Assembly: GCA_018830485.1 (NCBI GenBank) | Contig: JAHJRQ010000021.1 | Location: 1-64,000 of the forward strand | Source of the DNA: Pseudomonadota bacterium | GTDB taxonomy: Bacteria > Desulfobacterota > Desulfobulbia > Desulfobulbales > Desulfurivibrionaceae | Length of the DNA: 64,000 nt | Reading direction: 5' to 3' | Shown here: one piece after another, positions 1 to 64,000 of the stretch | How positions within the stretch are numbered: the first letter of the stretch is position 1 | Layout: each line of letters starts with the position of its first letter | Notes under the pieces: model-generated | Seen by the model: the letters and a program-made list of their open reading frames with translations, nothing else | Databases searched by the model: none | Told to the model about the DNA's origin: nothing | Translations under genes and position numbers: made by a program

Positions 1-68
1 CCAATCAGGTCTTCCGGCTTTTTGTAATCGGCAATCAATTGGTCAAGCACTTCTTTGGAAATGGCCAT
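1..68 (-). CDS. IS256-family (mutator type) transposase, N-terminal fragment
   Basis: Only the first 22 codons are in the window. They begin MAISKEVLDQLIADY and continue into KKPEDLIG, which matches from memory the opening of IS256-family transposases, DDE enzymes that move the element by copy-out. An AAGGAGAGAG ribosome binding site lies just upstream of the ATG. Because the gene runs off the left edge, it cannot be said whether the transposase is intact. Confidence 0.75.
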   Translation of the reverse strand, partial: MAISKEVLDQLIADYKKPEDLI

Positions 69-142
69 ATCTCTCTCCTTGGTTGGGGGCGAACTTTTCT
101 ACCCCCGGAATGGCCATTTACACAATCCTTTTTACACCCTCA
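1..142 (-). mobile_element. IS256-family insertion sequence, one end (truncated by window edge)
   Basis: The transposase start codon sits at 68 and the DNA outside it reads, on the minus strand, GAGGGTGTAAAAAGGATTGT at about 121-140, which resembles the terminal inverted repeats of IS256-family elements. The outer boundary is therefore placed near 140-142. The rest of the element and its other end lie beyond the left edge, so the target duplication cannot be checked. The end lies about 60 bp from the terminator of a tRNA gene. Confidence 0.7.
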
Positions 143-198
143 GATTTAGAAAATAAAAAAGCGGGGAGAGAGTGGGGAGAAAAACACCATAAACACAA

Positions 199-230
199 AA
201 GGGGCTCCAAGCCGAAGCCTGGAACCCCTT
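199..230 (-). terminator. Intrinsic terminator of the tRNA-Thr gene
   Basis: On the minus strand, directly after the tRNA 3' end, there is a 14-bp stem (two G-T pairs, otherwise perfect) closed by a TTCG tetraloop, followed by TTTTGTGTTTATG. The stable tetraloop and the T-rich tail fit a rho-independent terminator. Confidence 0.85.
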
Positions 231-238
231 GATATTAC

Positions 239-314
<76 letters not shown>

Positions 315-455
315 GTTATACCTTGCGGGATAACGATATTTTGCGTATTTTAAACGATGCTCTGCATCTATCAACTTTACCCAAAAGTGTCAAGCCCTTC
401 CCGTCTCCCCTTCGGCTAAAAACCTAAAAATTATCCATCAGGCCTGCTTGCAGCA

Positions 456-1829
456 ATGAAAAAAAACCGCCCGGTTTCAATTCTCGTCGTCGATGATGAC
501 AAAACCCATCGCATCATGTTGAAAACCATGCTGAAGCAATGGGGCTGGCAGACAGAAGAGGCGGATGACGGAACAACCGCCATCGAGGCTGTCCACAACA
601 CGCCCTTTGATGCCGTTCTCATGGATGTCCGCATGACCAAGCTTGACGGCATGGAAGCCCTGCGGCGCATTCATGCTTACAACCCCGCCATCCCCGTGAT
701 CATCATGACGGCATACTCCTCGGTGGATGCCGCGGTGGAGGCCATCAAGATCGGCGCCCACGACTACCTGACCAAGCCCCTTGACTTTGACCGGCTCAAA
801 CTCACCATGGCCCGAGCCCTGGATCATCGGCAAGTCCAGGAAAACAAGGATTCTTCCCGCCACCATAAAACATTTCCCCTGGACACCGGAACCATCATCG
901 GCAACTCAGGACCGATGCGCGAACTGATGGAAATGGTGTCCTATGTGGCGCCAAGCGATGCAACCGTTCTTATTTCAGGGGAATCGGGCACGGGCAAGGA
1001 ATTGATCGCCGCGGCCCTGCACCACAACAGCGCCCGTAAAAACGGCCCCTTTATCAAGGTCAACTGCGCGGCTCTTGTTGAAAATCTTCTGGAATCAGAA
1101 TTATTCGGGCATGAGAAAGGCGCCTTTACCGGAGCCGACCGTCGACGGGAGGGAAAATTCGTCCAGGCCACCGGCGGCACCCTCTTCCTTGACGAGATAG
1201 GCGAAACCTCCCCGGGCATGCAGGCAAAACTGCTGCGCGTCTTGCAGGAGCATGAGATCCAACGGGTTGGAGGACAGGAAAGCATTGCCGTTGATGTGCG
1301 CGTTCTGGCAGCCAGCAACCGGAACCTGGAGGAAGAGGTGGCGCAGGGCACCTTCCGGGAGGATTTGTACTACCGGCTCAACGTGGTTCCCCTGCATGTT
1401 CCCCCGCTCAAGGAGCGGCGCGAGGACATCCCCCCTTTGGCCGAATACTTCGTGGAAAAATTTGCCAAGAAAAACAATCGCCAAATTTCCGGCATTACGC
1501 CACGCTGCATGGCATTGCTTCTCAACTATCCCTGGCCCGGCAATGTGCGGGAGCTTGAAAACGCCATTGAGCGGGGCATTATCCTTATGCGCGGCGACTA
1601 CCTTGATGAAGAATCCCTGCCCATCCCGGTGCAGCGTTTCGCCATGAAAACCGAGACGCCGCCATTCGCCTCCGCCGCAACTTCCCCCGGCTCGCTTGAA
1701 GAGGCGGAACGGATCGTCATCACAAACATCCTGGCGGAAACAGGGGGCAACAAAAGTGAAGCATCACGCCGCCTGAACATCACCCGCAAAACCCTGCTCA
1801 GCAAAATGCATAAATACGGCCTGACCTGA
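456..1829 (+). CDS. Sigma-54-dependent response regulator (NtrC/AtoC family), orphan
   Basis: This 457-residue protein has an N-terminal receiver (about 8-122) with the acidic pair DDD near residue 13 and phospho-acceptor Asp57 in the motif LMDVRM. A central AAA+ domain (about 148-380) contains Walker A GESGTGKE, the sigma-54 contact loop GAFTGA and Walker B FLDEIG. A C-terminal Fis-type helix-turn-helix (about 415-455) completes it. By family it should hydrolyse ATP to open sigma-54 promoters after phosphorylation. No kinase gene is adjacent: upstream lie a tRNA and an insertion sequence, downstream a convergent gene begins 10 bp away. It is therefore an orphan regulator here and its targets are unknown. 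No strong ribosome binding site precedes the ATG. Confidence 0.93.
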   Translation: MKKNRPVSILVVDDDKTHRIMLKTMLKQWGWQTEEADDGTTAIEAVHNTPFDAVLMDVRMTKLDGMEALRRIHAYNPAIPVIIMTAYSSVDAAVEAIKIGAHDYLTKPLDFDRLKLTMARALDHRQVQENKDSSRHHKTFPLDTGTIIGNSGPMRELMEMVSYVAPSDATVLISGESGTGKELIAAALHHNSARKNGPFIKVNCAALVENLLESELFGHEKGAFTGADRRREGKFVQATGGTLFLDEIGETSPGMQAKLLRVLQEHEIQRVGGQESIAVDVRVLAASNRNLEEEVAQGTFREDLYYRLNVVPLHVPPLKERREDIPPLAEYFVEKFAKKNNRQISGITPRCMALLLNYPWPGNVRELENAIERGIILMRGDYLDEESLPIPVQRFAMKTETPPFASAATSPGSLEEAERIVITNILAETGGNKSEASRRLNITRKTLLSKMHKYGLT

Positions 1830-1839
1830 ACCTCTCGGC

Positions 1840-2841
1840 CTACAGCGACCATTCATGAAAAAGTGCGTCGGCGAGGGGCTCCGCGACCAGAAATCGCTCT
1901 TCTCCCCTCGAAGCAAACAGCACCGTTGCCGGGGCTGATGCGCCGGCCGTTTTTTTCCCGAAGCGCACCACCAATCCGGCTGCCGCGGCAAAATCGTCCG
2001 GGTGGACCGCGCCGTGCAAAACCCCCATTGGCCCGGACCGCTCCGGCATGTGCACCAGATAGTCGACCGGATCATGCAATGCCTCAAGCCGCGCATTCTC
2101 GGCTTCATCGCGGCCAAGGACGAACCAGCCGCCATGGGGCAACTGAAAATGGCGGCCGAAGAGAAGCAGGCGGATGTCATTGAGCCTGATCTCGGGATAG
2201 CGGGCATAATACCAGGCAATCCGTTTTGCCTGGTCCGCTTCGGTGAGGACACAGCCTCCGGCGGGACGGGGATAATCCGTGATGCCAAATTGCTCGGCCA
2301 GTTGTATCTGCGGCTGACGCCCCCTGCCGTTGAAATCCAGAAGAAGCTCCCGATCCACCAACCCATCCCGCTCCGCCCGGGTCGGCTCCTGGGTCTTGGC
2401 GCACAGCGGCCGCAGGAGAATCCCCTCGCAGCCGCTGTCCCGCTCAATCACCCGCAGGGTATCGCGGCGCTGGGACATGGGGCGCTGGCCGATCACCTCG
2501 CCGGTCACGAGAAACGAGGCGGCAAATTCCTCCATCAATCTTTTTGCCTCCCGGAACAGCAGAATCTTGCAATCGATGCAGGGGTTGAAATTCTTCCCGT
2601 AGCCATGGGGTGGGTTGCGGAGCATGGCAAAATAGGCTTCGCTCACATCGCGGAGGACAACCTCGATGCCGTAGCTTTCCCGGACCATTCCGGCATACTG
2701 CTCCTCATTGGCCAGGAGCTCGTAGCCGAAAAACGGCGTAACGAACTTGACCGCCTGCACCGCGATCCCCTGCGCCGCCACTACCCGGCAGGCGAGGATG
2801 CTGTCCAGCCCGCCGGAAAAAAGAGCCAGGGCCCGGGTCAT
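1840..2841 (-). CDS. PP-loop ATPase, tRNA-thiolation-like protein
   Basis: This 333-residue protein opens MTRALALFSGGLDS, where SGGLDS is the PP-loop that binds ATP in adenylating enzymes such as ThiI, MnmA and TtcA. A CIDC pair near residue 98 may act in sulfur transfer. The C-terminal half resembles, from memory, an extra domain on ThiI-like proteins of Deltaproteobacteria often labelled tRNA 2-thiouridylase or methyltransferase. The most likely role is tRNA base thiolation, but the exact base is not deducible. The ATG at 2841 was chosen over a longer frame because it forms an ATGA overlap with the recN stop, implying translational coupling, and because the PP-loop then starts at residue 8 as is usual. 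Confidence 0.8.
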   Translation of the reverse strand: MTRALALFSGGLDSILACRVVAAQGIAVQAVKFVTPFFGYELLANEEQYAGMVRESYGIEVVLRDVSEAYFAMLRNPPHGYGKNFNPCIDCKILLFREAKRLMEEFAASFLVTGEVIGQRPMSQRRDTLRVIERDSGCEGILLRPLCAKTQEPTRAERDGLVDRELLLDFNGRGRQPQIQLAEQFGITDYPRPAGGCVLTEADQAKRIAWYYARYPEIRLNDIRLLLFGRHFQLPHGGWFVLGRDEAENARLEALHDPVDYLVHMPERSGPMGVLHGAVHPDDFAAAAGLVVRFGKKTAGASAPATVLFASRGEERFLVAEPLADALFHEWSL

Positions 2842-4511
2842 AACACGGTCTTCCGTTCCATGAGGGTGCGCACATAGGCCAGGGTCTGCTCGCTGACGGA
2901 ATCGCCATCCAGCATCCGGGCAAGTTCCTGCTCCCGTTTTTCCAAAGAAAGAGGGATGATCGTGGTTTTGGTGCGTGCATCGACCACGGCTTTTTGCACC
3001 AGGAAATGCTCGTCGGCCAGGGAAGCAATCTGCGGGAGATGGGTAATGCAAAAAACCTGATGATGCCCGGACAGCTCCCGGATCTTCCTGGCCACGGCCT
3101 CTGCCGCCTTGCCGCTGATTCCGGCGTCTATCTCATCGAAAATAACCGTATCGACCTGATCTTTCTGGGCCAGGAGGGTCTTCAATGCCAGCATCAACCG
3201 CGACAACTCTCCGCCCGATGCAACCTTGGCCAGAGGCTTCGGCTCCTCACCCTGGTTGGCGGAAAACATGAACTCAGGACGATCCCAGCCAAGCCTGGAA
3301 ATACTCCCAAGCTCGCGGTCCGGATCCTTAAAGAAGATCTCGAAAACAGCCTGTTCAAAACAGAGCGCGGCCAGGGCAGCGCGAATCTTGCCGGCCAGCT
3401 CCAGCGCCGCTGCCTGACGGCCCTCGGAAAGCAAGGCCGACGCCTCGGCAAGGGCGGTTTCGTTGTGCCGCATTTCTTTCTCCAGGCAAGCCAGCCGTTC
3501 ATCCAACGCCTCAAGTTCCGCCAGCTCCTGTTTGGCCTCCCGGCCACAAGCAATGACCGCATCAAGCTCGCCGCCATATTTTCTTTTAAGCCGCTGCAAC
3601 AGGTCAAGACGTGCCGTCACCGCATCGAGACGCGCCGGGTCGCTGGCAAGGGTCTCCACATAGTTGCGGATTGCCTGGACATGGTCTTCCAATTGGAAAC
3701 AATTCCCAGCCACCTCTTCGGCCAGAGCGGCAAGGCTTGGATCAAAGGCGGCCATCTGCGCCAGGTTTTTACGCGCCACGGAAAGCGGCGTGTTGACCGC
3801 CTCCGCCAAAAGATGCCAACTTTTTTTCCCAAGTCCGATCAGGTCATCGGAGGCCCGCAGCCGGTCACGCTCAAGCACCAGGGCGGCATCTTCGCCGGGG
3901 CTGGCCGCAGCCTCCTCAATCTCCTTGACCTGGAAGCCGAGAAAATCCCGGCGCTGCTCCTTGTCCCTCTCCTTGGCCGCAAGGGCCTGATATAACTCCC
4001 GGGCTGCCACCCATTTATCATAGCGCCGGGAAACGGCGAGCCGCTGGGGCCAGAGTCCGCCAACCGCATCAATACAATCAAGATGGCTGCGGGGCTGCAA
4101 CAGTTGCTGGTGATCATGCTGGCTGGCGACGCTGAGCAGGTTTTCCATGACCTCGCCCACTGCCTTGGCCGTGGCCAGGCTGCCGTTCATGAAATACCGG
4201 CTGGCGCCCTTCAGGGAAACAACCCGTTTAACCACCAGTTCGGGTTCGGGTTCAAATCCCATCTCCGCCAATTTTTCCTGGATGATCCCATGCCGGGGGT
4301 TGAGTTCGAAAAGCGCTTCAACCGTTGCCGTCTCAGCCCCGCTTCTGATCCAGGCGGCAGCGGCCTTTCCGCCTCCAAGCAGATGAATGGCCTGCAGGAT
4401 GATGGATTTTCCCGCCCCGGTCTCTCCGGTAAGAACCGTAAGCCCTTCGGCAAAGGAAACATGCAGTTTCTCGATGAGGGCAAGATTGGTGATGATGAGT
4501 TCCTTCAGCAT
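2838..4511 (-). CDS. recN: DNA repair protein RecN
   Basis: A 557-residue SMC-like ATPase that acts early in recombinational repair of double-strand breaks. It starts MLKELIITNLALIE, has Walker A GETGAGKS near residue 30, a long coiled-coil middle (about 150-380), an ABC-type signature ASGGELSRL near 430 and Walker B VIFDEIDAGISG near 465. The length fits the family (about 550). Its stop overlaps the start of the downstream PP-loop gene by 4 bp, so the two form an operon. Confidence 0.97.
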   Translation of the reverse strand: MLKELIITNLALIEKLHVSFAEGLTVLTGETGAGKSIILQAIHLLGGGKAAAAWIRSGAETATVEALFELNPRHGIIQEKLAEMGFEPEPELVVKRVVSLKGASRYFMNGSLATAKAVGEVMENLLSVASQHDHQQLLQPRSHLDCIDAVGGLWPQRLAVSRRYDKWVAARELYQALAAKERDKEQRRDFLGFQVKEIEEAAASPGEDAALVLERDRLRASDDLIGLGKKSWHLLAEAVNTPLSVARKNLAQMAAFDPSLAALAEEVAGNCFQLEDHVQAIRNYVETLASDPARLDAVTARLDLLQRLKRKYGGELDAVIACGREAKQELAELEALDERLACLEKEMRHNETALAEASALLSEGRQAAALELAGKIRAALAALCFEQAVFEIFFKDPDRELGSISRLGWDRPEFMFSANQGEEPKPLAKVASGGELSRLMLALKTLLAQKDQVDTVIFDEIDAGISGKAAEAVARKIRELSGHHQVFCITHLPQIASLADEHFLVQKAVVDARTKTTIIPLSLEKREQELARMLDGDSVSEQTLAYVRTLMERKTVL

Positions 4512-4778
4512 ATGGCTCTCTATACAGGATTAGGGACTGTTACGGAATACTCTTTCCGCTTCCGGCTCTTTAGCGACGGTCCGTTATGGCGGTCATACCA
4601 TTTCAATAGTGCGTTTTTTTCAGCACGGGCGTATCCGGGTATTGCTATGATTGAGCTGCCCACAGGGGGAGAATGGAACAAATGGTGGCGTGAACGGCCG
4701 TTCGTCATTATAGTATTAAAATTATGTGGAGATTGACACCAAACAATCCCTTTATCGCAGGTCAGCCGAATATTTCCC

Positions 4779-6206
4779 ATGATTCATAACACCACCTTCC
4801 GACGCATCACAGCATACATCGCCTGCGCTGTTTTCCTGCTCGGCAATCTACCGCTGACACCTTTTTCCCCACCTCCTGCCCAGGCTTTCAGCATTGGCGA
4901 GGAACGGGAGGTGGGCGAAAAGCTCCTCTCCATCGTCCGCAAGGAATTTACCCTGCTTGATGATCCGGACCTTACCGAATATGTCACCAACCTCGGGCAA
5001 CAGACCCTGCGACTCGCCGGGCCACAGTTCTTTGATTATCATTTTTTCATCATTGACAACAAGGAATTCAATGCCTTTGCCGCCCCGTCCGGACTGATTT
5101 TTTTCCACTCAGGCCTCATTGACCTGTGCGAAACGGAAGGCGAACTGGTCAGCGTTCTTGCCCACGAAATCGGCCATGCGGCAAGCCGGCATATCGCCGA
5201 CCGGATCAGCAAATCGGGCAAACTCAATGCCGGCACCACGGCTCTGATGCTGGCAGGGCTGCTCCTCGGCCAGGGCGCCCTTTCCCAGGCCCTTGTCACG
5301 GGCTCCATGGCCGGCGGCCTTACCGCAAACCTCCAATTCAGCCGCGCGGACGAAGAAGAGGCGGATCGGCTGTCCTACAAATGGATGCAAGAAGAACACC
5401 GCGATCCGGCGGACATGGTGAACATGCTCAAAAAAATGCGGAGGGTCAGCCGTTATCACCGCAAACAGGTTCCGACCTACCTCCTCACCCATCCGGAGCC
5501 GGAACACAGAATCGGCTACATTGAAGACCTCATCCTACAGGATCCGGAGAAAAAAATCCAAGCACGGGACGAGTTCGCCTACCAAAGGTTCAAATACAGG
5601 GTGCAGACCCTCAGCCGGGAAACGCAATCGATCCTGCCAATTCTGAAAAACAAGGCGGAAGAACCGGGCATCCTCCAGGACGATCCCATGGTTTTCTTCG
5701 GCCTCTCCCAGGCCTATCTGGCGAACCGGGACTACCAAAAGGCTGAAGAGGCCCTCCAAAAGGTCATTATCCGGTATCCGGACAAACAGATCCTTAAAAC
5801 AGATCTCGGCAGATTAAAGCTTGAAGCAGGAGAAACAAAAGCCGCCCTGGCAATCTTCCAGGAAATACACAAGCAGGATCCAGACGGAGCATACAATGCC
5901 TATTATCTTGCCAAGGCCCTGCAACATGGGGGTGAGTTGGCCCAGGCGGTGCTGATCTATGAAAACTTAAGCGAACGCATGCCGACCTATGCAAAACTCT
6001 ATCAGGAGATCGGCAGGGGCAGGGCTGCCCTTGGCAACAAAGCACTGGGGCACTACAATCTCGGCCTGTATTATTACTATGAAGGATCAAGTCGCACTGC
6101 CCGCTACCACATTGCCGAGGCGCTTAAAGGCCTTTCGGAAAAGGATCCTCTCTACACCAAGATACAGGATCTGAAAAAGAAAATCGCCCGAATAGAAAAG
6201 ATGTGA
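4779..6206 (+). CDS. Periplasmic M48 metalloprotease with TPRs (BepA/YfgC-like)
   Basis: This 475-residue protein has a signal peptide (hydrophobic stretch about 12-36 ending in AQAF), then a peptidase M48 domain with the zinc motif HEIGH at 129-133 and the downstream acidic ligand in a EEEAD segment near 190. TPR-like repeats fill the C-terminal half (about 290-465). The same layout is seen in E. coli BepA, which monitors assembly of outer-membrane proteins such as LptD and BamA. That role here is inference from architecture. The gene stands alone between the recN operon and a convergent HDOD gene. Confidence 0.9.
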   Translation: MIHNTTFRRITAYIACAVFLLGNLPLTPFSPPPAQAFSIGEEREVGEKLLSIVRKEFTLLDDPDLTEYVTNLGQQTLRLAGPQFFDYHFFIIDNKEFNAFAAPSGLIFFHSGLIDLCETEGELVSVLAHEIGHAASRHIADRISKSGKLNAGTTALMLAGLLLGQGALSQALVTGSMAGGLTANLQFSRADEEEADRLSYKWMQEEHRDPADMVNMLKKMRRVSRYHRKQVPTYLLTHPEPEHRIGYIEDLILQDPEKKIQARDEFAYQRFKYRVQTLSRETQSILPILKNKAEEPGILQDDPMVFFGLSQAYLANRDYQKAEEALQKVIIRYPDKQILKTDLGRLKLEAGETKAALAIFQEIHKQDPDGAYNAYYLAKALQHGGELAQAVLIYENLSERMPTYAKLYQEIGRGRAALGNKALGHYNLGLYYYYEGSSRTARYHIAEALKGLSEKDPLYTKIQDLKKKIARIEKM

Positions 6207-6262
6207 GCACCAAAAACAGCTCTGCGTGACGGCGGGAATGAAGCAGGGGGACAGAGCGATGG

Positions 6263-7840
6263 CTACTGCTTGCGGCTGCGGAGTTTGCGGATCGCCATCA
6301 CCGCGAAATCACGGAATAACCGGGTGGCCTTGATCCGGTTTGAATCGAGTTTTGGCCTGCCTTTTTTCCGGTCAAGGTAGATCAGGCCGATGGGCTTGTC
6401 ATCCAGGCAGATGGGAAAAAGATATACGGTCCGGTCTTTCACGAAAAACTTGAGACTCTCGGGAAAAGCGTCCGGAGCATTGGGGGGAATGGCCATATCC
6501 TTGCAAGCCTTGAGAGACTTGGGAATGATATACTCACTCGGGGCAAGGTCGTGCTCGAATCGAGCGATTCCGGCCGGATCGATATCACCCAAGCCGAAAC
6601 GGCCGACTAAAACCCGGCGCGTCGGTTGCACACTGATCACGGCAAGGAGCACCCGATCAAAGCCAATGCCACGGTAGAGCCCCTCCAGCAGGTTGATGTA
6701 AAAATCATTGAGATTAAAAGGGCCCATCAGCGTTTCGGTGATGTCATGGATAAAATCGTTGATGGATTTATCCGGGCTGACCGGCAATTCATCCAGATCT
6801 TGAATGAATTGCTCTTCCGGGACTTTCCCTCCTGCCCTGACGGGCTCCTCACCCCCCTCCGCCTTGTCACTTTTTGCCTTTTTCTTCCTTGCGGCCTTTG
6901 GATCTTTGATCGCCTCTTCAAGACCCCGCAACCGGCTGCGCATTTTCAGCTTGGAAAGCCCGTAGCGAATGGACTCGGAGATGTCCTCCGAGGCATCGAC
7001 AGTTCTGTTGACCCGCTCCACAGCCTCTTCCGTGCTTAAGGACAGCATCTCGCCGAACTGACGAATGAGCCCGTCGATCTCCCTTTCCTCACAGACATAC
7101 TCAATGAGTTTATTGGAAAAATTCGCGACATTCTTCAGATAACCCAGAGTGTCGTAAGTGTTCTGAGGCTCCGAGGGGTTGGGGTTCATGGCGGCGCACA
7201 CCTTGTCGGACAAATTCCAGAAGGTTGCCACTTCGACCCCTATCTGGTCAAAGGTCAACCCCTCGAGTATTTGCCGGGTCGCTGCGTCCTCGGACATGCC
7301 GCCTGACACCTTTTCCTCGATTTCCCGGGAGATTTCCGGCAGGTAGATGCAGACGATAATCTTGCCAAGATTGTGGAGAAGGGCGCAAATAAAAGCTTCT
7401 TCCGGCACGATGTTGAGATTTTTCTCAACCGCCAGATCACGGGCCTGCAGAGCGCTCAAAAAAGAGCGGGTGAGAAGTTTGCTGATCCCCTCTTTTTCGA
7501 CGCCGTTTTTGACAAAATCCTCAAACAGGGCGATGCCGGTGGCAAGATCGCGAACCGCGTCAAACCCGATGATGGTCACGGCCCTGGAGATGGAATTGAC
7601 CGGACGGCCGAGGGAATAGAAGGCGGAATTAACCACCTGCAGTACTTTGTTGGTAAGGGAGTAATCTTTAAGGATAACCTTGGAAAGCTCGTAGCCAGCG
7701 CTCTGGCTGCTGTGGGTCAGGGCAATCAATTCCTGGACATTATGGGACATGGCCGGGAGTTCACCCATGTTCATTTTTGCAAATATTTCAGCAAGTTTAC
7801 CGCTTGACGACGGCGAGGTCTCAGTCATGTTTTCCTGCAC
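6263..7840 (-). CDS. HDOD domain signalling protein with C-terminal GAF-like region
   Basis: This 525-residue protein has an N-terminal HDOD domain (about 15-220), a degenerate HD phosphohydrolase fold common in proteobacterial signal transduction. A charged, low-complexity linker rich in Lys and Glu follows (about 310-340), then a C-terminal region of about 170 residues resembling GAF sensor domains (for example the segment VLLAVISVQPTRRVLVG). It is transcribed divergently from the FHA/kinase operon, with 289 bp between, so it may feed the same signalling circuit, but there is no direct proof. A second Met four codons downstream is also a possible start. Confidence 0.87.
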   Translation of the reverse strand: MQENMTETSPSSSGKLAEIFAKMNMGELPAMSHNVQELIALTHSSQSAGYELSKVILKDYSLTNKVLQVVNSAFYSLGRPVNSISRAVTIIGFDAVRDLATGIALFEDFVKNGVEKEGISKLLTRSFLSALQARDLAVEKNLNIVPEEAFICALLHNLGKIIVCIYLPEISREIEEKVSGGMSEDAATRQILEGLTFDQIGVEVATFWNLSDKVCAAMNPNPSEPQNTYDTLGYLKNVANFSNKLIEYVCEEREIDGLIRQFGEMLSLSTEEAVERVNRTVDASEDISESIRYGLSKLKMRSRLRGLEEAIKDPKAARKKKAKSDKAEGGEEPVRAGGKVPEEQFIQDLDELPVSPDKSINDFIHDITETLMGPFNLNDFYINLLEGLYRGIGFDRVLLAVISVQPTRRVLVGRFGLGDIDPAGIARFEHDLAPSEYIIPKSLKACKDMAIPPNAPDAFPESLKFFVKDRTVYLFPICLDDKPIGLIYLDRKKGRPKLDSNRIKATRLFRDFAVMAIRKLRSRKQ

Positions 7841-8006
7841 CCACCAAAAAGTGAAACAACCGGCCCCCCACCATTTCTCGCCTCTAACTTACCATTATAA
7901 CTATAGAATATTTACAAAAAAATCCACAGTAGTAACGTTTTTTTATTACACCATACTGTGATATATGATACGGTCATAACAGGCAAGTTAATTTCATGCA
8001 ACTTTC

Positions 8007-8015
8007 TGATATAGT
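8007..8015 (+). promoter_or_regulatory. Possible extended -10 promoter of the FHA/kinase operon
   Basis: TGATATAGT matches an extended -10 element (TG, one base, TATAGT) about 115 bp before the FHA gene. The -35 region (GTTAAT at 17 bp) is weak, which extended -10 promoters tolerate. Nothing better was seen in 7841-8129, an AT-rich stretch separating two divergent genes. Confidence 0.35.
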
Positions 8016-8129
8016 ATGACAAATAGTTGAGTCAGCCATTTTACCAAAACCACGGAGCATCAGTATTGTCATGTTTCCGCATGGACGGATTCGGGCAAAT
8101 CACAGACAAAAACGCACTCCCGGGAAAAG

Positions 8130-8885
8130 ATGATGATGCAGGACGGAACGATCAATCTTGAGGATTACACCAAATCGGATTGGACCATTACGCTCAATGA
8201 CCGGGTTATCACAAGCTTCACTACCCACGAGGGAAGCAAGCTCATTATCGGCCGCAGCCCCGATGCGGATGTGGTCATCGACAACACGGCCGTCTCCAGG
8301 CACCACTCTTCCCTTGAGCTTCGCGATGGCCGCCACTATCTGGCAGACCTGAAAAGCACCAACGGCACCACGGTCAACGGGAAAAAAATTGCCTCCAAGG
8401 TTCCGATCAGCAATAAAGACGTTATTTTCATCGGAAAATTTCGCTTGACCCAGGCAGCGGCTGATGAACAGCATGCTTCGTCATCCTACGCCACGGCCAT
8501 GGATATTGATGACGAGGCAACGGTTTTTGTCAGCTCTCAGCGGCAACAGGCCGCAGCCCAACCCGGCCAGGCCCCGCCTCCCTCCACAACCACCGAGGTT
8601 TACAGGCTCACGGTAATTGAAGGCAGCGCCTCGCCTGCCACCCTCTCCCTTGACGGAACAAGCAGCGTAAAAATCGGCAAGGATCCCTCCTGTGACATGA
8701 TCATCCCCGGCTGGCTTGTCGGCAAGCCCCAATGCTATGTGGTAAGCAAAAAAGACAAATATTTCATCGTGCCCCAGAGAGCATGGGCGAACACCAAGCT
8801 CAACGATGTCATCATCAAAGAAGAACGCCTCTTGCGTAAGGGCGATATCATCCAAATCAAGAGTGTGAAAATCAGGTTCGACTAA
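8130..8885 (+). CDS. Tandem FHA domain protein
   Basis: This 251-residue protein contains a clear N-terminal FHA domain (about 25-105) with the phosphothreonine-binding signature IGRSPDADVVID, SRHHSSL and LKSTNGTTVNG. A second, more divergent FHA-like domain occupies about 165-250 (KIGKDPSCDMII and later RLLRKGDIIQI). A Gln/Pro-rich linker joins them. FHA domains dock phosphorylated threonines, and the next gene 8 bp downstream encodes a Ser/Thr kinase, so it is probably a substrate or adaptor of that kinase. Three consecutive Met codons begin the frame; the first is used here, with GGGAAAAG just upstream. Confidence 0.93.
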   Translation: MMMQDGTINLEDYTKSDWTITLNDRVITSFTTHEGSKLIIGRSPDADVVIDNTAVSRHHSSLELRDGRHYLADLKSTNGTTVNGKKIASKVPISNKDVIFIGKFRLTQAAADEQHASSSYATAMDIDDEATVFVSSQRQQAAAQPGQAPPPSTTTEVYRLTVIEGSASPATLSLDGTSSVKIGKDPSCDMIIPGWLVGKPQCYVVSKKDKYFIVPQRAWANTKLNDVIIKEERLLRKGDIIQIKSVKIRFD

Positions 8886-8893
8886 TCTCCCGG

Positions 8894-11332
8894 ATGCTTT
8901 CTCGACTCCTTGACCACATACACAGATGGAAAAAAGGCTCTCCCCCAGGCATTTCCGGGGAACCATCCGCCCAGAAACAGCCCGCCCTGATGCTTGCTGA
9001 AAACCCGCAGGTGCCCGTCTGGTCCCCCGGCGACACCATCCTTAACCGGTACCATATCGAACAGGTAATGTCGGGGTCCATGGGGAATGTTTACATCTCC
9101 GAGCATCTCGGCTGGAAAATAAAGGTCGCCATCAAAGCTCCCCGTCCTGAAGTGCTTGCGGACCGTGAAGGCATGAGCCGGATACTCAAGGAAGCCAACG
9201 GCTGGGTCCGAATGGGCATGCATCCCAATGTTGCCTCCTGTTTTTATGTTCTGGCCATCAACAAAATCCCCCATCTCTTCATTGAATTTATCGATGGGGG
9301 GAATCTTTCCGAATGGATCAAGGCCGGTCGATGCAGAAATCTCCGCACCGCCCTCTCTCTTGCCATTCAATTCTGTCACGGCATGGAATTCACCCACCAG
9401 CGCGGCATTATCCATCGCGATATCAAGCCCCAGAATATTCTGATCACCAAAAACTCCCTTTTAAAGATAACCGATTTCGGCATTCTCCTTGCCCACGGGG
9501 ATGCCGAAACAGGCGATGGCCTGGCGCCTGGAGCCGACCCGGCAGATCAGGAAGCGACCATCGGTTTTCGAGGAACCCTCGGCTACGCCTCCCCGGAACA
9601 ACTGCGCGATGCGCACACCGTTGACCTGCGAACGGACATTTTCTCTTTCGGCCTCTGCCTCTGGGTCATGCTCTGCGGTAGAAAGCCATTTATCAACAAC
9701 GCGCTGAAACATAAAATACCCAACCCCACGCCGGTGGCGCCGGACATTAAATTTCCCAAGGCGCTCAAAGAGGTATTGCGCAAAAGCGTTGCCTACAATC
9801 CCGACGACCGCTATGCCAATTTTGCCGAAATGCGGGCGGCCCTGAACGAAGCGTATACCGCTGCCTTTAACACCGCCTGCCCTTACGCGGAGCTCAGCAA
9901 TATCGATCTCAGGGCGGACAGTCTGAACAACAGGGCTGTCTCCCTTTTTGAGCTTGGGGAAATCAAGGAAGCTGCCGCCTGCCTCAACAAAACCCTTGAA
10001 ATCAACGAGATGCTTCCAGAAGCCGTGTACAATATGATCTTGCTCAACTGGCGTTCAGGGGCAAAAGCCACAAAAATTATTCGCCAGATCGAAACCGCCA
10101 AAAAGCGTGGCGCAACAACTCCCTGGCTCACCGAAATGGAGGGTGCGGTCAAGCGCAGTATGGTTGAGGACAAGGGCGATCCTGCCAAGCAGCAGTATCC
10201 GGAATTTCGCCTGTGCCTCCCTAAAAATTCCCTGGAAGTTTTTCGCGAAGGCCAGCTTCACCTCTCCGTGCAACGCAATATCCTCGACCATCTGGATAAT
10301 AAACGCTATGGCCCCTGCCATGATATCCTGATGACGGCCTGGAAAAACAGCAGCTACAAAAAAGACAAGATCTTCAACATGGTCTACCACCGGCTGTTGC
10401 TGGTGGGGACAAAAAAGAAGGTGCTGGGAGTCCAGCGCTTCCTGACCCTGAAGGGCGATGAGGGCCAGGTCAAGCATCTTGCCCATATCCCGAACACGAA
10501 AAAGTTTGTGGCTGCCGGTCCGGAAGGGAAAATAATCCTCCACGACCTGAGCACCTCCTCACATCAAAGCATTGTCTTGGCAAAAGAGGGCAGCGCCATT
10601 TCAGCCCTGGCCATCTGCCCGCTGGGCAAATACATCGCCGTGGGAGCGCAGGACGGCACGGTTTGCCTGTTTTCCACAAAAACCGGCAAACAGGAATCGA
10701 AGACCGCCGCCCACAACGGCCCGGTGCACGCCCTGGCCTTTAACGAAAATGGCCGCCACCTTGCCTCCGGCGGGGCAGACGGGATCATGAAGATACGCAA
10801 GCTTGGCACCGGGCCGGAAATGACAACCTCCATCAAGGAAGGTGGTTCCGTCCGCGCCATTATCTATACCGCCAGCGGCTTGAACCTGATAACCGGAAGC
10901 GAAGACGGCTCTGTCCGCTTCTGGGACGCCAACGGAAAAGAATGCACTAGGATCATCGAAGCCCATGCCATGCCGGTTATCTCCCTGGCAAATTCGCTTG
11001 ATGGCCAACGCTTTATCTCGGCCGGCACCGACCGGCATGTAAAAGTATGGGAACACACTACCGGCCGTTGCCTCAAATCCATCAAGGCGCACGACGAAAC
11101 CATTTCTTCCGCCTTGTTTCTCCAAGACAACCAGACCCTGATCTCCGGCTGTGAAGATGACATCATCAAGCTCTGGGACAGCAATAGCGGCGAATGCCTG
11201 GCCATTCTTGACGGCCGGGGCGACGGCATTTACAGCCTTGCCCACGGGCCTAAGCCCCACACCTTTCTTTCCGGCAGAAAAGATGGGGCCATTGTGTTCT
11301 GGATGGTCATCTATCAACTGCATTTTGAGTAA
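8894..11332 (+). CDS. Ser/Thr protein kinase with C-terminal WD40 repeats
   Basis: An 812-residue cytoplasmic protein with no obvious membrane segment. The kinase domain (about 52-320) shows a degenerate glycine loop (SGSMGNVYI), the ATP-binding Lys81 in VAIK, the catalytic loop HRDIKPQN near 175, DFG near 192 and the activation segment end YASPEQ. A TPR-like stretch follows (about 345-400). The last 300 residues form about six to seven WD40 blades, recognisable by endings such as VRFWD, VKVWE and IKLWD. It should phosphorylate Ser/Thr residues, with the propeller recruiting substrates. It sits second in an operon after an FHA protein and before a PP2C phosphatase that could reverse its action. 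Confidence 0.95.
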   Translation: MLSRLLDHIHRWKKGSPPGISGEPSAQKQPALMLAENPQVPVWSPGDTILNRYHIEQVMSGSMGNVYISEHLGWKIKVAIKAPRPEVLADREGMSRILKEANGWVRMGMHPNVASCFYVLAINKIPHLFIEFIDGGNLSEWIKAGRCRNLRTALSLAIQFCHGMEFTHQRGIIHRDIKPQNILITKNSLLKITDFGILLAHGDAETGDGLAPGADPADQEATIGFRGTLGYASPEQLRDAHTVDLRTDIFSFGLCLWVMLCGRKPFINNALKHKIPNPTPVAPDIKFPKALKEVLRKSVAYNPDDRYANFAEMRAALNEAYTAAFNTACPYAELSNIDLRADSLNNRAVSLFELGEIKEAAACLNKTLEINEMLPEAVYNMILLNWRSGAKATKIIRQIETAKKRGATTPWLTEMEGAVKRSMVEDKGDPAKQQYPEFRLCLPKNSLEVFREGQLHLSVQRNILDHLDNKRYGPCHDILMTAWKNSSYKKDKIFNMVYHRLLLVGTKKKVLGVQRFLTLKGDEGQVKHLAHIPNTKKFVAAGPEGKIILHDLSTSSHQSIVLAKEGSAISALAICPLGKYIAVGAQDGTVCLFSTKTGKQESKTAAHNGPVHALAFNENGRHLASGGADGIMKIRKLGTGPEMTTSIKEGGSVRAIIYTASGLNLITGSEDGSVRFWDANGKECTRIIEAHAMPVISLANSLDGQRFISAGTDRHVKVWEHTTGRCLKSIKAHDETISSALFLQDNQTLISGCEDDIIKLWDSNSGECLAILDGRGDGIYSLAHGPKPHTFLSGRKDGAIVFWMVIYQLHFE

Positions 11333-11363
11333 TTTCCCCGGTCGGGAATAGCGCGGAATATTC

Positions 11364-12131
11364 ATGATCTTCGGGTTCTTAAAAAAAATCTGCCAACGCA
11401 AGCCCAGAACCATTTCTTTTTATGGGCGCACGGACACCGGCTTGGTTCGGGGCCACAACGAAGACAGCTTTTGCTCGCTCCGCAACCGGCGTCTTTTCGT
11501 GGTCGCCGATGGCATGGGCGGCCATAATGCAGGCGAGATCGCCAGCCACCTTGCCATCGAAGCCCTGCTCGAATTTCTCTCGGAGGAAAAAATCCGGGAA
11601 ATGCGCGGCAACGACGAGGTAATCCACCAGAATATGCTGGCCGCCTTCGCCCATGCCAATCAGGCAGTAATGAACAAGGCCGCCGCCGAGGAAACGATGA
11701 AGGGGATGGGCTGCACCATGGTTGCCTGCCTTCTTGACGAAAACCGGCTCCACACCTGTCATGTGGGGGACGCGCGCTGTTATCTTTTTGAGAAAGGCAG
11801 CCTGCAGCAGATCACCACGGATCATACCGCGGTGACGTACATCACCAAAACCGATGCCGACAACAAAGAAATCCAGATCCCGCGGCAGGTGGTAACCCGC
11901 GCCATCGGCTTCAATTCCCCGGAAGGGCCGGAATACCACAAAACCATTTTACGGCCGGGCAGCAGGGTGCTTCTCTGTTCCGACGGGTTGTGGAACATGG
12001 TTGACCACACCCGTCTTGAGCAAATCCTCCTCAATGCCCCCTCCCCGGAAAAAGCCAGCGAAGCCCTGGTCATGGCCGCCAATGAACAAGGCGGGCGCGA
12101 CAACATCACTGCCCTGGTACTCTTTTATTAA
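11364..12131 (+). CDS. PP2C-family Ser/Thr protein phosphatase (Stp1/PrpC-like)
   Basis: This 255-residue protein carries the metal-binding motifs of bacterial PP2C phosphatases: TDTGLVRGHNEDS near residue 22, VADGMGGHNAGE near 45, GDARCYLF near 135, CSDGLWNMV near 207 and GGRDNITALVLF at the C-terminus. It should dephosphorylate targets of the kinase encoded 31 bp upstream. Length fits the family (about 250). No membrane segment is seen. Confidence 0.96.
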   Translation: MIFGFLKKICQRKPRTISFYGRTDTGLVRGHNEDSFCSLRNRRLFVVADGMGGHNAGEIASHLAIEALLEFLSEEKIREMRGNDEVIHQNMLAAFAHANQAVMNKAAAEETMKGMGCTMVACLLDENRLHTCHVGDARCYLFEKGSLQQITTDHTAVTYITKTDADNKEIQIPRQVVTRAIGFNSPEGPEYHKTILRPGSRVLLCSDGLWNMVDHTRLEQILLNAPSPEKASEALVMAANEQGGRDNITALVLFY

Positions 12132-12142
12132 AGGGAAACACA

Positions 12143-12712
12143 ATGCCTACCCAGCACAACGCTCCGAATACCCTTGAAAATATCGCCGCCGATCTTATGG
12201 CCCTGGCCAATGACCTTGCCCAAGGTAAACTCCGGGTTGGAAATCGGCTGGTCGAGATAGGAAACCCTTTGTTTATTAAAACCAAGCAAAAAATCACCGG
12301 CGACACCGCCTATTGCACCCTTTCCTTTCAAGCGCCCCTCCGGATTTCGGACCAGGAAGAAACGGCGATGCCCGATCGGAGGCCTGCGTCTAAAAAAAGC
12401 GATGCCCGTTTGCAGGGCCGCCCCCCGGAGGGGAAAAAAATAAAAAAAGAGATTGCAAGCCTCTGGAAAAGCGTTGGCAAAAAACTGGAACAGGGACAGG
12501 TTCCCACCCCTGCCGAAGAAAAATCCCTTCTTGCCGCCTGTGAAAACTATTGCCTTTTCTCCGAGCCAGCCTGGCATGGAGAGTGGCTCCGCTGCACGAC
12601 GATCCTGCGGGAAGCCTTGGCCTGCGCCCACAGAGGAGACCTGCCCACCGCACTGGCGCATGCGGAGGAAGTGAATCGTCTTACCAAGGACTGCCACAAA
12701 AAACACAAGTAG
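12143..12712 (+). CDS. Small charged protein ending in a CH motif (XXXCH/amphi-Trp-like)
   Basis: A 189-residue protein of unknown function. Residues about 10-70 resemble, from memory, the amphi-Trp/GAK-associated domain: a helix ending LAQGKLRVGNRLVEIG followed by beta-rich sequence. A Lys-rich linker follows, then a helical C-terminal domain (about 98-185) that ends TKDCHKKHK. A conserved terminal Cys-His is the hallmark of the XXXCH domain found in Deltaproteobacteria. This assignment is tentative because it relies on short motifs. It lies 11 bp after the phosphatase and 9 bp before the Fe-S gene, so it is cotranscribed with the signalling genes. Confidence 0.7.
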   Translation: MPTQHNAPNTLENIAADLMALANDLAQGKLRVGNRLVEIGNPLFIKTKQKITGDTAYCTLSFQAPLRISDQEETAMPDRRPASKKSDARLQGRPPEGKKIKKEIASLWKSVGKKLEQGQVPTPAEEKSLLAACENYCLFSEPAWHGEWLRCTTILREALACAHRGDLPTALAHAEEVNRLTKDCHKKHK

Positions 12713-12721
12713 CCTCTCGCC

Positions 12722-13525
12722 ATGACCCCCTTCGAGATTGTCAAAAGAACCCCGAAAAATAATTGCCGGGAATGCGGCTATCCGACCTGTCTCGCTTTTT
12801 CCGCGGCTGTGGCTAAAAGCGGCGAGGATTTTGGCAAATGCCCCTATCTCGACACCACCGGCCTGAATGTTTTGCAACCACCACAAGGGGTTGCCCTGGA
12901 AGAACTTTCCGGGCAGCGCGATCAAGTCCTTATCGAACACCTGAAAGACAAGATTTCCACCCTGGAATTTTCCCGTATTGCCGCCCCCCTGGGCGCCAGC
13001 CTCCGCGGCGACAACAACCAGGCCTTGTCGTTTCTTTTCCTGGCGCAGGAGATTCTCCTCGACAAGCAGGGCATTCTCCTTGACGGCCATCCCCCGGATG
13101 ACCCCAGGGACCAGATCCTTCTCTATAATTATATCCACTCCCAGGGAGGACCGGATCCGGCGCTTGACTGGATCGGCCTGGAAACCCTGCCAAACTCCAT
13201 TTCCAAGGTAAGAACCCTTGCCACCTATTGCGAAAACAGACTGGCGGAACTCTTTGCCCCACTTTCCGCCGCAGCAATCATGGCCGCTTGCCGGGCCTTA
13301 GGAGGAACCCCGCATCCGACCCCTTCCGCGACCCTCGGTTGCATTATCCCGGTTTTGCCCAAGATTCCGCAATATCTTGTCTACTGGGAATCGGAGCCGG
13401 ACGAAGGATTTCCCGCAAAGGTCAAGATGCTTTTCGACCGCCAGGTGCTCCATTTCCTCGACCTGGAATCCCTGATTTTTTCAGCGGAACGCCTGGCGGA
13501 TCGGTTGGCCCTCGAGCTTGCCTAA
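12722..13525 (+). CDS. Fe-S cluster/DUF3786 domain protein
   Basis: This 267-residue protein begins with a four-Cys motif (NCRECGYPTCLAFSAAVAKS, then KCPYL) like the 4Fe-4S domain of CO dehydrogenase/acetyl-CoA synthase gamma subunits and of corrinoid-reducing proteins. The remaining 220 residues match the pattern of DUF3786 (segments LLYNYIHSQGG and FPAKVKMLFDRQVLHFLDLESL). Such proteins are common in anaerobic Desulfobacterota and archaea, and their function is unknown. It is last in the FHA-kinase-phosphatase operon, the spacing to the preceding gene being 9 bp, which suggests a possible redox link to the signalling module. Confidence 0.85.
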   Translation: MTPFEIVKRTPKNNCRECGYPTCLAFSAAVAKSGEDFGKCPYLDTTGLNVLQPPQGVALEELSGQRDQVLIEHLKDKISTLEFSRIAAPLGASLRGDNNQALSFLFLAQEILLDKQGILLDGHPPDDPRDQILLYNYIHSQGGPDPALDWIGLETLPNSISKVRTLATYCENRLAELFAPLSAAAIMAACRALGGTPHPTPSATLGCIIPVLPKIPQYLVYWESEPDEGFPAKVKMLFDRQVLHFLDLESLIFSAERLADRLALELA

Positions 13526-13650
13526 ACAAACAGGCCCCTCCGCTTAAGGGCACCCTGCCCCGTGATCAACTGATGACATTCCGGCAAATTCCTGTCATAC
13601 TGCGTTCTCTTAAATAATAAACATCCCTTCCAATAGTCAGATAAACAGTC

Positions 13651-14979
13651 ATGGCCCGACAACCCGCCCCACACACCGCTCCCCTGGCAGAACGGTTGCG
13701 CCCGCAAACACTGGCTGATTTTGTCGGGCAAAAACAGCTTCTCGGCGAGGACAAACTTCTCCCTCGGCTCATCCGCCAAAGCTATCTGCCCTCCCTGCTC
13801 CTCTGGGGTCCGCCCGGCACCGGCAAAACCACCCTGGCCCGGATCCTGTCCCGGACAACCGGGGCGGAGTTCACCTTCTTTTCCGCAGTGCTGTCCGGAG
13901 TCAAGGATATCCGGGAAATAGTGTTGCAAGCCCAAGCCGCCAAGGATGAGCGCAACATCGCCACCATCCTTTTCGTGGACGAAATCCACCGTTTCAACAA
14001 AAGCCAGCAGGACGCGTTTCTGCCCCATGTGGAAAGCGGCCTCTTGACGCTCATCGGCGCAACCACCGAAAATCCCTCTTTCCACGTTATCGCGCCCCTT
14101 CTCTCCCGGTGCAGGGTTCTGGTGCTTGAACCGTTGCAGCCCGAGGATCTGGAAACCATTATCCAGCGGGCTATCACGGACAAGGAGCAGGGGCTGGGCT
14201 CCTGGCAGATAACTCTTGCGCCGGAGGCTTCCGCCCACCTGGCCAGAATTGCCGACGGCGATGCGCGCAACCTGCTGAACAGCCTGGAAATCGCCGCCAA
14301 TCTTGCAGAACCGGATGCCACCGGCGCCCGGCATATAACCCTGGCCACGGTGGAAGAAGCCATCCAGCGCAAAAGCCTGCGCTACGATGCGGACGGCGAG
14401 GAGCATTACAACCTGATCTCGGCCCTGCACAAAAGCCTGCGGGACAGCGACCCGGACGGCGCCCTGTACTGGCTGTGCCGGATGCTCGCCGCAGGGGAGG
14501 AGCCCTTGTACGTGGTCCGCCGCCTGATCCGCTTCGCCTCAGAAGACATCGGCAATGCGGACCCGCAGGCCCTCATGGTTGCCATCAACGCCAGAAACTC
14601 GTACCAGACCCTGGGCAGTCCGGAGGGCGAAATGGCTCTGGCCCAGGCTGTCATCTACCTTGCCACCGCCCCCAAGAGCAATGCCGTCTATGCCGCGTAC
14701 AATACGGTAATGCAGGAGATCAGGCGCACCGGCAGCCTGCCGGTGCCTCTCCACCTCCGCAACGCGCCAACCGCGCTGATGAAGGATCTCGGCTACGGCC
14801 AGGGCTACCAGTATGCCCATGACGACCCGCACGCCTTGGTGGATCAGCATCATTTGCCTAAACAACTTGTTGGAAAAATTTATTATCAACCCGCCAATCG
14901 AGGGTATGAAGCAGTGATCCGGGACCGCCTCACCAAATGGCGGCAGTTGTTGCGGGATAGAAAAAAACAACCGGCCTGA
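13651..14979 (+). CDS. rarA: Replication-associated recombination protein RarA (MgsA)
   Basis: This 442-residue AAA+ ATPase related to clamp loaders acts at stalled replication forks. It shows APLAERLRPQTLADFVGQ at the start, Walker A GPPGTGKTT near 55, Walker B LFVDEIHRF near 110, sensor GATTENPSF, and the family tetramerisation region including YWLCRMLAAGEEP and RRLIRFASEDIGNADP. Length fits the family. The gene follows the DUF3786 gene by 125 bp and precedes the selenocytochrome by 34 bp. Confidence 0.97.
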   Translation: MARQPAPHTAPLAERLRPQTLADFVGQKQLLGEDKLLPRLIRQSYLPSLLLWGPPGTGKTTLARILSRTTGAEFTFFSAVLSGVKDIREIVLQAQAAKDERNIATILFVDEIHRFNKSQQDAFLPHVESGLLTLIGATTENPSFHVIAPLLSRCRVLVLEPLQPEDLETIIQRAITDKEQGLGSWQITLAPEASAHLARIADGDARNLLNSLEIAANLAEPDATGARHITLATVEEAIQRKSLRYDADGEEHYNLISALHKSLRDSDPDGALYWLCRMLAAGEEPLYVVRRLIRFASEDIGNADPQALMVAINARNSYQTLGSPEGEMALAQAVIYLATAPKSNAVYAAYNTVMQEIRRTGSLPVPLHLRNAPTALMKDLGYGQGYQYAHDDPHALVDQHHLPKQLVGKIYYQPANRGYEAVIRDRLTKWRQLLRDRKKQPA

Positions 14980-15013
14980 TTCTCTATTTGGACGATTGTC
15001 AAACCAGGAGCAC

Positions 15014-16651
15014 ATGACCACCATGAACAGACACGCCGCTTTTTTACTGTTTTTCTCTCTTGCCCTGCTCAGCATCACCCTGCCCACGGCAGGGGGTGCT
15101 GCACAACAGGCAAGCCCTTCTGCCCGGCACGAACTGAGCATTTTCTTTGCCAATGATGTGCGGGGGGAAACGGAGCCGTGCGGTTGACAAAGCAACCAGT
15201 TGGGCGGTCTGCCCAAAAAAGCGCAGCAGCTCGAATCCCTTCGGGGGAAAAAATCCGCGGTACTTGCCCTTGACAGCGGGGCCCTGCTTTTCAAGAATGA
15301 ACAACTGCCGCCGGACCAGCGCGAACAGCTTGCGGTTACCGCGCAGGGAATCGTGGCGGCATACAGCACGATGTCCTTTGCCGCGGTGGGTGTGGCCAGA
15401 GAGGATCTCGCCGCAGGCCTGCCTTTCCTTCTCGCCGCCCAGAAAAAATCGAGCTTCCCCTGGCTGAGCGCCAATCTGCTCAGCCGCAGCGAACGAAAGC
15501 CCTGGTTCAAACCGCATACCCTGATCACGGCAGGAGGTCTGCGCATCGCGGTCATCGGCCTCACCGCCCAAGGGCCCGATTCGCTCTTCACGGAAAAGGA
15601 CAACGCGGTCATTGCTCCCTGGGAAGAGGTTTTACCCAAGGTAATCGCCATGCTGCGAGGCCGGGCCGACATGACCATTCTGCTTTCCAGCTTCGCCGCC
15701 CCGATAAACCGCAAGATAGCGGAGGCCCATCCCGAGATCCACCTGATTCTTCAGGCAGGAAATACCCAGGGCAACATCGCTCCGGAGCGGGTCAACAACA
15801 CCCTGATCACCCAGGTGGAATCGCAAGGCAAATCCGTGGGACTTCTGGAGGTGCAATGGAACAAACAGAGCAGGAGATGGGAGGAGCCAGGCGCTGAAAA
15901 TCTGCTGACAGACAAGAAAAACGAGCTGGACCGCTTGGGATGGCAGATCAACCGATACCGCAAACAAGGCGAGCCGGCGCAGGCATTCAAGAACCAGCCT
16001 CAAATGCTTGCAGTCTATAACGACCTGCTTGCAAAACAGCGACTGCTGGACGAGGAGATTCTCCGTCTCACCGCCCAGCAGAAAGCGCGGGAGACAAACC
16101 GTCAACGATTCTCCTCGTATAGCGCCCACTTTGAAGCCATGCGCAGGGACCTTCCGGACAACCCGACAATCCGGGCCATTGTCGATGCAACCACCACCGA
16201 GGTGAACCGGATCGGCAAGGCTGCGGTTAAGGCGAGAATCTCGGACAAGACCGGGCAACCCCAGGGAGTAATTCCGGAAAATTATGCCGGCAGCGCCGCC
16301 TGCACAAGCTGCCATGCCCTGCAGTTTGCAAAATGGCGCGCCACCCAGCATGCCACGGCCTATGACACCCTGGAGGCCAAGGGGCAGCAGTACAATGTGC
16401 AGTGCCTGCCCTGCCACATCACCGGCCCCGCCGCCCAGACAGGTCAGGAAATGCTCGCCCTTGCCCATGATTTGCGCCAGGTCGGCTGCGAATCATGCCA
16501 TGGCCCGGCCCGCGCGCATACCCTGCAACCAACGGCGGCCAAGGCCGGCCAGCCGACCATGGATACCTGCCTGCGCTGCCACAGCGGCGAGCATGACGAC
16601 AGATTCAACTTCAGCGAAGCGCTCTCCCGCCTCCACTGCGGCGGTGACTGA
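15014..16651 (+). CDS. UshA-like multihaem cytochrome c, selenoprotein (in-frame UGA = Sec58)
   Basis: The frame reads through a TGA at 15185-15187 and continues to 16651, giving 545 residues. A signal peptide (about 4-30) is followed by FFANDVRGETEPCG, the UGA, then QSNQLGGLPKKA. This is the start of a metallophosphatase/5'-nucleotidase-like (UshA-like) domain that normally carries EPCGC before a LGGL motif, so the UGA sits where homologues have Cys. The C-terminus has four CXXCH haem motifs (CTSCH near 430, CLPCH near 464, CESCH near 492, CLRCH near 519). The protein is thus an exported tetrahaem cytochrome. A SECIS hairpin lies just past the UGA. AGGAG lies 3 bp before the ATG at 15014; the ATG at 15023 is an alternative. 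sel genes are not in this window. Confidence 0.92.
15185..15216 (+). promoter_or_regulatory. Bacterial SECIS element with UGA selenocysteine codon
   Basis: The UGA at 15185-15187 is followed by a hairpin with stem TTGGGC/GCCCAA (15200-15205 and 15211-15216) and loop GGTCT (15206-15210). In E. coli fdhF the SelB-binding loop is also GGUCU and, counting from the U of UGA as 1, occupies 22-26. Here the loop occupies exactly 22-26. Stem, loop sequence and distance all fit a functional bacterial SECIS. Confidence 0.93.
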
Positions 16652-16661
16652 GCTGCGGGCA

Positions 16662-16696
16662 TAAAAAAAGGCCAGGAGACAAATGCCTCTTGGCCT
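16662..16696 (-). terminator. Intrinsic terminator downstream of dnaK
   Basis: On the minus strand, 25 bp after the dnaK stop, an AGGCCA...TGGCCT stem of about 10 bp is followed by a run of seven T. It ends the grpE-dnaK unit in the short gap to the convergent cytochrome gene. Confidence 0.88.
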
Positions 16697-16720
16697 GAAA
16701 TAATTGCACTCCGCGGTGGG

Positions 16721-18628
16721 TTATTTCACTTCTTCAAAATCCGCATCCACCACATCGTCGTCATCCTTCTTTGCCCCACCGGCCTTACCACCGCCGTCGC
16801 CGCCTTCCGGCGCCTTGTCCTTGGTGGCCTGGGCGTACATCATCTCCGCCAGCTTGTGGGAAGCCTGGGTCAGGGACTCAAGCCCCTTCTTGATCGCCTC
16901 CACATCGTCGGATTCCATGAGCTTCTTGAGGCTGTCGATCTCGACCTGCACCTTGTTCTTGGTCTCACTGTCAACCTTGTCGCCCAGATCCTTCATGCTC
17001 TTTTCCGTGGCATAGATCATGGAATCGGCCTGATTCTTGGTCTCGACCAGCTCCTTGCGCTTGCGGTCCTCGTCGGCATGGGCCTCGGCGTCCTTCTGCA
17101 TCCGTTTGATCTCGTCCTCGGAAAGGCCGCTGGAAGCGGTGATCCGGATGGATTGCTCCTTGCCGGTGCCGAGATCCTTGGCGGAAACATGGAGAATGCC
17201 GTTGGCGTCGAGATCAAAGGTGACCTCGATCTGCGGCACCCCGCGCGGGGCCGGGGGAAGATCGGTCAACTCGAAGCGGCCGATGGTCTTGTTATTTGCC
17301 GCCATCTCGCGTTCGCCTTGGAGCACATGGATGGAAACCGCGGGCTGGCTGTCCGCCGCGGTGGAGAACACCTGACTCTTCTTGGTGGGGATGGTGGTGT
17401 TCTTTTCGATGAGCTTGGTCATCACCCCGCCCAGGGTCTCGATGCCCAGGGACAACGGGGTAACATCAAGGAGCAGCACGTCCTTGACATCGCCCTTGAG
17501 CACCCCGCCCTGCACAGCGGCGCCGATGGCCACAACCTCGTCGGGGTTCACGCCCTTATGGGGATCCTTGCCGAAGATCTCCTTGACCTTCTCCTGCACC
17601 TTGGGCATCCGGGTCATGCCGCCGACCAGGATCACCTCGTCGATGTCCGCCGCGCTGATCCCGGCATCCTTCAGGGCAATCTTACAGGGGTTGACCGTAC
17701 GCTCGATCAGATCCTCCACCAACCCTTCCAGTTTGGCGCGGGAAAGCTTCATCTGCAGATGCTTGGGCCCGGAAGCGTCCGCCGTGATAAAGGGCAGGTT
17801 GATGTCGGTCTCCATGGTGGTGGAAAGCTCCATCTTCGCCTTTTCCGCCTCTTCCCGCAACCGCTGCAGAGCCATATTGTCGGTGCGCAGATCAATGCCC
17901 TGATCGCGTTTGAACTCGTCGGCAATCCAGTTGACGATGCGCATGTCAAAGTCTTCGCCGCCGAGAAAGGTGTCGCCGTTGGTGGATTTCACCTCAAACA
18001 CCCCGTCACCGATCTCCAGCACCGAGATATCAAAGGTACCGCCGCCCAGGTCGAAGACAGCGATTTTCTCCTCGCCCTTCTTGTCCAGGCCGTAGGCCAG
18101 GGCCGCGGCGGTGGGCTCGTTGATGATCCGCTGCACGTTGAGGCCGGCGATCCGGCCCGCGTCCTTGGTGGCCTGGCGCTGGGAGTCGTTGAAATACGCG
18201 GGCACGGTGATGACCGCCTCGGTGACTTCCTCGCCCAGATATTCCTCCGCGGTCTGCTTCATCTTGGTGAGCACCATGGCGGAGATCTCAGCCGGGGTCA
18301 TCACCTTGGAATCAACCTCAACCGCTGCGTCACCATCCTTGCCGTTGACGATCTTGAACGGGCTGATCTCAATACTCTTTATTACTTCCGCATCGGTGAA
18401 CTTGCGCCCGATAAGCCGCTTGATGGCATGCAGGGTGCGGGTCGGATTGGTGACCGCCTGGCGTCGCGCAACCTGGCCCACCAAACGTTCGCCGCTGCTG
18501 GAAAAAGCCACCACCGAAGGGGTGGTTCTGTTTCCTTCCACATTGGTGATAACCTTGGGTTCGCCGCCTTCCATCACCGCGACACATGAATTTGTTGTTC
18601 CTAAATCAATGCCGATAATTTTTCCCAT
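16721..18628 (-). CDS. dnaK: Molecular chaperone DnaK (Hsp70)
   Basis: A 635-residue Hsp70 that folds and protects client proteins in an ATP cycle driven by DnaJ and GrpE. It begins [14 protein letters not shown], has the phosphate loops [10 protein letters not shown] and [11 protein letters not shown], the linker [14 protein letters not shown] and a C-terminal Gly/Lys-rich tail ending DADFEEVK. The start at 18628 was chosen because it gives the invariant N-terminus and is preceded by AAGGAGAATATGAG; the frame upstream is not conserved. It lies 42 bp after grpE. dnaJ is not adjacent. Confidence 0.99.
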
Positions 18629-18670
18629 CTCATATTCTCCTTGCCTAACGGGATGAAACATCCTTGTTAT

Positions 18671-19222
18671 TTATTCTTCAACATTACCCTTTGAAACGAC
18701 GACCTTGGCCGCCCGGATAAGTCTGTCCTTAAACATATATCCCTTCTGATATTCCTGCAAAATCTGGTTTTCCGGCACATCGGGGCTGGGTTCCATGGCC
18801 ACGGCTTCATGGAAATTCGGATCAAAGGGTTGCCCCTCGCCGGCCAGGGGTTTTACCCCGAATTTTTCCAGGGCGGCAAGCAGTCCCTTGCAGGTCAGTT
18901 CCACACCGGTCAAAAGCGTTTCGGCATCGGGGGAGCACTTGCACTGGCCAACGGCGCGTTCGAGGTTGTCTAGAAAAGGAAGCAACTCCCGCAGGATGTT
19001 CTCTTCCGCATACTTGAGCGATGATTCACGCTCGCGCTGCATTCTCTTTTTGAAATTATCCTGCTCGGCCGCCATGCGCAGCAGCTTGTCCTCAAGCTCC
19101 CGGTTTCTCTCCAAGGCCTTTTCCAGTTGAACCGAGATATCTTCCTCCTCGGCTACAGCCTGATTTTCCCCTGAAGACTCCTGCTCAAGAACCTCTTCTT
19201 TCTTTTCTTCTTGCTCAGCCAC
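18671..19222 (-). CDS. grpE: Nucleotide exchange factor GrpE (GTG start)
   Basis: This 183-residue GrpE has an acidic N-terminal tail, a long coiled coil (about 40-95, with LLRMAAEQDNFKKRMQRE) and the C-terminal beta domain (GVKPLAGEGQPFDPNFHEAV and VVVSKGNVEE). It releases ADP from DnaK. The GTG at 19222 is chosen because AAAGGAG lies 6 bp before it; upstream sequence in the same frame looks like leader DNA, not GrpE. Unlike many bacteria, no hrcA precedes it; a divergent unrelated gene does. Confidence 0.95.
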   Translation of the reverse strand: MAEQEEKKEEVLEQESSGENQAVAEEEDISVQLEKALERNRELEDKLLRMAAEQDNFKKRMQRERESSLKYAEENILRELLPFLDNLERAVGQCKCSPDAETLLTGVELTCKGLLAALEKFGVKPLAGEGQPFDPNFHEAVAMEPSPDVPENQILQEYQKGYMFKDRLIRAAKVVVSKGNVEE

Positions 19223-19288
19223 CCGTTTCTCCTTTCCGGCGCAATGAATCCCTGGGGATGTGCGATTCGGACTGTATCCATCTGCAAT

Positions 19289-19317
19289 AACTTGATTTTT
19301 CCAAGTGATTTCAAGTT
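19289..19317. repeat. 7-bp inverted repeat in the grpE leader, possible operator
   Basis: AACTTGA (19289-19295) and TCAAGTT (19311-19317) form a perfect inverted repeat with a 15-bp spacer. It lies just downstream of the -10 element of the proposed grpE promoter, at about +2 to +30 of the transcript. No CIRCE element (TTAGCACTC-N9-GAGTGCTAA) was found. The 350-bp interval 19223-19572 between grpE and the divergent carbonic-anhydrase-like gene holds this repeat and the promoter, and I see no gene in it. Confidence 0.4.
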
Positions 19318-19325
19318 TGTGTCCA

Positions 19326-19354
19326 ACAATAAGTATGCTCTTTTTCATTGTCAA
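19326..19354 (-). promoter_or_regulatory. Sigma-70-type promoter of grpE-dnaK
   Basis: Minus strand TTGACA (19349-19354), 17-bp spacer, TATTGT (19326-19331). This is a perfect -35 and a 4/6 -10 with ideal spacing. Transcription would start near 19319, giving a leader of about 100 nt before the GTG. No convincing sigma-32 site (CTTGAA...CCCCAT) was seen. Confidence 0.65.
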
Positions 19355-19572
19355 GACACGCGACGGCAATTGTCCAACGCCTATACAACCGGCCACGTAC
19401 CGCTTTTCATGGCTCTAACCCTCTGTTTTTACGTTCTGCCGAGGAATCATCGCAGAGCATGTCAGCAGCAACATGGCTCCCTCCTTGAAAAAAATTTTAG
19501 ACATCCGCGGATTCACCGATAATGAGAGTAGCAGATACTCGGCACTCTATTGAAACAGCAGGATCACACCCC

Positions 19573-20334
19573 ATGCGACCCGGAACAATTATCCCCCTCA
19601 CACTGTTGGTCTTTGTCTGCGTCTCGGTCAGCGGCGCGGATATGCGTCCGATAAAGAAGCTTCGGGCCGGAATCCCGCCCTATGCCGTGACGGAAAAAAT
19701 CGCCCGGCACAACGATCAGCTCGTGGCAGGCAGAACCGCGGACAAGCCTTTGCCAACCCCGGGCACTCCGCACATGGTCTGGCTGGCGGATTGCGATGCC
19801 CGAGTACAGGCGACACTCTTGTACCCTGACCCGGTTGACACCATCTATGCGGTACGAAATCCCGGCAATCAATTTTCGCTCTCCGCCGGGGCGATTGACT
19901 ACGGGGTCAAAGAACTTCTCTCCCCTGTTTTGTTGATCACCGGCAACACCAACAGCGACAGCCTCCGCCTCTTTGCCAAAGGGTATAGCCATCTTACCCC
20001 GGACTTGCGCCGCAATCTTGATGATCTGCGCCTTTCCCTGGGCGAAGGCGCGGCGGGCAGTGGTCTTGGGGCAATACCCGAGGCGCGGCTGGTGGAAAAA
20101 AATGTTGATTTCCAAGTGGGCACGGCAGTGAAACGCTACGGACAGAGGATAGAAAGCGGCAGGCTGGTGGTGATCGGGGCGGTGATCGACCTGAGCAATC
20201 AATACGGACACGGAGCCAACCGGCTGATCATCATCAACATCAATGGCGAAACCGACCCGGAAAGATTACGAGCCATGCACCATCTCATCCGGCTGGACAA
20301 GCGGCTGCTCGCTCTGGTTGGCCGCAAGCCCTAA
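19573..20334 (+). CDS. Exported beta-carbonic-anhydrase-like protein lacking zinc ligands
   Basis: This 253-residue protein has a signal peptide (about 1-22) and a beta-carbonic anhydrase fold by motif: ARHNDQLVAGR, then WLADCDARV, YAVRNPGNQF, AGAIDYGVKEL and LLITGNTNSDSLRL. In active enzymes the pattern is CSDSR and GHTDCGA. Here the first Zn ligand position is Asp73 (Cys74 is next to it), the His is Asn125 and the second Cys is Ser128. The catalytic dyad Asp75-Arg77 is kept. It is therefore unlikely to be an ordinary zinc carbonic anhydrase; its role is unknown. Start 19573 is preferred over an in-frame ATG at 19522 because it gives a clean signal peptide; neither has a strong ribosome binding site. 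Confidence 0.75.
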   Translation: MRPGTIIPLTLLVFVCVSVSGADMRPIKKLRAGIPPYAVTEKIARHNDQLVAGRTADKPLPTPGTPHMVWLADCDARVQATLLYPDPVDTIYAVRNPGNQFSLSAGAIDYGVKELLSPVLLITGNTNSDSLRLFAKGYSHLTPDLRRNLDDLRLSLGEGAAGSGLGAIPEARLVEKNVDFQVGTAVKRYGQRIESGRLVVIGAVIDLSNQYGHGANRLIIININGETDPERLRAMHHLIRLDKRLLALVGRKP

Positions 20335-20436
20335 CAAGAACGCGGGGTGAAGGAAAGAAGTTGCGTTTCACTTCCTTCGCTGTGATCAACTTACGGCGGA
20401 CTTCCACCCACAAGCGTGCGCCCGTGCCGGGCGCAC

Positions 20437-20466
20437 AAAAAAAACCTCCGGCCACAACACCGAAGG
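20437..20466 (-). terminator. Intrinsic terminator of the flagellar operon
   Basis: On the minus strand, about 30 bp after the motE stop, a 7-bp stem CCTTCGG/CCGGAGG (one G-T pair) is followed directly by eight T. This marks the end of the flgB-to-motE operon. A second palindrome, GTGCGCCC/GGGCGCAC, lies just beyond it. Confidence 0.85.
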
Positions 20467-20496
20467 GGCGAGAGAACCAAAATCAAACAACGCAGC

Positions 20497-20994
20497 TCAG
20501 GGCAAGCCGAGAAGTCTGCTCACCCGCACCGCCTTGTCCTGGGTCAGCCTGGGAATAATCTTTGCCACCGCCTCCGCCTTCATGGCTTTCAGAATCTCCA
20601 CCACCTCGTCATCCTCCATTTTCTCAAGCAGAGGGGCAACCTTGGACGGGCTCATGGCGCTGTATATCTTGATCAGATTCTTAAACTGCTGATCCTGGCC
20701 CTTGCCTGTCCCGCCGAATTGACCCTTGAGTTCTTCCTGAAGGGTATTGAGCTGGGTGTACTTCTCGTCCACCTCCTTGGCCAAGGCCGCCAGCTCCTTC
20801 TCTTTTGCGGCCAAGGCCTTTTCCTTTGCCGCCACGGCATCTTCACGCTCCTTCAGTTGGACGGAAACGGAAATTTCCTGGGGCGTGAGCTTGACCGGAG
20901 ATTTATCCTCCTGGGTAAAGGCGGGGATGGTCGCCATCAGGGTGAGCAACACAACGAGAATTGATATGATGTAGCAGCAATTGCGTTTTTTCAT
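20497..20994 (-). CDS. motE: MotE-like flagellar protein (exported coiled coil with MgtE-N-like domain)
   Basis: This 165-residue protein has an N-terminal hydrophobic segment (about 7-27) acting as signal or anchor, a coiled coil (about 45-95, rich in AAKEKALAAKEKELA) and a C-terminal helical domain (about 105-160; YSAMSPSKVAPLLEKM and KAMKAEAVAKIIP) of the MgtE-N/FliG-like type. MotE is a periplasmic chaperone for MotC in Sinorhizobium, and similar genes often follow fliJ in Deltaproteobacteria. Here it is last in the operon, 35 bp after fliJ. Function is inferred from context. Confidence 0.8.
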   Translation of the reverse strand: MKKRNCCYIISILVVLLTLMATIPAFTQEDKSPVKLTPQEISVSVQLKEREDAVAAKEKALAAKEKELAALAKEVDEKYTQLNTLQEELKGQFGGTGKGQDQQFKNLIKIYSAMSPSKVAPLLEKMEDDEVVEILKAMKAEAVAKIIPRLTQDKAVRVSRLLGLP

Positions 20995-21029
20995 GATTCC
21001 ATCCGGGGTCGATAACGCCCCGTCCCTGC

Positions 21030-21479
21030 TCAGTGGAGATTCCCCCTGCGTCCGAAACGAAGCACCATCTGCTCGTCCGCCTCGTTATGCTCCTTCTTCA
21101 ATGCAGCCAGGAGATATTTCTGATAATCCCGTTCCCTGGCCTTTTCCATCACCTTTTTATCCCGCATTTTGGCGGCAAGCTCTTCCCTGGCCCGGACAAC
21201 AGCCGCCTGTCCGGCTTCCACCCGGGCAAAACCGGCCTCGACCTCCTGCTCCTTGCGGAAGATCCCTTCCACATAAAAAGCAAAGACCGGGGCAGACATT
21301 TTCCGGCGCTTTTTTTCCTCAAACTCGGCAATCAGTTCCTGCCGCTCCTGCTGCAACGCGGCAAGCCGCAGTTTTTCCTTCGCAAGCAGGGCAAGCTCCC
21401 TGGCCAGTTTCTGCTGGGCAAGTTCTTCCAGGTTCCGCCGCAGCCCGAGAATCGTTTCAAGCTTGAAATGATACGCCAT
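21030..21479 (-). CDS. fliJ: Flagellar export chaperone FliJ
   Basis: A 149-residue, almost wholly coiled-coil protein (heptads from about 5 to 135). FliJ inserts into the FliI hexamer and links it to the FlhA export gate. Sequence identity is always low in this family, so the call rests on length, coiled coil and position 12 bp after fliI. Confidence 0.88.
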   Translation of the reverse strand: MAYHFKLETILGLRRNLEELAQQKLARELALLAKEKLRLAALQQERQELIAEFEEKKRRKMSAPVFAFYVEGIFRKEQEVEAGFARVEAGQAAVVRAREELAAKMRDKKVMEKARERDYQKYLLAALKKEHNEADEQMVLRFGRRGNLH

Positions 21480-21491
21480 TTCGCCCTCTCA

Positions 21492-22832
21492 TCATTGTAT
21501 CGCGCCCGGAACGCTCTGCCCGTCACCGGCAAAAATCGCCGCCAACTGACGACCGCTTTCAGCAAAGGAAACCTTTTCTTCAACCTGCTGCTTGAGATAG
21601 CCGTTCAACCGGTCGATCATGGCAATGGCGTTGTCGATCTTCGGATTGCTGCCCTTGGCATAGGCGCCGATATTGATCAGATCCTCCGAACGGCGGTAGG
21701 TGGCCATGAGCTCCAAAAATCTGCGGGCGGCGAGCACCTGGTCCGTGGACACCACATCGGTCATGCATCGGCTGACGCTGTTCATGACCTCGATGGACGG
21801 GTAATGCCCCTGGCTCGCAAGGTCGCGGCTCAGGACAATATGGCCGTCCACTATGGAGCGCACCGCATCGGCGATGGGCTCGTTCATGTCGTCGCCCTCC
21901 ACCAGCACCGTGTAGATGCCGGTGATGCTCCCCTTGCCCATGCAGGTTCCGGCCCGCTCCAGCAGTTTGGGGAGCTGCCCGAACACCGAGGGGGTATAGC
22001 CGCGGGAAGTGGGCGGCTCGCCGATGGCCAGGCCGACCTCCCGGCTGGACATGGCAAAACGGGTGATGGAATCCATCATCAGGATCACGTCGCGGCCTTT
22101 GTCCCGGAAAAACTCGGAGATGGCCGTGGCCAGATAGGCTCCGCGCATCCGCACCAGGGGCGGCTGATCGGAAGTGGCCACCACGACCACGGAACGGGCC
22201 AGCCCCTCGGGGCCGAGATCCCGTTCGATAAAGTCCTTCAACTCGCGGCCGCGTTCGCCGATCAAGGCGATGACGCTGATGTCCGCCGCGGTATGCCGGG
22301 CGATCATGCCGAGCAGGGTGGACTTGCCCACCCCGGACCCGGCGAGAATCCCGATGCGCTGGCCCTTGCCCAGGGTCAGCAACCCGTTGATCGCCCGAAC
22401 CCCCACATCCACCGGCTCGAAAATACGCTCCCGCTCCATGGGATTGAGGGGCTCGGCGTAGAGGGGATACTGGGTCTCCTGCTGCAGGGGCCCCTTGCCG
22501 TCCATGGGATTGCCCAGGCCGTCGATAACCCGACCCAGCAGGGATTCGGCCACCACCACCCCGGCCTGCCCGCCCACCAGCCGGATAGCGCTGCCCGGCT
22601 CAACCCCGCGCATCTCGCCCAGGGGCATGAGCAGCACCCTGCCTTCGCGAAAGCCAACCACCTCTGCCAGCACCGAGCTCGCGCCCTTGAAAACCGAAAC
22701 CTCGCAGATGCTGCCCACCGGAATCCCGGGCCCCAGGCTCTCCAGAACCATGCCGATGACCTGATTCACCCGGCCGCCCACGCTCACGAGCGAGGTATCC
22801 TGGGCAACCTGAAGGCAATGAGAAAGGTTCAT
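21492..22832 (-). CDS. fliI: Flagellar export ATPase FliI
   Basis: This 446-residue F1-beta-like ATPase energises export of flagellar subunits. Visible motifs are Walker A GSGVGKSTLLG near 170, the segment RDVILMMDSITRFAM (Walker B) near 255, and the family signature GEPPTSRGYTPSVFGQLPKL near 280. It lies between fliH and fliJ, as usual. Confidence 0.97.
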   Translation of the reverse strand: MNLSHCLQVAQDTSLVSVGGRVNQVIGMVLESLGPGIPVGSICEVSVFKGASSVLAEVVGFREGRVLLMPLGEMRGVEPGSAIRLVGGQAGVVVAESLLGRVIDGLGNPMDGKGPLQQETQYPLYAEPLNPMERERIFEPVDVGVRAINGLLTLGKGQRIGILAGSGVGKSTLLGMIARHTAADISVIALIGERGRELKDFIERDLGPEGLARSVVVVATSDQPPLVRMRGAYLATAISEFFRDKGRDVILMMDSITRFAMSSREVGLAIGEPPTSRGYTPSVFGQLPKLLERAGTCMGKGSITGIYTVLVEGDDMNEPIADAVRSIVDGHIVLSRDLASQGHYPSIEVMNSVSRCMTDVVSTDQVLAARRFLELMATYRRSEDLINIGAYAKGSNPKIDNAIAMIDRLNGYLKQQVEEKVSFAESGRQLAAIFAGDGQSVPGAIQ

Positions 22833-22849
22833 GGCATATCCTCAGCTAT

Positions 22850-22885
22850 ACGCTGTAAGCTGACAGCTATCAGCTATCAGTAATG
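22850..22885. repeat. Short tandem repeat (CTGATAGC-type) at the end of fliH
   Basis: On the minus strand the fliH end and the fliH-fliI gap read CTGATAGCTGATAGCTGTCAGC, then TTACAGCGTATAGC: two and a half copies of an 8-bp unit plus decayed copies. The last codons of fliH (TDS and the stop) are part of the repeat. Confidence 0.6.
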
Positions 22886-23613
22886 TCTGCGGCCATGGCC
22901 GCGAGAAAAGCCTGCTCCACCGCCTCATACAGCCTGGCCTTGTTGCTTTCCAGGGTGGCGTCGATCTCGCCGAAATCCGTTTTCAGAAAACAACCGCCCA
23001 CGGCAATGTTCGGATCCTCCACAAGCTGGATTCGATTCTTGCCCTCAATAAGCTTGGAATCCTCCAGACTCGCCTTTTTCAGCCGGGCGAAATCATCGCC
23101 ATGCAGATGGATCTGCACCGTGGAATTTTCCACCACGAATTCCATGGCCTTTTTGAGACAGGCCTGAATAACCAGGGGGTTTACGGAAACCTCATGGTAG
23201 ACCAGCCGGTCCACCATGGTGGTGATAAGGGCGAGCATATCCTCTTCATGTTGCTGCAAAACCGTCTCCCGCTCACCATTGAGAGCGGTAAACAACGCGG
23301 CAAGCTCTGCACGCTGCTGCTCATACTGCGCCAAGCCTGCTGCCTTGCCTTCGGCCTCGCCCTTGGCCAGACCCTCGGCATAGGCTTCGTCCTTGAGCTT
23401 ATCCGCCTGCTCACCGGCCTGACGGATAATCTCCGCCGCTTCCTCCATGGCAATCTCCTGCGGAGATTTGCGGCGCTCGCGCTCCTTGGCTTCGGCGCTG
23501 CCCGGCTTGGCCTGCCAGAAATCCTCAAAGGAAAGAAACTCCTCCGTTTCCAGACTTGGCGCGGCCTGGGTCGGCATGGTCCGATCCTGCTGCAATTTGA
23601 TAACCTTAGACAA
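22870..23613 (-). CDS. fliH: Flagellar assembly protein FliH
   Basis: This 247-residue protein regulates FliI and tethers it to the C ring. It has a charged N-terminus, the alanine/glutamate-rich coiled coil typical of FliH (about 70-115, with EAYAEGLAKGEAEGKAAG) and a C-terminal V-ATPase-E-like domain ending LEAVEQAFLAAMA-like sequence. It overlaps the end of fliG by 8 bp. Its last residues come from a short tandem repeat. Confidence 0.92.
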   Translation of the reverse strand: MSKVIKLQQDRTMPTQAAPSLETEEFLSFEDFWQAKPGSAEAKERERRKSPQEIAMEEAAEIIRQAGEQADKLKDEAYAEGLAKGEAEGKAAGLAQYEQQRAELAALFTALNGERETVLQQHEEDMLALITTMVDRLVYHEVSVNPLVIQACLKKAMEFVVENSTVQIHLHGDDFARLKKASLEDSKLIEGKNRIQLVEDPNIAVGGCFLKTDFGEIDATLESNKARLYEAVEQAFLAAMAADITDS

Positions 23614-24631
23614 ATTCGTCCTCTCCGCCGCCGCCGCTCATGAGCTGGATCTTGCCTTCCTGCTCCAAACGCTTGGCGATCTTGATTATGGCCTGCTGGG
23701 CGCCCTCTACATCCTTTACCCGGGTCGGCCCCATGATCTCCATGTCTTCCTTGAGCATTTCCACGGCCCGGGAAGACATGCAGCCAAAGATCTTGGTCTT
23801 GAGATCGTCGGAGGCAAGCTTGAGCGCCAGCTTCAGATCGTCGGTGCTGACCTCCTTGAGAATAGCCTGGATACCCCGGTCATCGACGCTGAGGAGATCC
23901 TCGAAGACGAACATGAGACGGCGAATTTCATCGGCCAGATTTTCGCGCTGCTCTTCAATGCCTTCAAGAATAGAGGCCTCCAGGCCGCGATCGGCATTGT
24001 TCAGGATTTCGGCCACGGCCTCCACCCCGCCGAGGCGCTGGCCCTCCATGCCTTCGACGGAAAGCAATTCTTCTTGCAACACGCGGTCCACATCCACGAG
24101 GATCTCGGGGCTTACCTTGTCGAGTTCCGCCATGCGCATCATGACTTCCACCTGAATATCCTCGTTGAACTCCATGAGAATCTGGGCAGCCTGGGTCGGC
24201 TCCAGAACGGAGAGGACCAGGGCCACGGTCTGGGGATGTTCGTTGCGCAGGAAGTTGACCAGTACCTTGGGTTCGAGCTTGCGCGCCTTCTGAAAAAGAG
24301 TGAGCTTCCAGTCCGAACGGATCTCTTCAAGGATCTCGCTGGCCTTGTCGCTGGAGAGCGCCCGCTTCAGAGCGCTTTCCAGCATCTCGTTGCCGGAAAG
24401 GAAGATATCTGTGTCGCCGGTGTCGGCTTTGAATTCATTGACCAGGGCGGTCAGGTCTTCCTTGTCGACCTTGTCGATCCTGGCCATCTGCCGGCCGACA
24501 TGCTTGATATCCTCGGGATCGAGCCGCTGGAAGACCTGGGCGGCAAAATCCTCGCCCACGGTGAGCAGAAAGACCGCTGCCTTCTCCGGGCCGGTAAGGG
24601 ATTCACCGCTCTTTTTATCAGGCTTGCTCAT
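23606..24631 (-). CDS. fliG: Flagellar motor switch protein FliG
   Basis: This 341-residue rotor protein interacts with the stator and sets rotation direction. It shows LTGPEKAAVFLLTVGE at the N-terminus, the middle-domain EHPQTVALVLS motif near 125, and the C-terminal torque helix region ending in GEDEFV, the family's conserved EFV tail. Length fits (about 330-340). It starts 3 bp after fliF. Confidence 0.98.
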   Translation of the reverse strand: MSKPDKKSGESLTGPEKAAVFLLTVGEDFAAQVFQRLDPEDIKHVGRQMARIDKVDKEDLTALVNEFKADTGDTDIFLSGNEMLESALKRALSSDKASEILEEIRSDWKLTLFQKARKLEPKVLVNFLRNEHPQTVALVLSVLEPTQAAQILMEFNEDIQVEVMMRMAELDKVSPEILVDVDRVLQEELLSVEGMEGQRLGGVEAVAEILNNADRGLEASILEGIEEQRENLADEIRRLMFVFEDLLSVDDRGIQAILKEVSTDDLKLALKLASDDLKTKIFGCMSSRAVEMLKEDMEIMGPTRVKDVEGAQQAIIKIAKRLEQEGKIQLMSGGGGEDEFV

Positions 24632-24634
24632 GAA

Positions 24635-26251
24635 CTAGGCCTCTTCTCGCAGCCAACGGCGCACCAGATCCGCGGCCCGGTCCGGGTCGCTTTGGGCCAG
24701 GCGGTAGATCCGTTCCTGGTCGGTGAGTCCCCGTGGGGCAAGGGAAAGATCCTCTTCTTCCTCGGCGGCAACCCCACCGACGGCAGGACCATGCCCGCCG
24801 GCCCGGTGAACGATGCCCCCGGCGCGGCTCTCCAACTGCTTGGAGGCGAGAAGTTTCAGAAACGGCTTGACCACGAAGAGGATCACCAGAATCGCGACCA
24901 GCAGATAGACCAGCGGCATTGCCAGCCATTCCGTCATTGCCCGCCATTTTTCCATGGGATCCGGCTCCGGCTCGGGAACAGAGGAGAGGGCAAAGGGCAG
25001 ACTCGCCACTTCAACCTGATCGCCCCGCTCTTCGTTGTAGCCAACGGCATTTTTAACCAACTTGTCCAAATTCTGCATTTCTTCTGGGCTGCGAGGCTGG
25101 TATTTTAGACTTGTCTTCCCATCCTTGTCAACGCTCTTTTCGTAGGAACCATCGACCATAACGGCAATGGACAATCTTTTGACAGCCCCGCCCTTATCCT
25201 GGGTGTGCTTGGTCTGCTTGCTGATTTCATAATTGCGGGTCACATTGTTGCGATTATACCCGGCCCCGGCTCCAGCGTCTGCCTCCCCCTCCTCGGCAAA
25301 GGTGGCAAGCTCGCCCTTGACCCCCGGGATTCCTTCGGGAATGGCACCGCCGCGCTGGTCGTTTTCCATGAGCATCTGCTCGCTGCGCACCACCTGCGCC
25401 TCGGGATCAAAGATTTCCTCGGTCCGTTCCACCTTGTTGAAATCTATTTCCGCGGTAACCCGCGCCCTGGCCCGATTGACGCCAACCACCTCCTCCAGCA
25501 TGGTTTCCACCTTCTGCCGCATGGAGTCTTCAATCTTTATCTGGTACTCCAACTGGTTCCCAGTGAGAATCCCCTCGCCCTCTGCCTGTTTCCGGTAGAG
25601 CAGACGGCCGGCGGTATCCACCAGGGTAATATTTTCCGTGCTAAGCCCCGGAACCGCGCTGGCCACCAGGTTGACAATGCTCTGGATCTCATGCTGGTTG
25701 AGTTTTTCCCTTCCGCGCAGCTTGACGCTGACCGAGGCGGTGGGGGGCTTTTCGTCCTCGATGAACACCGACTCCTTGGGGGTGGCAATATGAACCCTGG
25801 CCTCGGTGACCTGCTGGAAATTCCGGATGGTTCTTGCCAGTTCTCCCTGCAAGGCTCGCTGATAGTTAAGCCGCTGCACAAAATCGGTCTGCCCGAAGCT
25901 CGTCTCGTTGAAGATCTCAAAACCGACACCGCCACCCCGGGGCAATCCCTCGCCTGCCAGGCTCAACCTGACCTCGTACACCTGCGTGGCCGGAACCAGG
26001 ATGGCCGCGCCATCCTCGGACAACTTGTAGGGGATGCGCTGCTCCTTGAGTTTCGCCACCACCTCGCCGGCATCCTCCTGATTCATCCCGGAGAAGAGAA
26101 CCTTGTAGGAGGTTTCCTTGCCTGTGGTGGTAAGGGTCAACAACCCGCCAACCACCACGGCAATCACCACCAGACCGAGTATTTTTTGGGTCATGCTCAG
26201 GCCCTTGGCAATGGAAGCAATCTGCTCAAGAATTTCTTTGGGGGTAGCCAT
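24635..26251 (-). CDS. fliF: Flagellar MS-ring protein FliF
   Basis: This 538-residue protein builds the membrane ring of the basal body. A first membrane helix is at about 22-42, the YscJ/FliF ring-building domain follows (about 45-220, with VLFSGMNQEDAGEVVAKL), and a second helix lies at about 445-465 before a cytoplasmic tail that binds FliG. Order fliE-fliF-fliG is the standard one. Confidence 0.97.
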   Translation of the reverse strand: MATPKEILEQIASIAKGLSMTQKILGLVVIAVVVGGLLTLTTTGKETSYKVLFSGMNQEDAGEVVAKLKEQRIPYKLSEDGAAILVPATQVYEVRLSLAGEGLPRGGGVGFEIFNETSFGQTDFVQRLNYQRALQGELARTIRNFQQVTEARVHIATPKESVFIEDEKPPTASVSVKLRGREKLNQHEIQSIVNLVASAVPGLSTENITLVDTAGRLLYRKQAEGEGILTGNQLEYQIKIEDSMRQKVETMLEEVVGVNRARARVTAEIDFNKVERTEEIFDPEAQVVRSEQMLMENDQRGGAIPEGIPGVKGELATFAEEGEADAGAGAGYNRNNVTRNYEISKQTKHTQDKGGAVKRLSIAVMVDGSYEKSVDKDGKTSLKYQPRSPEEMQNLDKLVKNAVGYNEERGDQVEVASLPFALSSVPEPEPDPMEKWRAMTEWLAMPLVYLLVAILVILFVVKPFLKLLASKQLESRAGGIVHRAGGHGPAVGGVAAEEEEDLSLAPRGLTDQERIYRLAQSDPDRAADLVRRWLREEA

Positions 26252-26284
26252 GTTCTGTTCCTTTCCCTAAGAGTTTCGCTGGTA

Positions 26285-26584
26285 CTAAATCTGCATCCTC
26301 ATGATCTCACGGTACGCATCGATGACCTTCTGCTGCACCTTGGTCATCATCCGGAAGGAGATACCCGATTTCTCCATGGCTATCATGGTTTCATGGATAT
26401 TGGCGTGCTCGCCGGCGGCAAGCCCTTTCACCAGCAGGTCGGACTCCTGGCTCATGCCGCTCACCTCGGCGATGGACCGGCTGAGGATTTCGGAAAAACC
26501 CGTATCCGCAGCCCCGGCAACTCCCGGGGCTTTCATCTGTGATGCTCCGGGCAGGGCGACCGGTTGCATGGCTATCTTATTCAT
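26285..26584 (-). CDS. fliE: Flagellar hook-basal body protein FliE
   Basis: This 99-residue protein joins the MS ring to the rod. The C-terminal part (ANIHETMIAMEKSGISFRMM, then VQQKVIDAYREIMRMQ) is typical of FliE. The ATG at 26584 is chosen because GGAGG lies 8 bp upstream; the frame extends five codons further to a TTG overlapping that site. Confidence 0.95.
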   Translation of the reverse strand: MNKIAMQPVALPGASQMKAPGVAGAADTGFSEILSRSIAEVSGMSQESDLLVKGLAAGEHANIHETMIAMEKSGISFRMMTKVQQKVIDAYREIMRMQI

Positions 26585-26647
26585 GTATAATACCTCCAAT
26601 TACTCATGGTTTGCCCGAGAAAAGCCAAGTCCCTTGCGAGCCGGCAA

Positions 26648-27085
26648 CTACCTCCCGATTTCCAGGGCCTTGAGCGCCATACTTTTGACAGCATCCAGAG
26701 CCGTCACGTTAGCCTCATAGGAACGCTTGGCGCTCATCATGTCCACCATCTGCTCGGCCACATTGACGTTGGGGAAGCGAACCACCCCGTTGGCGTCGGC
26801 GTCCGGATGGGTTGGGTCATACACCTCCTTGAACGGCGCCTTGTCCTCCGAGATCCGCACCACCTCAACCTTGCGGAGACGTTCGGTGGTTGAATTGAGC
26901 GCATCCTGAAAACTGACTCCCTCCACGGGCTTGGCCGCGAAAACCACGGATTTCGCCTTGTACGGACCGCCTTCCATGGTTCGGGTGGTGTTGGCATTGG
27001 CCAGATTCATGGCCGCAATGTTGAGCCGGGTTCTCTCCGCCTTGAGGGCGGAGCCACTGATCTGCATGGCGGTTAAGGTATCCAT
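26648..27085 (-). CDS. flgC: Flagellar basal body rod protein FlgC
   Basis: This 145-residue proximal rod protein has the conserved start (MQISGSALKAERTRLNIAA and NLANANTTRT) and end (VNVAEQMVDMMSAKRSYEAN). It starts 3 bp after flgB, implying tight coupling. Confidence 0.97.
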   Translation of the reverse strand: MDTLTAMQISGSALKAERTRLNIAAMNLANANTTRTMEGGPYKAKSVVFAAKPVEGVSFQDALNSTTERLRKVEVVRISEDKAPFKEVYDPTHPDADANGVVRFPNVNVAEQMVDMMSAKRSYEANVTALDAVKSMALKALEIGR

Positions 27086-27088
27086 CTG

Positions 27089-27475
27089 TTATTTCCCTCC
27101 CTCGTCAATGGCATAGCGCATTCCATCAAATTTTTTCCCGATGATTTTGGCGATCGCCTGATACATCAACTGGTTTTCAGCCATCTTCACCATCTCCTGA
27201 TCCAGGTCCACCGGCCTTTTCTCGCCGGCGAACTCCCGGGTTTTGCTGGCTTCCATGGCGTCAAGCTGCATGTGCCCCATATTGGTTCGCGCCAATTCTC
27301 CCTGGCCGCTCATCACGCTCTGCATGACCTTGGCAAAATTAAAATCCTGCCCCATATACCCCGGGGTTTCATAGTTTGCGACATTGGACTGGATAAGTCC
27401 TTGCCGCTCCTGGCGCAGGCTGAGCGCCTGCCGCATGGTTTCAATATTGCCGTCGAACAATGTATTTATGGGCAT
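27089..27475 (-). CDS. flgB: Flagellar basal body rod protein FlgB
   Basis: This 128-residue proximal rod protein shows LRQERQGLIQSNVANYETPGY-type N-terminal sequence and the C-terminal ENQLMYQAIAKIIGKKF motif. The ATG at 27475 (MPINTLFDG) is preceded by AAAAGGAGGAAGCC. It is the first structural gene after a sigma-54 promoter. Confidence 0.97.
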   Translation of the reverse strand: MPINTLFDGNIETMRQALSLRQERQGLIQSNVANYETPGYMGQDFNFAKVMQSVMSGQGELARTNMGHMQLDAMEASKTREFAGEKRPVDLDQEMVKMAENQLMYQAIAKIIGKKFDGMRYAIDEGGK

Positions 27476-27517
27476 GGCTTCCTCCTTTTCTGGGCCAATC
27501 AACCTGCCAAATTTCTT

Positions 27518-27533
27518 TGCAAAAACAATGCCA
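27518..27533 (-). promoter_or_regulatory. Sigma-54 promoter of the flgB-motE operon
   Basis: Minus strand TGGCATTGTTTTTGCA has GG at -24 (27531-27532) and GC at -12 (27519-27520) with exactly 10 bp between them, matching TGGCAC-N5-TTGCA. The transcript would start near 27507, about 30 nt before the flgB ATG. Two sigma-54 activators are encoded immediately upstream. Confidence 0.85.
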
Positions 27534-27726
27534 GACTCAAACGATTGACCTTCGCAAGAGCAAAACATTGCCAGAAATAACCATTTTTACAAAAAGGAAG
27601 GAGGGATCCGGCGGAAGGAAAAAATTCTGGGGAGCGCACGAAGAAATTTGCAACATACTGAAATAAAAGGACAAAAAAGCGTATCCCCGTCAACAATGCT
27701 GGCCCTGCAGATCAACAGCAAGGGGG

Positions 27727-29166
27727 TTAATCGATTATGCCCTGGGAACGGTACTCATGCAGTTTATTGCGCAGGGTGCGGACACTGATCCCGAGAATCT
27801 CGGCCGCATGTGTCCGATTATTGTCGTTTGCCTGCAAAGCCTGCAGGATCATTTGACGCTCTACCTCGCGCAAGGTCTGGGTTCCGATTTCCATGGCCGC
27901 GGAGGTATTGGCCAGCGCCACCGCAAAATGCCCGGAAGGCGGGGAAGCTTCAACCGCCGTGGAGTCGATCCGGGCGGGCGGCTCGACATCATCCCAGAAA
28001 TCCCACAGCTCCAACTCCGAGCCCTGGGAAAGAAGCATGGCCCGCTCGATCAGATTCTCCATCTCCCGCACGTTTCCCGGCCAGTCATAGTCGGCAAGCC
28101 TGGCCCACACTGCGGCGGAAGGTTTTTTCTCCGACTTGCCGTATTGCACCGCATATTTCCGGATGAAAAAATCAACCAGCAAACCGACATCCTCCCTCCG
28201 CTCGCGCAGGGGAGGGAGCTTGAGAGGGATCACGTTCAGGCGGTAGTAGAGATCCTGCCGGAAGGCGCCTTCCTTGACCGCCTGCTCCAGATCTCGATTG
28301 GTGGTGGCCAGCACATGCACATCAATCTTGCAGGGAGCCCTGCCCCCCAGCCGGTCCACCTCTTCCTCCTGGAGGACCCGCAGGAGTTTGGCCTGGAGGT
28401 GCAAGGGGATCTCGCCGATCTCGTCCAGCAGCAGGGTGCCGGTGTCGGCCAGCTCGAACTTGCCTTTTTTGGTAACGATGGCCCCGGTGAAAGCCCCTTT
28501 TTCATGGCCGAACAGCTCGCTCTCCAGGAGCCCTTCCGGCAGGGCGGCGCAGTTCAAGGCCACGAACGGCCCGTTTCGCCGGTCGCTTTCATTATGAATA
28601 AAGCGGGCAAAAACTTCCTTGCCCGTGCCGGATTCACCGAGGATGAGCACCGTGGCCTTGCTGGAGGCCACGCTTCGGGCCCGGGCCATAAGCTGCAACA
28701 GCTTGGGGCTTTTCCCGATAATGGGTTTTTCAAGGGACGCAACCTCCCCTGCCTTTTGCCCCGCCGGCTTGGCGCTTGGTTGCGGCAACTTACTCGCGAG
28801 GGCAAAGACCCTGGCCACCGTTTCCTCGATGACCTCCACGGGAAAAGGCTTCAAAAGATAATCGAACGCCCCCTGCTTCATGGCCTCCACCGCCGTATCC
28901 ACCGTGGCGAAACCCGTCATGATCACCACCGGCAGTTCCGGACGCAGCGCCTTTACCTGCCGCAAGAGCTCAAGCCCGTCCATGCCCGGCATCTTGATAT
29001 CCGTAACCACCAAATCCGGCGGATGCCTGGCGATCATCTCCAGGGCCATCTGGCCATTTTCCGCGACCGCGACATCATGCCCATTGCGGCTCAGCGCCTC
29101 AAAAAGGGCAACCCGCATGTTCTGCTCATCATCCACAATCAGTATGGTATGCGTCTGTTCAGGCAT
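27727..29166 (-). CDS. Sigma-54-dependent flagellar response regulator (FlgR/FleR-like)
   Basis: This 479-residue NtrC-type regulator has a receiver (about 7-120) with Asp56 in VVTDIKMP, an AAA+ domain (about 160-390) with GESGTGKE and intact GAFTGA, and a Fis HTH at the C-terminus (NNRTHAAEILGISVRTLRNK). It follows its presumed sensor kinase by 14 bp and sits directly before the sigma-54 promoter of flgB, so it most likely activates class III rod and hook genes. Confidence 0.93.
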   Translation of the reverse strand: MPEQTHTILIVDDEQNMRVALFEALSRNGHDVAVAENGQMALEMIARHPPDLVVTDIKMPGMDGLELLRQVKALRPELPVVIMTGFATVDTAVEAMKQGAFDYLLKPFPVEVIEETVARVFALASKLPQPSAKPAGQKAGEVASLEKPIIGKSPKLLQLMARARSVASSKATVLILGESGTGKEVFARFIHNESDRRNGPFVALNCAALPEGLLESELFGHEKGAFTGAIVTKKGKFELADTGTLLLDEIGEIPLHLQAKLLRVLQEEEVDRLGGRAPCKIDVHVLATTNRDLEQAVKEGAFRQDLYYRLNVIPLKLPPLRERREDVGLLVDFFIRKYAVQYGKSEKKPSAAVWARLADYDWPGNVREMENLIERAMLLSQGSELELWDFWDDVEPPARIDSTAVEASPPSGHFAVALANTSAAMEIGTQTLREVERQMILQALQANDNNRTHAAEILGISVRTLRNKLHEYRSQGIID

Positions 29167-29180
29167 AGGCTCTGGTATCT

Positions 29181-30293
29181 TTATTTTCGGCTGATTTCTT
29201 GTGCCGTGCCCGTTTCCGTCGGCAACAGCACCCTGAAGGTTGCTCCCCGTCCCGGTTCGCTTTCCACCTCGATCAGGCCGTGATGCGCCTCGGCAATGGC
29301 ATGGCTGATGGCCAGTCCCAAGCCGCGATTCCTGCCCTTGGTCGAAAAAAACGGATCAAAAATTTTCCGCAGGTATTCCGGGGCAATCCCCTCTCCGCTA
29401 TCCTGCACCCGGACCTCCACCAGACCGCCGTGCTCGCTGTCCGGCGGCAACGTCCGCAGACTCACGAAAATTGTCCCGCCCGCCGGCATGCTTTCAATGG
29501 CATTGAGGCCGAGATTGAGCAGAAGCTGGGCCAACAGGGCGTGATCCCCAAGGAGCAAGGCCTGTTTCGCCTCAATCCTGGCCTCCATGAGTATACCATG
29601 CTCTCCGGCCATTTCACCGAGAGTTTCCATGCTTTTTCCGAGCACCGCAACCATGTCCAGCTCGGTTATCCGCGGGAGCGGAAATCTGGAGAAGGTCATG
29701 AAATTATCCAGCAGATGATGCATGGTTCGCACCGCCCCAAGCATCCTGCCCGCAACCCTTTCATTATCGGGGTCTCCCGCCAGCTCCCGCTTGAGAATCG
29801 AGGCATACAGCTCAAGACTGCCCAAGGGGTTCTTCAATTCCTGCCCCATGGCTTCGGCCATCTCCTGCATGGCGGCAAACCGTTTGCTCCGGTCGTGATG
29901 CACCTCTATCAGCGCCGGAAAGGTCACATCCTCCAGGGAAAGAAAGAATCCGGCCACATGCAGAAACGGGCTTTGCAAATCGTTGCGGCTGATGAGAAGG
30001 CAGCGCTTTTCCTCCCCGCCTGGAGACGCCGACACCTCGCACAGCAACCGCCCCCCGGACAGACTTAACGCCGCAAGCTCATGGGCCAGGCCGAATCTTT
30101 GGGCAAGGAGCCCCCAGCAGGTTCTGTTCTGGAGAGAGGCCCCGGCAAGACCGAGAAGCTGGGATCCCTTCCGGTTTACCGCCAGCAGGTTTCCCTGCCG
30201 GTCAGCAAGCAGAATCCCGCCCGGCAGGCTCTCGATCATGGCAAAAAAGAATTCCCGCAAATGCTCCGGGGTGTCAAAGGTCGCCTGCGCCAT
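29181..30293 (-). CDS. PAS sensor histidine kinase (FlgS/FleS-like) with Gln in place of phospho-His
   Basis: This 370-residue soluble protein has an N-terminal PAS-like domain (about 12-125) and a HisKA/HATPase core. The ATPase part is intact: NLGLNAIESMPAGG (N box), VQDSGEGIAP (G1), DPFFSTKGRNRGLGLAI (F and G2). The H box reads AMGQELKNPLGSLELYA, where the usual HE is QE: Gln151 (codon CAG) replaces the autophosphorylated His. It may be a pseudo-kinase, phosphorylate elsewhere, or signal allosterically. The ATG at 30293 is preceded by GGAG at 6-7 bp; a longer frame would overlap the upstream gene. It lies 14 bp before the regulator. Confidence 0.88.
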   Translation of the reverse strand: MAQATFDTPEHLREFFFAMIESLPGGILLADRQGNLLAVNRKGSQLLGLAGASLQNRTCWGLLAQRFGLAHELAALSLSGGRLLCEVSASPGGEEKRCLLISRNDLQSPFLHVAGFFLSLEDVTFPALIEVHHDRSKRFAAMQEMAEAMGQELKNPLGSLELYASILKRELAGDPDNERVAGRMLGAVRTMHHLLDNFMTFSRFPLPRITELDMVAVLGKSMETLGEMAGEHGILMEARIEAKQALLLGDHALLAQLLLNLGLNAIESMPAGGTIFVSLRTLPPDSEHGGLVEVRVQDSGEGIAPEYLRKIFDPFFSTKGRNRGLGLAISHAIAEAHHGLIEVESEPGRGATFRVLLPTETGTAQEISRK

Positions 30294-30333
30294 CACGTGC
30301 TCCGGCCTAAACGGTATCGCACCGTCTTCGCGT

Positions 30334-32421
30334 TCACCGGGCAACCCTTCTCGGTTTTTTCCCCAGATCGATTTCAATCTGGTTCAGGGTACTTTTCGCC
30401 TTTTTTCTCAGCAGCTCGTCCGGCCCGGCCTGCGCCTTCTGGAGATGCCCTCGCCCCTTTTCCATTTCCCTGGCCTTGCGAAACAGATCCCCCAGTTGCA
30501 GATGAATCTGCTGGGCCGCCCTGGTTTCCCTGGGCATGTCTCCGTTAACGCCGGAGAGGTAGGCGGCAATGGCAGCCTTGGCCTTTGCCTGCCCGATCAA
30601 CCCGTCGCCGAACTCCCTGTACCAGCCCTGCAAGGATTCCACCCCCAGCCATTGCTTCTGCCGGGCGCGCGCAAGAAAATCAACCCCCTCGAAATACTGT
30701 CCTAGGCTGGCCAGCATCCGCAGACGCGCCTCAGCATACACCTTTATTTTTGCCGGAACAGGCGCAGCCTCGGTTGCCTTCACATAGTGCGCAAGGGCCT
30801 CCTTTTTCTTCCCCTGGAGCTCATTGAGCTTGCCTGCCAGGTAATCGAACTCTCCGAGATATTCCGTATCCTTATAGATGTTCTGCACATAGCAGAGCAC
30901 CCTGTTGGCGGCGGCCAGGTTCTTCTGGAGCAGATAGACCTCGGTTCTGCGGCTATAGAGATCGGCCTTGTCCTCGTCGGACAGGGCCAAACCCTGGGCC
31001 CGAAAGTAGACCACGGAGGCCTGATCAAGCAAGGACAACGACTCAAGGGCCTGCCCGACCAGATAGAGAAAGCGCCCGTTGTCCAAGGCGCGGACATGAT
31101 GGTGTTCGGCAAGATACAACTGATAGAGCTTGTCGTATTCCTTCCGCGCCAGATATCCCTCCCCCAGATAGAGCAAAATTTTGCCGGAAAAATTTTCCTT
31201 TTTCCCGGCAGCTTGCCCCGGTTTGTCATGGTGCAGATAGCTCCGGCCGAGATCCGCCGCCGATCCGGCGTCCTCGCGGGCCTGATAGCGGAGAAACAGG
31301 GCGCGGCGGGCATCCTGGGTAATGGGCTCGTCCGGATACGCCTTGATCACGGCCTGAAACGGCTTGTCCCCCTCGGGATCCTTGAGGTCGGAGGCCTGTT
31401 GCCCCTTGATCGTTCTCCGCTCGGGGCTGTCCATATACTCAGCCCGCCTAAATCGCGCCAGCACAGCGATTCGATCCTCCCGGGTTTCATCGTCGAGGAT
31501 CCGCTCATAGAGTTTCAGGGCAGTAAGCCCATCCCCTCCCCGCAGATAACTCTCGCCCAACTCGAAAAAAATCTCCCTGCGGTCGGCAGGGTTCTCGGCC
31601 AGATTCAGATAATGGAACAGCGATTTCCGGGCGTCCTCCTCATTGCCCACCCGCAGATAGACAAAACCAAGCTTGCGCAGCAGTTCCGGATTCCGGTGAT
31701 GATAGTCGGGATATTTTTCAAACAGCGTGGCAAAGGTTTGCAAGGCCCCGACAGGATCCTTGCTGGCGGACATGAGCTCCCCCAGGCCCATCAGGGCTTT
31801 GGCCTTGATCTCCTCCTGCCCGGATTCGGCGACCTGTTTATAGATATCCAAGGCTTCGGCCGTCCTGCCCACGGCAAAAAGGGTATCCGCCTGCGCCAAG
31901 CGCACCTGGTCCAACAGGGGAGATTCTGGATAGCGCTTGAGGAAGAGCTTGAAGTAGATGAGCGCCTCGCGGTAAAACCGCATGCGGTAATGGGCGTAGC
32001 CGACCTCGAAATACGCTTCTGCCGCCCGTGTGGACTTTGGAAAATCGGCGCTGTACCTCCGGAAAAGATCACGAACCCTGCTCCACTGGGGGGTGGCGCT
32101 TTTTTCCATCATCTGTTTGAGGTTTTGCGCCGCCAGCCAGAGCGCCTCCTCGGCCCGCTCCGCTTCACGGAATTTTTCGTAGTAGCGCAGATACGCCGAA
32201 GCCCCCTTTGCCTGATCCCCACCCTGTACCGCATCCTCAGCCTCCTGCCAGACCTGAGCCGGAGTTTCGACAGGCACTGCCTGCGCTGGCGGCGCCGGTG
32301 GCGGGGCAACCTCCTGGGCCCAAGCGTGTTGAGGCTGGATTCCTCCCCATACAATGCCGGCGCAAAGAAGCATGGAGAGCGGCAGGACATGGAGAGCATG
32401 GGAAAACCGGATGTTTTTCAT
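30334..32421 (-). CDS. Exported TPR-repeat protein in the flagellar regulatory cluster
   Basis: A 695-residue protein with a signal peptide (about 8-36, ending AWA) and many TPR motifs from about 50 to 670 (for example AAEAYFEVGYAHYRMRFYRE and YFKLFLKRYPESP). It is probably periplasmic or a surface lipoprotein-free scaffold. TPR proteins at this place, between a FleQ-like regulator and a flagellar two-component system, are recurrent in Deltaproteobacteria from memory, but their role is not established. The start at 32421 was chosen because it gives a signal peptide; the ribosome binding site (GAAAGAA) is weak. Confidence 0.85.
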   Translation of the reverse strand: MKNIRFSHALHVLPLSMLLCAGIVWGGIQPQHAWAQEVAPPPAPPAQAVPVETPAQVWQEAEDAVQGGDQAKGASAYLRYYEKFREAERAEEALWLAAQNLKQMMEKSATPQWSRVRDLFRRYSADFPKSTRAAEAYFEVGYAHYRMRFYREALIYFKLFLKRYPESPLLDQVRLAQADTLFAVGRTAEALDIYKQVAESGQEEIKAKALMGLGELMSASKDPVGALQTFATLFEKYPDYHHRNPELLRKLGFVYLRVGNEEDARKSLFHYLNLAENPADRREIFFELGESYLRGGDGLTALKLYERILDDETREDRIAVLARFRRAEYMDSPERRTIKGQQASDLKDPEGDKPFQAVIKAYPDEPITQDARRALFLRYQAREDAGSAADLGRSYLHHDKPGQAAGKKENFSGKILLYLGEGYLARKEYDKLYQLYLAEHHHVRALDNGRFLYLVGQALESLSLLDQASVVYFRAQGLALSDEDKADLYSRRTEVYLLQKNLAAANRVLCYVQNIYKDTEYLGEFDYLAGKLNELQGKKKEALAHYVKATEAAPVPAKIKVYAEARLRMLASLGQYFEGVDFLARARQKQWLGVESLQGWYREFGDGLIGQAKAKAAIAAYLSGVNGDMPRETRAAQQIHLQLGDLFRKAREMEKGRGHLQKAQAGPDELLRKKAKSTLNQIEIDLGKKPRRVAR

Positions 32422-32503
32422 GATTTCTTTCACGGGAGTCGAGGGCAAGCGCTGTTGTCGCTCACCAGTCCAGGCGCCGGACAAAAAGGGACGCACCCTG
32501 TTC

Positions 32504-33886
32504 CTACGCCTCGGCAGAAGAGGAAACCAACTTGAATCGTTTCATCTTCTCAATAAGAGTAGTCCGGTTCACATTCAACAGCTTGGCGGCCCTGTTCTTG
32601 ACCCAGTCCGTCTGCTCAAGGGCTTGCAGGATCAAGCGTTTCTCAAAATCAGACAAGACCTCATTTAAGAAAAATCCCTGCTCGGGAAGCGCTTCGAGCC
32701 GCTCAACCGGAGCGGCCCCGGCCTCAAGCAACCGTTCCGGCAGATCAGCCACGGAAAGCACATCACCGCCGGCGAGGATCACCATGCGTTCCAGCATGTT
32801 TTCAAGCTCGCGGACGTTGCCCGGCCATGCGTAACGCGCAAGCCTGGCCATGACCTCGTCGGACACCCCTTTGATCTTTTTCTTCCGGAGCCGGTTGAAC
32901 CTGGCCACGAAATGCTCGACCAGCAGAGGAATATCCTGACGCCGCTCCCGCAAGGGAGGCGCTTCGATGGGAATTACATTGAGGCGGTAATAGAGATCTT
33001 CCCGGAAACGTCCGGCCTCGACCTCCTGCTCAAGATCCCGGTTGGTCGCGGCAACCACCCGAAAATCCGAGCTGATGGTTTTGGTGCCGCCGATGCGCTC
33101 AAATTCTTTTTCCTGGAGAACCCGCAGCAGTTTCACCTGGAGCATGGGACTCATCTCCGAAATCTCATCGAGAAAAACCGTGCCTCCGTTGGCCAGCTCA
33201 AAGCGGCCGAGTCGGGTCCGGATCGCGTGGGTAAACGCCCCTTTTTCATGGCCGAACAACTCGCTTTCCAGCAACTCTCCGGGGATGGCCCCGCAATTCA
33301 CCGGGACAAAAGGACCGGTGCCGCGCACCCCTTCATAATGGAGGGCTTGAGCGATAAGCTCTTTGCCGGTGCCGGATTCGCCCCGCACCAAAACGGTGGT
33401 TTCCGCATCGCATACTTTGTTGATCAGGGAAAAAACCTGCCGCATGGCGCTGCTGGTGCCGATAATGGCGGCGCAGCCTTTCCGGGTTTTTGCCTGGGAC
33501 TGACCGGCGGGAGGAAGCAGACGGCTTACCCCGGCCTTATCAAGGGCTTCGTCAAGGCGGCTTTCGCTCACCGGCGCTTCAATATAATCGACAGCCCCTG
33601 CCTGCAAGGCGGCAACTGCGTCATTGACCGACGGCGCGCTTGCCGCCACGAGAATCGCCGACTGCGAGGCCGCCTCCTGAAGTTCGGCCAGGAAAACACC
33701 ATGGGGCTGAAGCGAAGAGACCGCCAAAAGAATCGCCTGGCACTGATTTGTTTCAAGCCAGCGCCGGGCTTCCGCCTCGGAACGGAGGATGACCAGGGGC
33801 AGCGCTTTACCCTGAAGAGCCTTGGCCAGCTCGGAAGAACGGCCGGAAGAATCAAAAAGCAGGAGAAGCAGGGGATTGTGCGTCAT
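32504..33886 (-). CDS. FleQ-like sigma-54 activator with degenerate receiver and GAFTHA loop
   Basis: This 460-residue protein has an N-terminal receiver-like domain (about 5-120) with no acceptor Asp (the expected position is Ala55 in ILLAVSS), an AAA+ domain (about 140-370) with GESGTGKE, and a Fis HTH (about 420-455, NRAAKLLNVNRTTLIEKM). The sigma-54 contact loop reads GAFTHA (216-221) instead of GAFTGA. The layout matches FleQ/FlrA master regulators, which act without phosphorylation. It is the first gene of the flagellar cluster and has AAGGTGGT directly before its ATG. Confidence 0.87.
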   Translation of the reverse strand: MTHNPLLLLLFDSSGRSSELAKALQGKALPLVILRSEAEARRWLETNQCQAILLAVSSLQPHGVFLAELQEAASQSAILVAASAPSVNDAVAALQAGAVDYIEAPVSESRLDEALDKAGVSRLLPPAGQSQAKTRKGCAAIIGTSSAMRQVFSLINKVCDAETTVLVRGESGTGKELIAQALHYEGVRGTGPFVPVNCGAIPGELLESELFGHEKGAFTHAIRTRLGRFELANGGTVFLDEISEMSPMLQVKLLRVLQEKEFERIGGTKTISSDFRVVAATNRDLEQEVEAGRFREDLYYRLNVIPIEAPPLRERRQDIPLLVEHFVARFNRLRKKKIKGVSDEVMARLARYAWPGNVRELENMLERMVILAGGDVLSVADLPERLLEAGAAPVERLEALPEQGFFLNEVLSDFEKRLILQALEQTDWVKNRAAKLLNVNRTTLIEKMKRFKLVSSSAEA

Positions 33887-33942
33887 ACCACCTTCATGAA
33901 TTTATCGTTTTCTTTTAATAAATTTCAGAGCTTATGTTCTTT

Positions 33943-33972
33943 TGTATACATTATTCAGAAAAAAAGTGTCAA
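33943..33972 (-). promoter_or_regulatory. Sigma-70-type promoter of the FleQ-like gene
   Basis: Minus strand TTGACA (33967-33972), 18-bp spacer, TATACA (33943-33948), with a leader of about 50 nt to the ATG at 33886. The surrounding 33887-34083 is very AT-rich and must also carry the divergent ftsE promoter, for which I see no clear hexamers. Confidence 0.65.
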
Positions 33973-34083
33973 TTTTTTTTCACATGCTATATTTTATCAA
34001 TAATTATTGAATTGTTATGTATTATTATGGCCTGGCCGTCATCCGGAGGGTCTCCCTCCGTCGGATCAAAAAAGGTTTTTCAC

Positions 34084-34812
34084 ATGCCGAGAGACGCAAG
34101 CACTGACAAACCCCTGGTCGAACTGGTGAACGTCACCAAGATCTACCCTCCCGACATTGTCGCCCTGGAAGACGTTTCCCTGCGGATTTACAAGGGAGAA
34201 ATCTTTTTTCTCACCGGAATGAGCGGCGCGGGAAAAACAACCCTGATCAAACTGATCTGCCGCCTTGAAACTCCCACCCGGGGCCTCATTGAGGTGGCCG
34301 GCCGCGACATTTCCCGGATCAGCCCCGCAGGCATCCAGCGCATGCGTCAAAAAATCGGCATCGCCTATCAGGAGTTCCGGCTGCTGGAGAAGCAAACCGT
34401 TCTCCAGAACATCGCCATGGCCATGGAGGTAACCTACGCCAGCACCAAGGCGATCCACGCCAGGGTCGATGAGTTGCTGGCCCTGCTCAACCTCTCCGAC
34501 AAACGGGACAAACGCACGGGCGAACTCTCCCGGGGAGAACAGCAACGGGTGGCCCTGGCACGGGCCGCTGCCAACGGACCGAGCCTGCTGCTGGCGGATG
34601 AGCCGACCGGCAACCTTGACCCAGCCGCGACGGAACTGGTCATCAACCTCTTCCGGCACCTGAACGAAAAAAACGGCTCGACCATCGTTGTCGCCACCCA
34701 TGACAAGTCGATCTACGCGGAAACCGAGCACCGGGTCATGGATCTCCACAACGGGCATCTTTCAGCCCACCCCAACCGTGCGCCGCGGCAAATCGAGCTT
34801 TTTGAAGCGTAA
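34084..34812 (+). CDS. ftsE: Cell division ATP-binding protein FtsE
   Basis: This 242-residue ABC ATPase partners with FtsX to activate murein amidases at the septum. Motifs: Walker A GMSGAGKTT near 43, signature LSRGEQQRVALARA near 148 (usual LSGGQ-type; the second Gly is Arg), Walker B LLLADEPTGNLDP. The ATG at 34084 gives the normal family N-terminus (LVELVNVTKIYP); the frame extends 50 codons upstream but into AT-rich non-coding DNA. Confidence 0.94.
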   Translation: MPRDASTDKPLVELVNVTKIYPPDIVALEDVSLRIYKGEIFFLTGMSGAGKTTLIKLICRLETPTRGLIEVAGRDISRISPAGIQRMRQKIGIAYQEFRLLEKQTVLQNIAMAMEVTYASTKAIHARVDELLALLNLSDKRDKRTGELSRGEQQRVALARAAANGPSLLLADEPTGNLDPAATELVINLFRHLNEKNGSTIVVATHDKSIYAETEHRVMDLHNGHLSAHPNRAPRQIELFEA

Positions 34813-34873
34813 CCCCCCGCGAGAATCCATCCTTACGGACGAACCGCTTTCCCTTCCTAAGGAGCAGCAGACG

Positions 34874-35761
34874 ATGCATTTTCTGGCCTACATTGTGCGA
34901 CAAACAGGAAAGAACCTCCGGCAAACCTGGGGAACACAGGTCATGACCCTGCTGACCGTGACCCTCTCCGTGCTGCTCTTCGCCTTTTTCTTTCTTATCT
35001 ACAACAACATGCTCCGGGCCAGCGCCCGATTGGGCGACGATCTCCGCCTCATTGTCTATCTGGACCAGGAGATTCCCGAACAGAACCGGCCGGAAATCGA
35101 AAAAAAGATCCATGAGTTCGGGCCGGTGGAAAAAATTGTTTTTGTCTCCCGCGCCGAGGCTTTTTCCCGGCTCAGAGCCCAACTCGACAAGGAAAAGGAT
35201 GTCCTCAACGACCTGGGCCCCGACTTTCTTCCGCCTTCCATCGAGGTGTACCCTCTCAAGAATCTCCATGACCTCACCAAAATCAGCCAGTTTTCCGACT
35301 TCCTCCTGACCTTGCCCCACGCGGCCAAGGTCCAGTCCGGCAGCGACTGGCTCCGTCGTTTCGGTGATTTCACCAACCTCCTCCAGGTCGTCGTCCTGTT
35401 AAGCGGGGTCCTGCTCATCATCAGCATGACCTTTATCATTTCATACACCCTTCGCCTCACCGTGGTGTCCAGGCAGGGCGAACTTGAAATCCTCAGGCTG
35501 CTTGGCGCCACCAGCGCCTATATCCGCCTGCCGCTCCTGCTCGAAGGCATGCTGCAGGGTTTTTTAGGCTCAAGCCTGGGGCTTGGAGCGCTGTACTTCC
35601 TCTATCAATGGACTACCAGCCGTTTCAGCGGCCCGGGATTTCTCAACCTTTTCGACTTCGCTTTCTTCCCCCCGGAGCTCACCGCCGCGATCCTGCTGGC
35701 CGGCGTCGCCCTTTGCACGGGCGGCAGTCTTTTTTCAATCCGCAGATTTATCAGCATCTGA
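34874..35761 (+). CDS. ftsX: Cell division permease FtsX
   Basis: This 295-residue membrane protein has four predicted helices (about 23-45, 173-195, 225-245 and 265-290) with a large periplasmic loop between the first two, as in FtsX. The loop recruits EnvC-type activators. AAGGAG lies 9 bp before the ATG at 34874. It follows ftsE by 61 bp and precedes the EnvC-like gene by 3 bp. Confidence 0.95.
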   Translation: MHFLAYIVRQTGKNLRQTWGTQVMTLLTVTLSVLLFAFFFLIYNNMLRASARLGDDLRLIVYLDQEIPEQNRPEIEKKIHEFGPVEKIVFVSRAEAFSRLRAQLDKEKDVLNDLGPDFLPPSIEVYPLKNLHDLTKISQFSDFLLTLPHAAKVQSGSDWLRRFGDFTNLLQVVVLLSGVLLIISMTFIISYTLRLTVVSRQGELEILRLLGATSAYIRLPLLLEGMLQGFLGSSLGLGALYFLYQWTTSRFSGPGFLNLFDFAFFPPELTAAILLAGVALCTGGSLFSIRRFISI

Positions 35762-35764
35762 CGC

Positions 35765-37051
35765 ATGACTGCCATTTTTCACCGCCCATACTTCTCCCTC
35801 TGCGTACTGTTCCTGGCCATTTTCCTGAGCGGCCAACGCCCATGTTTCGCCGCGGACCCGGCCGCGGTAAACGTCAAGATCCTTGAGGAACAAAAAAGAA
35901 TCCAGCGCCTGAAGAAAGGCATCGAAGACCAAAAATCCCGGGTGCTGAACACCAATAAAAAGGAAAGCTCCCTGCTCACCGAGCTTGATCGCTTAAATGG
36001 CCACATTCAGAACGAAGGCGACAAGTTGACCCTTCTCAAGAAAGAACTGGACAAACACGAGGAGCAGATCGCGCAAAAACAGGCCGAAGCAGCCCAGGCC
36101 ATGACCGCCAAGGAGCAGGCAAAGGTTCACATCAAAAAACGGCTCAACTCCTTTTACCGGATGGGCGAGATCGGCATGATGAATGTCATCTTTTCCACCA
36201 GCAAGCTGCCGGATCTTCTCGCCTTTCGCGAGTATTTCGACGCGTTGATCACGCGCGACCAGGAAGTCATCCGCGAATACCGGGAAAAAGTCGAGGCCCT
36301 GGAAAAAACGCGGCTCGGCCTGCAGCAGGAAAAACAGGCTCTGCTTGAAACCATCACCAAGGTTAAGGGGCAGGAAGAACAACTGGCCACCACCCGCAAT
36401 GAGCGCATGCAGTTGCTGCACAAGGTGAAAACCGAGAAGAAACTGTACCAACTGGCGCTGCAAGAGCTCGAAGGCGCCGCGGACAGACTGACCGACACCC
36501 TAGAGCAGCTCAAGGCCGAAGCAGCCAAGGAGGCGCGCCAGAAGGAGGCTCGCGCCAAGGAGCCCGGCAAGAAAACCGTCCGGAAACCAATTCCTTCGGA
36601 CGCCAAAGGCTTTGCCTCCCAAAAAGGTCGTCTCCCCCCGCCGGTGGTGGGCACGGTTACAACGCTGTTCGGCAAGAGCGTCCAGAAAAAATTCGGCATC
36701 ACCACCTTTGCCAACGGCATTGACATCAAGACAGCGCCGGGCACCGAAATCACCGCCATCTACGACGGCAAGGTGATCTATGCCAAATTCCTGCGCGGCT
36801 ACGGCAACCTGCTCATCATTGACCACGGCCAGCAATATCTCAGCCTTGTTTCCCGGGCGGCGAAATTCTTCAAGGAAGAGGGCGACACGGTTACCAAGGG
36901 GGAAGTGGTTGGGGTCATGAGCGACCAGGAAGGGTTGCTTGGCGAGGGGTTGCATTTCGAGATCCGCCACGGGACCAAACCGGAAAATCCCTTGCAGTGG
37001 ATAAACAACGGCAAGCTCACCATCAAGGCAACCTCCAAAACGCCACGGTAA
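35765..37051 (+). CDS. EnvC-like murein hydrolase activator with degenerate LytM domain
   Basis: This 428-residue protein has a signal peptide (about 10-32), a long coiled coil (about 38-260) and a C-terminal LytM/M23 domain (about 310-420; GIDIKTAPGTEI, GYGNLLIIDHG, LHFEIRHG). Active LytM enzymes have His before GID and in a YxHL motif. Here these positions are Ala and Arg (FANGID, LVSRAAKF), so zinc cannot bind normally. E. coli EnvC is likewise inactive and works by activating amidases under FtsEX control, which the gene order ftsE-ftsX-this gene strongly supports. Confidence 0.92.
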   Translation: MTAIFHRPYFSLCVLFLAIFLSGQRPCFAADPAAVNVKILEEQKRIQRLKKGIEDQKSRVLNTNKKESSLLTELDRLNGHIQNEGDKLTLLKKELDKHEEQIAQKQAEAAQAMTAKEQAKVHIKKRLNSFYRMGEIGMMNVIFSTSKLPDLLAFREYFDALITRDQEVIREYREKVEALEKTRLGLQQEKQALLETITKVKGQEEQLATTRNERMQLLHKVKTEKKLYQLALQELEGAADRLTDTLEQLKAEAAKEARQKEARAKEPGKKTVRKPIPSDAKGFASQKGRLPPPVVGTVTTLFGKSVQKKFGITTFANGIDIKTAPGTEITAIYDGKVIYAKFLRGYGNLLIIDHGQQYLSLVSRAAKFFKEEGDTVTKGEVVGVMSDQEGLLGEGLHFEIRHGTKPENPLQWINNGKLTIKATSKTPR

Positions 37052-37176
37052 CATTCGGCCCAACAATCAAGATAAATCATTGTTTCCCGGCACAAAACCT
37101 GCTAACATTAATTTTCGTATCACCATCACACATAACAACCAAAGCCACTTTGGAATTTTCCGGTTAAGGACCATCC

Positions 37177-38553
37177 ATGAAAAGCTCGACAAAACGGTCG
37201 GTTATCAAAAACATTGCAGTCTCCCTCTGTGTCGTGGCCGGTTCCCTGCTGGCCTGGAATTACTCAACAGTCACCGCCACGACCCAGGACACTTATGAAA
37301 GCCTTGAGGCCTTTTCCAATATCCTCAGCCTGGTCCAAGAAAATTATGTCGAGGAAGTGGACAGCCATAAAGCCATTGAAGGGGCGATCAAGGGCATGCT
37401 CACCACCCTGGATCCCCATTCTTCGTATATGAAGCCCGACGATTTCAAAGAATTGCAAGTCGAAACCCAGGGAAGCTTCACCGGCATCGGCATTGAAATA
37501 ACGATGAAGGACAACATCCTCACGGTTGTCTCTCCCATCGAAGGAACTCCGGCCTTTGCCAAGGGACTCAAGGCGGGAGACAAGATCGTCAAGATCGGCG
37601 AGGAACCGACCCAGGACATGAGTCTCATGGAGGCGGTAAAGCGGCTGCGTGGCCCCAAAGGCTCGGAAGTGACAATCTCCATTCATCGCAAGGGCTGGCC
37701 CGACCTTAAGGCAATCACGCTGATCCGCGACATCATCCCCATCCACAGTGTAAAATCGAAAATGCTGGAGCCGGGCTACCCCTATATCCGCATCATCAAC
37801 TTCCAGGCGCACACCACGACTGATTTCAAAAAGGCGCTCACCGACCTTGAAAAGCAAGGAAAGATAAAAGGTCTTGTCGTGGATCTTCGCAATAACCCGG
37901 GCGGCCTTCTCGACCAGTCCGTGAAGATTGCCGACATCTTCATCGACGAGGGCGTGATTGTCTCCACCAAGGGAAGGATCAAGGAGCAAAACTCCATGTT
38001 CTACGCCCGCGACAACAACGCCAAGTATAAATTCCCCGTGGTGGTGCTGGTGAACGAAGGCAGCGCCAGCGCCTCGGAGATCGTGGCCGGCGCCTTGCAG
38101 GATCACAAAAAAGCGGTGATCATCGGCGCCCAGACCTTTGGCAAGGGCTCGGTACAGACTATCATCCCCATGGACAGCGGGGCCGGTCTTCGATTGACCA
38201 CGGCCAGATACTATACCCCCAGCGGCCGCTCCATTCAGGCAACGGGCATTACTCCGGATATCATTGTCCCTTCCCCCGCGTCGCTTACCGTCGAACACGA
38301 CGAGAAAGAGGATGAGCAGGAGAAAAAACCGAAATACCTGCGGGAAAAAGACCTGAAGCATCACATCGGCAATGGCCTGAATGAAGATGTCACCCAGAAA
38401 GAGGAAAAAACCAAACCCGAGGAAAAGCCGAAAACCAAGGTGAAAACCCCGGTAAGCAAGGAGAAGCAGGAGGCTGAGGACATAAACAAGGATCAGCAGT
38501 TAAGCACCGCGCTCACGCTGCTCAAAGGCTTGAACGTTTTCGGTAAGAAGTAA
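37177..38553 (+). CDS. ctpA: Carboxy-terminal processing protease CtpA (S41)
   Basis: This 458-residue protein has an N-terminal signal or anchor (about 9-30), a PDZ domain (about 90-175; GSFTGIGIEI and GLKAGDKIVKIG) and the S41 catalytic domain with Ser in EGSASASEI and Lys in TFGKGSVQ. A Lys/Glu-rich tail follows (about 365-430). It is a periplasmic protease that in other bacteria trims or degrades peptidoglycan hydrolases, fitting its place behind ftsEX-envC. Confidence 0.95.
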   Translation: MKSSTKRSVIKNIAVSLCVVAGSLLAWNYSTVTATTQDTYESLEAFSNILSLVQENYVEEVDSHKAIEGAIKGMLTTLDPHSSYMKPDDFKELQVETQGSFTGIGIEITMKDNILTVVSPIEGTPAFAKGLKAGDKIVKIGEEPTQDMSLMEAVKRLRGPKGSEVTISIHRKGWPDLKAITLIRDIIPIHSVKSKMLEPGYPYIRIINFQAHTTTDFKKALTDLEKQGKIKGLVVDLRNNPGGLLDQSVKIADIFIDEGVIVSTKGRIKEQNSMFYARDNNAKYKFPVVVLVNEGSASASEIVAGALQDHKKAVIIGAQTFGKGSVQTIIPMDSGAGLRLTTARYYTPSGRSIQATGITPDIIVPSPASLTVEHDEKEDEQEKKPKYLREKDLKHHIGNGLNEDVTQKEEKTKPEEKPKTKVKTPVSKEKQEAEDINKDQQLSTALTLLKGLNVFGKK

Positions 38554-38596
38554 AGACGAAGAAACCACATGACTCAGCCTTGATGGCTGACCATTG

Positions 38597-38640
38597 CTCA
38601 TAAAAAAAGGAGAGGCTCAGCCCTCTCCTTTTTTTATGAG
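38597..38640. terminator. Bidirectional terminator between ctpA and the fumarase genes
   Basis: A near-perfect palindrome with arms CTCATAAAAAAAGGAGAGG and its complement around a CTCAG centre gives a GC stem flanked by A and T runs on both sides. It can stop transcription of ctpA from the left and of the fumarase genes from the right. Confidence 0.93.
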
Positions 38641-38674
38641 CGACGCTGCCGCCTTGCCCGCGGAAATGGTCCGG

Positions 38675-39256
38675 TTATTTTTCACAACGGCTTGCCGCGG
38701 CAACCAAGGCATAGTAATCACGCCCCTCAAGGTCGTTGATCACCACGGCCGGGAATTTTTCTACCTCGAACCGGAACAGAGCCTCCGGCCCCGCATCAGC
38801 AAAGGCAACCAGCTCGGCTTTTTTGATACACTTGGACAAAAACGCCCCGGCTCCGCCAATGGCGGCAAGATAGACAGCGCCATGCGCGAGCATGGCCTGG
38901 CGCACCTCGGCACAACGGGCGCCCTTGCCCATGGTCGCAGCTAACCCCAAAGCGAGCAGGCGCGGAGTGTAGATGTCCATCCTATAGCTGGTGGTGGGCC
39001 CGGCCGCGCCTATTACCCGCCCCGGCCGGGCCGGACTCGGACCGACATAATACAGAAGCTGACCGGCAAGATCCACCGGCAAATCCTGTCCCTCGTCCAG
39101 CAGGGCGCAGAGCCGGCGATGGGTCTGATCCCGTCCGGTGTACAGCGTCCCGCTCAGGCTTACCAATTGACCGGCCTTGAGCGAGGCCAGGACCTCGGGT
39201 GCAAAGGGCAGAGCGACCTCGAGGAGGTTTTCAAAAAAAGCAGGTTCCGTTTTCAC
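38675..39256 (-). CDS. Fumarate hydratase class I, beta subunit (or related Fe-S hydro-lyase)
   Basis: This 193-residue protein matches the C-terminal half of class I fumarases (PF05683-type): VSLSGTLYTGRDQTHRRL, GPTTSYRMDIYTPRLLALGL and GKGARC motifs. With the alpha subunit it interconverts fumarate and malate by an oxygen-sensitive 4Fe-4S cluster. L-tartrate dehydratase has the same two-subunit form and cannot be fully excluded. It starts inside the alpha stop codon (ATGA overlap). Confidence 0.9.
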   Translation of the reverse strand: MKTEPAFFENLLEVALPFAPEVLASLKAGQLVSLSGTLYTGRDQTHRRLCALLDEGQDLPVDLAGQLLYYVGPSPARPGRVIGAAGPTTSYRMDIYTPRLLALGLAATMGKGARCAEVRQAMLAHGAVYLAAIGGAGAFLSKCIKKAELVAFADAGPEALFRFEVEKFPAVVINDLEGRDYYALVAAASRCEK

Positions 39257-40089
39257 AAGACAATTTCCTTATGCCGATGGGCATGGCACTGGATATTGAT
39301 TCCCACCGGCAGACTGGCGATATGACAGGGAAAAACCTCCATATGCACGGCCAGCGCCGTGGTGATCCCGCCAAAACCGTGAACCCCCTGGCCCTGAGCA
39401 TTGATCTCCCGCAACAGCCGCTCTTCAAGCACAGCCACATCCTCGCGCCGGCTTTTTTCACCAACCGGACGCAGCAGGGCCCTTTTCGCAAGCAGGGCCG
39501 CCTTTTCAAAAGAACCACCCAAACCGACCCCGACAATCATCGGCGGACAAGGGTTCGAACCAGCAGCCAACACCCGGTCGATCACATGGCGAACCACCCC
39601 TTCCGTTCCGGCGGCAGGCGGCAGCATAACCAGACTGCTCATGTTCTCGCTGCCGCACCCCTTGGGCAGAAAACGGATGGCGATCCGGTCGCCCGGAACC
39701 AATTCGACATGGACCACGGCCGGGGTATTGGTCCCGGTATTCATGCGGGTCAGAGGATCGCACACCGAATTGCGCAGATACCCCTCTTCATACCCAAGCA
39801 TTACCCCCTCCTGCAACGCCTCCTGCAAATCGCCCCGAATGTGGACCTCCTGTCCGACTTCAAGAAAAAGGATGCCGGTGCCGGTGTCCTGGCACACCGG
39901 AATCCGATCCCGGCTGGCGATATTTGCATTGGTAACGAGAACCTCCAGGATATTCCCGGCGAGCTCCCCGGTTTCCCGGTCCCGGGCGGCAAGCAGGGCC
40001 TCAAGGATATCCGGCTCCAGGTCATGGGCTGCGGCAATGGCCAAGTCGCGCACCACCTGGCGAATTTCGGTGCTGTCGATTTCTCGCAT
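39253..40089 (-). CDS. Fumarate hydratase class I, alpha subunit
   Basis: This 278-residue protein matches the Fe-S N-terminal half of class I fumarases (PF05681-type): IPVCQDTGTGILFLEVG near 60, a Cys in NSVCDPLTR near 108 and the LPKGCGSENMS motif near 144. These three cysteines hold the 4Fe-4S cluster. It is the catalytic partner of the overlapping beta gene, in the TCA cycle or reverse branch typical of sulfate reducers. Confidence 0.92.
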   Translation of the reverse strand: MREIDSTEIRQVVRDLAIAAAHDLEPDILEALLAARDRETGELAGNILEVLVTNANIASRDRIPVCQDTGTGILFLEVGQEVHIRGDLQEALQEGVMLGYEEGYLRNSVCDPLTRMNTGTNTPAVVHVELVPGDRIAIRFLPKGCGSENMSSLVMLPPAAGTEGVVRHVIDRVLAAGSNPCPPMIVGVGLGGSFEKAALLAKRALLRPVGEKSRREDVAVLEERLLREINAQGQGVHGFGGITTALAVHMEVFPCHIASLPVGINIQCHAHRHKEIVL

Positions 40090-40103
40090 AATTCGGATAT
40101 GGC

Positions 40104-40694
40104 CTAGGGATTGAGCCTGCGGTTGCGCAGGGCCAAGCTTTGTTGCTTGAAGGTGTGCTGGATGATTTTTTCCCGGTCTTCATCAAGCAGAAGGACGAAC
40201 TCCAGAGCGACCCGAAATTTGCAGCCGGACTCTTCCTCCTCCGAGGCCGGATCACAGCCAATGACCTTGCCGAAGGAATACACATAGATGTAGGCCGGAA
40301 GCAAAACGACATGGATCTCCACGATCTCGTCCAACCGTAAAGGAGAATCCGTGTAAAAGGCAATACCGTTGGCGCTGATGTTGGCCTTGCGCATGATCAG
40401 GGCATCCAAGGGACTCTCGCCCCCTTTTACCTGCTTCAGCAGCATGTTCATCTTGTTATCCAGATGCTGCAAAAAATCAGCCATATCCGCATCCCGCTCC
40501 CGCAGTTTGGCCAAGGCGCTCTGGGCGCCGATGAACATCTGGATATCGGTAAGGCCTTTCTGATTGTATAGAGAAATTCCCTGCTGAAAATCCCTGGCAA
40601 CAGCCTGCATTTTTTCCGCGGAAACCGGATGCACTGCCAACATCACCCTGTCCGTGACCCGAACCGATTGTCTACGATTTAAAGAATCCGTCAT
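40104..40694 (-). CDS. PilZ domain protein, putative c-di-GMP effector
   Basis: This 196-residue protein starts MTDSLNRRQSVRVTDRV; the RRxxxR-like element belongs to PilZ c-di-GMP binders, although here it is at the extreme N-terminus. The middle is helical and the C-terminal 100 residues contain ANISANGIAFYTDSPL and FRVALEFV, which resemble the (D/N)xSxxG strand of PilZ domains. Ligand binding is inferred. The start at 40694 is preceded by GGGGTGCGG; a 12-codon longer frame exists. It lies 14 bp before the fumarase alpha gene. Confidence 0.72.
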   Translation of the reverse strand: MTDSLNRRQSVRVTDRVMLAVHPVSAEKMQAVARDFQQGISLYNQKGLTDIQMFIGAQSALAKLRERDADMADFLQHLDNKMNMLLKQVKGGESPLDALIMRKANISANGIAFYTDSPLRLDEIVEIHVVLLPAYIYVYSFGKVIGCDPASEEEESGCKFRVALEFVLLLDEDREKIIQHTFKQQSLALRNRRLNP

Positions 40695-40760
40695 ATCCGC
40701 ACCCCACCCCGTTAAATAGTAACTCTTCAAACAGGCCGAAAAATCGGCAAAAAAACCAGG

Positions 40761-41609
40761 TCATCCCTTGCCCTGCTTGAGCAGATCCGCCACCTCGCCC
40801 TGCAGGACAAAACTGTGTTCCGCATCCGGATACGCGCCAGACTTGACCTCGTCCCGGAACGAGGCGATACCCCCGGCGATCTGGGGGGCCAGATCCGCGT
40901 ACCGCTTCACGAAACTGGGAACGAATTTCTCGAACATTCCCAAGAGATCGTGGCTCACAAGCACCTGGCCGTCGCACTGCGGTCCGGCGCCGATGCCGAT
41001 GGTGGGAATACCGATACTTGCGGTGATGGCCCCGGCCAGTTTATCGGGGATGCATTCGAGCACCAGGGCGAATGCCCCGGCCTCGGCCACCCCCTTGGCT
41101 TCGGCCAGCAGCCGCCGGGCGGACTCTCCGTCCCTGCCCTGCACCTTATAGCCGCCCAACGCTCCGGCGGTCTGCGGGGTCAGGCCGATGTGGCCCATCA
41201 CCGGGATTCCGGCCCGAACCATGGCAGCCACGGTTTCGCAGATCTCAAGGCCGCCCTCGACCTTCACCGCGTCGCAGCCCGCCTCCTTGAGGAAACGGCC
41301 ACCGTTGGCAATGGCCTCCCGCGTATCGACCTGATAGGAGAGAAAAGGCATGTCGCCCACCAGCAGCGCCCGCTCCACCCCGTGCTTCACCGCCCGGCAA
41401 TGGTGCAGCATCTCCTCCATGGTCACCGGCACCGTTGATTCATAGCCGAGGAGCACCATGCCCAGGGAATCGCCGACCAGAACGATTTCGACCCCGCTCC
41501 GGTCCAGAAGACGTCCGAAGCTGGCGTCATAGGCCGTCAGCACGACGATTTTCTCCCCGGCCTCCTTCAGGTCAATAATGTCGCGGACTGTCAGTTTTTT
41601 TCCGATCAT
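40761..41609 (-). CDS. panB: 3-methyl-2-oxobutanoate hydroxymethyltransferase PanB
   Basis: This 282-residue enzyme makes ketopantoate from 2-oxoisovalerate and methylenetetrahydrofolate in pantothenate/CoA synthesis. Motifs: VLTAYDASFGRLLD, VGDSLGMVLLG, MGHIGLTPQ and GIGAGPQCDGQVLVSHDLLG. The ATG at 41609 gives the family N-terminus (KKLTVRDI); the longer frame is not conserved. No panC or panD is nearby. Confidence 0.97.
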   Translation of the reverse strand: MIGKKLTVRDIIDLKEAGEKIVVLTAYDASFGRLLDRSGVEIVLVGDSLGMVLLGYESTVPVTMEEMLHHCRAVKHGVERALLVGDMPFLSYQVDTREAIANGGRFLKEAGCDAVKVEGGLEICETVAAMVRAGIPVMGHIGLTPQTAGALGGYKVQGRDGESARRLLAEAKGVAEAGAFALVLECIPDKLAGAITASIGIPTIGIGAGPQCDGQVLVSHDLLGMFEKFVPSFVKRYADLAPQIAGGIASFRDEVKSGAYPDAEHSFVLQGEVADLLKQGKG

Positions 41610-41640
41610 ACGCGTATATCCTTTGGTTCCTCTGCCGCCG

Positions 41641-42690
41641 CTAAAAAGGCAGCATGGCGGCTTCGCCGTTGCACGGATCCGCATCCTGCCTGCGGGTAAA
41701 AGGCCTGCCGAAATGGGCATACGCCGACTGGGTCGCCATCCTGCCCCGGGGGGTGCGGATCAAGAGGCCCATCTGGATGAGGAAGGGCTCGTAGACATCC
41801 TCCAGGGTGGTCTTCTCCTCGCAGGCCATGGTGGCCAAGGTTTCCAAGCCGATGGGACCGCCCTGGAACTTGTCGATGATGGTGAGCAGAATCCGCCGGT
41901 CCATCTCGTCGAGCCCTTCCTGGTCCACGCCAAGCATGTTCAGGGCCTCGTCCGCCACCTTGGCCGTGATGCTGCCCTGGGCCTTGACTTCGGCGAAATC
42001 CCGCAGCCGCTTGAGCAGCCGGTTGGCTATCCTCGGGGTGCCCCGGGAACGGCGGCCGATTTCCAATGCTCCGCCCTCGTCCATGGGGACGCCCAGCAGA
42101 CTGGCCGAGCGTTTGACAATGGTCACCAGCTCGTCGGGGGTATAAAAATCCAACCGCAGCACCATGCCGAACCGATCCCGCAGGGGCGGGGTCAGCAGGC
42201 CGGTGCGGGTCGTCGCCCCCACCAGGGTGAAGCGCGGCAGATCCATCTTGACGCTGCGCGCCCCGGGCCCCTGGCCGATGACCAGATCCAACTGGTAATC
42301 CTCCATGGCCGGATAGAGGATCTCCTCCACCACATGGTTGAGGCGGTGGATCTCGTCGATGAAGAGCACATCGCCCTCCTGGAGGCTGGTGAGGATGGCG
42401 GCCAGATCGCCGGGCCGCTCGATCACCGGACCGGAAGTAACCCGGATGTTGGCACCCATCTCGTTGGCGATGACGTAGGCGAGGGTGGTCTTGCCCAGGC
42501 CGGGGAAGCCATGGAACAGCACATGATCCAGGGCCTCGCCCCTGGCCTGCGCGGCCTTGATCGCAATGGAGAGATTGCTTTTGAGCTGCTCCTGGCCGAT
42601 GTACTGGTCAAGCAGCTTGGGCCGCAGGGCATGATCAACCGGCTCGACCTGCTCGGCCACCGGGGAAACCAATCGTTCTTCGTGATTCAC
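41641..42690 (-). CDS. ruvB: Holliday junction branch migration helicase RuvB
   Basis: This 349-residue AAA+ motor drives Holliday junction migration with RuvA. It has [17 protein letters not shown] near 28, Walker [12 protein letters not shown] near 66, Walker [12 protein letters not shown] near 115, sensor [10 protein letters not shown], and a winged-helix C-terminus ([13 protein letters not shown]). It overlaps the ruvA stop by 4 bp. Confidence 0.98.
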
Positions 42691-43304
42691 ACCAGGGCCC
42701 TCAAGGTTTGCCGGAGCAATTCTTCAAGCCGCATGGCGGCAAAGACTTCGGCTCCGGCCTGCTGCCGCACCAAGGCCAGAGCCTCCCTGGCCCGGGGTGC
42801 GGGATAGCCGAGATTGAGCAGGGCGGAAATCGCATCGTGCACCCGCTCGTCTTCGCCCGGCAGGGTAAGGGCCGGAGATGCGGCGGACAACGCCTCGGGC
42901 ACGAACCGCACCTTGTCTTTCAATTCCAGGCAGAGCCGCTCCGCGGTTTTCTTGCCCACCCCCGGCAACCGGGTGAGGCGGGCAAGATCGTCGTGCAGAA
43001 TGGCGCGGGCCAAATCCGCCGGAGCAATCCCGGCCAGGATGTGCATGGCCAGCTTGGGCCCAATCCCGGAAACAGTATTCAGCAACTGGAACATCTCCTT
43101 TTCCATGGGCTCGAGAAAGCCAAAAAGATTGAAGGCATCCTCGCGCACCACCGTCTGGATATGGAGAAACACCTCCTCCCCCACCCCCGGCAACCGACCC
43201 TGCCCGCTCTGGGGAAAGAACACCTCGTACCCCACTCCGCCCACATCAACGATGAGGGATTCGGGTAATTTTTTAAACAGCATTCCTCGCAGACAGGCAA
43301 TCAT
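42687..43304 (-). CDS. ruvA: Holliday junction DNA helicase subunit RuvA
   Basis: This 205-residue protein binds the four-way junction as a tetramer. It has the N-terminal OB fold ([12 protein letters not shown] and the VGYEVFFP strand), tandem helix-hairpin-helix motifs ([17 protein letters not shown] and [15 protein letters not shown]) and the C-terminal RuvB-binding domain. Overlap with ruvB couples their translation. Confidence 0.98.
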
Positions 43305-43410
43305 GATGGGGTCTATTATGGAAGAATTTTCGCAAGAAGAGAAGCAAAAAGCCCGTTGGCTACATAACCGGCCAGCAAAAAGGACCGATTCGCTTAATCA
43401 ATTTTCGTAG

Positions 43411-43541
43411 GTAAGCGTTCACCAGTGCCGCGGATGCGCGGAAGAGGCCTGCGAAGTGTGCTATTGCACACGAGCAGGCCGATGACAGCTAAGCGAGCGC
43501 AGCGAGACTGCGAAGCAGATGCGGTGCTGGTGAACGCTTAC
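43411..43541. repeat. 131-bp palindromic (MITE-like) element between ruvC and ruvA
   Basis: The ends are inverted: GTAAGCGTTCACCAG (43411-43425) and CTGGTGAACGCTTAC (43527-43541), a perfect 15-bp match that continues imperfectly for about 5 bp. Inside is a second stem-loop, GGCCTGC...GCAGGCC enclosing GTGC-TATT-GCAC, and a region rich in GCGAGCGCAGCGAG. The right end supplies the TAA stop codon of ruvC. No protein is encoded. It separates ruvC from the ruvA-ruvB pair. The rest of 43305-43410 shows nothing recognisable. Confidence 0.85.
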
Positions 43542-44038
43542 CTGTGGTTGGCCCGGCAGATGGCAACAGCCAGGGCATCTGCCGCGTCCTGGCTGGGCGA
43601 AGCGACAAGCTTGAGCAGAACCCGAACCATCTGCTGCACCTGCTCCTTCGGCGCCTGACCGTACCCGGCCACCGCCTGCTTCACCACGGTGGGGCTGTAC
43701 TCCTCCAGGAGCAAGCCATGCTGCCTGGCGGCCAGGATCAGCACCCCGCGGGCATGACCGAGCTTCAAGGCCGAGCGGGGATTGATGGCGGTGAAGATAT
43801 CCTCTATCCCTGCCAATTGCGGCTTATAAGCAGCAATAACCTCGCGGATGCCGTCATGGATCTCTTCAAGCCGCTCGGGAAACGGCTTTTTTTCCGAGGT
43901 CCGGATCACCCCGCAGGTGACAAAGGTCAAGGCGTGGCCCTGGCAGTCGATCACCCCGTAGCCGGTGGCGCGCGAACCGGGATCTATCCCGAGGATGCGG
44001 ACGGTCTGCGGTACTGCCTTGGCTTTGCCCGAGGTCAT
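43538..44038 (-). CDS. ruvC: Holliday junction resolvase RuvC
   Basis: This 166-residue endonuclease cuts Holliday junctions. Active-site acids are visible in ILGIDPGSRATGYG near 13, the segment AGIEDIFTAINPRSALKLG near 80 and the C-terminal DAADALAVAI. The stop codon TAA lies in the end of a palindromic element, so the last residues may differ from relatives without it. It follows yebC by 3 bp. Confidence 0.97.
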   Translation of the reverse strand: MTSGKAKAVPQTVRILGIDPGSRATGYGVIDCQGHALTFVTCGVIRTSEKKPFPERLEEIHDGIREVIAAYKPQLAGIEDIFTAINPRSALKLGHARGVLILAARQHGLLLEEYSPTVVKQAVAGYGQAPKEQVQQMVRVLLKLVASPSQDAADALAVAICRANHR

Positions 44039-44041
44039 ATC

Positions 44042-44791
44042 CTAGGAAATCTTTTCCATCAACGCATCGGGGATATCGAAATTGGCATGCACCTTCTGCA
44101 CGTCGTCGAAATCCTCCAGGTTATCGATGAGCTTCATCAATGAAATGGCTGTCTTTTCATCGGCAACCTCGACAGTGTTCTTGGGGACCATGGAGATGGA
44201 GGCCTCGACAAAGGCGACCCCCTCCTTCTCCAAAGCCTCCCGCACCGTGTTGAAATCCTCGGGCGCGGTCAGCACCTCAAAGATATCGCCGTCATCGACA
44301 ACATCCTCGGCTCCGGCCTCCAGGGCCAGTTCCAGAAGCTTTTCCTCGTCCATCGCCCCTTTTTCCACCACCATGGAGCCCTTCTTGTCAAACATGTAGG
44401 AAACGCAGCCGGTCTCGCCCATGTTGCCCCCGGACTTGCCGAAGAAAAAGCGTACCTCGCCCACGGTCCGGTTCCGGTTGTCGGTGAGGCAGTCAACAAG
44501 CACCGCCACCCCGCCGGGACCGTAGCCTTCGTAGGTGATTTCCTCATAATTCGCGCCTTCCAGACCGCCGACGCCCTTCTTGATGGCGCGCTCAATGTTG
44601 TCCTTGGGCATATTCACCGCCCTGGCCGAGACAATGCCTGCACGCAGACGAGGATTGGCCTCGGGATCGCCGCCGCCCATGCGTGCAGCCACGGCAATTT
44701 CCTTGGCAATCTTGGTGAACATCTTGCCGCGCTTGGCATCCTGCGCGCCTTTACGATGTTTGGTATTAGCCCATTTTGAATGTCCGGCCAT
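44042..44791 (-). CDS. YebC/PmpR-family protein (TACO1-like)
   Basis: This 249-residue protein begins [20 protein letters not shown], the family signature, and contains [20 protein letters not shown]. Members have been described as transcriptional regulators and, more recently, as ribosome-associated factors helping translation of proline stretches. The ATG at 44791 matches the invariant N-terminus; upstream frame is not conserved. It is first in a yebC-ruvC unit, a common order. Confidence 0.97.
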
Positions 44792-44952
44792 GTTTTTTTC
44801 TCCTGAAAAGTAAAAATTAAAAGTGAAAAGTGGAGACTTCAGCCGAGTCAATAAAAAATCTGATTACCATCTAACTTCAGCCAACATTCAAGTCTGGCAG
44901 GGCAACGTGCTGATAATTAACGGTTTTTTTATTGTTCGCCTGGCGCAACCAT

Positions 44953-45024
44953 GTCATTCCCGCGCAGGCGGGAATCCAGGCCATCTGGCTAATTCCTCTG
45001 GATTCCCGCCTGCGCGGGAATGAC
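44953..45024. repeat. 27-bp perfect inverted repeat, dispersed type
   Basis: Arms 44953-44979 and 44998-45024 are perfect inverted copies of a unit starting GTCATTCCCGCGCAGGCGGG and ending AATCCAG, separated by 18 bp. Units of this type occur, from memory, in many proteobacterial genomes as dispersed repeats. The 328-bp gap 44792-45119 between yebC and rlmE holds this repeat and simple A-rich sequence; I see no gene there. Transcription from both sides is minus strand. Confidence 0.9.
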
Positions 45025-45119
45025 GTTAAAGAACTGGCTGAAGATTAGTGGTAATCAGAATAAAAAAAGACCCCATGAAATTTGCCTTCCAGCCTCCGTA
45101 ACCGCTCACTCTCCATTCT

Positions 45120-45731
45120 TCATTTTTCATTCTGCATTTTCTTAAACCCCATCCCCAGCACAAAAACCTCACGGCTTTCCGGGCGGGAGCTTTTCGGCTT
45201 CACGATCTTGGTCAGGTTGAAATGGGGGCGAACCTCATCCACAAAGGCCTTGAAATCCTCGCCCTCAAACACCTTGCAATAAAAATTGCCGCCCGACCGC
45301 AACATCTCCTGGGCGATGGCCAGAACCCGGCGGGAAAGGTCCAGCGAGTGCTGCTGATCCGCCCATTTGTTGCCGGTGGTGCGCGGGGCCATGTCGCTTA
45401 GGATCACCGCGAACTCCGGGCAGATATCGCGTACCCGGTCCAGAACCTCGGCGGAAGTGATGTCGCCGTGCAGAAAGGTGAACTTGCCGCTGTGGCCCTT
45501 GGTGTTGATCCGCCCGAAGTTGAGGTCAACCCCAACCACCAGCCCCTGCGGGCCAACAACCTGGGCCGCGTACATGGACCAACTGCCGGGTTGACAGCCC
45601 AAGTCGAGCACCGAGTCGCCCTTTTTCAGCAGCCCGTGCTTGAGTTGCGCCTCCTCCAGCTTATACACCGAGCGGGCGGGATAGCCTTCCTTCTTGGCCT
45701 TTTTGAAGTAATGATCCTGAACTTCTTTCAC
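45120..45731 (-). CDS. rlmE: 23S rRNA 2'-O-ribose methyltransferase RlmE (RrmJ/FtsJ)
   Basis: This 203-residue enzyme methylates U2552 of 23S rRNA. It has the catalytic K-D-K-E residues of the family: Lys in ARSVYKLEE near 24, Asp in VILSDMAPRTTGN near 110, Lys in FYCKVFEGED near 150 and Glu in RPESREVFVLG near 185. The SAM motif is VLDLGCQPGSWS. The last residues (MQNEK) run into low-complexity ATGAAAAATGAAGAATG-like sequence and may not be conserved. Confidence 0.96.
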   Translation of the reverse strand: MKEVQDHYFKKAKKEGYPARSVYKLEEAQLKHGLLKKGDSVLDLGCQPGSWSMYAAQVVGPQGLVVGVDLNFGRINTKGHSGKFTFLHGDITSAEVLDRVRDICPEFAVILSDMAPRTTGNKWADQQHSLDLSRRVLAIAQEMLRSGGNFYCKVFEGEDFKAFVDEVRPHFNLTKIVKPKSSRPESREVFVLGMGFKKMQNEK

Positions 45732-45805
45732 AGGCCTGCCGCCTTGGTTGGGGTCTACACCATTTCAGTTGTGCGCCGCAAAAAAACATCGTTGAAAAGC
45801 GGTTA

Positions 45806-45834
45806 TATTTAGCCTGTTTGACGCTTCTTGACAA
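45806..45834 (-). promoter_or_regulatory. Candidate sigma-70 promoter of rlmE
   Basis: Minus strand TTGTCA (45829-45834), 17-bp spacer, TAAATA (45806-45811), about 70 bp before the rlmE ATG. It lies in the 327-bp divergent gap 45732-46058, where I see no gene; short frames there lack family features. Confidence 0.5.
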
Positions 45835-46058
45835 GCATAATCCCCAGGCGGTTGAGGATGACCGTTTGCGGACTTGGCAAGGGAAGATGCGCTGCGCAGC
45901 AGGTGTTGCAGCAATACGCCCCCCCTTCTTTCCCTAGGGTTGACGATCGGCCTGGGAATATGGGATACTCCTTTGGAATATTTGGTGGCATAAATGCCCC
46001 GGCCGATTGTAGGCCGAATTATCCGCCCAACCAAATACCCCTGTACGAAAAGGCAAAA

Positions 46059-46724
46059 ATGACCCCTTACAACAGAATGTGTTTGATCCCCCTGCTGCTT
46101 GTCGCCCTTCTCCTTTCCCTACCGCCATGTGCACCAACACTTGCCATGGCGGAGGAAAAAAACCTCCTGGATATCTGGGGCGAGATCACTCCCCCGCCTG
46201 TGGTGCCGGTGCAACCGGCGAACCTCGACCCCACAAGCAGCGCCCTGCTGATTCTCGACATCGAGGAATGGACCTGCAATGCCGAGCGCCGGCCCCGCTG
46301 CCCGGATTCGGTCCCCCGGATCAAGGATTTTCTCGAGCGGGCAAAGGCCAAGGGCATGGGAGTGATCTACAGCCTTACCTCCAAGGGCAGCCCGCGGACC
46401 ATCCTTCCCGGCGTGCAGCCGGTGGGGGTTGCGCCCATCGTCCAGTCCGGGGTGGACAAATTTTATAATACAAAGCTGGAAAAGATTCTGCGCGACCGGG
46501 CGATAAAAACCGTGGTCATCGTCGGCACAGCGGCGGAAGGCGCGGTGCTGCATACCGCCACCGGCGCAGCCCTGCGCGGCCTGCAAGTGGTGGTGGCGCT
46601 TGACGGCATGACCTCCGCCACCCTCTATGCCGAGCAGTACACGGCTTGGCACCTGCTCAATGCCCCAGGCACCAAGGGCAAGGTCACGCTCACCCTGTTC
46701 AGGTTGATCGACTTCCAAAGATAA
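46059..46724 (+). CDS. Exported isochorismatase-fold protein lacking the catalytic Cys
   Basis: This 221-residue protein has a signal peptide (about 7-31) and the isochorismatase/cysteine-hydrolase fold: Asp67 in SALLILDIEEW, Lys134 in SGVDKFYNT and the cis-peptide loop VVIVGTAAEGAVLHTATGA. In active members the loop reads like GxxTDxCVxxTA; here Ala162 replaces the nucleophilic Cys. Hydrolysis by the usual thiol mechanism is therefore unlikely. The ATG at 46059 gives a good signal peptide and follows GAAAAGG; the longer frame is leader DNA. The NDH-2 gene starts 3 bp after its stop. Confidence 0.82.
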   Translation: MTPYNRMCLIPLLLVALLLSLPPCAPTLAMAEEKNLLDIWGEITPPPVVPVQPANLDPTSSALLILDIEEWTCNAERRPRCPDSVPRIKDFLERAKAKGMGVIYSLTSKGSPRTILPGVQPVGVAPIVQSGVDKFYNTKLEKILRDRAIKTVVIVGTAAEGAVLHTATGAALRGLQVVVALDGMTSATLYAEQYTAWHLLNAPGTKGKVTLTLFRLIDFQR

Positions 46725-46727
46725 AAA

Positions 46728-48023
46728 ATGACACCTCCCACAAAACATGTCGTCATTGTCGGCGGCGGCTTTGCCGGCCTCAATGCCGCAAAGGCGCTCG
46801 GCAACCAGCCCGGGGTCCGGGTCACGCTGGTGGACCGCCACAACCATCATCTCTTCCAGCCCCTGCTCTACCAAGTGGCAATGGCTGCCCTGAGTCCGGC
46901 GGAGATTGCGGCGCCGATCCGGCACATCCTCGCCAAATACCGCAATATCACGGTGCTGCAGGACGAGGTTACAGCCATCGATCTGGTCGCTCGCCATATG
47001 GTCGCCAAGGAGTGCACACTTCCCTATGATTACCTGCTCCTCGCCTGCGGCGCCCGCCACTCCTATTTCGGCCATGAGGAATGGGAAGAGTTTGCCCCGG
47101 GGCTCAAAACCATCGAGCAGGCCACCGAGATTCGACGGCGGGTGCTCACCGCCTTCGAGGCGGCTGAGCGCACGGCAAATCCGAGCGAACAACGTCGGCA
47201 CCTCACCTTCGTCATCGTCGGCGGCGGCCCCACCGGCGTGGAACTGGCCGGCGCCATCGGCGAGATGAGTCGCTACACCCTGGCGCAGGACTTCCGCAAC
47301 ATCAACCCAAAGCTGGCTCGCATCATCCTCATCGAGGCCGGGCCGCGCATCCTGCCCTCCTTCGGCGATGCCCTGGCAGGCGAAGCAACGCGCGACCTGG
47401 AGCAGCTCGGCGTGCAGGTCTGGACCTCCAGCCCGGTTACCGGCATGGACCGCGACGGCGTTCAGGTCGGGCGGGAGCGAGTGGAGGCGTCCACCATTCT
47501 CTGGGCCGCCGGCGTCACGGCTGCGAGCCTCGGCCGGCAACTTGGGGTGGCAACCGATCGGCTGGGCCGCATCGTGGTGGAACCAGACCTCAGCCTTCCG
47601 AATCATCCCGAGGTCTTTGCGGCAGGCGACCAGGCCTGCTTCAGCCACGGCCGCTCCACTCCGCTGCCGGGACTTGCTCCGGTGGCGCTCCAGCAGGGTC
47701 GCGCCATTGCCGAAAACCTTCTCCGCGAAATCGCAGGGCTTAGGCGGCAGCCGTTCCAATATCACGACAAGGGCCAACTCGCCACCATCGGCCGCAGCAA
47801 AGCGATCGTCGAGATCGGCCGCCTCCGTTTCGGCGGTTTTTTTGCTTGGGCCACCTGGCTTGTTGTCCACATCTATTATCTGATCGGTTTTGAAAACCGT
47901 CTTTCCGTGACCATGCGCTGGGCCTGGTCGTTTTTCAACTTCCGGCGCGGGGCTCGGCTTATCGTCAACAAGGAATGGCGTTTTTATCCCCCGGATAACG
48001 GCAAAAACCAGACCGGGCCATGA
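46728..48023 (+). CDS. Type II NADH dehydrogenase (NDH-2), FAD-dependent
   Basis: This 431-residue flavoprotein has two dinucleotide-binding motifs: VGGGFAGLNAAKAL near 10 for FAD and VIVGGGPTGVELAGAIGEM near 165 for NADH, plus the FAD-contact sequence VFAAGDQACF near 300. A C-terminal amphipathic or membrane segment (about 370-415, FFAWATWLVVHIYYLIGFEN) fits membrane attachment. It should pass electrons from NADH to quinone without pumping protons. It is coupled to the exported isochorismatase-fold gene upstream. Confidence 0.93.
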   Translation: MTPPTKHVVIVGGGFAGLNAAKALGNQPGVRVTLVDRHNHHLFQPLLYQVAMAALSPAEIAAPIRHILAKYRNITVLQDEVTAIDLVARHMVAKECTLPYDYLLLACGARHSYFGHEEWEEFAPGLKTIEQATEIRRRVLTAFEAAERTANPSEQRRHLTFVIVGGGPTGVELAGAIGEMSRYTLAQDFRNINPKLARIILIEAGPRILPSFGDALAGEATRDLEQLGVQVWTSSPVTGMDRDGVQVGRERVEASTILWAAGVTAASLGRQLGVATDRLGRIVVEPDLSLPNHPEVFAAGDQACFSHGRSTPLPGLAPVALQQGRAIAENLLREIAGLRRQPFQYHDKGQLATIGRSKAIVEIGRLRFGGFFAWATWLVVHIYYLIGFENRLSVTMRWAWSFFNFRRGARLIVNKEWRFYPPDNGKNQTGP

Positions 48024-48157
48024 AAAAAGTGCCAGGGCCTGACGTTATTATGAGCAAGTTTTTAAAAATATCGTACAGTTAAATGACGCACCAGCCGGAT
48101 TGGCTCAACTTGCCATGGGCACGGCTTCCCCTGAAATATTTAAAGAGGTTTCATCCC

Positions 48158-48904
48158 ATGCATGCACACAAGAGAATGACATTTCGCCTCGGTCTGGCGC
48201 TCGCCGCTTCCCTGCTTCTGTGGAACCTCCCGCAGGCCGGCGCTTTTTCGCCTAACAACGACGGGGCGGCAATGGTTGGGAGTGGCGGTGCGGCGGGGCA
48301 AAAGATATCGGGCAAGGTGGTCGAAACCATGAGCAGCGGCGGGTATACCTATGCCCTGGTGAACAAAAACGGCGTCACAACCTGGGTGGCCCTGCCCCAG
48401 AGCGCGATCTCGGTGGGAAGTGAAATCGCTTGCCAGCCTGGCATGGCGATGAGCAATTTCAAGAGCGCCTCGCTGAACCGGTCATTCGACAGCATTGTCT
48501 TTTCGCCGGGGCTTGCATCCCCCGGAGGTGCCGTTGCCGTTAAACCCGCCGTTGTTGCAGCTCCGGCAACGTCGATCACGGTGAGCAAGGCTGGGGGGGC
48601 CAATGCGCAAACCATCGGCGAGATTTTTGAAAAAAAAGATGCCCTGGAGAATAAGCCGGTGGTGGTACAAGCCAAGGTGGTCAAGGTCAACCGGGGCATC
48701 ATGGGTAAGAACTGGCTGCATCTGCAAGACGGCACCGGCAACCAGGCGGCCGGAACCAACGACCTGGTAGTCACCACCGATTCGCTTTCTGAAGTCGGGG
48801 AGGTGGTCACCATCACAGGAAATATTTCCCGCAACCGAGACTTCGGCGCGGGATACCGATACGGCGTCATTATCGAGAATGCCGAGGTGGTCGGCAGCAA
48901 ATGA
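48158..48904 (+). CDS. Exported NrfJ-like protein with two OB-type domains
   Basis: This 248-residue protein has a signal peptide (about 8-30). Residues about 50-115 resemble NrfJ-related OB domains (KVVETMSSGGYTYALVN, WVALPQSAISVGSEI, MAMSNFKSASLNRSFDSI). Residues about 150-245 form a second OB-like domain (KPVVVQAKVVKVNRGIMGKN, HLQDGTG, VVTITGNISRNRDFG). Such proteins are found in Geobacter and sulfate reducers near redox genes; their function is not known. AAAGAGG lies upstream of the chosen ATG. Confidence 0.78.
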   Translation: MHAHKRMTFRLGLALAASLLLWNLPQAGAFSPNNDGAAMVGSGGAAGQKISGKVVETMSSGGYTYALVNKNGVTTWVALPQSAISVGSEIACQPGMAMSNFKSASLNRSFDSIVFSPGLASPGGAVAVKPAVVAAPATSITVSKAGGANAQTIGEIFEKKDALENKPVVVQAKVVKVNRGIMGKNWLHLQDGTGNQAAGTNDLVVTTDSLSEVGEVVTITGNISRNRDFGAGYRYGVIIENAEVVGSK

Positions 48905-48968
48905 GGCCTTTTCAGGCTGCCGGGAGAAATCGCGCGGACCGCGAAATCTGGGTTCTGGGGGAGAGGAA

Positions 48969-50051
48969 TCAGTCCGTCTCGAGATTTTTCACATAGCGCT
49001 CGTAGCTGCCGAGATAAAATTCCGCCAGGGTCTGAAAGGCGGTAATGATCAAAGGGCCGTAAATGATGCCGAGAAGCCCGAAGGCGCTCAGTCCTCCGAT
49101 CATGGCGAGAAAAGCCAGCAGAATGTGCATCCTGACCCGATCGCCCACCATCTTCGCTTTCATGAAATACTCAATGATAATCGTGATAATCCCATACAGA
49201 GCCGTGATGATAACCGCGCCGGCCATATTGCCCTTAAAAGCGAGCACCAGGGCGGCGGGGATCAGCACCAGGCCGATGCCGACGATGGGCAGAAAAGCCA
49301 GCACCGCCATGATCAGCCCCCAGAGCACCGGCGGCCCCAGGGAAAACACGGCAAAGATGATGCCGCCCAGCACCCCCTGGATTATGGAGCAGATCCCGTT
49401 GCCGATCAGCACCGCGCCGGTGATTTCGTCGAACTTGGCGAACAGGCGCCGGCCCTGATCTTCGGGCAGGGGAGAGAGCCGGAGAATATAGTTCAGCAAA
49501 CGGTCCTGTTCGATCAGCAGAAAGAAGATGGTGAGAAGCATCAGCGAGAAGTTAAAAAGAAACAGTATGATGTTTCCGGCCCAGTTGCCCGCATGGCTGT
49601 AAACGAAATGCCCGACCGCCCGGACCAGTTCGGCGAACGCCCGGGTAATGTCTTCCGCCTCCAGGGAAAAACCCAGGATGGCGGCGATCTCCTGCAGGCT
49701 GAAAAACAGCGAGCTTTCTTGAAAGGCGCGGAACTTGAGGGCGAGATTGACACCCGACCCCAGGCCCCATTCATACAGATGCTTGGCCTCCTGGACCAAG
49801 GCGGTGGCAAAAAAGACCAGAGGAATGAAAACCAGCAGCATCACCAGGATGCAGGTCAAAAACGAGGCGAAAAACTCCGAGAGTTTGCGATTGAGCCGCT
49901 TGTAGGTCGGCAGAAAAACGCTGGTCAGCAGGTAGGAAAGGATCAGGATCGACAAAAAAGGCCAGAACAACCACCCGACCAAGAGGAGCGAGGCGAGGAA
50001 GAGAACCAGAAAATAACGCAGCACCATCGGCGATGGCGAGTTTTCGTGCAT
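48969..50051 (-). CDS. AI-2E family transporter (PerM/YdiK-like)
   Basis: This 360-residue membrane protein has about eight hydrophobic segments (about 8-55, 60-85, 145-175, 205-300, 305-340) in the arrangement of AI-2E family permeases. The conserved C-terminal region GLSAFGLLGIIYGPLIITAF is clear. Members include an autoinducer-2 exporter and Na+/H+ antiporters, so the substrate cannot be assigned. It is convergent with the NrfJ-like gene. Confidence 0.92.
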   Translation of the reverse strand: MHENSPSPMVLRYFLVLFLASLLLVGWLFWPFLSILILSYLLTSVFLPTYKRLNRKLSEFFASFLTCILVMLLVFIPLVFFATALVQEAKHLYEWGLGSGVNLALKFRAFQESSLFFSLQEIAAILGFSLEAEDITRAFAELVRAVGHFVYSHAGNWAGNIILFLFNFSLMLLTIFFLLIEQDRLLNYILRLSPLPEDQGRRLFAKFDEITGAVLIGNGICSIIQGVLGGIIFAVFSLGPPVLWGLIMAVLAFLPIVGIGLVLIPAALVLAFKGNMAGAVIITALYGIITIIIEYFMKAKMVGDRVRMHILLAFLAMIGGLSAFGLLGIIYGPLIITAFQTLAEFYLGSYERYVKNLETD

Positions 50052-50240
50052 GGGGTTGTCCTGTTATTTGATAAGCCGTCATCGGGGTGGCCGACCATTT
50101 ACTCTACCGAATGATGTCGTGATCTGCCAAGTGAAATTCGCTGCTTCACTCAGGGAAAAATTGCCTTGCCCGTTGGGAATGTTTATAATCAACATCTCCT
50201 GACTCCGCTTGTTCAAATCAATCTGGGGGATGAAAAAAGC

Positions 50241-51377
50241 ATGCTCCTTTTCCTGCTGCTGTATCTCTCCATGTATCCCCTCGTCCACTACTATGCCTTG
50301 CGCAAGATCGGCGTGGCCTTTCAGCCCGGCAAAAGGACCACGCGGGGCATAGCCCTGTTCATGGCGATCATGATCGCGGCGCCGATTTTGGTCCGGGTGG
50401 CGGAACGGGCGGGAATTGAAACCGGAGCCCGATTCTGGGCCTATGCCAGCTTCAGTTGGATGGGATTGCTTTTTCTCTTCCTGACCCTTTCCGTAGCTAT
50501 TGATGCGGTCCGATTTGCCGTGCAGGCAACGGAAAAAATCCTGAAACAAAGGCTTTTCCGGTCGACTCTGTCGCCGCGCCGGATCTTTGCCATACAGGCG
50601 ATGCTGGTGGTTGCGATTTACGGCTACGGGATTTTCGAGGCAAAGGACATCCGCCTGGAACGGATCGAGATCGCCAATCCCAAGATTGCCGAGCCCCAAG
50701 GCAAGATACGCATTGCCCAGATTTCGGATGTGCATCTTGGCCTCATCGTACGGGAAGGCAGGCTGAGCCGGATTCTCGCCCGGATAGAGGAAGCTCGGCC
50801 CGATATCCTGGTCTCCACGGGCGACCTGCTTGACGGCCAGCTCAACCACCTCGGCACGGAGGCTGCATTGCTGGCGACAATCAGGCCGCCCTTGGGCAAA
50901 TTTGCCATTACCGGCAACCATGAATTTTACGCCGGGTTGCAGGATGCCCTGGACTTTACCAGAAAATCAGGCTTCACCCTGTTGCGCGATCAGGGAGTCG
51001 TGGCCGGAGGCATCACGTTCGTCGGGGTGGACGATCCGACCGTCACACTCTTTGACAAAAAACCGGCCACACCGGAAAGCGATCTTCTCTCCGTCCAATC
51101 CAGAGAAAATTTCACCATCCTGCTCAAACACCGCCCGGATCTTGACCCGGCAAGCCTGGGTCTTTTCGATCTCCAGCTTTCCGGCCACACCCACAAGGGC
51201 CAGATATTCCCCTTCAACCTGCTCACCTGGTTCCTGTATCCCCACACAGCCGGCCGGCTCACGCCCCTTACCAGCGGCTTTCTCTACTCGAGTCCGGGCA
51301 CCGGCACCTGGGGGCCGCCCATCCGCTTCCTGGCTCCGCCGGAAGTGACCATCATCGACCTGGTGCCTGTGAAATAA
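50241..51377 (+). CDS. Membrane metallophosphoesterase (YaeI/YkuE-like)
   Basis: This 378-residue protein has three or four N-terminal membrane helices (about 2-20, 35-55, 67-90, 112-130) and a C-terminal calcineurin-like phosphoesterase domain with the metal-binding motifs ISDVHLG, STGDLLDG, ITGNHEFY and SGHTHKGQ. Homologues hydrolyse UDP-sugars or lipid phosphoesters at the membrane. The ATG at 50241 lies behind a GGGGGA site; an in-frame start at 50166 would add a non-hydrophobic extension. Confidence 0.93.
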   Translation: MLLFLLLYLSMYPLVHYYALRKIGVAFQPGKRTTRGIALFMAIMIAAPILVRVAERAGIETGARFWAYASFSWMGLLFLFLTLSVAIDAVRFAVQATEKILKQRLFRSTLSPRRIFAIQAMLVVAIYGYGIFEAKDIRLERIEIANPKIAEPQGKIRIAQISDVHLGLIVREGRLSRILARIEEARPDILVSTGDLLDGQLNHLGTEAALLATIRPPLGKFAITGNHEFYAGLQDALDFTRKSGFTLLRDQGVVAGGITFVGVDDPTVTLFDKKPATPESDLLSVQSRENFTILLKHRPDLDPASLGLFDLQLSGHTHKGQIFPFNLLTWFLYPHTAGRLTPLTSGFLYSSPGTGTWGPPIRFLAPPEVTIIDLVPVK

Positions 51378-51414
51378 GCCCCCGAGATCTTACTGCTTGC
51401 ACGGATACTTCAAG

Positions 51415-52614
51415 TCAAGCACATACTGATTCTTGCAGGTGGACATTGTCCTGAACCCAATCGATTGATCGCACAAAATTCTTCACATATGCAACCCGCA
51501 AAGCAGTATCCTCGTCGATTTCCCCCTCCAGCCTGAAATTTTGCAAAAACGGCTCCAGCCGGCGGGCTGCAAGTTTCGCCGAGGCAAGGATCTCCAGCTT
51601 TACGAACTCACAATGCGCCACTGTCCGGATATCAACCGAATTGCATATTTCATGGTTGGCGCCGAGACAGGAATGACAGAGACGCCGCACCCCGCATCGG
51701 ACGCATTGTGACGGGCCCTTGATCTGCTTGTCAAATTCAATGTGCTGCGTTGGCGCGGAAGAACCGAGAGGGCTGAAACGATGGCAAGGATATTCTTTGC
51801 CGTCAGGCATGATTGCGGTCATGTACTTCCCTGCGCCGCAATATTTTTCTTCCAGGCCATACTCCTGCTCCGCGCAGAGTGTTTCAATCCGGTGCCCGAC
51901 CAATTTTGGCGCCGGCAATTCGGGATGGGCAACATAAAACGCCACAAGTTTGTCAAGCTCGCGGGCATAAACCCGAAGCAATCGGGACTTTTCTTCGGGC
52001 GTACCCCATATGTTTTCAAAAACGACATTCGCCTCCGGTTTTAAGCCCAGCTCATGGATATGCACAATGGAATCCGCCAGTCGAGGGATGGTAAACGGCG
52101 AAATGGTCATTTTAACCGTTTGGTCATATCTTCTGAAAAAATCGACATGCCGTACTACCCTGTCATAGGAGTTGGAGCGGTTATGGTCATGAACCTCTTT
52201 GGTCCCATCCAGGCTCAGACTCAACTGGAAACAGGGATGCCCCAAAAACCACTCCTTCATGGCTTCGGTCAAAACAGTGCCATTGGTCCCCAGAGACATC
52301 CTGTATCTTTTTTTCCACGTCCGCGAGTGACAATACTCAAAAACCTTTTTGATCAAGTCAAACTCAAGGAGCGGTTCTCCCCCGCAGAAATCAATGCTCA
52401 CCGTTGCTGGGCCTTCTTCGCGGTCCAGATATGTATCGATTGCCTGCCGGGCAACGTCGAAGCTCATCTTTTTCGGGCGCTTATTCGGTTCAAAACAGTA
52501 GATGCATCGAAGATTGCAATCTTCGGTTACCAGAAAGGTTAAATTAAACTCAATCTCATCGTTTCCACGATTCCGCCGGACAATCTCATTGATGACGCCA
52601 TATGCGTGTTCCAT
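51415..52614 (-). CDS. Radical SAM/SPASM enzyme, putative maturase of the CXXX-repeat peptide
   Basis: This 399-residue enzyme has the radical SAM cluster motif CNLRCIYCFEP near 33 and the later GGEP motif (FCGGEPLLEF) that contacts SAM. The C-terminal SPASM region has many Cys: CGAGKYMTAIMPDG, YPCHRF, then CVRCGVRRLCHSC, with EICNS and HCEF, enough for two auxiliary Fe-S clusters. SPASM enzymes commonly form thioether or carbon-carbon crosslinks in ribosomal peptides. The gene starts 10 bp after a Cys-repeat protein, its likely substrate. The ATG at 52614 has AGGGA upstream; the longer frame overlaps the repeat-coding DNA. Confidence 0.93.
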   Translation of the reverse strand: MEHAYGVINEIVRRNRGNDEIEFNLTFLVTEDCNLRCIYCFEPNKRPKKMSFDVARQAIDTYLDREEGPATVSIDFCGGEPLLEFDLIKKVFEYCHSRTWKKRYRMSLGTNGTVLTEAMKEWFLGHPCFQLSLSLDGTKEVHDHNRSNSYDRVVRHVDFFRRYDQTVKMTISPFTIPRLADSIVHIHELGLKPEANVVFENIWGTPEEKSRLLRVYARELDKLVAFYVAHPELPAPKLVGHRIETLCAEQEYGLEEKYCGAGKYMTAIMPDGKEYPCHRFSPLGSSAPTQHIEFDKQIKGPSQCVRCGVRRLCHSCLGANHEICNSVDIRTVAHCEFVKLEILASAKLAARRLEPFLQNFRLEGEIDEDTALRVAYVKNFVRSIDWVQDNVHLQESVCA

Positions 52615-52624
52615 GGTTCTGTCC

Positions 52625-53323
52625 CTACCGTCCAGCCTTGATCGGCCCAAGACATCCGCCGGTGCAGCCACCCATGCACGTTCCGGTGCAGCCCGTGCAC
52701 TGGTTCTGACACCCTCCCATGCATCCGCCGCCGCAACTGTTGAAACAGCCGTCTTTGCAACCACCCATACAGGCGCCGCCGCAACTGTTCAGACAGCCAC
52801 CGGAGCACCCGCCGTAGCATGAATCCTTGCACCCTCCCTTGCATCCGGAGCAGTCCCCGGGAATAGGCGGCACGGGAATGGGGATATTTCCCAGGCCCCG
52901 ATGCTCCAGAAAGGTATTTTCAAGCTGCGCCATGATGGAGGTAATACGCTTGCGATCACCGGCGCCCAGACGGAGTGTCTCTTCGGATGCGCTCCCCAAC
53001 CGGTCGATGAGGTACACAGCATCGTCGGAGCTCAATCCGGACGTTGCCTGTGTTCCGGACTTCGAACCTTGTATTTTCTTCTTGTTCTTCTCAATAACCG
53101 TATTGATTTTCTTGAGATCCTCTTCAAACGCTTTGTGGGCGATTCCCCATTCATCCTTGAGTTGTTCGCGTTTTTCAAGCAAATGGGCGATTTCCTCGTC
53201 CAGCAGATTCAATTTCGCCGCAATCATCTCGCTTTTTGTGCCCAGGGCGTGAAAAGCCTTCACCCCCATTTCCCGCTGCACAAAACATGAGTCCAACAAG
53301 CTCCCCTCATTTTTTTTCGCCAT
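52625..53323 (-). CDS. Cys-every-fourth-residue protein, putative RiPP precursor
   Basis: This 232-residue protein has no recognised family. Residues 1-155 are polar and helical with a coiled coil (about 30-85) and a short Pro-rich hinge ([11 protein letters not shown], 146-156). Residues 158-224 hold 18 Cys at 158, 161, then every fourth residue from 165 to 209, then 212, 216, 220, 224. Spacers are mostly Gly, Ser, Asn, Lys and Asp, and [12 protein letters not shown] recurs as [13 protein letters not shown] radical SAM/SPASM gene follows 10 bp later. The likeliest reading is a precursor with a long leader and a multiply modified core. A Cys-rich metal or redox protein is the alternative. A GGGGGG tract precedes the ATG. 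Confidence 0.85.
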
Positions 53324-53607
53324 TGCCGCCCCCCTGTAAGAATATTTTGTTAGGCTGAAAATATATTATTCCACTGAAATAATAAAAAATTATTCCGGCC
53401 CATGTCAAACAATACGTGCACTGGGTCACCATGCCCCTCGCCGGAGAAAAACATCGTCGACCCGGGGCAGCAAAAGAACGGAACCAGTTGACTCCCTGCC
53501 CCCTTTTTCCCTAGAGTAAGGAGAGCATCCGTTTTTTGCTTGCCAGCTTGCCTCTTTGGCTGGCCGCAAAGAATAACCCGCTCGAAAACCATCGAGGGAG
53601 AAAGCTC

Positions 53608-56061
53608 TTGCCGCGTCCCATCCCACCAAAAAACCATCTCAAGCAGTTCGAGGCCATCCGCCGGGAACTGAAAAAAACCGTTCTCGACCAGGACGATGCC
53701 ATCGACGAGGTGGTGGATGCCTTCATCCATATGGCCTTCCTCCCGCCCAAGGAAGCTCCGCCAAAGGCGATTTTCACCTTCCTCGGGGCACCGGGCGTGG
53801 GCAAGATCTATCTGGCCCGGGTGCTCTGCTCCATGCTCAAAGAGCATGGGGGGTTCAAACATTTTGATCTCGAACGGTACAGCGAAGCGGAAAACGCCGA
53901 CCAGCTCCTCGCCCCCCAGGTGGTGGGCGAGGAGATCAAGGAAGGCGAACTGATCCGCTTTCTCCGCGCAACCCCCCGCGCCATCATCCTCTTTGAATCC
54001 ATCGAAATGGCGAGCAATCAGTTGCAGATGGCGCTGCTCGACCTGATCAGCAAGGAGGATCCGGACAACGGCATCAACTGCCGGGAGGTCATCTTCATCT
54101 TCACCTCCACCCTGAGCAGCGTCCTTTACCAGAGCAAGGAGTTTCAGGCCGCCTTCCGGCGCAGCAAGGCCAGGGCCCAGGGGTTGATCATGGAGACAAT
54201 CGCCAAGGAAAAGAAGGTGGCAGGCGAGGTGATTCAGGAGGCGATCACCCCGAAGCTCCTCTCCACCCTGGCCCAGAACTATATCATCCTCTTCAACCGT
54301 TTGGGCATCAATGCCATGGTCCGCATTGGCACTGATTCCCTGCTGCAACTGGCCGGCCACTTCCGGCAAAAAGGCATTGAGCTTGAATTCCCGGAGCTTA
54401 CGGATCTGGTCACCCTACTGGTGCTCGCCCTGGGTCCGGCGATTACCGCCAAAAAGGTGAAGCAGAAGCTGCCCGACGAGGTGCTTTTCAAGATCACCCG
54501 GTTTCTGCGACATTTGCCAGCCGCACCGGCCCGAATTGCCTTCAAGGTAACGAAAAAGGCCGAGGCCTCGCTGCACAAGCTTTCGGAGGCAGGCGAACAG
54601 CTCCTGCCCCAGATATACAAGAACAACCAAACCGTGGAGCTGACCTGGAAGGAGTACCAGCTTGGAGAAAAACTCATCTTCAGCCTGGACAAGGCGGAAA
54701 CCCGCGCCCTGCCGGTCAGCAAGGGGTTGTTGCGCAGCGAACGACCGGCCGTCGAATTCTCCGAGATCGGCTTTGAAAATATTGCCGGCAACCGCCAGAC
54801 CAAAACCACCCTGAAGCAGATCATCACCACCCTGAAAAAACCCGAGCTGGTGAAAAAATTTTCCATCAGCATGCCCAAGGGCATGTTGCTCCATGGACCG
54901 CCGGGGGTGGGAAAAACCTTGCTGGGCAAAGCCTTTGCCCGGGAGGCCGGCCGGCCCTATATCCATGTTTCCCGCACCGAGCTGTTTGACTCGGAATACA
55001 TCCGCCTGGTCTATCTCAAAGCGCGGGAATACGCCCCCAGTATCGTTTTCCTGGACGGCATTGATGTCAAGGGCTTGATGGAAGGAGTGCTGACCAGCGT
55101 GCCTTCCGACCAAATCGCCCTTGAAATCGACGCCCTTTCCGACGACCCGGAGGAATCGGTGTTCACCGTGGTCACGGCGGTAAGCCGAGAGGAGGTGCCG
55201 CCGCTGCTCATCGAACCTGACCGCATCGACACCTTTGTCGAAGCGCCGGAGCTTGACCGGGAGGCGCGGCGCTTCTTCGTCGAGCAGATTTTGAAAAAGC
55301 CCAATAACGGCAAAATCGATGTGGACAAGGTGGTGCGCTACATCTCGGGAATGAACGGCTACGAATTGCAGCGCATCGGCAAGGAAGCCTCCCTTCACGC
55401 CATCCGCCACGGCCTGAAGTGCATCAGCGAAGAGATCCTCATCGAGCAGATCAACATCATCAAGTACGGCTCCAGGCTTGAAAAAACGCATATCCGCAAC
55501 CTGGAGGAAGACCTGCGCCTGACCGCCTTCCACGAGGCCGGGCATGCGGTGCTCTCCTGCCTGCTGCTGCCGAACACCAAAATCGAGCAGGTGACCATTG
55601 CCCCGCGCCTGCGGGTTCTGGGCTTTATTTCTTACAGCTTCGAGGATTTTCCCAGCAACCTCTCGAAAGAAGAGATGTTCAACAACATCTGCGTGCTCAT
55701 GGCCGGAAGAACGGCGAGCATGAAAAAATTCGGGGCCAAGGGCATGGACACCGGCGCGGCCGGCGATCTTGAGGAGGCGACGCACCAGGCCTACACCGCC
55801 ATCGCCAACCTGGGCATGGACGAGGAGTTGGGTTTCGTCCATGCCGACACCCTGAGCCGCAACGTGAACAAAGACTTTTTTCGGGAGGTGGTGGAGCGCC
55901 AGGTCCGCCTCTGGATCGATAAGGCCACGCGAAAGGCCGGGGAAATGGTGGAGGCCCACTGGCAGCAGATAGAGACCCTGGCAAACATCCTGATCCGACA
56001 GGAGATCGTCGATGGCGGGGAGCTTGAAAGGATCATGCAGAAGAAAATGGGCGCGAAGTAG
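53608..56061 (+). CDS. Soluble FtsH-like metalloprotease with two degenerate AAA modules
   Basis: An 817-residue protein with no membrane helix. Module 1 (about 15-300) resembles the ClpB second AAA domain, but Walker A is GAPGVGKIY (Ile67 for Thr/Ser) and Walker B is ILFESIE. Module 2 (about 385-600) resembles FtsH with intact Walker A GPPGVGKTLL near 435 but Walker B FLDGID (Gly for Glu) and no clear arginine finger in the VSREEVPPLLIEPDRID region. The M41 protease part is complete: HEAGH at 642-646 and Asp720 in GAAGDLEEAT. It may act as a weak or ATP-gated protease. TTG at 53608 is chosen for GAGGGAG 7 bp upstream; a TTG at 53536 adds 24 codons. It diverges from the RiPP-like pair. Confidence 0.85.
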   Translation: MPRPIPPKNHLKQFEAIRRELKKTVLDQDDAIDEVVDAFIHMAFLPPKEAPPKAIFTFLGAPGVGKIYLARVLCSMLKEHGGFKHFDLERYSEAENADQLLAPQVVGEEIKEGELIRFLRATPRAIILFESIEMASNQLQMALLDLISKEDPDNGINCREVIFIFTSTLSSVLYQSKEFQAAFRRSKARAQGLIMETIAKEKKVAGEVIQEAITPKLLSTLAQNYIILFNRLGINAMVRIGTDSLLQLAGHFRQKGIELEFPELTDLVTLLVLALGPAITAKKVKQKLPDEVLFKITRFLRHLPAAPARIAFKVTKKAEASLHKLSEAGEQLLPQIYKNNQTVELTWKEYQLGEKLIFSLDKAETRALPVSKGLLRSERPAVEFSEIGFENIAGNRQTKTTLKQIITTLKKPELVKKFSISMPKGMLLHGPPGVGKTLLGKAFAREAGRPYIHVSRTELFDSEYIRLVYLKAREYAPSIVFLDGIDVKGLMEGVLTSVPSDQIALEIDALSDDPEESVFTVVTAVSREEVPPLLIEPDRIDTFVEAPELDREARRFFVEQILKKPNNGKIDVDKVVRYISGMNGYELQRIGKEASLHAIRHGLKCISEEILIEQINIIKYGSRLEKTHIRNLEEDLRLTAFHEAGHAVLSCLLLPNTKIEQVTIAPRLRVLGFISYSFEDFPSNLSKEEMFNNICVLMAGRTASMKKFGAKGMDTGAAGDLEEATHQAYTAIANLGMDEELGFVHADTLSRNVNKDFFREVVERQVRLWIDKATRKAGEMVEAHWQQIETLANILIRQEIVDGGELERIMQKKMGAK

Positions 56062-56105
56062 GATAACCGTGTAATTTTTCCTGTTTTTCAAAAGGATACA
56101 GAACC

Positions 56106-57068
56106 ATGCACCGCATTCTTGTCACAGGCGCAACGGGTCAGATCGGTTCGGAACTGGTGCCCGCCTTGCGCGCACGGTATGGCGCGGCCAATGTCGTCGC
56201 CGCGGGCCACAAGAAAACCCCGATGCCGGAACTGCGCGAGGCCGGTCCCTATGCAACCCTGGACATCCTTGAGCGCGGTGCGCTTGCTGCCCTGGTCGAG
56301 CTGGAACGGATCGACACCATCTACCACCTGGCCGCCCTGCTCTCCGCCAAGGCCGAGACGGATCCCCAGCTCGCCTGGGAGATCAACATGGGCGGGCTGG
56401 TCAATGTGCTGGAGGTGGCCCGCCTCGGCAACTGCGCGGTCTTTCACCCCAGCTCCATCGGGGTCTTCGGCCCCTCCACCCCGCCCGACCGACCCCCCCA
56501 GGTGACCATCCAGCGCCCCAACACCATGTACGGGGTAACCAAGGTGAGCGGCGAGCTGCTCTGCGACTACTATCACCGCCGTTACGGCCTGGACACCAGG
56601 GGCATCCGCTTTCCCGGCCTTATCTCCCACAAAACCGCGCCCGGCGGCGGCACCACCGATTATGCGGTGGAGATCTTTTCCGCCGCCATCAAGTACAAGC
56701 AATACACCTGCTTCCTGCGGCCGGGAACCTCATTGGACATGATGTACATGCCAGACGCCATCCGGGCGGCCATGGAGATCATGGAGGCCAAACCGGAAAA
56801 GCTCCACCATCGCAACGCCTACAACCTTACGGCCATGAGCTTTGCCCCGGAAAAGCTGGCTGCGGAAATCGCCCGTCACATCCCGGACTTTATTATGCTT
56901 TATCAGCCGGACCCGATCCGCCAGGCCATTGCCGACTCCTGGCCCAACAGCCTGGACGACAGCGCCGCCCGTGCGGACTGGGGCTGGCAGCCGCGATACA
57001 CCCTTGCCGAAATGACCAGGGAAATGCTGGCCGCCCTCTCCGGTTCAGGAGCCAGCCATGAGCCTTGA
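56106..57068 (+). CDS. L-threonine 3-dehydrogenase, NAD-dependent epimerase type
   Basis: This 320-residue short-chain dehydrogenase has the Rossmann motif GATGQIGSELVPAL at the N-terminus and the YGVTKVSGELL catalytic Tyr/Lys. The sequence (RGIRFPGLISHKTAPGGGTTDYAVEIF) matches UDP-galactose-4-epimerase-like threonine dehydrogenases, which oxidise threonine to 2-amino-3-ketobutyrate. The next gene, overlapping by 11 bp, encodes the CoA ligase that uses this product, which supports the call. Confidence 0.92.
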   Translation: MHRILVTGATGQIGSELVPALRARYGAANVVAAGHKKTPMPELREAGPYATLDILERGALAALVELERIDTIYHLAALLSAKAETDPQLAWEINMGGLVNVLEVARLGNCAVFHPSSIGVFGPSTPPDRPPQVTIQRPNTMYGVTKVSGELLCDYYHRRYGLDTRGIRFPGLISHKTAPGGGTTDYAVEIFSAAIKYKQYTCFLRPGTSLDMMYMPDAIRAAMEIMEAKPEKLHHRNAYNLTAMSFAPEKLAAEIARHIPDFIMLYQPDPIRQAIADSWPNSLDDSAARADWGWQPRYTLAEMTREMLAALSGSGASHEP

Positions 57069-58317
57069 CAAGATTCGCCCGCTATTCACCGCCACCCTTG
57101 CCACCCTGGATAAGCAGGCTACCCGCAAGGGCAGCGAGCGGGTGCTCGTTGCCATCATCCCGGCACAATCGGGCTTGGGCCCCCGCTGCCTCCTGGCCGG
57201 TTATGGAGAGCGGGCGTTTCTGCGGATGAACTCCAACTCCTACCTGGGGCTCTCCCAGCACCCGGCAGTACTTTGGGCGGCGGAGGAGGCGGCACGGCGT
57301 TTCGGCGCAGGCCCCGGGGCGGTGCGCTTTATCAGCGGCACCTGCCTGGCGCACACGGAACTGGAAGAAAAGCTGGCTCGCTTCCACGGCCGCGGGGCAG
57401 GGATGCTCATGAGCTCCGCCTATGCCACGGTGATGGGGGCGCTGCCCCGGCTGGTCACGGAAGAAACCGTGGTTATCAGCGATGCGTTGAACCACAACTG
57501 CATCATCAATGGTATCCGCTTGGCGCAGCCCGCTGCCAAGGCGATATACCGCCATCTGGACCTGGAGGATCTTGCGGCACGGCTGGAGGAATTCCGGGGG
57601 AAGGCAAGACGGGCTGTGGTGGTTACCGACGGGGTCTTCAGCATGCGGGGCGACCACGCGCCGCTGGCCGATTTGAGCGCGCTCTGCTCCCGTTTTGAAA
57701 ACGATTTTCCCGAGGGGGTCATCACCATGGCCGACGACTCCCACGGTGTCGGCGCCTTTGGCCAAAGCGGCCGGGGCACCGAGGAGCACACCCATGGCCG
57801 GGTGGATGTCCTGATCGGCACTCTGGGCAAGGGTTTCGGCGTCAACGGCGGCTATGTGGTGGGGGATGCGCTCTTCATCGACTACCTGCGGGAAACCACG
57901 CCCTTCTATATCTACTCAAACCCCATCACCCCGGCGGAGGCCGCAGCAGCAGGCAAGGCGCTGGACATCGTCGACAGCGGCGAAGGTTCGCTCCTGCTTA
58001 AAAAATTGCGTACCCTCAGAACATTTCTTGCCGACGGCCTACACGCCTTGGGCTACGAGAGCATTGCCGGGGCCCACCCCATTGTGCCGCTCCTGGTCCG
58101 CGACACCGCCAAGACCGCGAGCCTGGCGGCACACCTCTTCAACCACGGCATCCTTGCCACCGGCCTCAACTACCCGGTGGTTCCCAAGGGCGACGAAGAG
58201 ATCCGTTTCCAGCTCAACGCCGGCCACACCCAACAGGATATCGAGTTTCTCCTGAAGGCGCTGCAATCCTTCCGCGAGCACACAGAACCCAAGGACAAAA
58301 TCCCGCTCACCCCTTGA
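57058..58317 (+). CDS. kbl: 2-amino-3-ketobutyrate CoA ligase (glycine C-acetyltransferase) or related alpha-oxoamine synthase
   Basis: This 419-residue PLP enzyme of the alpha-oxoamine synthase family splits 2-amino-3-ketobutyrate with CoA into glycine and acetyl-CoA. Motifs: NSNSYLGLSQHPAVL near 57, GTCLAHTELEEKLARF, DDSHGVGAFGQSGRGT near 225 and the PLP lysine in IGTLGKGFGVNGGY near 258. 8-amino-7-oxononanoate synthase is similar, but the upstream threonine dehydrogenase favours threonine catabolism. Its end overlaps that of convergent rtcB by 11 bp. Confidence 0.9.
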   Translation: MSLDKIRPLFTATLATLDKQATRKGSERVLVAIIPAQSGLGPRCLLAGYGERAFLRMNSNSYLGLSQHPAVLWAAEEAARRFGAGPGAVRFISGTCLAHTELEEKLARFHGRGAGMLMSSAYATVMGALPRLVTEETVVISDALNHNCIINGIRLAQPAAKAIYRHLDLEDLAARLEEFRGKARRAVVVTDGVFSMRGDHAPLADLSALCSRFENDFPEGVITMADDSHGVGAFGQSGRGTEEHTHGRVDVLIGTLGKGFGVNGGYVVGDALFIDYLRETTPFYIYSNPITPAEAAAAGKALDIVDSGEGSLLLKKLRTLRTFLADGLHALGYESIAGAHPIVPLLVRDTAKTASLAAHLFNHGILATGLNYPVVPKGDEEIRFQLNAGHTQQDIEFLLKALQSFREHTEPKDKIPLTP

Positions 58318-59476
58318 TCACCGCCAAAGGGCGCAACTCCTCCAGCACCTCCACCAGATCCAACTGGTTGTCGATGACCTCGTCGATGTCCTTATAGGCG
58401 CCGGCCGCCTCTTCCAGGTCGCTGACCGAACGGACGGCATGGATAATCCCCTGCTCGTCCAGCCTTTTTTTTTCCTGGTCCAGATCCAGCTGCCGCTGCG
58501 CCTGCTTGCGCCCCATTTTTCTGCCCGCACCGTGGGCGCACGACTCGAAGCTTTCCTTGTTGCCCCTGCCCCGCACGATATAACTGGGGGTGCCCTGAGA
58601 GCCCGGGACAATGCCGATCTCCCCGGCCTGGGCCCGGGTCGCACCCTTGCGATGGACTATGACATTTTTGCCGAAATGCTCCTCCATGGCCGCGTAATTA
58701 TGGGCGATATTGATCATCGGCTCAAAGGATACCGGTTGCACCACGGAGAGGATGGCATCCTTGACCCGCTCCATCATCATCTTCCTGTTGGCATAGGCGA
58801 ACTCGACGCAGAAGCGCATCTCATGCAAATAGATCTGCCCGGCCGGGCTGTTGATGGGCAAGAAGGCCAATTGCCAGTTGGGCGGGATCCTGGAGCCCCA
58901 CTTCCTGTTCAGCTCCATGGCTAACCGGTTGTAATAGTTGGCAACCTTAAAGCCGAGGTTGCGGCTGCCGGAATGCACCATCAGCCAGACATGGCCGTCA
59001 TTGCCCTTCTGGATCTCGATGAAATGGTTGCCGCCGCCCAGGGTGCCGAGCTGGGTGAGGGCGCTGCTGTATTCCCGGGCAATAACCGTCAGTTGCTCCA
59101 GGGGAATCTCGGACTTGGGCATGAGCCTGCGATCCTGCCCCCTGTCATGATGCTTGAAGCCAAGGGGGATGGTCCGTCTGATCTCGGTCAGGACCGCCTT
59201 GAGCTTATACGCGGATAGACCGGTGAGGGAGGTGCGCACGGCGCACATGCCGCAGCCGATATCAACACCGACCGCATTGGGGATAACCATCTCTTCCGAG
59301 GCCATGACCCCGCCGATGGGCATGCCATACCCCTGATGGGCATCGGGCATAACGGCGACATGCCTGAAAACAAAAGGCAGATTGGCAAGATTCTTGACCT
59401 GGGCCATGGCTCCGGAGTCCATGTCGTCGAGCCAGAGCTTGATCGCGGTTTTTTCGGAAGTAATGACCTTTTTCAT
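58307..59476 (-). CDS. rtcB: RNA-splicing ligase RtcB
   Basis: This 389-residue GTP- and Mn-dependent ligase joins 2',3'-cyclic phosphate or 3'-phosphate RNA ends to 5'-OH ends in tRNA or rRNA repair. Motifs: MPDAHQGYGMPIGGV, VGVDIGCGMCAVR, GTLGGGNHFIEIQ, HSGSRNLGF, GIVPGSQGTPSYIV and CAHGAGRKMGR, whose His is the guanylylated residue. The ATG at 59476 gives MKKVI, the usual start region; nine further codons in frame are less likely. No rtcR or rtcA is adjacent. Confidence 0.97.
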   Translation of the reverse strand: MKKVITSEKTAIKLWLDDMDSGAMAQVKNLANLPFVFRHVAVMPDAHQGYGMPIGGVMASEEMVIPNAVGVDIGCGMCAVRTSLTGLSAYKLKAVLTEIRRTIPLGFKHHDRGQDRRLMPKSEIPLEQLTVIAREYSSALTQLGTLGGGNHFIEIQKGNDGHVWLMVHSGSRNLGFKVANYYNRLAMELNRKWGSRIPPNWQLAFLPINSPAGQIYLHEMRFCVEFAYANRKMMMERVKDAILSVVQPVSFEPMINIAHNYAAMEEHFGKNVIVHRKGATRAQAGEIGIVPGSQGTPSYIVRGRGNKESFESCAHGAGRKMGRKQAQRQLDLDQEKKRLDEQGIIHAVRSVSDLEEAAGAYKDIDEVIDNQLDLVEVLEELRPLAVIKG

Positions 59477-59705
59477 TGTTCCGCCCTCCTGTTTTGGCCG
59501 CAAAACGACGTCATGACCAATTCGCCTTGCATGCCGCGCCCCCTGTTGCTCCTCATACTGTAGTAGTCAGAGCGCACATCCGCAAAGCGAAATAAACGAG
59601 CCGATCGGAATAAGGAGATATCGTCTGCATATCAAGCCTCTTGCAAAAAGAGGAAAAGCCCCTTCTGCAGACTCAGGGTGAACGGTAACCCTCTTGAAAT
59701 CATAA

Positions 59706-59856
59706 GGGAGCCTTGAAAAATTCAAGGCTCCTGTGCGGGGCAAGGACGCCCCGTCATTTTCAGCCACTTACGTTGCTGAAAATGTGAGCAAAGCCAAAAC
59801 TTGTTTTGGTTTTGCGGCTTGAAAAATCAACAGGGAGTTGATTTTTCAAGGTTCCC
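59706..59856. repeat. 151-bp element of stacked hairpins (MITE-like), in a 628-bp gene-free gap
   Basis: The outer ends are near inverted copies: GGGAGCCTTGAAAAATTC at 59706 and GATTTTTCAAGGTTCCC ending 59856. Within lie five consecutive hairpins: 59707-59731 (11-bp stem), 59736-59753 (CGGGGC/GCCCCG), 59755-59784 (10-bp stem), 59794-59809 (CCAAAAC/GTTTTGG) and 59818-59850 (13-bp stem). The rest of the gap 59477-60104 holds degraded repeat-like sequence near 59878-59925 (inverted CTTCGACA/TGTCGAAG) and the promoter of the PerR-type gene. No coding gene is seen. Confidence 0.85.
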
Positions 59857-60030
59857 ATAATAGTTTCTTCTTCCGTTCATGCTGATCCCTTCGACACGCT
59901 CAAAAGAGCCCTGTCGAAGCACAATAAACCATTTTGCTAGGGCCTCTATCATTCGATTATTCTTTTCTTTTCCGAAGAAAGCCCCGGGGAAAGATGCTTT
60001 CTCCCGGTCAAACTCCCTGGTGCAACGCCC

Positions 60031-60060
60031 TTGACCAAAAGGGGGAAGAACCAGTATAAT
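60031..60060 (+). promoter_or_regulatory. Sigma-70-type promoter of the PerR-type gene
   Basis: TTGACC (60031-60036), 18-bp spacer, perfect TATAAT (60055-60060). The transcript would start near 60067, about 38 nt before the ATG, with AGAGAGAGGT as ribosome binding site. Confidence 0.7.
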
Positions 60061-60104
60061 AGTTTTCAAATTTCAACATCTTTTCCCGAGAGAGAGGTAA
60101 CTCC

Positions 60105-60563
60105 ATGCTCGACCAGGATGAACAATCCCTGCATTCTCGGTTCACCGATTTTGAAAAATTCTGCCGGAAAAAGGGTCTTAAAATGACCCACCAGCGGCTG
60201 GAAATCTATCGCGAATTGCTCACTTCCAGCGATCACCCCACCGTTGAAGCTCTTTTCCTGCGAGTGCGGAAACGCATCCCCACCATCTCTCTGGATACCG
60301 TCTACCGGACCCTTGCCTTGCTGGAAGAAGCCGGAATGACCAACCGCATCCAAACCTCAGAAGGGCTCACCCGGTTTGAATCGGACTACGGCGTCCACCA
60401 CCATCTGACCTGCAAAAAATGCCAGAAAATCGAGGACTTCATATGGGAATCCTTTGACACTATGCTCCTGCCCCCGGAATTGGAAGCATGGGGCACTATC
60501 CAGACGCGGAATATCGTGGCCGAAGGAATCTGCAAAGATTGCCTCAAAAAAGAAAAAAAATAA
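60105..60563 (+). CDS. Fur-family peroxide-type regulator (PerR-like)
   Basis: This 152-residue Fur-family repressor has a winged-helix N-terminus (KKGLKMTHQRLEIYRELL and VYRTLALLEEAGM) and a dimerisation domain with HHHLTCKKCQKI and a second CxxC in ICKDCLKK, the structural zinc site of PerR/Zur/Fur. Genes for rubrerythrin and catalase-peroxidase follow immediately, so a peroxide-sensing PerR role is inferred. A 7-1-7 palindrome of PerR-box shape lies between it and the first rubrerythrin. Confidence 0.9.
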   Translation: MLDQDEQSLHSRFTDFEKFCRKKGLKMTHQRLEIYRELLTSSDHPTVEALFLRVRKRIPTISLDTVYRTLALLEEAGMTNRIQTSEGLTRFESDYGVHHHLTCKKCQKIEDFIWESFDTMLLPPELEAWGTIQTRNIVAEGICKDCLKKEKK

Positions 60564-60589
60564 TAAAGTGATTTTTTTGTTGCCTTTAA

Positions 60590-60604
60590 TAAGAATAATT
60601 CTTA
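60590..60604. promoter_or_regulatory. PerR-box-like operator (7-1-7 palindrome)
   Basis: TAAGAATAATTCTTA is a perfect 7-1-7 inverted repeat, the geometry of PerR/Fur boxes (TTATAATNATTATAA in Bacillus). It lies 50 bp upstream of the rubrerythrin -35 element, directly after the gene for a PerR-like protein. Confidence 0.6.
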
Positions 60605-60653
60605 AATAGTATTATAACATAACAATTCCCTTCAAGGCTTGCTTTCCTTGGAA

Positions 60654-60681
60654 TTGATAAGGTAGTAACTCTGTTTATAAT
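60654..60681 (+). promoter_or_regulatory. Sigma-70-type promoter of the rubrerythrin-katG unit
   Basis: TTGATA (60654-60659), 16-bp spacer, perfect TATAAT (60676-60681). The -10 region continues as TTATAATTAATAGG, itself resembling half of a PerR box, so repressor binding could overlap the polymerase site. Start codon is about 30 nt beyond the expected start point. Confidence 0.7.
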
Positions 60682-60716
60682 TAATAGGTAACTCCAGTGT
60701 ACCAAGAGAGGCGCAG

Positions 60717-61211
60717 ATGAACAAGACGATGAAAAATCTCAAGGAGGCGTTTGCCGGAGAGTCCATGGCAAACCGGAAGTATCTGGCCTTTGCCCGACAG
60801 GCGGAAAAAGAGGGGCACTCCCAGGTTGCCAGGCTTTTCCGCGCGGCGGCTGAGGCGGAGACAATCCATGCCCACAACCACCTGCGGGCCATGGGCGGCA
60901 TCAAGAGCACGGCGGAAAATCTTAAGGAAGCCATTGCCGGCGAGGAGTACGAATTCACCGACATGTATCCGCCCATGATTGAGGATGCCAAGGCAGAGGG
61001 CAATAAGGCAGCCGAGCAGGTGCTTTCCTATGCCAATGCTGTGGAGAAAACCCACGGAGCACTGTACCGGAAGGCCCTGGAAAACCTCGGGTCCCTCGCG
61101 GAGGTGGACTACCATGTCTGCTCTGTCTGCGGCCATACCTGCGAAAACGAGCCGCCGGAAAAGTGCCCCGTCTGCGGGGCACTTGCCAATGCCTTTTTCA
61201 AGGTCGACTGA
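60717..61211 (+). CDS. Rubrerythrin
   Basis: This 164-residue non-haem di-iron protein reduces hydrogen peroxide in anaerobes. The N-terminal ferritin-like four-helix domain supplies diiron ligands (EAFAGESMANRKYLAF, EAETIHAHNHLR, EEYEFTDMYPPM). The C-terminal rubredoxin-like domain has CSVCGHTC and CPVCGAL for the Fe(Cys)4 centre. It is shorter than classic rubrerythrin (about 190) but complete. It lies under a promoter and a PerR-like box. Confidence 0.95.
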   Translation: MNKTMKNLKEAFAGESMANRKYLAFARQAEKEGHSQVARLFRAAAEAETIHAHNHLRAMGGIKSTAENLKEAIAGEEYEFTDMYPPMIEDAKAEGNKAAEQVLSYANAVEKTHGALYRKALENLGSLAEVDYHVCSVCGHTCENEPPEKCPVCGALANAFFKVD

Positions 61212-61274
61212 GCCTGACATCTGGTCATGCACAAAAATCCCAGCCAAGCCGTGCAACACCTTTGTTAGCTGTGA

Positions 61275-63497
<2,223 letters not shown>

Positions 63498-63532
63498 CGG
63501 ATTTTACCAGGACCCTGATCCACGCCTCACAG

Positions 63533-63561
63533 CCCGCGTCAGGATAATATCCTGGCGCGGG
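63533..63561. repeat. 29-bp palindrome between katG and the second rubrerythrin
   Basis: CCCGCGTCAGGATAATATCCTGGCGCGGG is an almost perfect palindrome (one G-T pair per arm when transcribed). No T run follows, so it is more like an mRNA-stabilising or REP-type hairpin than a terminator. Confidence 0.7.
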
Positions 63562-63632
63562 CGACGGGACAGCGGTCGGAATGCCTGAAACCCCATTTAT
63601 TCAAACACAATTCAAGAAAAAGGAAAAGCACC

Positions 63633-64000
63633 ATGGCGAAACTACCGGGCTCACAGACTGAAAAAAACATCCTCACCGCCTTTGCCGGAGAATCCCAAGC
63701 GCGCAACCGCTACACCTACTTTGCCTCCAAGGCAAAAAAGGACGGCTTTGTGCAGATTGCCGACATCTTTGAGGAGACTGCCAACCAGGAAAAGGAGCAC
63801 GCCAAGCGGCTCTTCAAGATGCTGCAGGGCGGCGAGGTGATGATCACCGCCGCTTTCCCCGCAGGGATGATCGGGGCCACCCCGGACAATCTGAAGGAAG
63901 CGGCGGCCGGAGAAAAACATGAATACTCCATCATGTATCCCGGTTTTGCCACCGTGGCCAGGGACGAGGGCTTCATCGAAATCGCCGATGTCTTCATGGC
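63633..64000 (+). CDS. Second rubrerythrin-family protein (truncated by window edge)
   Basis: The first 122 codons are present, beginning MAKLPGSQTEKNILTAF. Diiron ligands of the ferritin-like domain are visible in AFAGESQARNRYTYFA, ETANQEKEHAKRLF, GEKHEYSIMYPGFA and the following EIADVF helix. Sequence differs clearly from the first rubrerythrin, so it is a separate paralogue and not a recent duplication. AAAAAGGA lies 9 bp before the ATG. The C-terminal rubredoxin domain, if any, is outside the window. Confidence 0.93.
   Translation, partial: MAKLPGSQTEKNILTAFAGESQARNRYTYFASKAKKDGFVQIADIFEETANQEKEHAKRLFKMLQGGEVMITAAFPAGMIGATPDNLKEAAAGEKHEYSIMYPGFATVARDEGFIEIADVFM

Follow-up and report, generated by a model that had tools for sequence, protein, structure and literature searches.

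A candidate RiPP cassette pairing a long-leader CX3C-array protein with a radical SAM/SPASM enzyme in a Desulfurivibrio-like genus

Introduction

Among the described systems closest to the locus reported here, the maturase PapB forms Cys–Asp thioethers in CX3D repeats with a loss of 2 Da for each, and it tolerates spacings other than CX3D, although the CX3D spacing had suggested a helix (PMC9413430). A SCIFF maturase joins cysteine to threonine, and in the SCIFF peptide studied one of six cysteines was found to be cross-linked (PMC8326336). The CXXX-repeat systems form a third group, whose targets and enzymes are named in annotation libraries; the literature searched holds no mention of them under those names, and their chemistry therefore appears to be uncharacterised.

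The pair of genes described here was found in a 64,000-nucleotide stretch of DNA (the window) from a member of a Desulfurivibrio-like genus. It comprises a protein that ends in a long array of regularly spaced cysteines and an adjacent radical SAM/SPASM enzyme (Table 1), and represents an uncommonly large form, with a long leader, of a type of peptide-modification system known by name only; the enzyme very probably cross-links the array.

Table 1. Features of the locus, with positions in the window
Feature	Position	Strand	Basis
Precursor protein, 232 aa	52625..53323	-	Open reading frame; conserved in four species
Leader (predicted), residues 1-157	52853..53323	-	Structure model and alignment
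CX3C array, residues 158-224: 18 Cys, 15 CX3C and 2 CX2C steps	52652..52852	-	Cys spacing; dN/dS 0.023 versus G004
Radical SAM/SPASM enzyme, 399 aa	51415..52614	-	Domain and family profiles
Radical SAM cluster motif CNLRCIYC, residues 33-40	52495..52518	-	Translation; cysteines invariant in alignment
SPASM-type auxiliary-cluster cysteines, residues 259-335	51610..51840	-	Alignment
Two-gene inserted cassette (ends approximate)	51378..53475	-	Empty sites in G001, G003, G008 and G012
Metallophosphoesterase 3' end, with a copy beyond the opposite edge of the cassette (clearly seen in G007)	51333..51366	+	Sequence comparison
Putative decayed far-side copy of the metallophosphoesterase end	53440..53469	+	Aligned to the G007 copy; below BLAST detection in the window genome

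The cysteine-array protein

The precursor gene begins with an ATG preceded by a ribosome-binding-like GGGGGG run and encodes a protein with one cysteine at residue 13 and 18 more within 67 residues (positions 158, 161, 165 and on by fours to 205, 209, 212, 216, 220 and 224). Read along the array, the gaps are one of three, twelve of four, one of three and three of four, so that 15 of 17 equal four and the shorter steps fall at 158–161 and 209–212; the gap count on the translated frame reproduces exactly what an earlier sequence-only reading had described. When the 18 cysteines were shuffled 200,000 times within the same 67 residues, gaps of four numbered 1.8 on average and nine at most, against the 15 observed. 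The pattern is not due to chance, because all 18 cysteines are identical in an alignment of four species despite differing TGC/TGT codons (13/5 versus 8/10) and near-saturated synonymous sites. As the cysteines are kept while their codons switch between TGC and TGT, the alignment indicates that the array is conserved as protein, position by position. The dN/dS ratios against the orthologue in G004 are 0.038 for the enzyme and 0.077 for the leader (array value in Table 1); they are rough, synonymous sites in this comparison being near saturation, and they point to strong purifying selection on both genes. The cassette is real and functional.

The AlphaFold models, built on an alignment of four near-identical rows and of low confidence, place the helical part of the precursor at residues 9–141 with coil after it (mean pLDDT 47.9). 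Helices are predicted at residues 9–30, 32–89, 99–118 and 123–141, with a block pLDDT of 60–74 over residues 11–80, and this low-confidence model agrees with the earlier description of the leader as unusually long and helical. A proline-rich hinge, GNIPIPV(P/S)IPGD (residues 145–157), is near-invariant in the four-species alignment. The array is rich in glycine (25 of 75 residues, 33%) and is modelled as coil or disordered at a pLDDT of about 30, which, given the shallow alignment, is weak evidence taken alone. The sequence-only reading had suggested that the four-residue spacing would place all cysteines near one face of a helix. This suggestion is not supported: an alpha helix with its cysteines on one face is unlikely as a general principle of CX3C arrays, because the window array is glycine-rich and modelled as coil, and because an array in another genome of the phylum (L053, in G104) carries a proline in the middle of all 11 of its CX3C repeats, which excludes an alpha helix for that array.

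The radical SAM/SPASM enzyme

The enzyme gene starts at an ATG (position 52614) 10 bp past the precursor stop, as had been read from the sequence; less likely is a longer form of the frame with a GTG start, which would overlap the precursor. The radical SAM domain (Pfam PF04055, 1.3e-16) runs from about residue 25, and the enzyme carries no N-terminal peptide-recognition domain. The Pfam SPASM model gives no match on the window enzyme; the seven SPASM ligands C259, C277, C304, C307, C313, C316 and C335 are invariant in five aligned sequences, which include two TIGR04115/PapB-like relatives and a SCIFF-type enzyme. Among NCBIfam profiles, the enzyme scores best against TIGR04115 (173.7 bits, 7.5e-51), followed by PapB (169.3 bits, 1.3e-49), CcpM (114.8 bits) and SCIFF (105.7 bits), and the top families are peptide maturases, mostly for cysteine-rich targets. 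The nearest solved structure by sequence is 5wgg (CteB; E 4.7e-22), and the model of the window enzyme is poor (pLDDT 46).

Distribution and insertion of the gene pair

The precursor is present in 4 of 58 relatives, all within the host genus, where both genes occur in 4 of 17 genomes, always adjacent and in the same order, and neither occurs alone in any of the 17. Records of the orthologous loci bear the titles Deltaproteobacteria bacterium HGW-Deltaproteobacteria-3, Desulfurivibrio sp. S2_56 and Desulfobulbaceae bacterium UBA2273. Close homologues of the enzyme are found in exactly the four precursor-bearing genomes and in none of the rest of the 258 genomes of the order. A search of genome contigs returned orthologues only; the viral contigs searched contained no relative and the plasmids searched no relative of the precursor. 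Because it occurs in 4 of 17 genomes of the genus and no partner genes are constant across its loci, the pair is an accessory, dispensable trait. The order of the host genus includes the cable bacteria, and a role in the fibre material of these relatives was considered and set aside in view of the confinement of the enzyme to one genus among the 258 genomes of the order.

The pair is inserted as a unit. In the window genome (G000) and in G007 and G016, it sits between a metallophosphoesterase gene (50166–51377 in the window) and an FtsH-like gene (53536–56061), in the opposite orientation to both. In four pair-less genomes (G001, G003, G008 and G012), these two genes directly adjoin each other, about 100–240 bp apart, at the place where the pair of about 2.1 kb sits in the window genome. 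G004 carries the pair at a different locus, between a permease gene and a patatin-like gene (both names read from open reading frames), and shares with the window a core at 51417–53355 with a DNA identity of 79% and nothing outside it. Given the empty sites and this second location, the two genes come and go as one unit. To the right of the pair, the FtsH-like gene keeps its conserved promoter-like stretch (GTTGAC...TAGAGT) intact. In G007, the metallophosphoesterase 3' end recurs beyond the opposite edge of the cassette as a 34-bp copy (85%, 19 bp exact), and this repeat hints at a scar of insertion.

No other gene moves with the pair between the window and the G004 locus, a metal-resistance or metal-transport gene included, and next to it there is neither a protease nor an exporter, nor any cleavage site that could be recognised; the precursor has no signal sequence. 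This accords with the earlier remark that no exporter is adjacent. An AI-2E-family permease (48969–50051) was considered as an exporter and set aside, as its gene falls outside the cassette and the neighbours of the G004 pair are different ones. The FtsH-like gene on the right (plus strand) encodes an 841-aa protein in which a ClpA/ClpB-like AAA domain is fused to an FtsH-type AAA domain and M41 peptidase, and is found in 9 of the 17 genomes of the genus.

It is by gene linkage, co-occurrence and co-movement that the two genes show the RiPP arrangement of a precursor with a dedicated maturase. Since linkage is what connects them, the enzyme might act elsewhere with the cysteine-array protein as an unrelated neighbour, but this is highly improbable: the genes sit together at two different chromosomal places, neither was found without the other, and the same association of array and radical SAM gene recurs in unrelated enzyme lineages, as described below.

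CX3C arrays across the phylum

A DNA pattern of seven cysteines spaced by four was used to scan 395 genomes of the phylum, blind to neighbouring genes. Raw matches were found in 53 genomes, most of them microsatellites or antisense frames, and the reversed control of the pattern also fires in several of these genomes; about ten of the 53 gave no locus and were judged from the listed sequences alone or left out. An array counted as credible when no overlapping frame was as long as its own, neighbour content being ignored. Seven arrays were credible, namely those of the window, a second site in the window genome (L009), L090 (G393), L053, L065 (G381), L101 (G261) and L054 (G074). A radical SAM gene directly adjoins five of them (window, L009, L090, L053 and L065, all profile-checked) and none of the 38 non-credible ones (Fisher p 1.7e-5); the motif of L062 falls inside its own Cys-run frame. 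Cysteine-repeat proteins were thus not regularly found without a radical SAM gene, the two exceptions being L101 and L054, the latter a Cys-run frame that is almost certainly low-complexity.

The second pair in the window genome (G000 contig 8, about 103934–106104; L009:8935-11105) comprises a 244-aa precursor with 16 cysteines (8935–9669) and a 477-aa radical SAM/SPASM enzyme (9672–11105) that begins 2 bp past the precursor stop. Its precursor has a long N-terminus with no detected similarity to the window leader, followed by CX3C runs with CX2C slips, and was not found in any other of the 58 relatives. Its enzyme belongs to a different lineage, with a best match of mycofactocin/NirJ2 type and 24% identity to the window enzyme over a partial alignment; the association between radical SAM genes and CX3C arrays therefore extends beyond a single enzyme family. 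Strict co-occurrence, the empty site, the two loci, purifying selection and the radical SAM neighbours of the blind scan together give strong support to the reading of the window pair as precursor and maturase, which had been proposed from the sequence.

The remaining loci differ in architecture. The L053 protein (L053:1222-3074) combines a Tat-like N-terminus, a CxPx array with one CX2C slip and a peptidoglycan-binding-like C-terminus (a weak HxsA match) beside its radical SAM gene, and L090 holds a shorter Tat-like CX3C protein with a related enzyme beside it (31% identity). L065 (L065:1-3075) has a 531-aa open frame with an apparent membrane-spanning stretch and a C-terminus of seven CHXA units (CHDA, then CHSA six times), with the radical SAM gene directly after it. 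The 345-aa protein of L101 (L101:973-2010), which is apparently secreted, carries a CX3C array rich in Asp/Glu (CDDDCDDGCEDD...); no radical SAM gene lies within the 3 kb examined. A further locus, L043:2722-4534 (G016 contig 210), holds a SCIFF/PapB-like maturase (TIGR03974, 350 of 425 bits) with a 105-aa peptide upstream that carries a CX2-3C cluster.

Eighteen thiols in a glycine-rich tail would be expected to bind soft metals or persulfides, so that the tail might hold a metal or cluster in the manner of metallothionein while the radical SAM enzyme acts in some other or more restricted way, such as by one cross-link, an epimerisation or another C–H modification. The single cross-link among six cysteines of SCIFF (PMC8326336) offers a precedent, and some cysteine-array proteins have no radical SAM neighbour, such as the secreted, Asp-rich protein of L101. 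We nevertheless judge this reading improbable, as array and enzyme are strictly coupled in 4/4 genomes, five of the seven arrays found blind adjoin such an enzyme, and nothing for metal resistance or transport moves with the pair.

A possible mechanism

The locus is likely to be a RiPP cassette in minimal form, of the radical SAM type that acts on CXXX repeats, in which a leader would dock on the enzyme and a ladder of thioethers would form along the array. The helical N-terminus of 155 residues would be the recognition part that docks on the enzyme, which is a guess, and the proline-rich hinge would feed the flexible, glycine-rich tail into the active site. There, the 5'-deoxyadenosyl radical would abstract a hydrogen from a residue between cysteines, and the cysteine thiolate would close an S–C thioether on the radical residue; this thioether product is inferred from PapB and SCIFF/CteB. 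Repetition along the array could give a ladder of small rings, with up to 18 cross-links of 2 Da each, a number that is likewise guessed; since one of six cysteines was cross-linked in the SCIFF peptide studied (PMC8326336), the majority of the 18 may remain unlinked. The pair brings along neither a protease nor an exporter, so the product may stay attached to the leader, and with no signal sequence coming with the pair either, our best guess is that it is intracellular and protein-bound.

The acceptor residue bears on the type of linkage. PapB's acceptors are nearly absent from the window array, which has two Asp and no Glu, and the guess made here is that the acceptor is the residue that immediately precedes each following cysteine. 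Over the 15 CX3C repeats, this i+3 position is Gly in nine, Ser in three and Ala, Thr and Gln in one each, and of three further CX3C arrays tallied, two likewise have many small or hydroxyl residues at this position. Glycine lacks a beta carbon, and a Gly acceptor could be linked at the alpha carbon only; if this position is used, its occupation by Gly or Ser in 12 of the 15 repeats would favour alpha linkage. The product would then be sactipeptide-like, each cysteine closing onto the alpha carbon before the next in very small i to i+3 rings, a sub-case of the thioether ladder that differs from a ranthipeptide in regiochemistry. Such alpha linkage is a tentative possibility towards which we do not lean, because the enzyme scores best against TIGR04115 and PapB, the latter a beta-carbon former, and because Gly is abundant at i+2 too, so that the i+3 bias may reflect flexibility only.

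A broader and rather unlikely proposal is that several unrelated radical SAM lineages in the phylum have been matched independently to long CX3C arrays as a portable type of substrate, and that the window product, rather than being a small peptide for excretion, is a protein-tethered ladder of up to 18 consecutive thioether rings, more than the six described for freyrasin. Returning to the thioether ladder as such, cross-linking of every cysteine would yield a gene-encoded peptide with an exceptionally high density of thioether bridges, the work of an enzyme that lacks the usual N-terminal leader-binding domain. The pair is an attractive test case: it has two genes and close orthologues, the genome also contains an unrelated second pair, and the mass shift from a modification could be multiplied many times by the repeat array.

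Comparison with known systems

The closest resemblance is to the CXXX-repeat systems, in which a TIGR04115 enzyme is paired with TIGR04114 or TIGR04117 targets. The example on Anaerococcus prevotii pAPRE01 has the same gene order, peptide then radical SAM/SPASM enzyme, and its enzyme likewise lacks an N-terminal recognition domain and is 32% identical to the window enzyme over 342 aligned positions. In the window, too, a CX3C peptide gene lies 10 bp from the enzyme gene, and a check of neighbourhoods for the same pair found the two adjacent in all four genomes. The systems differ in size: the peptide directly upstream of the Anaerococcus enzyme has 56 aa and four CX3C-spaced cysteines, whereas the window target has 232 aa, 18 cysteines and a helical leader of about 155 aa, and the window enzyme is the shorter of the two (399 versus 728 aa). 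The nearest full-length relative is a Phocaeicola enzyme (31%), with no CX3C peptide within the stretch read. The window enzyme stays below the TIGR04115 cut-off (173.7 of 350 bits), and the precursor below those of both target profiles (TIGR04117, 19.9 of 50 bits; TIGR04114, 16.3 of 20 bits). Searches of the 395 phylum genomes with the TIGR04115 and TIGR04117 profiles found no member above cut-off, and weak TIGR04115 matches outside the host genus had no convincing cysteine-array neighbour in the loci examined.

The freyrasin pair PapA/PapB (a ranthipeptide system, NF047865) shares with the window a four-residue target periodicity and a related enzyme, but PapA uses CX3D/E repeats with Asp or Glu acceptors, whereas the window target is CX3C with almost no acidic residues, and the window enzyme is below the PapB family cut-off of 340 bits. 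SCIFF/CteB (TIGR03974; PDB 5wgg) also acts on a cysteine-rich target, with six cysteines in forty-five residues compared with 18 in 67; CteB (453 aa) has a longer N-terminus than the window enzyme, whose SCIFF score reaches 105.7 of the 425 bits required. The Cys-every-fifth system (CefB, NF038107), for which regular target spacing is taken from the family name alone, has a related radical SAM/SPASM enzyme that is a weak match (69 of 600 bits). By these sequence comparisons, the window pair is best described as a long-leader, high-repeat variant that would work like the CXXX-repeat systems, and not as a member of them by published cut-offs.

Follow-up and report, generated by a model that had tools for sequence, protein, structure and literature searches.

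A soluble protein that joins ClpB-D2-like and FtsH-like AAA modules to an M41 domain: a candidate motorless relative of FtsH

Introduction

M41 proteases have been presented in reviews as membrane-anchored enzymes that are driven by ATP and contain one AAA ring (PMC9020784, PMC8943139, PMC7226402). FtsH hexamers thread their substrate into the M41 chamber by an ATP-driven movement of the FVG loop, the phenylalanine of which binds the substrate (PMC9020784). LonC of Meiothermus has no ATPase activity, holds six nucleotides per hexamer and acts on unfolded substrates only (PMC3391209). Two further systems come close to the locus described here, namely the plastid FtsHi proteins and the Ycf2-FtsHi motor (PMC9020784, PMC8197885; PDB 8xku), in which one of the two FtsH activities has been lost, and the FtsH-ClpK heat-resistance loci of enterobacterial plasmids, in which Hsp100-type and FtsH-type proteins are encoded side by side.

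In this study, we describe a protein encoded in the window, by which we mean the whole stretch of 64,000 nucleotides that was analysed. Like FtsH, it carries an FtsH-type AAA module directly before an M41 domain with an HEXXH motif and a third aspartate, and the fold matches at a Z score of 23; unlike FtsH, it is without a membrane helix, contains an extra ClpB-D2-like module and lacks pore loop 1, the Walker-B glutamate, sensor 1 and the second arginine finger. The extra module (module 1) resembles ClpB and other Hsp100 proteins, and also Skd3/CLPB, in that it aligns to both the large and the small D2 subdomain; however, it is the only Hsp100-type module of the chain, D1 and the coiled-coil middle domain are missing, its Walker A and B motifs are degenerate, its loop aromatics are gone and it is covalently joined to an M41 domain. 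With LonC the protein shares the form of a single-chain AAA+ protease in which the ATPase module is degenerate and the protease site intact, although LonC is a Lon serine-lysine protease with a non-homologous protease domain and the activity of the M41 protein is predicted only. As in FtsHi, one of two FtsH activities appears to be lost, but FtsHi lost the zinc protease and the window protein the ATPase residues, and what the FtsH-ClpK loci encode in separate genes is here a single chain. The parts belong to known families; their combination, whether as a ClpB-FtsH fusion or as a soluble double-AAA M41 family, was not found described in the openly licensed literature that we searched, and neither was loss of the motor in M41 proteases.

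Results

Two AAA modules and an M41 domain in one chain

An earlier note on this DNA, made from the sequence alone, had described a soluble single chain that joins a ClpB-D2-like part to an M41 protease and thereby departs from textbook FtsH, which is membrane-anchored and has a single active AAA domain. This description held up: the domain search and structure prediction that the note suggested recovered the ClpB-D2-like, the FtsH-like AAA and the M41 parts alike.

53608..56061, + strand: AAA(ClpB-D2-like)-AAA(FtsH-like)-M41 protein, 817 aa, TTG start (open ORF, Pfam)
53656..54207, + strand: module 1, ClpB-D2-like large AAA+ subdomain, about residues 17-200 (Pfam AAA_2; 4fcw_C alignment)
54208..54627, + strand: module 1, small subdomain, with sensor-2-like GAR changed to TAK (ClpB-D2 match reaches residue 354)
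54628..54747, + strand: beta-rich linker between the modules, about residues 341-380 (AlphaFold model secondary structure)
54748..55467, + strand: module 2, FtsH-like AAA domain, about residues 381-620 (Pfam AAA; Z 23.5 to 1iy2)
55501..56040, + strand: M41 zinc metalloprotease domain (Pfam PF01434, 108.7 bits against a cut-off of 29.9)

Pfam placed AAA_2 at residues 52-196, AAA at 426-547 and Peptidase_M41 at 634-809, each above its cut-off, and the FtsH equivalog model TIGR01241 (NCBIfam) gave 208 bits, which is below its cut-off of 600. The maximum 19-residue hydropathy of the window protein is 1.58. Two canonical FtsHs encoded by the same genome reach 2.0-2.3, and since the window protein falls under both of these no membrane helix is seen in it. 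An AlphaFold2 model, for which 23 family members served as input, had a mean pLDDT of 81 and a pTM of 0.55. Residues 7-354 of this model matched ClpB D2 (4fcw_C) with a Z score of 22.2 and an rmsd of 3.9, 297 residues being aligned of 306, and a Z score of 22.2 was also obtained for module 1 with 7ttr_A, human Skd3, which is aligned by model residues 5-318. FtsH (2ce7_B) matched model residues 380-814 at Z 23.2, and the AAA part alone matched the FtsH ATPase domain 1iy2 at Z 23.5. When the model was used as a Foldseek query, FtsH chains were top-ranked, and Ycf2-FtsHi plastid complexes were also among the matches. According to the model, the chain begins with an Hsp100-D2-type module, which a beta-rich linker connects to the FtsH-type AAA module, and ends with the M41 domain.

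Loss of ATPase residues and retention of the zinc site

Motif counts were obtained by comparing 100 family members, 70 of which are full length and some of which are near-identical.

53785..53808, + strand: module 1 Walker A, GAPGVGKI, Lys66 kept, Thr/Ser changed to Ile (family alignment)
53986..54006, + strand: module 1 Walker B, ILFESIE, Asp changed to Glu and catalytic Glu to Ser (family alignment)
54895..54918, + strand: module 2 Walker A, GPPGVGKT, intact (family alignment)
54988..54993, + strand: site of six deleted residues (MFVGVG, FtsH pore loop 1) between D461 and S462 (alignment gap)
55048..55065, + strand: module 2 Walker B, FLDGID, catalytic Glu changed to Gly (family alignment)
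55213..55233, + strand: second region of homology, EPDRIDT, with the first Arg finger (R539) but not the second (family alignment)
55531..55545, + strand: HEAGH zinc site, H642, E643 and H646 (family alignment)
55765..55767, + strand: third zinc ligand, D720 (family alignment)

The isoleucine that the earlier note had read in place of Thr/Ser in the Walker A motif of module 1 (GAPGVGKI) was confirmed, as was the absence of an Asp-Glu pair from both Walker B motifs (module 1, FESIE; module 2, FLDGID). Among the full-length members, the Walker-A lysine of module 1 is present in 70/70 and is followed by T or S in 13/70, and the catalytic glutamate of its Walker B motif is retained in just 5/70. 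The sensor-2 region of the window protein reads ITAKKVK, compared with LDARRVK in the relative L050, and the module-1 loop, which carries aromatics in intact members (ARFWG, SAGYKN, DFKYSK), is APQVVG in the window protein, without aromatics.

Module 2 has undergone losses beyond those noted earlier, in that pore loop 1 is deleted and both the sensor-1 asparagine and the second arginine finger are gone. The gap of six residues, which takes in the substrate-gripping FVG, is found in all 100 members; all four canonical FtsHs encoded in the source genome have M[FY]VG[VL]G there. The Walker-B glutamate is retained in only 12 of the 100 members, and its position is occupied by Gly, Asp, Ser or Asn depending on the clade, no acidic residue replacing it consistently; Arcobacter-type members have the Asp-Glu pair in the reverse order, Glu-Asp. 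The sensor-1 asparagine is missing from all but about ten of the 100, and the position of the second arginine finger is never Arg. Lys436 of Walker A is unchanged in 100/100 members, and at position R539 an Arg is found in 71 members and a Lys in 28. As had been observed before, the zinc site is intact, with D720 as the third ligand: the HEXXH residues are conserved in 98/100 (H), 100/100 (E) and 99/100 (H) members, and the third-ligand Asp in 99/99 members having the position.

The retained residues could mean that the ATPase is still slowly active by way of non-canonical residues and that the protein works as a slow powered unfoldase-protease. The invariant Walker-A lysine, the Arg or Lys at the first arginine finger in 99/100 members, the slow evolution of module 2 (see below) and the twelve relatives with a Walker-B glutamate all favour this explanation. 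We nevertheless consider it unlikely, as module 2 has none of the Walker-B glutamate, sensor-1 asparagine, second arginine finger and pore loop 1, module 1 is without Thr/Ser, the Asp-Glu pair, sensor 2 and the loop aromatics, and no one acid has taken over at the Walker-B position.

Start, promoter and neighbouring genes

The first possible start of the protease ORF is an in-frame TTG at 53536. We favour TTG 53608, which has GGGAG upstream of it, as the likely start of the gene, because five relatives have both this TTG and the ribosome site.

53488..53517, + strand: promoter-like TTGACT-18-TAGAGT of the protease gene (consensus match only)
52625..53323, - strand: Cys-repeat protein, divergent neighbour, judged to be outside the system (present in the window, L009 and L023 only)
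51415..52614, - strand: radical SAM peptide maturase, divergent neighbour, judged to be outside the system (Pfam, NCBIfam)

The -10-like part of the promoter-like site is kept in five relatives in the alignment, and TTGAC is kept in those relatives whose aligned stretch extends there, including L010, L012 and L013. These three have no radical-SAM pair and yet keep the site; a phosphoesterase gene lies directly upstream of their protease gene instead. A separate promoter-like sequence, TTGACA-18-TATTAT, is located on the opposite side of the divergent region and points away from the protease. The earlier note had suggested that the protease gene and the Cys-repeat/radical-SAM pair are co-regulated across a shared gap of 285 bp. 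The gap, 284 bp by our count, agrees to within one base; the proposed co-regulation does not stand, since each divergent side has its own promoter-like site and the one on the protease side is kept where the pair is missing.

The same note had raised the possibility of leader removal or quality control, which would give the protease a dedicated role in serving the Cys-repeat peptide and the radical SAM enzyme that belongs to it. The divergent adjacency is indeed common to L009 and L023. However, these are orthologues of 93-94% identity and the only ones among about 70 loci in which the pair adjoins the protease; the neighbourhood survey that had been called for found about 65 other loci without it, which speaks essentially against any coupling. 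The Cys-repeat protein occurs in 1/395 genomes of the phylum, the window's own, and is missing from the other 394, compared with 7/395 for the protease, and the protease is found without the pair with its promoter conserved there. We hold a dedicated role of this kind to be highly improbable, and a function as the RiPP leader protease of the pair was rejected because conserved co-occurrence with precursor and maturase was not found.

As to the pair itself, the radical SAM ORF as listed from GTG 52764 (51415-52764) overlaps the Cys-repeat ORF by 140 bp; an alternative start, ATG 52614 (MEHAYGVINE), lies right after the Cys-repeat stop and is the likelier one, giving an ordinary two-gene operon. 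The maturase reaches 173 bits with TIGR04115, under the cut-off of 350. The Cys-repeat protein contains many closely spaced Cys-Gly units, has a weak TIGR04117 match and possibly represents a narrow RiPP system. On the other side, genes for an SDR epimerase-like protein and a Kbl-like acyltransferase (56106-58317) begin 44 bp after the protease gene. Elsewhere these two genes follow the protease only in L013 and L025, with the epimerase alone also doing so in L010; they do not in L009 or L023. A likely peroxide-stress cluster occupies 60105-63497 on the + strand, where genes for a Fur-type regulator, a rubrerythrin-like protein and a KatG catalase-peroxidase are grouped.

Clustering of flanking ORFs gave no neighbour common to different clades, and the protease gene is best regarded as an independent unit. 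These findings also bear on another explanation, according to which the AAA modules would serve as an ATP/ADP sensor and the protein would be a nucleotide-gated regulatory or site-specific protease that cleaves a particular regulator. Two nucleotide sites with an invariant Lys and an Arg/Lys finger, together with the gene's own conserved promoter, would fit such a role; it seems improbable to us, as there is no conserved neighbour that could be the candidate substrate and the sequence points to none in particular.

Distribution and selection

The family was scanned for in one genome per species across 84,980 species, the scan being seeded with six short peptides from one sequence. This yielded 71 loci, nearly all from Desulfobulbales-type deltaproteobacteria and Campylobacterota, and other phyla may hold relatives. 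By whole-genome search the protease is present in 7/395 genomes of the window's phylum and in 31/298 genomes of Sulfurovum's phylum, so its distribution is patchy; four genomes sampled from the window's family group are without it. The source genome (a 2.9-Mb assembly in 26 contigs with 98% estimated completeness) contains four canonical FtsH genes and ClpA/ClpB-type proteins, and a second member of the protease family was not found in it. Each of 20 Campylobacterota genomes checked has one family member, so the protein usually has no powered paralogue within its family. With regard to mobile elements, no plasmid or phage record covered 80% of the protein. Pseudomonas jumbo phages, for example PA5oct (records H21-H25), have about 425 codons that match the FtsH-like AAA and M41 half only.

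Pairwise dN/dS between the window protein and seven relatives was 0.10-0.17 overall, 0.05-0.11 for module 2, the slowest-evolving part, and 0.09-0.21 for the large subdomain of module 1. By this measure the degenerate modules are evolving under purifying selection. An assembly error was rejected as the source of the degeneracy, which relatives at 55-94% identity share and which is accompanied by the low overall dN/dS. In MAG contigs L023, L038, L039 and L048 the protease gene is broken into fragments, either by sequencing error or through local decay. These fragments and the degenerate ATPase motifs could be taken as signs of a decaying gene without function. Pseudogene decay is contradicted by the selection data, and with zinc ligands conserved at 98-100%, full-length ORFs in dozens of genomes and a promoter and start conserved in six genomes we give it hardly any credence.

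History of the motor and complementary relatives

A tree was built on module 2 and the M41 domain, with the scored motif columns excluded. All catalytic residues, those of both ATPase sites and HEAGH, are retained in L050, L114, L115 and L119; L114, L119 and L050 lie near the tree base, the join of L114 to the outgroup being a long-branch case. By eye, a Clp N-terminal domain was suspected in the intact relatives; Pfam at E 0.001 gave none. Module 1 was probably the first to decay, because L086, L103, L106 and L109-L111 retain the module-2 glutamate and have a degenerate module 1. In the clade of the window protein the glutamate motif has become LDGID; LEDID is found in members of the Arcobacter/Sulfurimonas type and in a short Sulfurovaceae form, and LEGVD, LESVD or LDNVD in other clades. 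Parsimony on this residue requires a minimum of three changes, or four when only losses are allowed, a count that is provisional because the deeper forks between clades are partly weak (85/49, 70/91, 57/56). The same loss of the motor seems to have occurred repeatedly among related bacteria. That the family descends from a machine with two powered modules, whose catalytic residues are all still present in a few Campylobacterota, belongs to the best explanation as a whole and, like the whole, is evenly poised in our judgement.

An inverse clade exists in the Sulfurovaceae, where in six genomes FIDEID is retained and HEXXH has become YEAGR, YEAGH, REAAH or KEAAH. A Sulfurovaceae clade (L130-L133) retains FIDEID and has the first zinc histidine changed to Arg or Lys; judged by these motifs, its members would be bacterial ATPase-intact, protease-dead M41 relatives, like plant FtsHi. 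The short form, of about 450 aa, was considered as half of a split gene and rejected as such, there being no adjoining module-1 partner. Sulfurovum sp. AR (L054/G395; L091, L092) has two complementary relatives in one genome: the long one has an intact module-2 ATPase but a dead protease (YEAGR), and the short one combines HEAAH with a degenerate ATPase.

Such complementary relatives lend some support to the idea that the window protein is the protease-competent subunit of a mixed complex, the motor of which would be supplied by one of the cell's own canonical FtsH or Clp proteins. The source genome encodes four canonical FtsHs and Clp proteins, and plant FtsHi pseudo-proteases act in mixed complexes (PMC9020784). 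However, the canonical FtsHs are membrane-anchored and the window protein is not, long and short forms occur together in only 1/120 Sulfurovaceae genomes, with no second case, each of the 20 genomes checked has a single family member, and no neighbouring gene is conserved across the family's loci. We therefore regard a borrowed motor as rather unlikely. An obligate heteromer of complementary paralogues was rejected, as it could apply to that one Sulfurovum genome and to none other among the 120 of its family.

Discussion

By strict membership the window protein is not FtsH, because the membrane anchor, the Walker B motif and the pore loop of FtsH were each looked for and are absent or altered; it may instead be an M41 relative that works like LonC. 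Our preferred explanation is that the protein is a soluble, ring-forming FtsH-type zinc protease without an ATP motor, a proposal that we find about as easy to believe as to doubt. Powered threading is unlikely, since both modules are without the catalytic glutamate and the pore loop is absent. The Walker-A lysines and the arginine finger are retained, and from this we infer that nucleotide is still bound. An ATP-independent barrel is proposed on the model of LonC, which represents a motorless, nucleotide-bound state.

According to this scheme, six copies of the protein would assemble into a barrel of three layers, in the manner of FtsH and ClpB modules. Nucleotide would be bound and not hydrolysed, its main role presumably being to stabilize the ring. 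Chains that are already unfolded, or peptides, may diffuse into the chamber, where they would be cut at the HEAGH zinc site, and damaged proteins and peptides could in this way be cleared without ATP cost. Canonical FtsH ATPase mutants generally lose proteolysis, and we know of no direct precedent for an ATP-independent M41 ring. Also counted against a motorless protein are the Arcobacter-type Glu-Asp swap, which is something other than a simple loss, and the pTM of only 0.55 for a model built from 23 sequences. In addition, the low dN/dS of module 2 and the retained arginine finger could be signs of a little remaining hydrolysis or of a surviving allosteric nucleotide switch.

For the family, a wider proposal follows the same lines: that the motor was lost independently about four times with the zinc protease kept, which would make this the first motorless M41 protease, and that a sister clade lost the protease and kept the motor residues. 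We judge this to fall slightly short of evenly balanced. The relatives, which range from all-intact to protease-only to ATPase-only, form a natural series in which the contribution of the motor can be tested, and the same series bears on whether an M41 chamber can work without a motor and on how AAA+ machines lose their power stroke. If the proposal is true, the precedent set by LonC would be extended to a second, unrelated class of protease.
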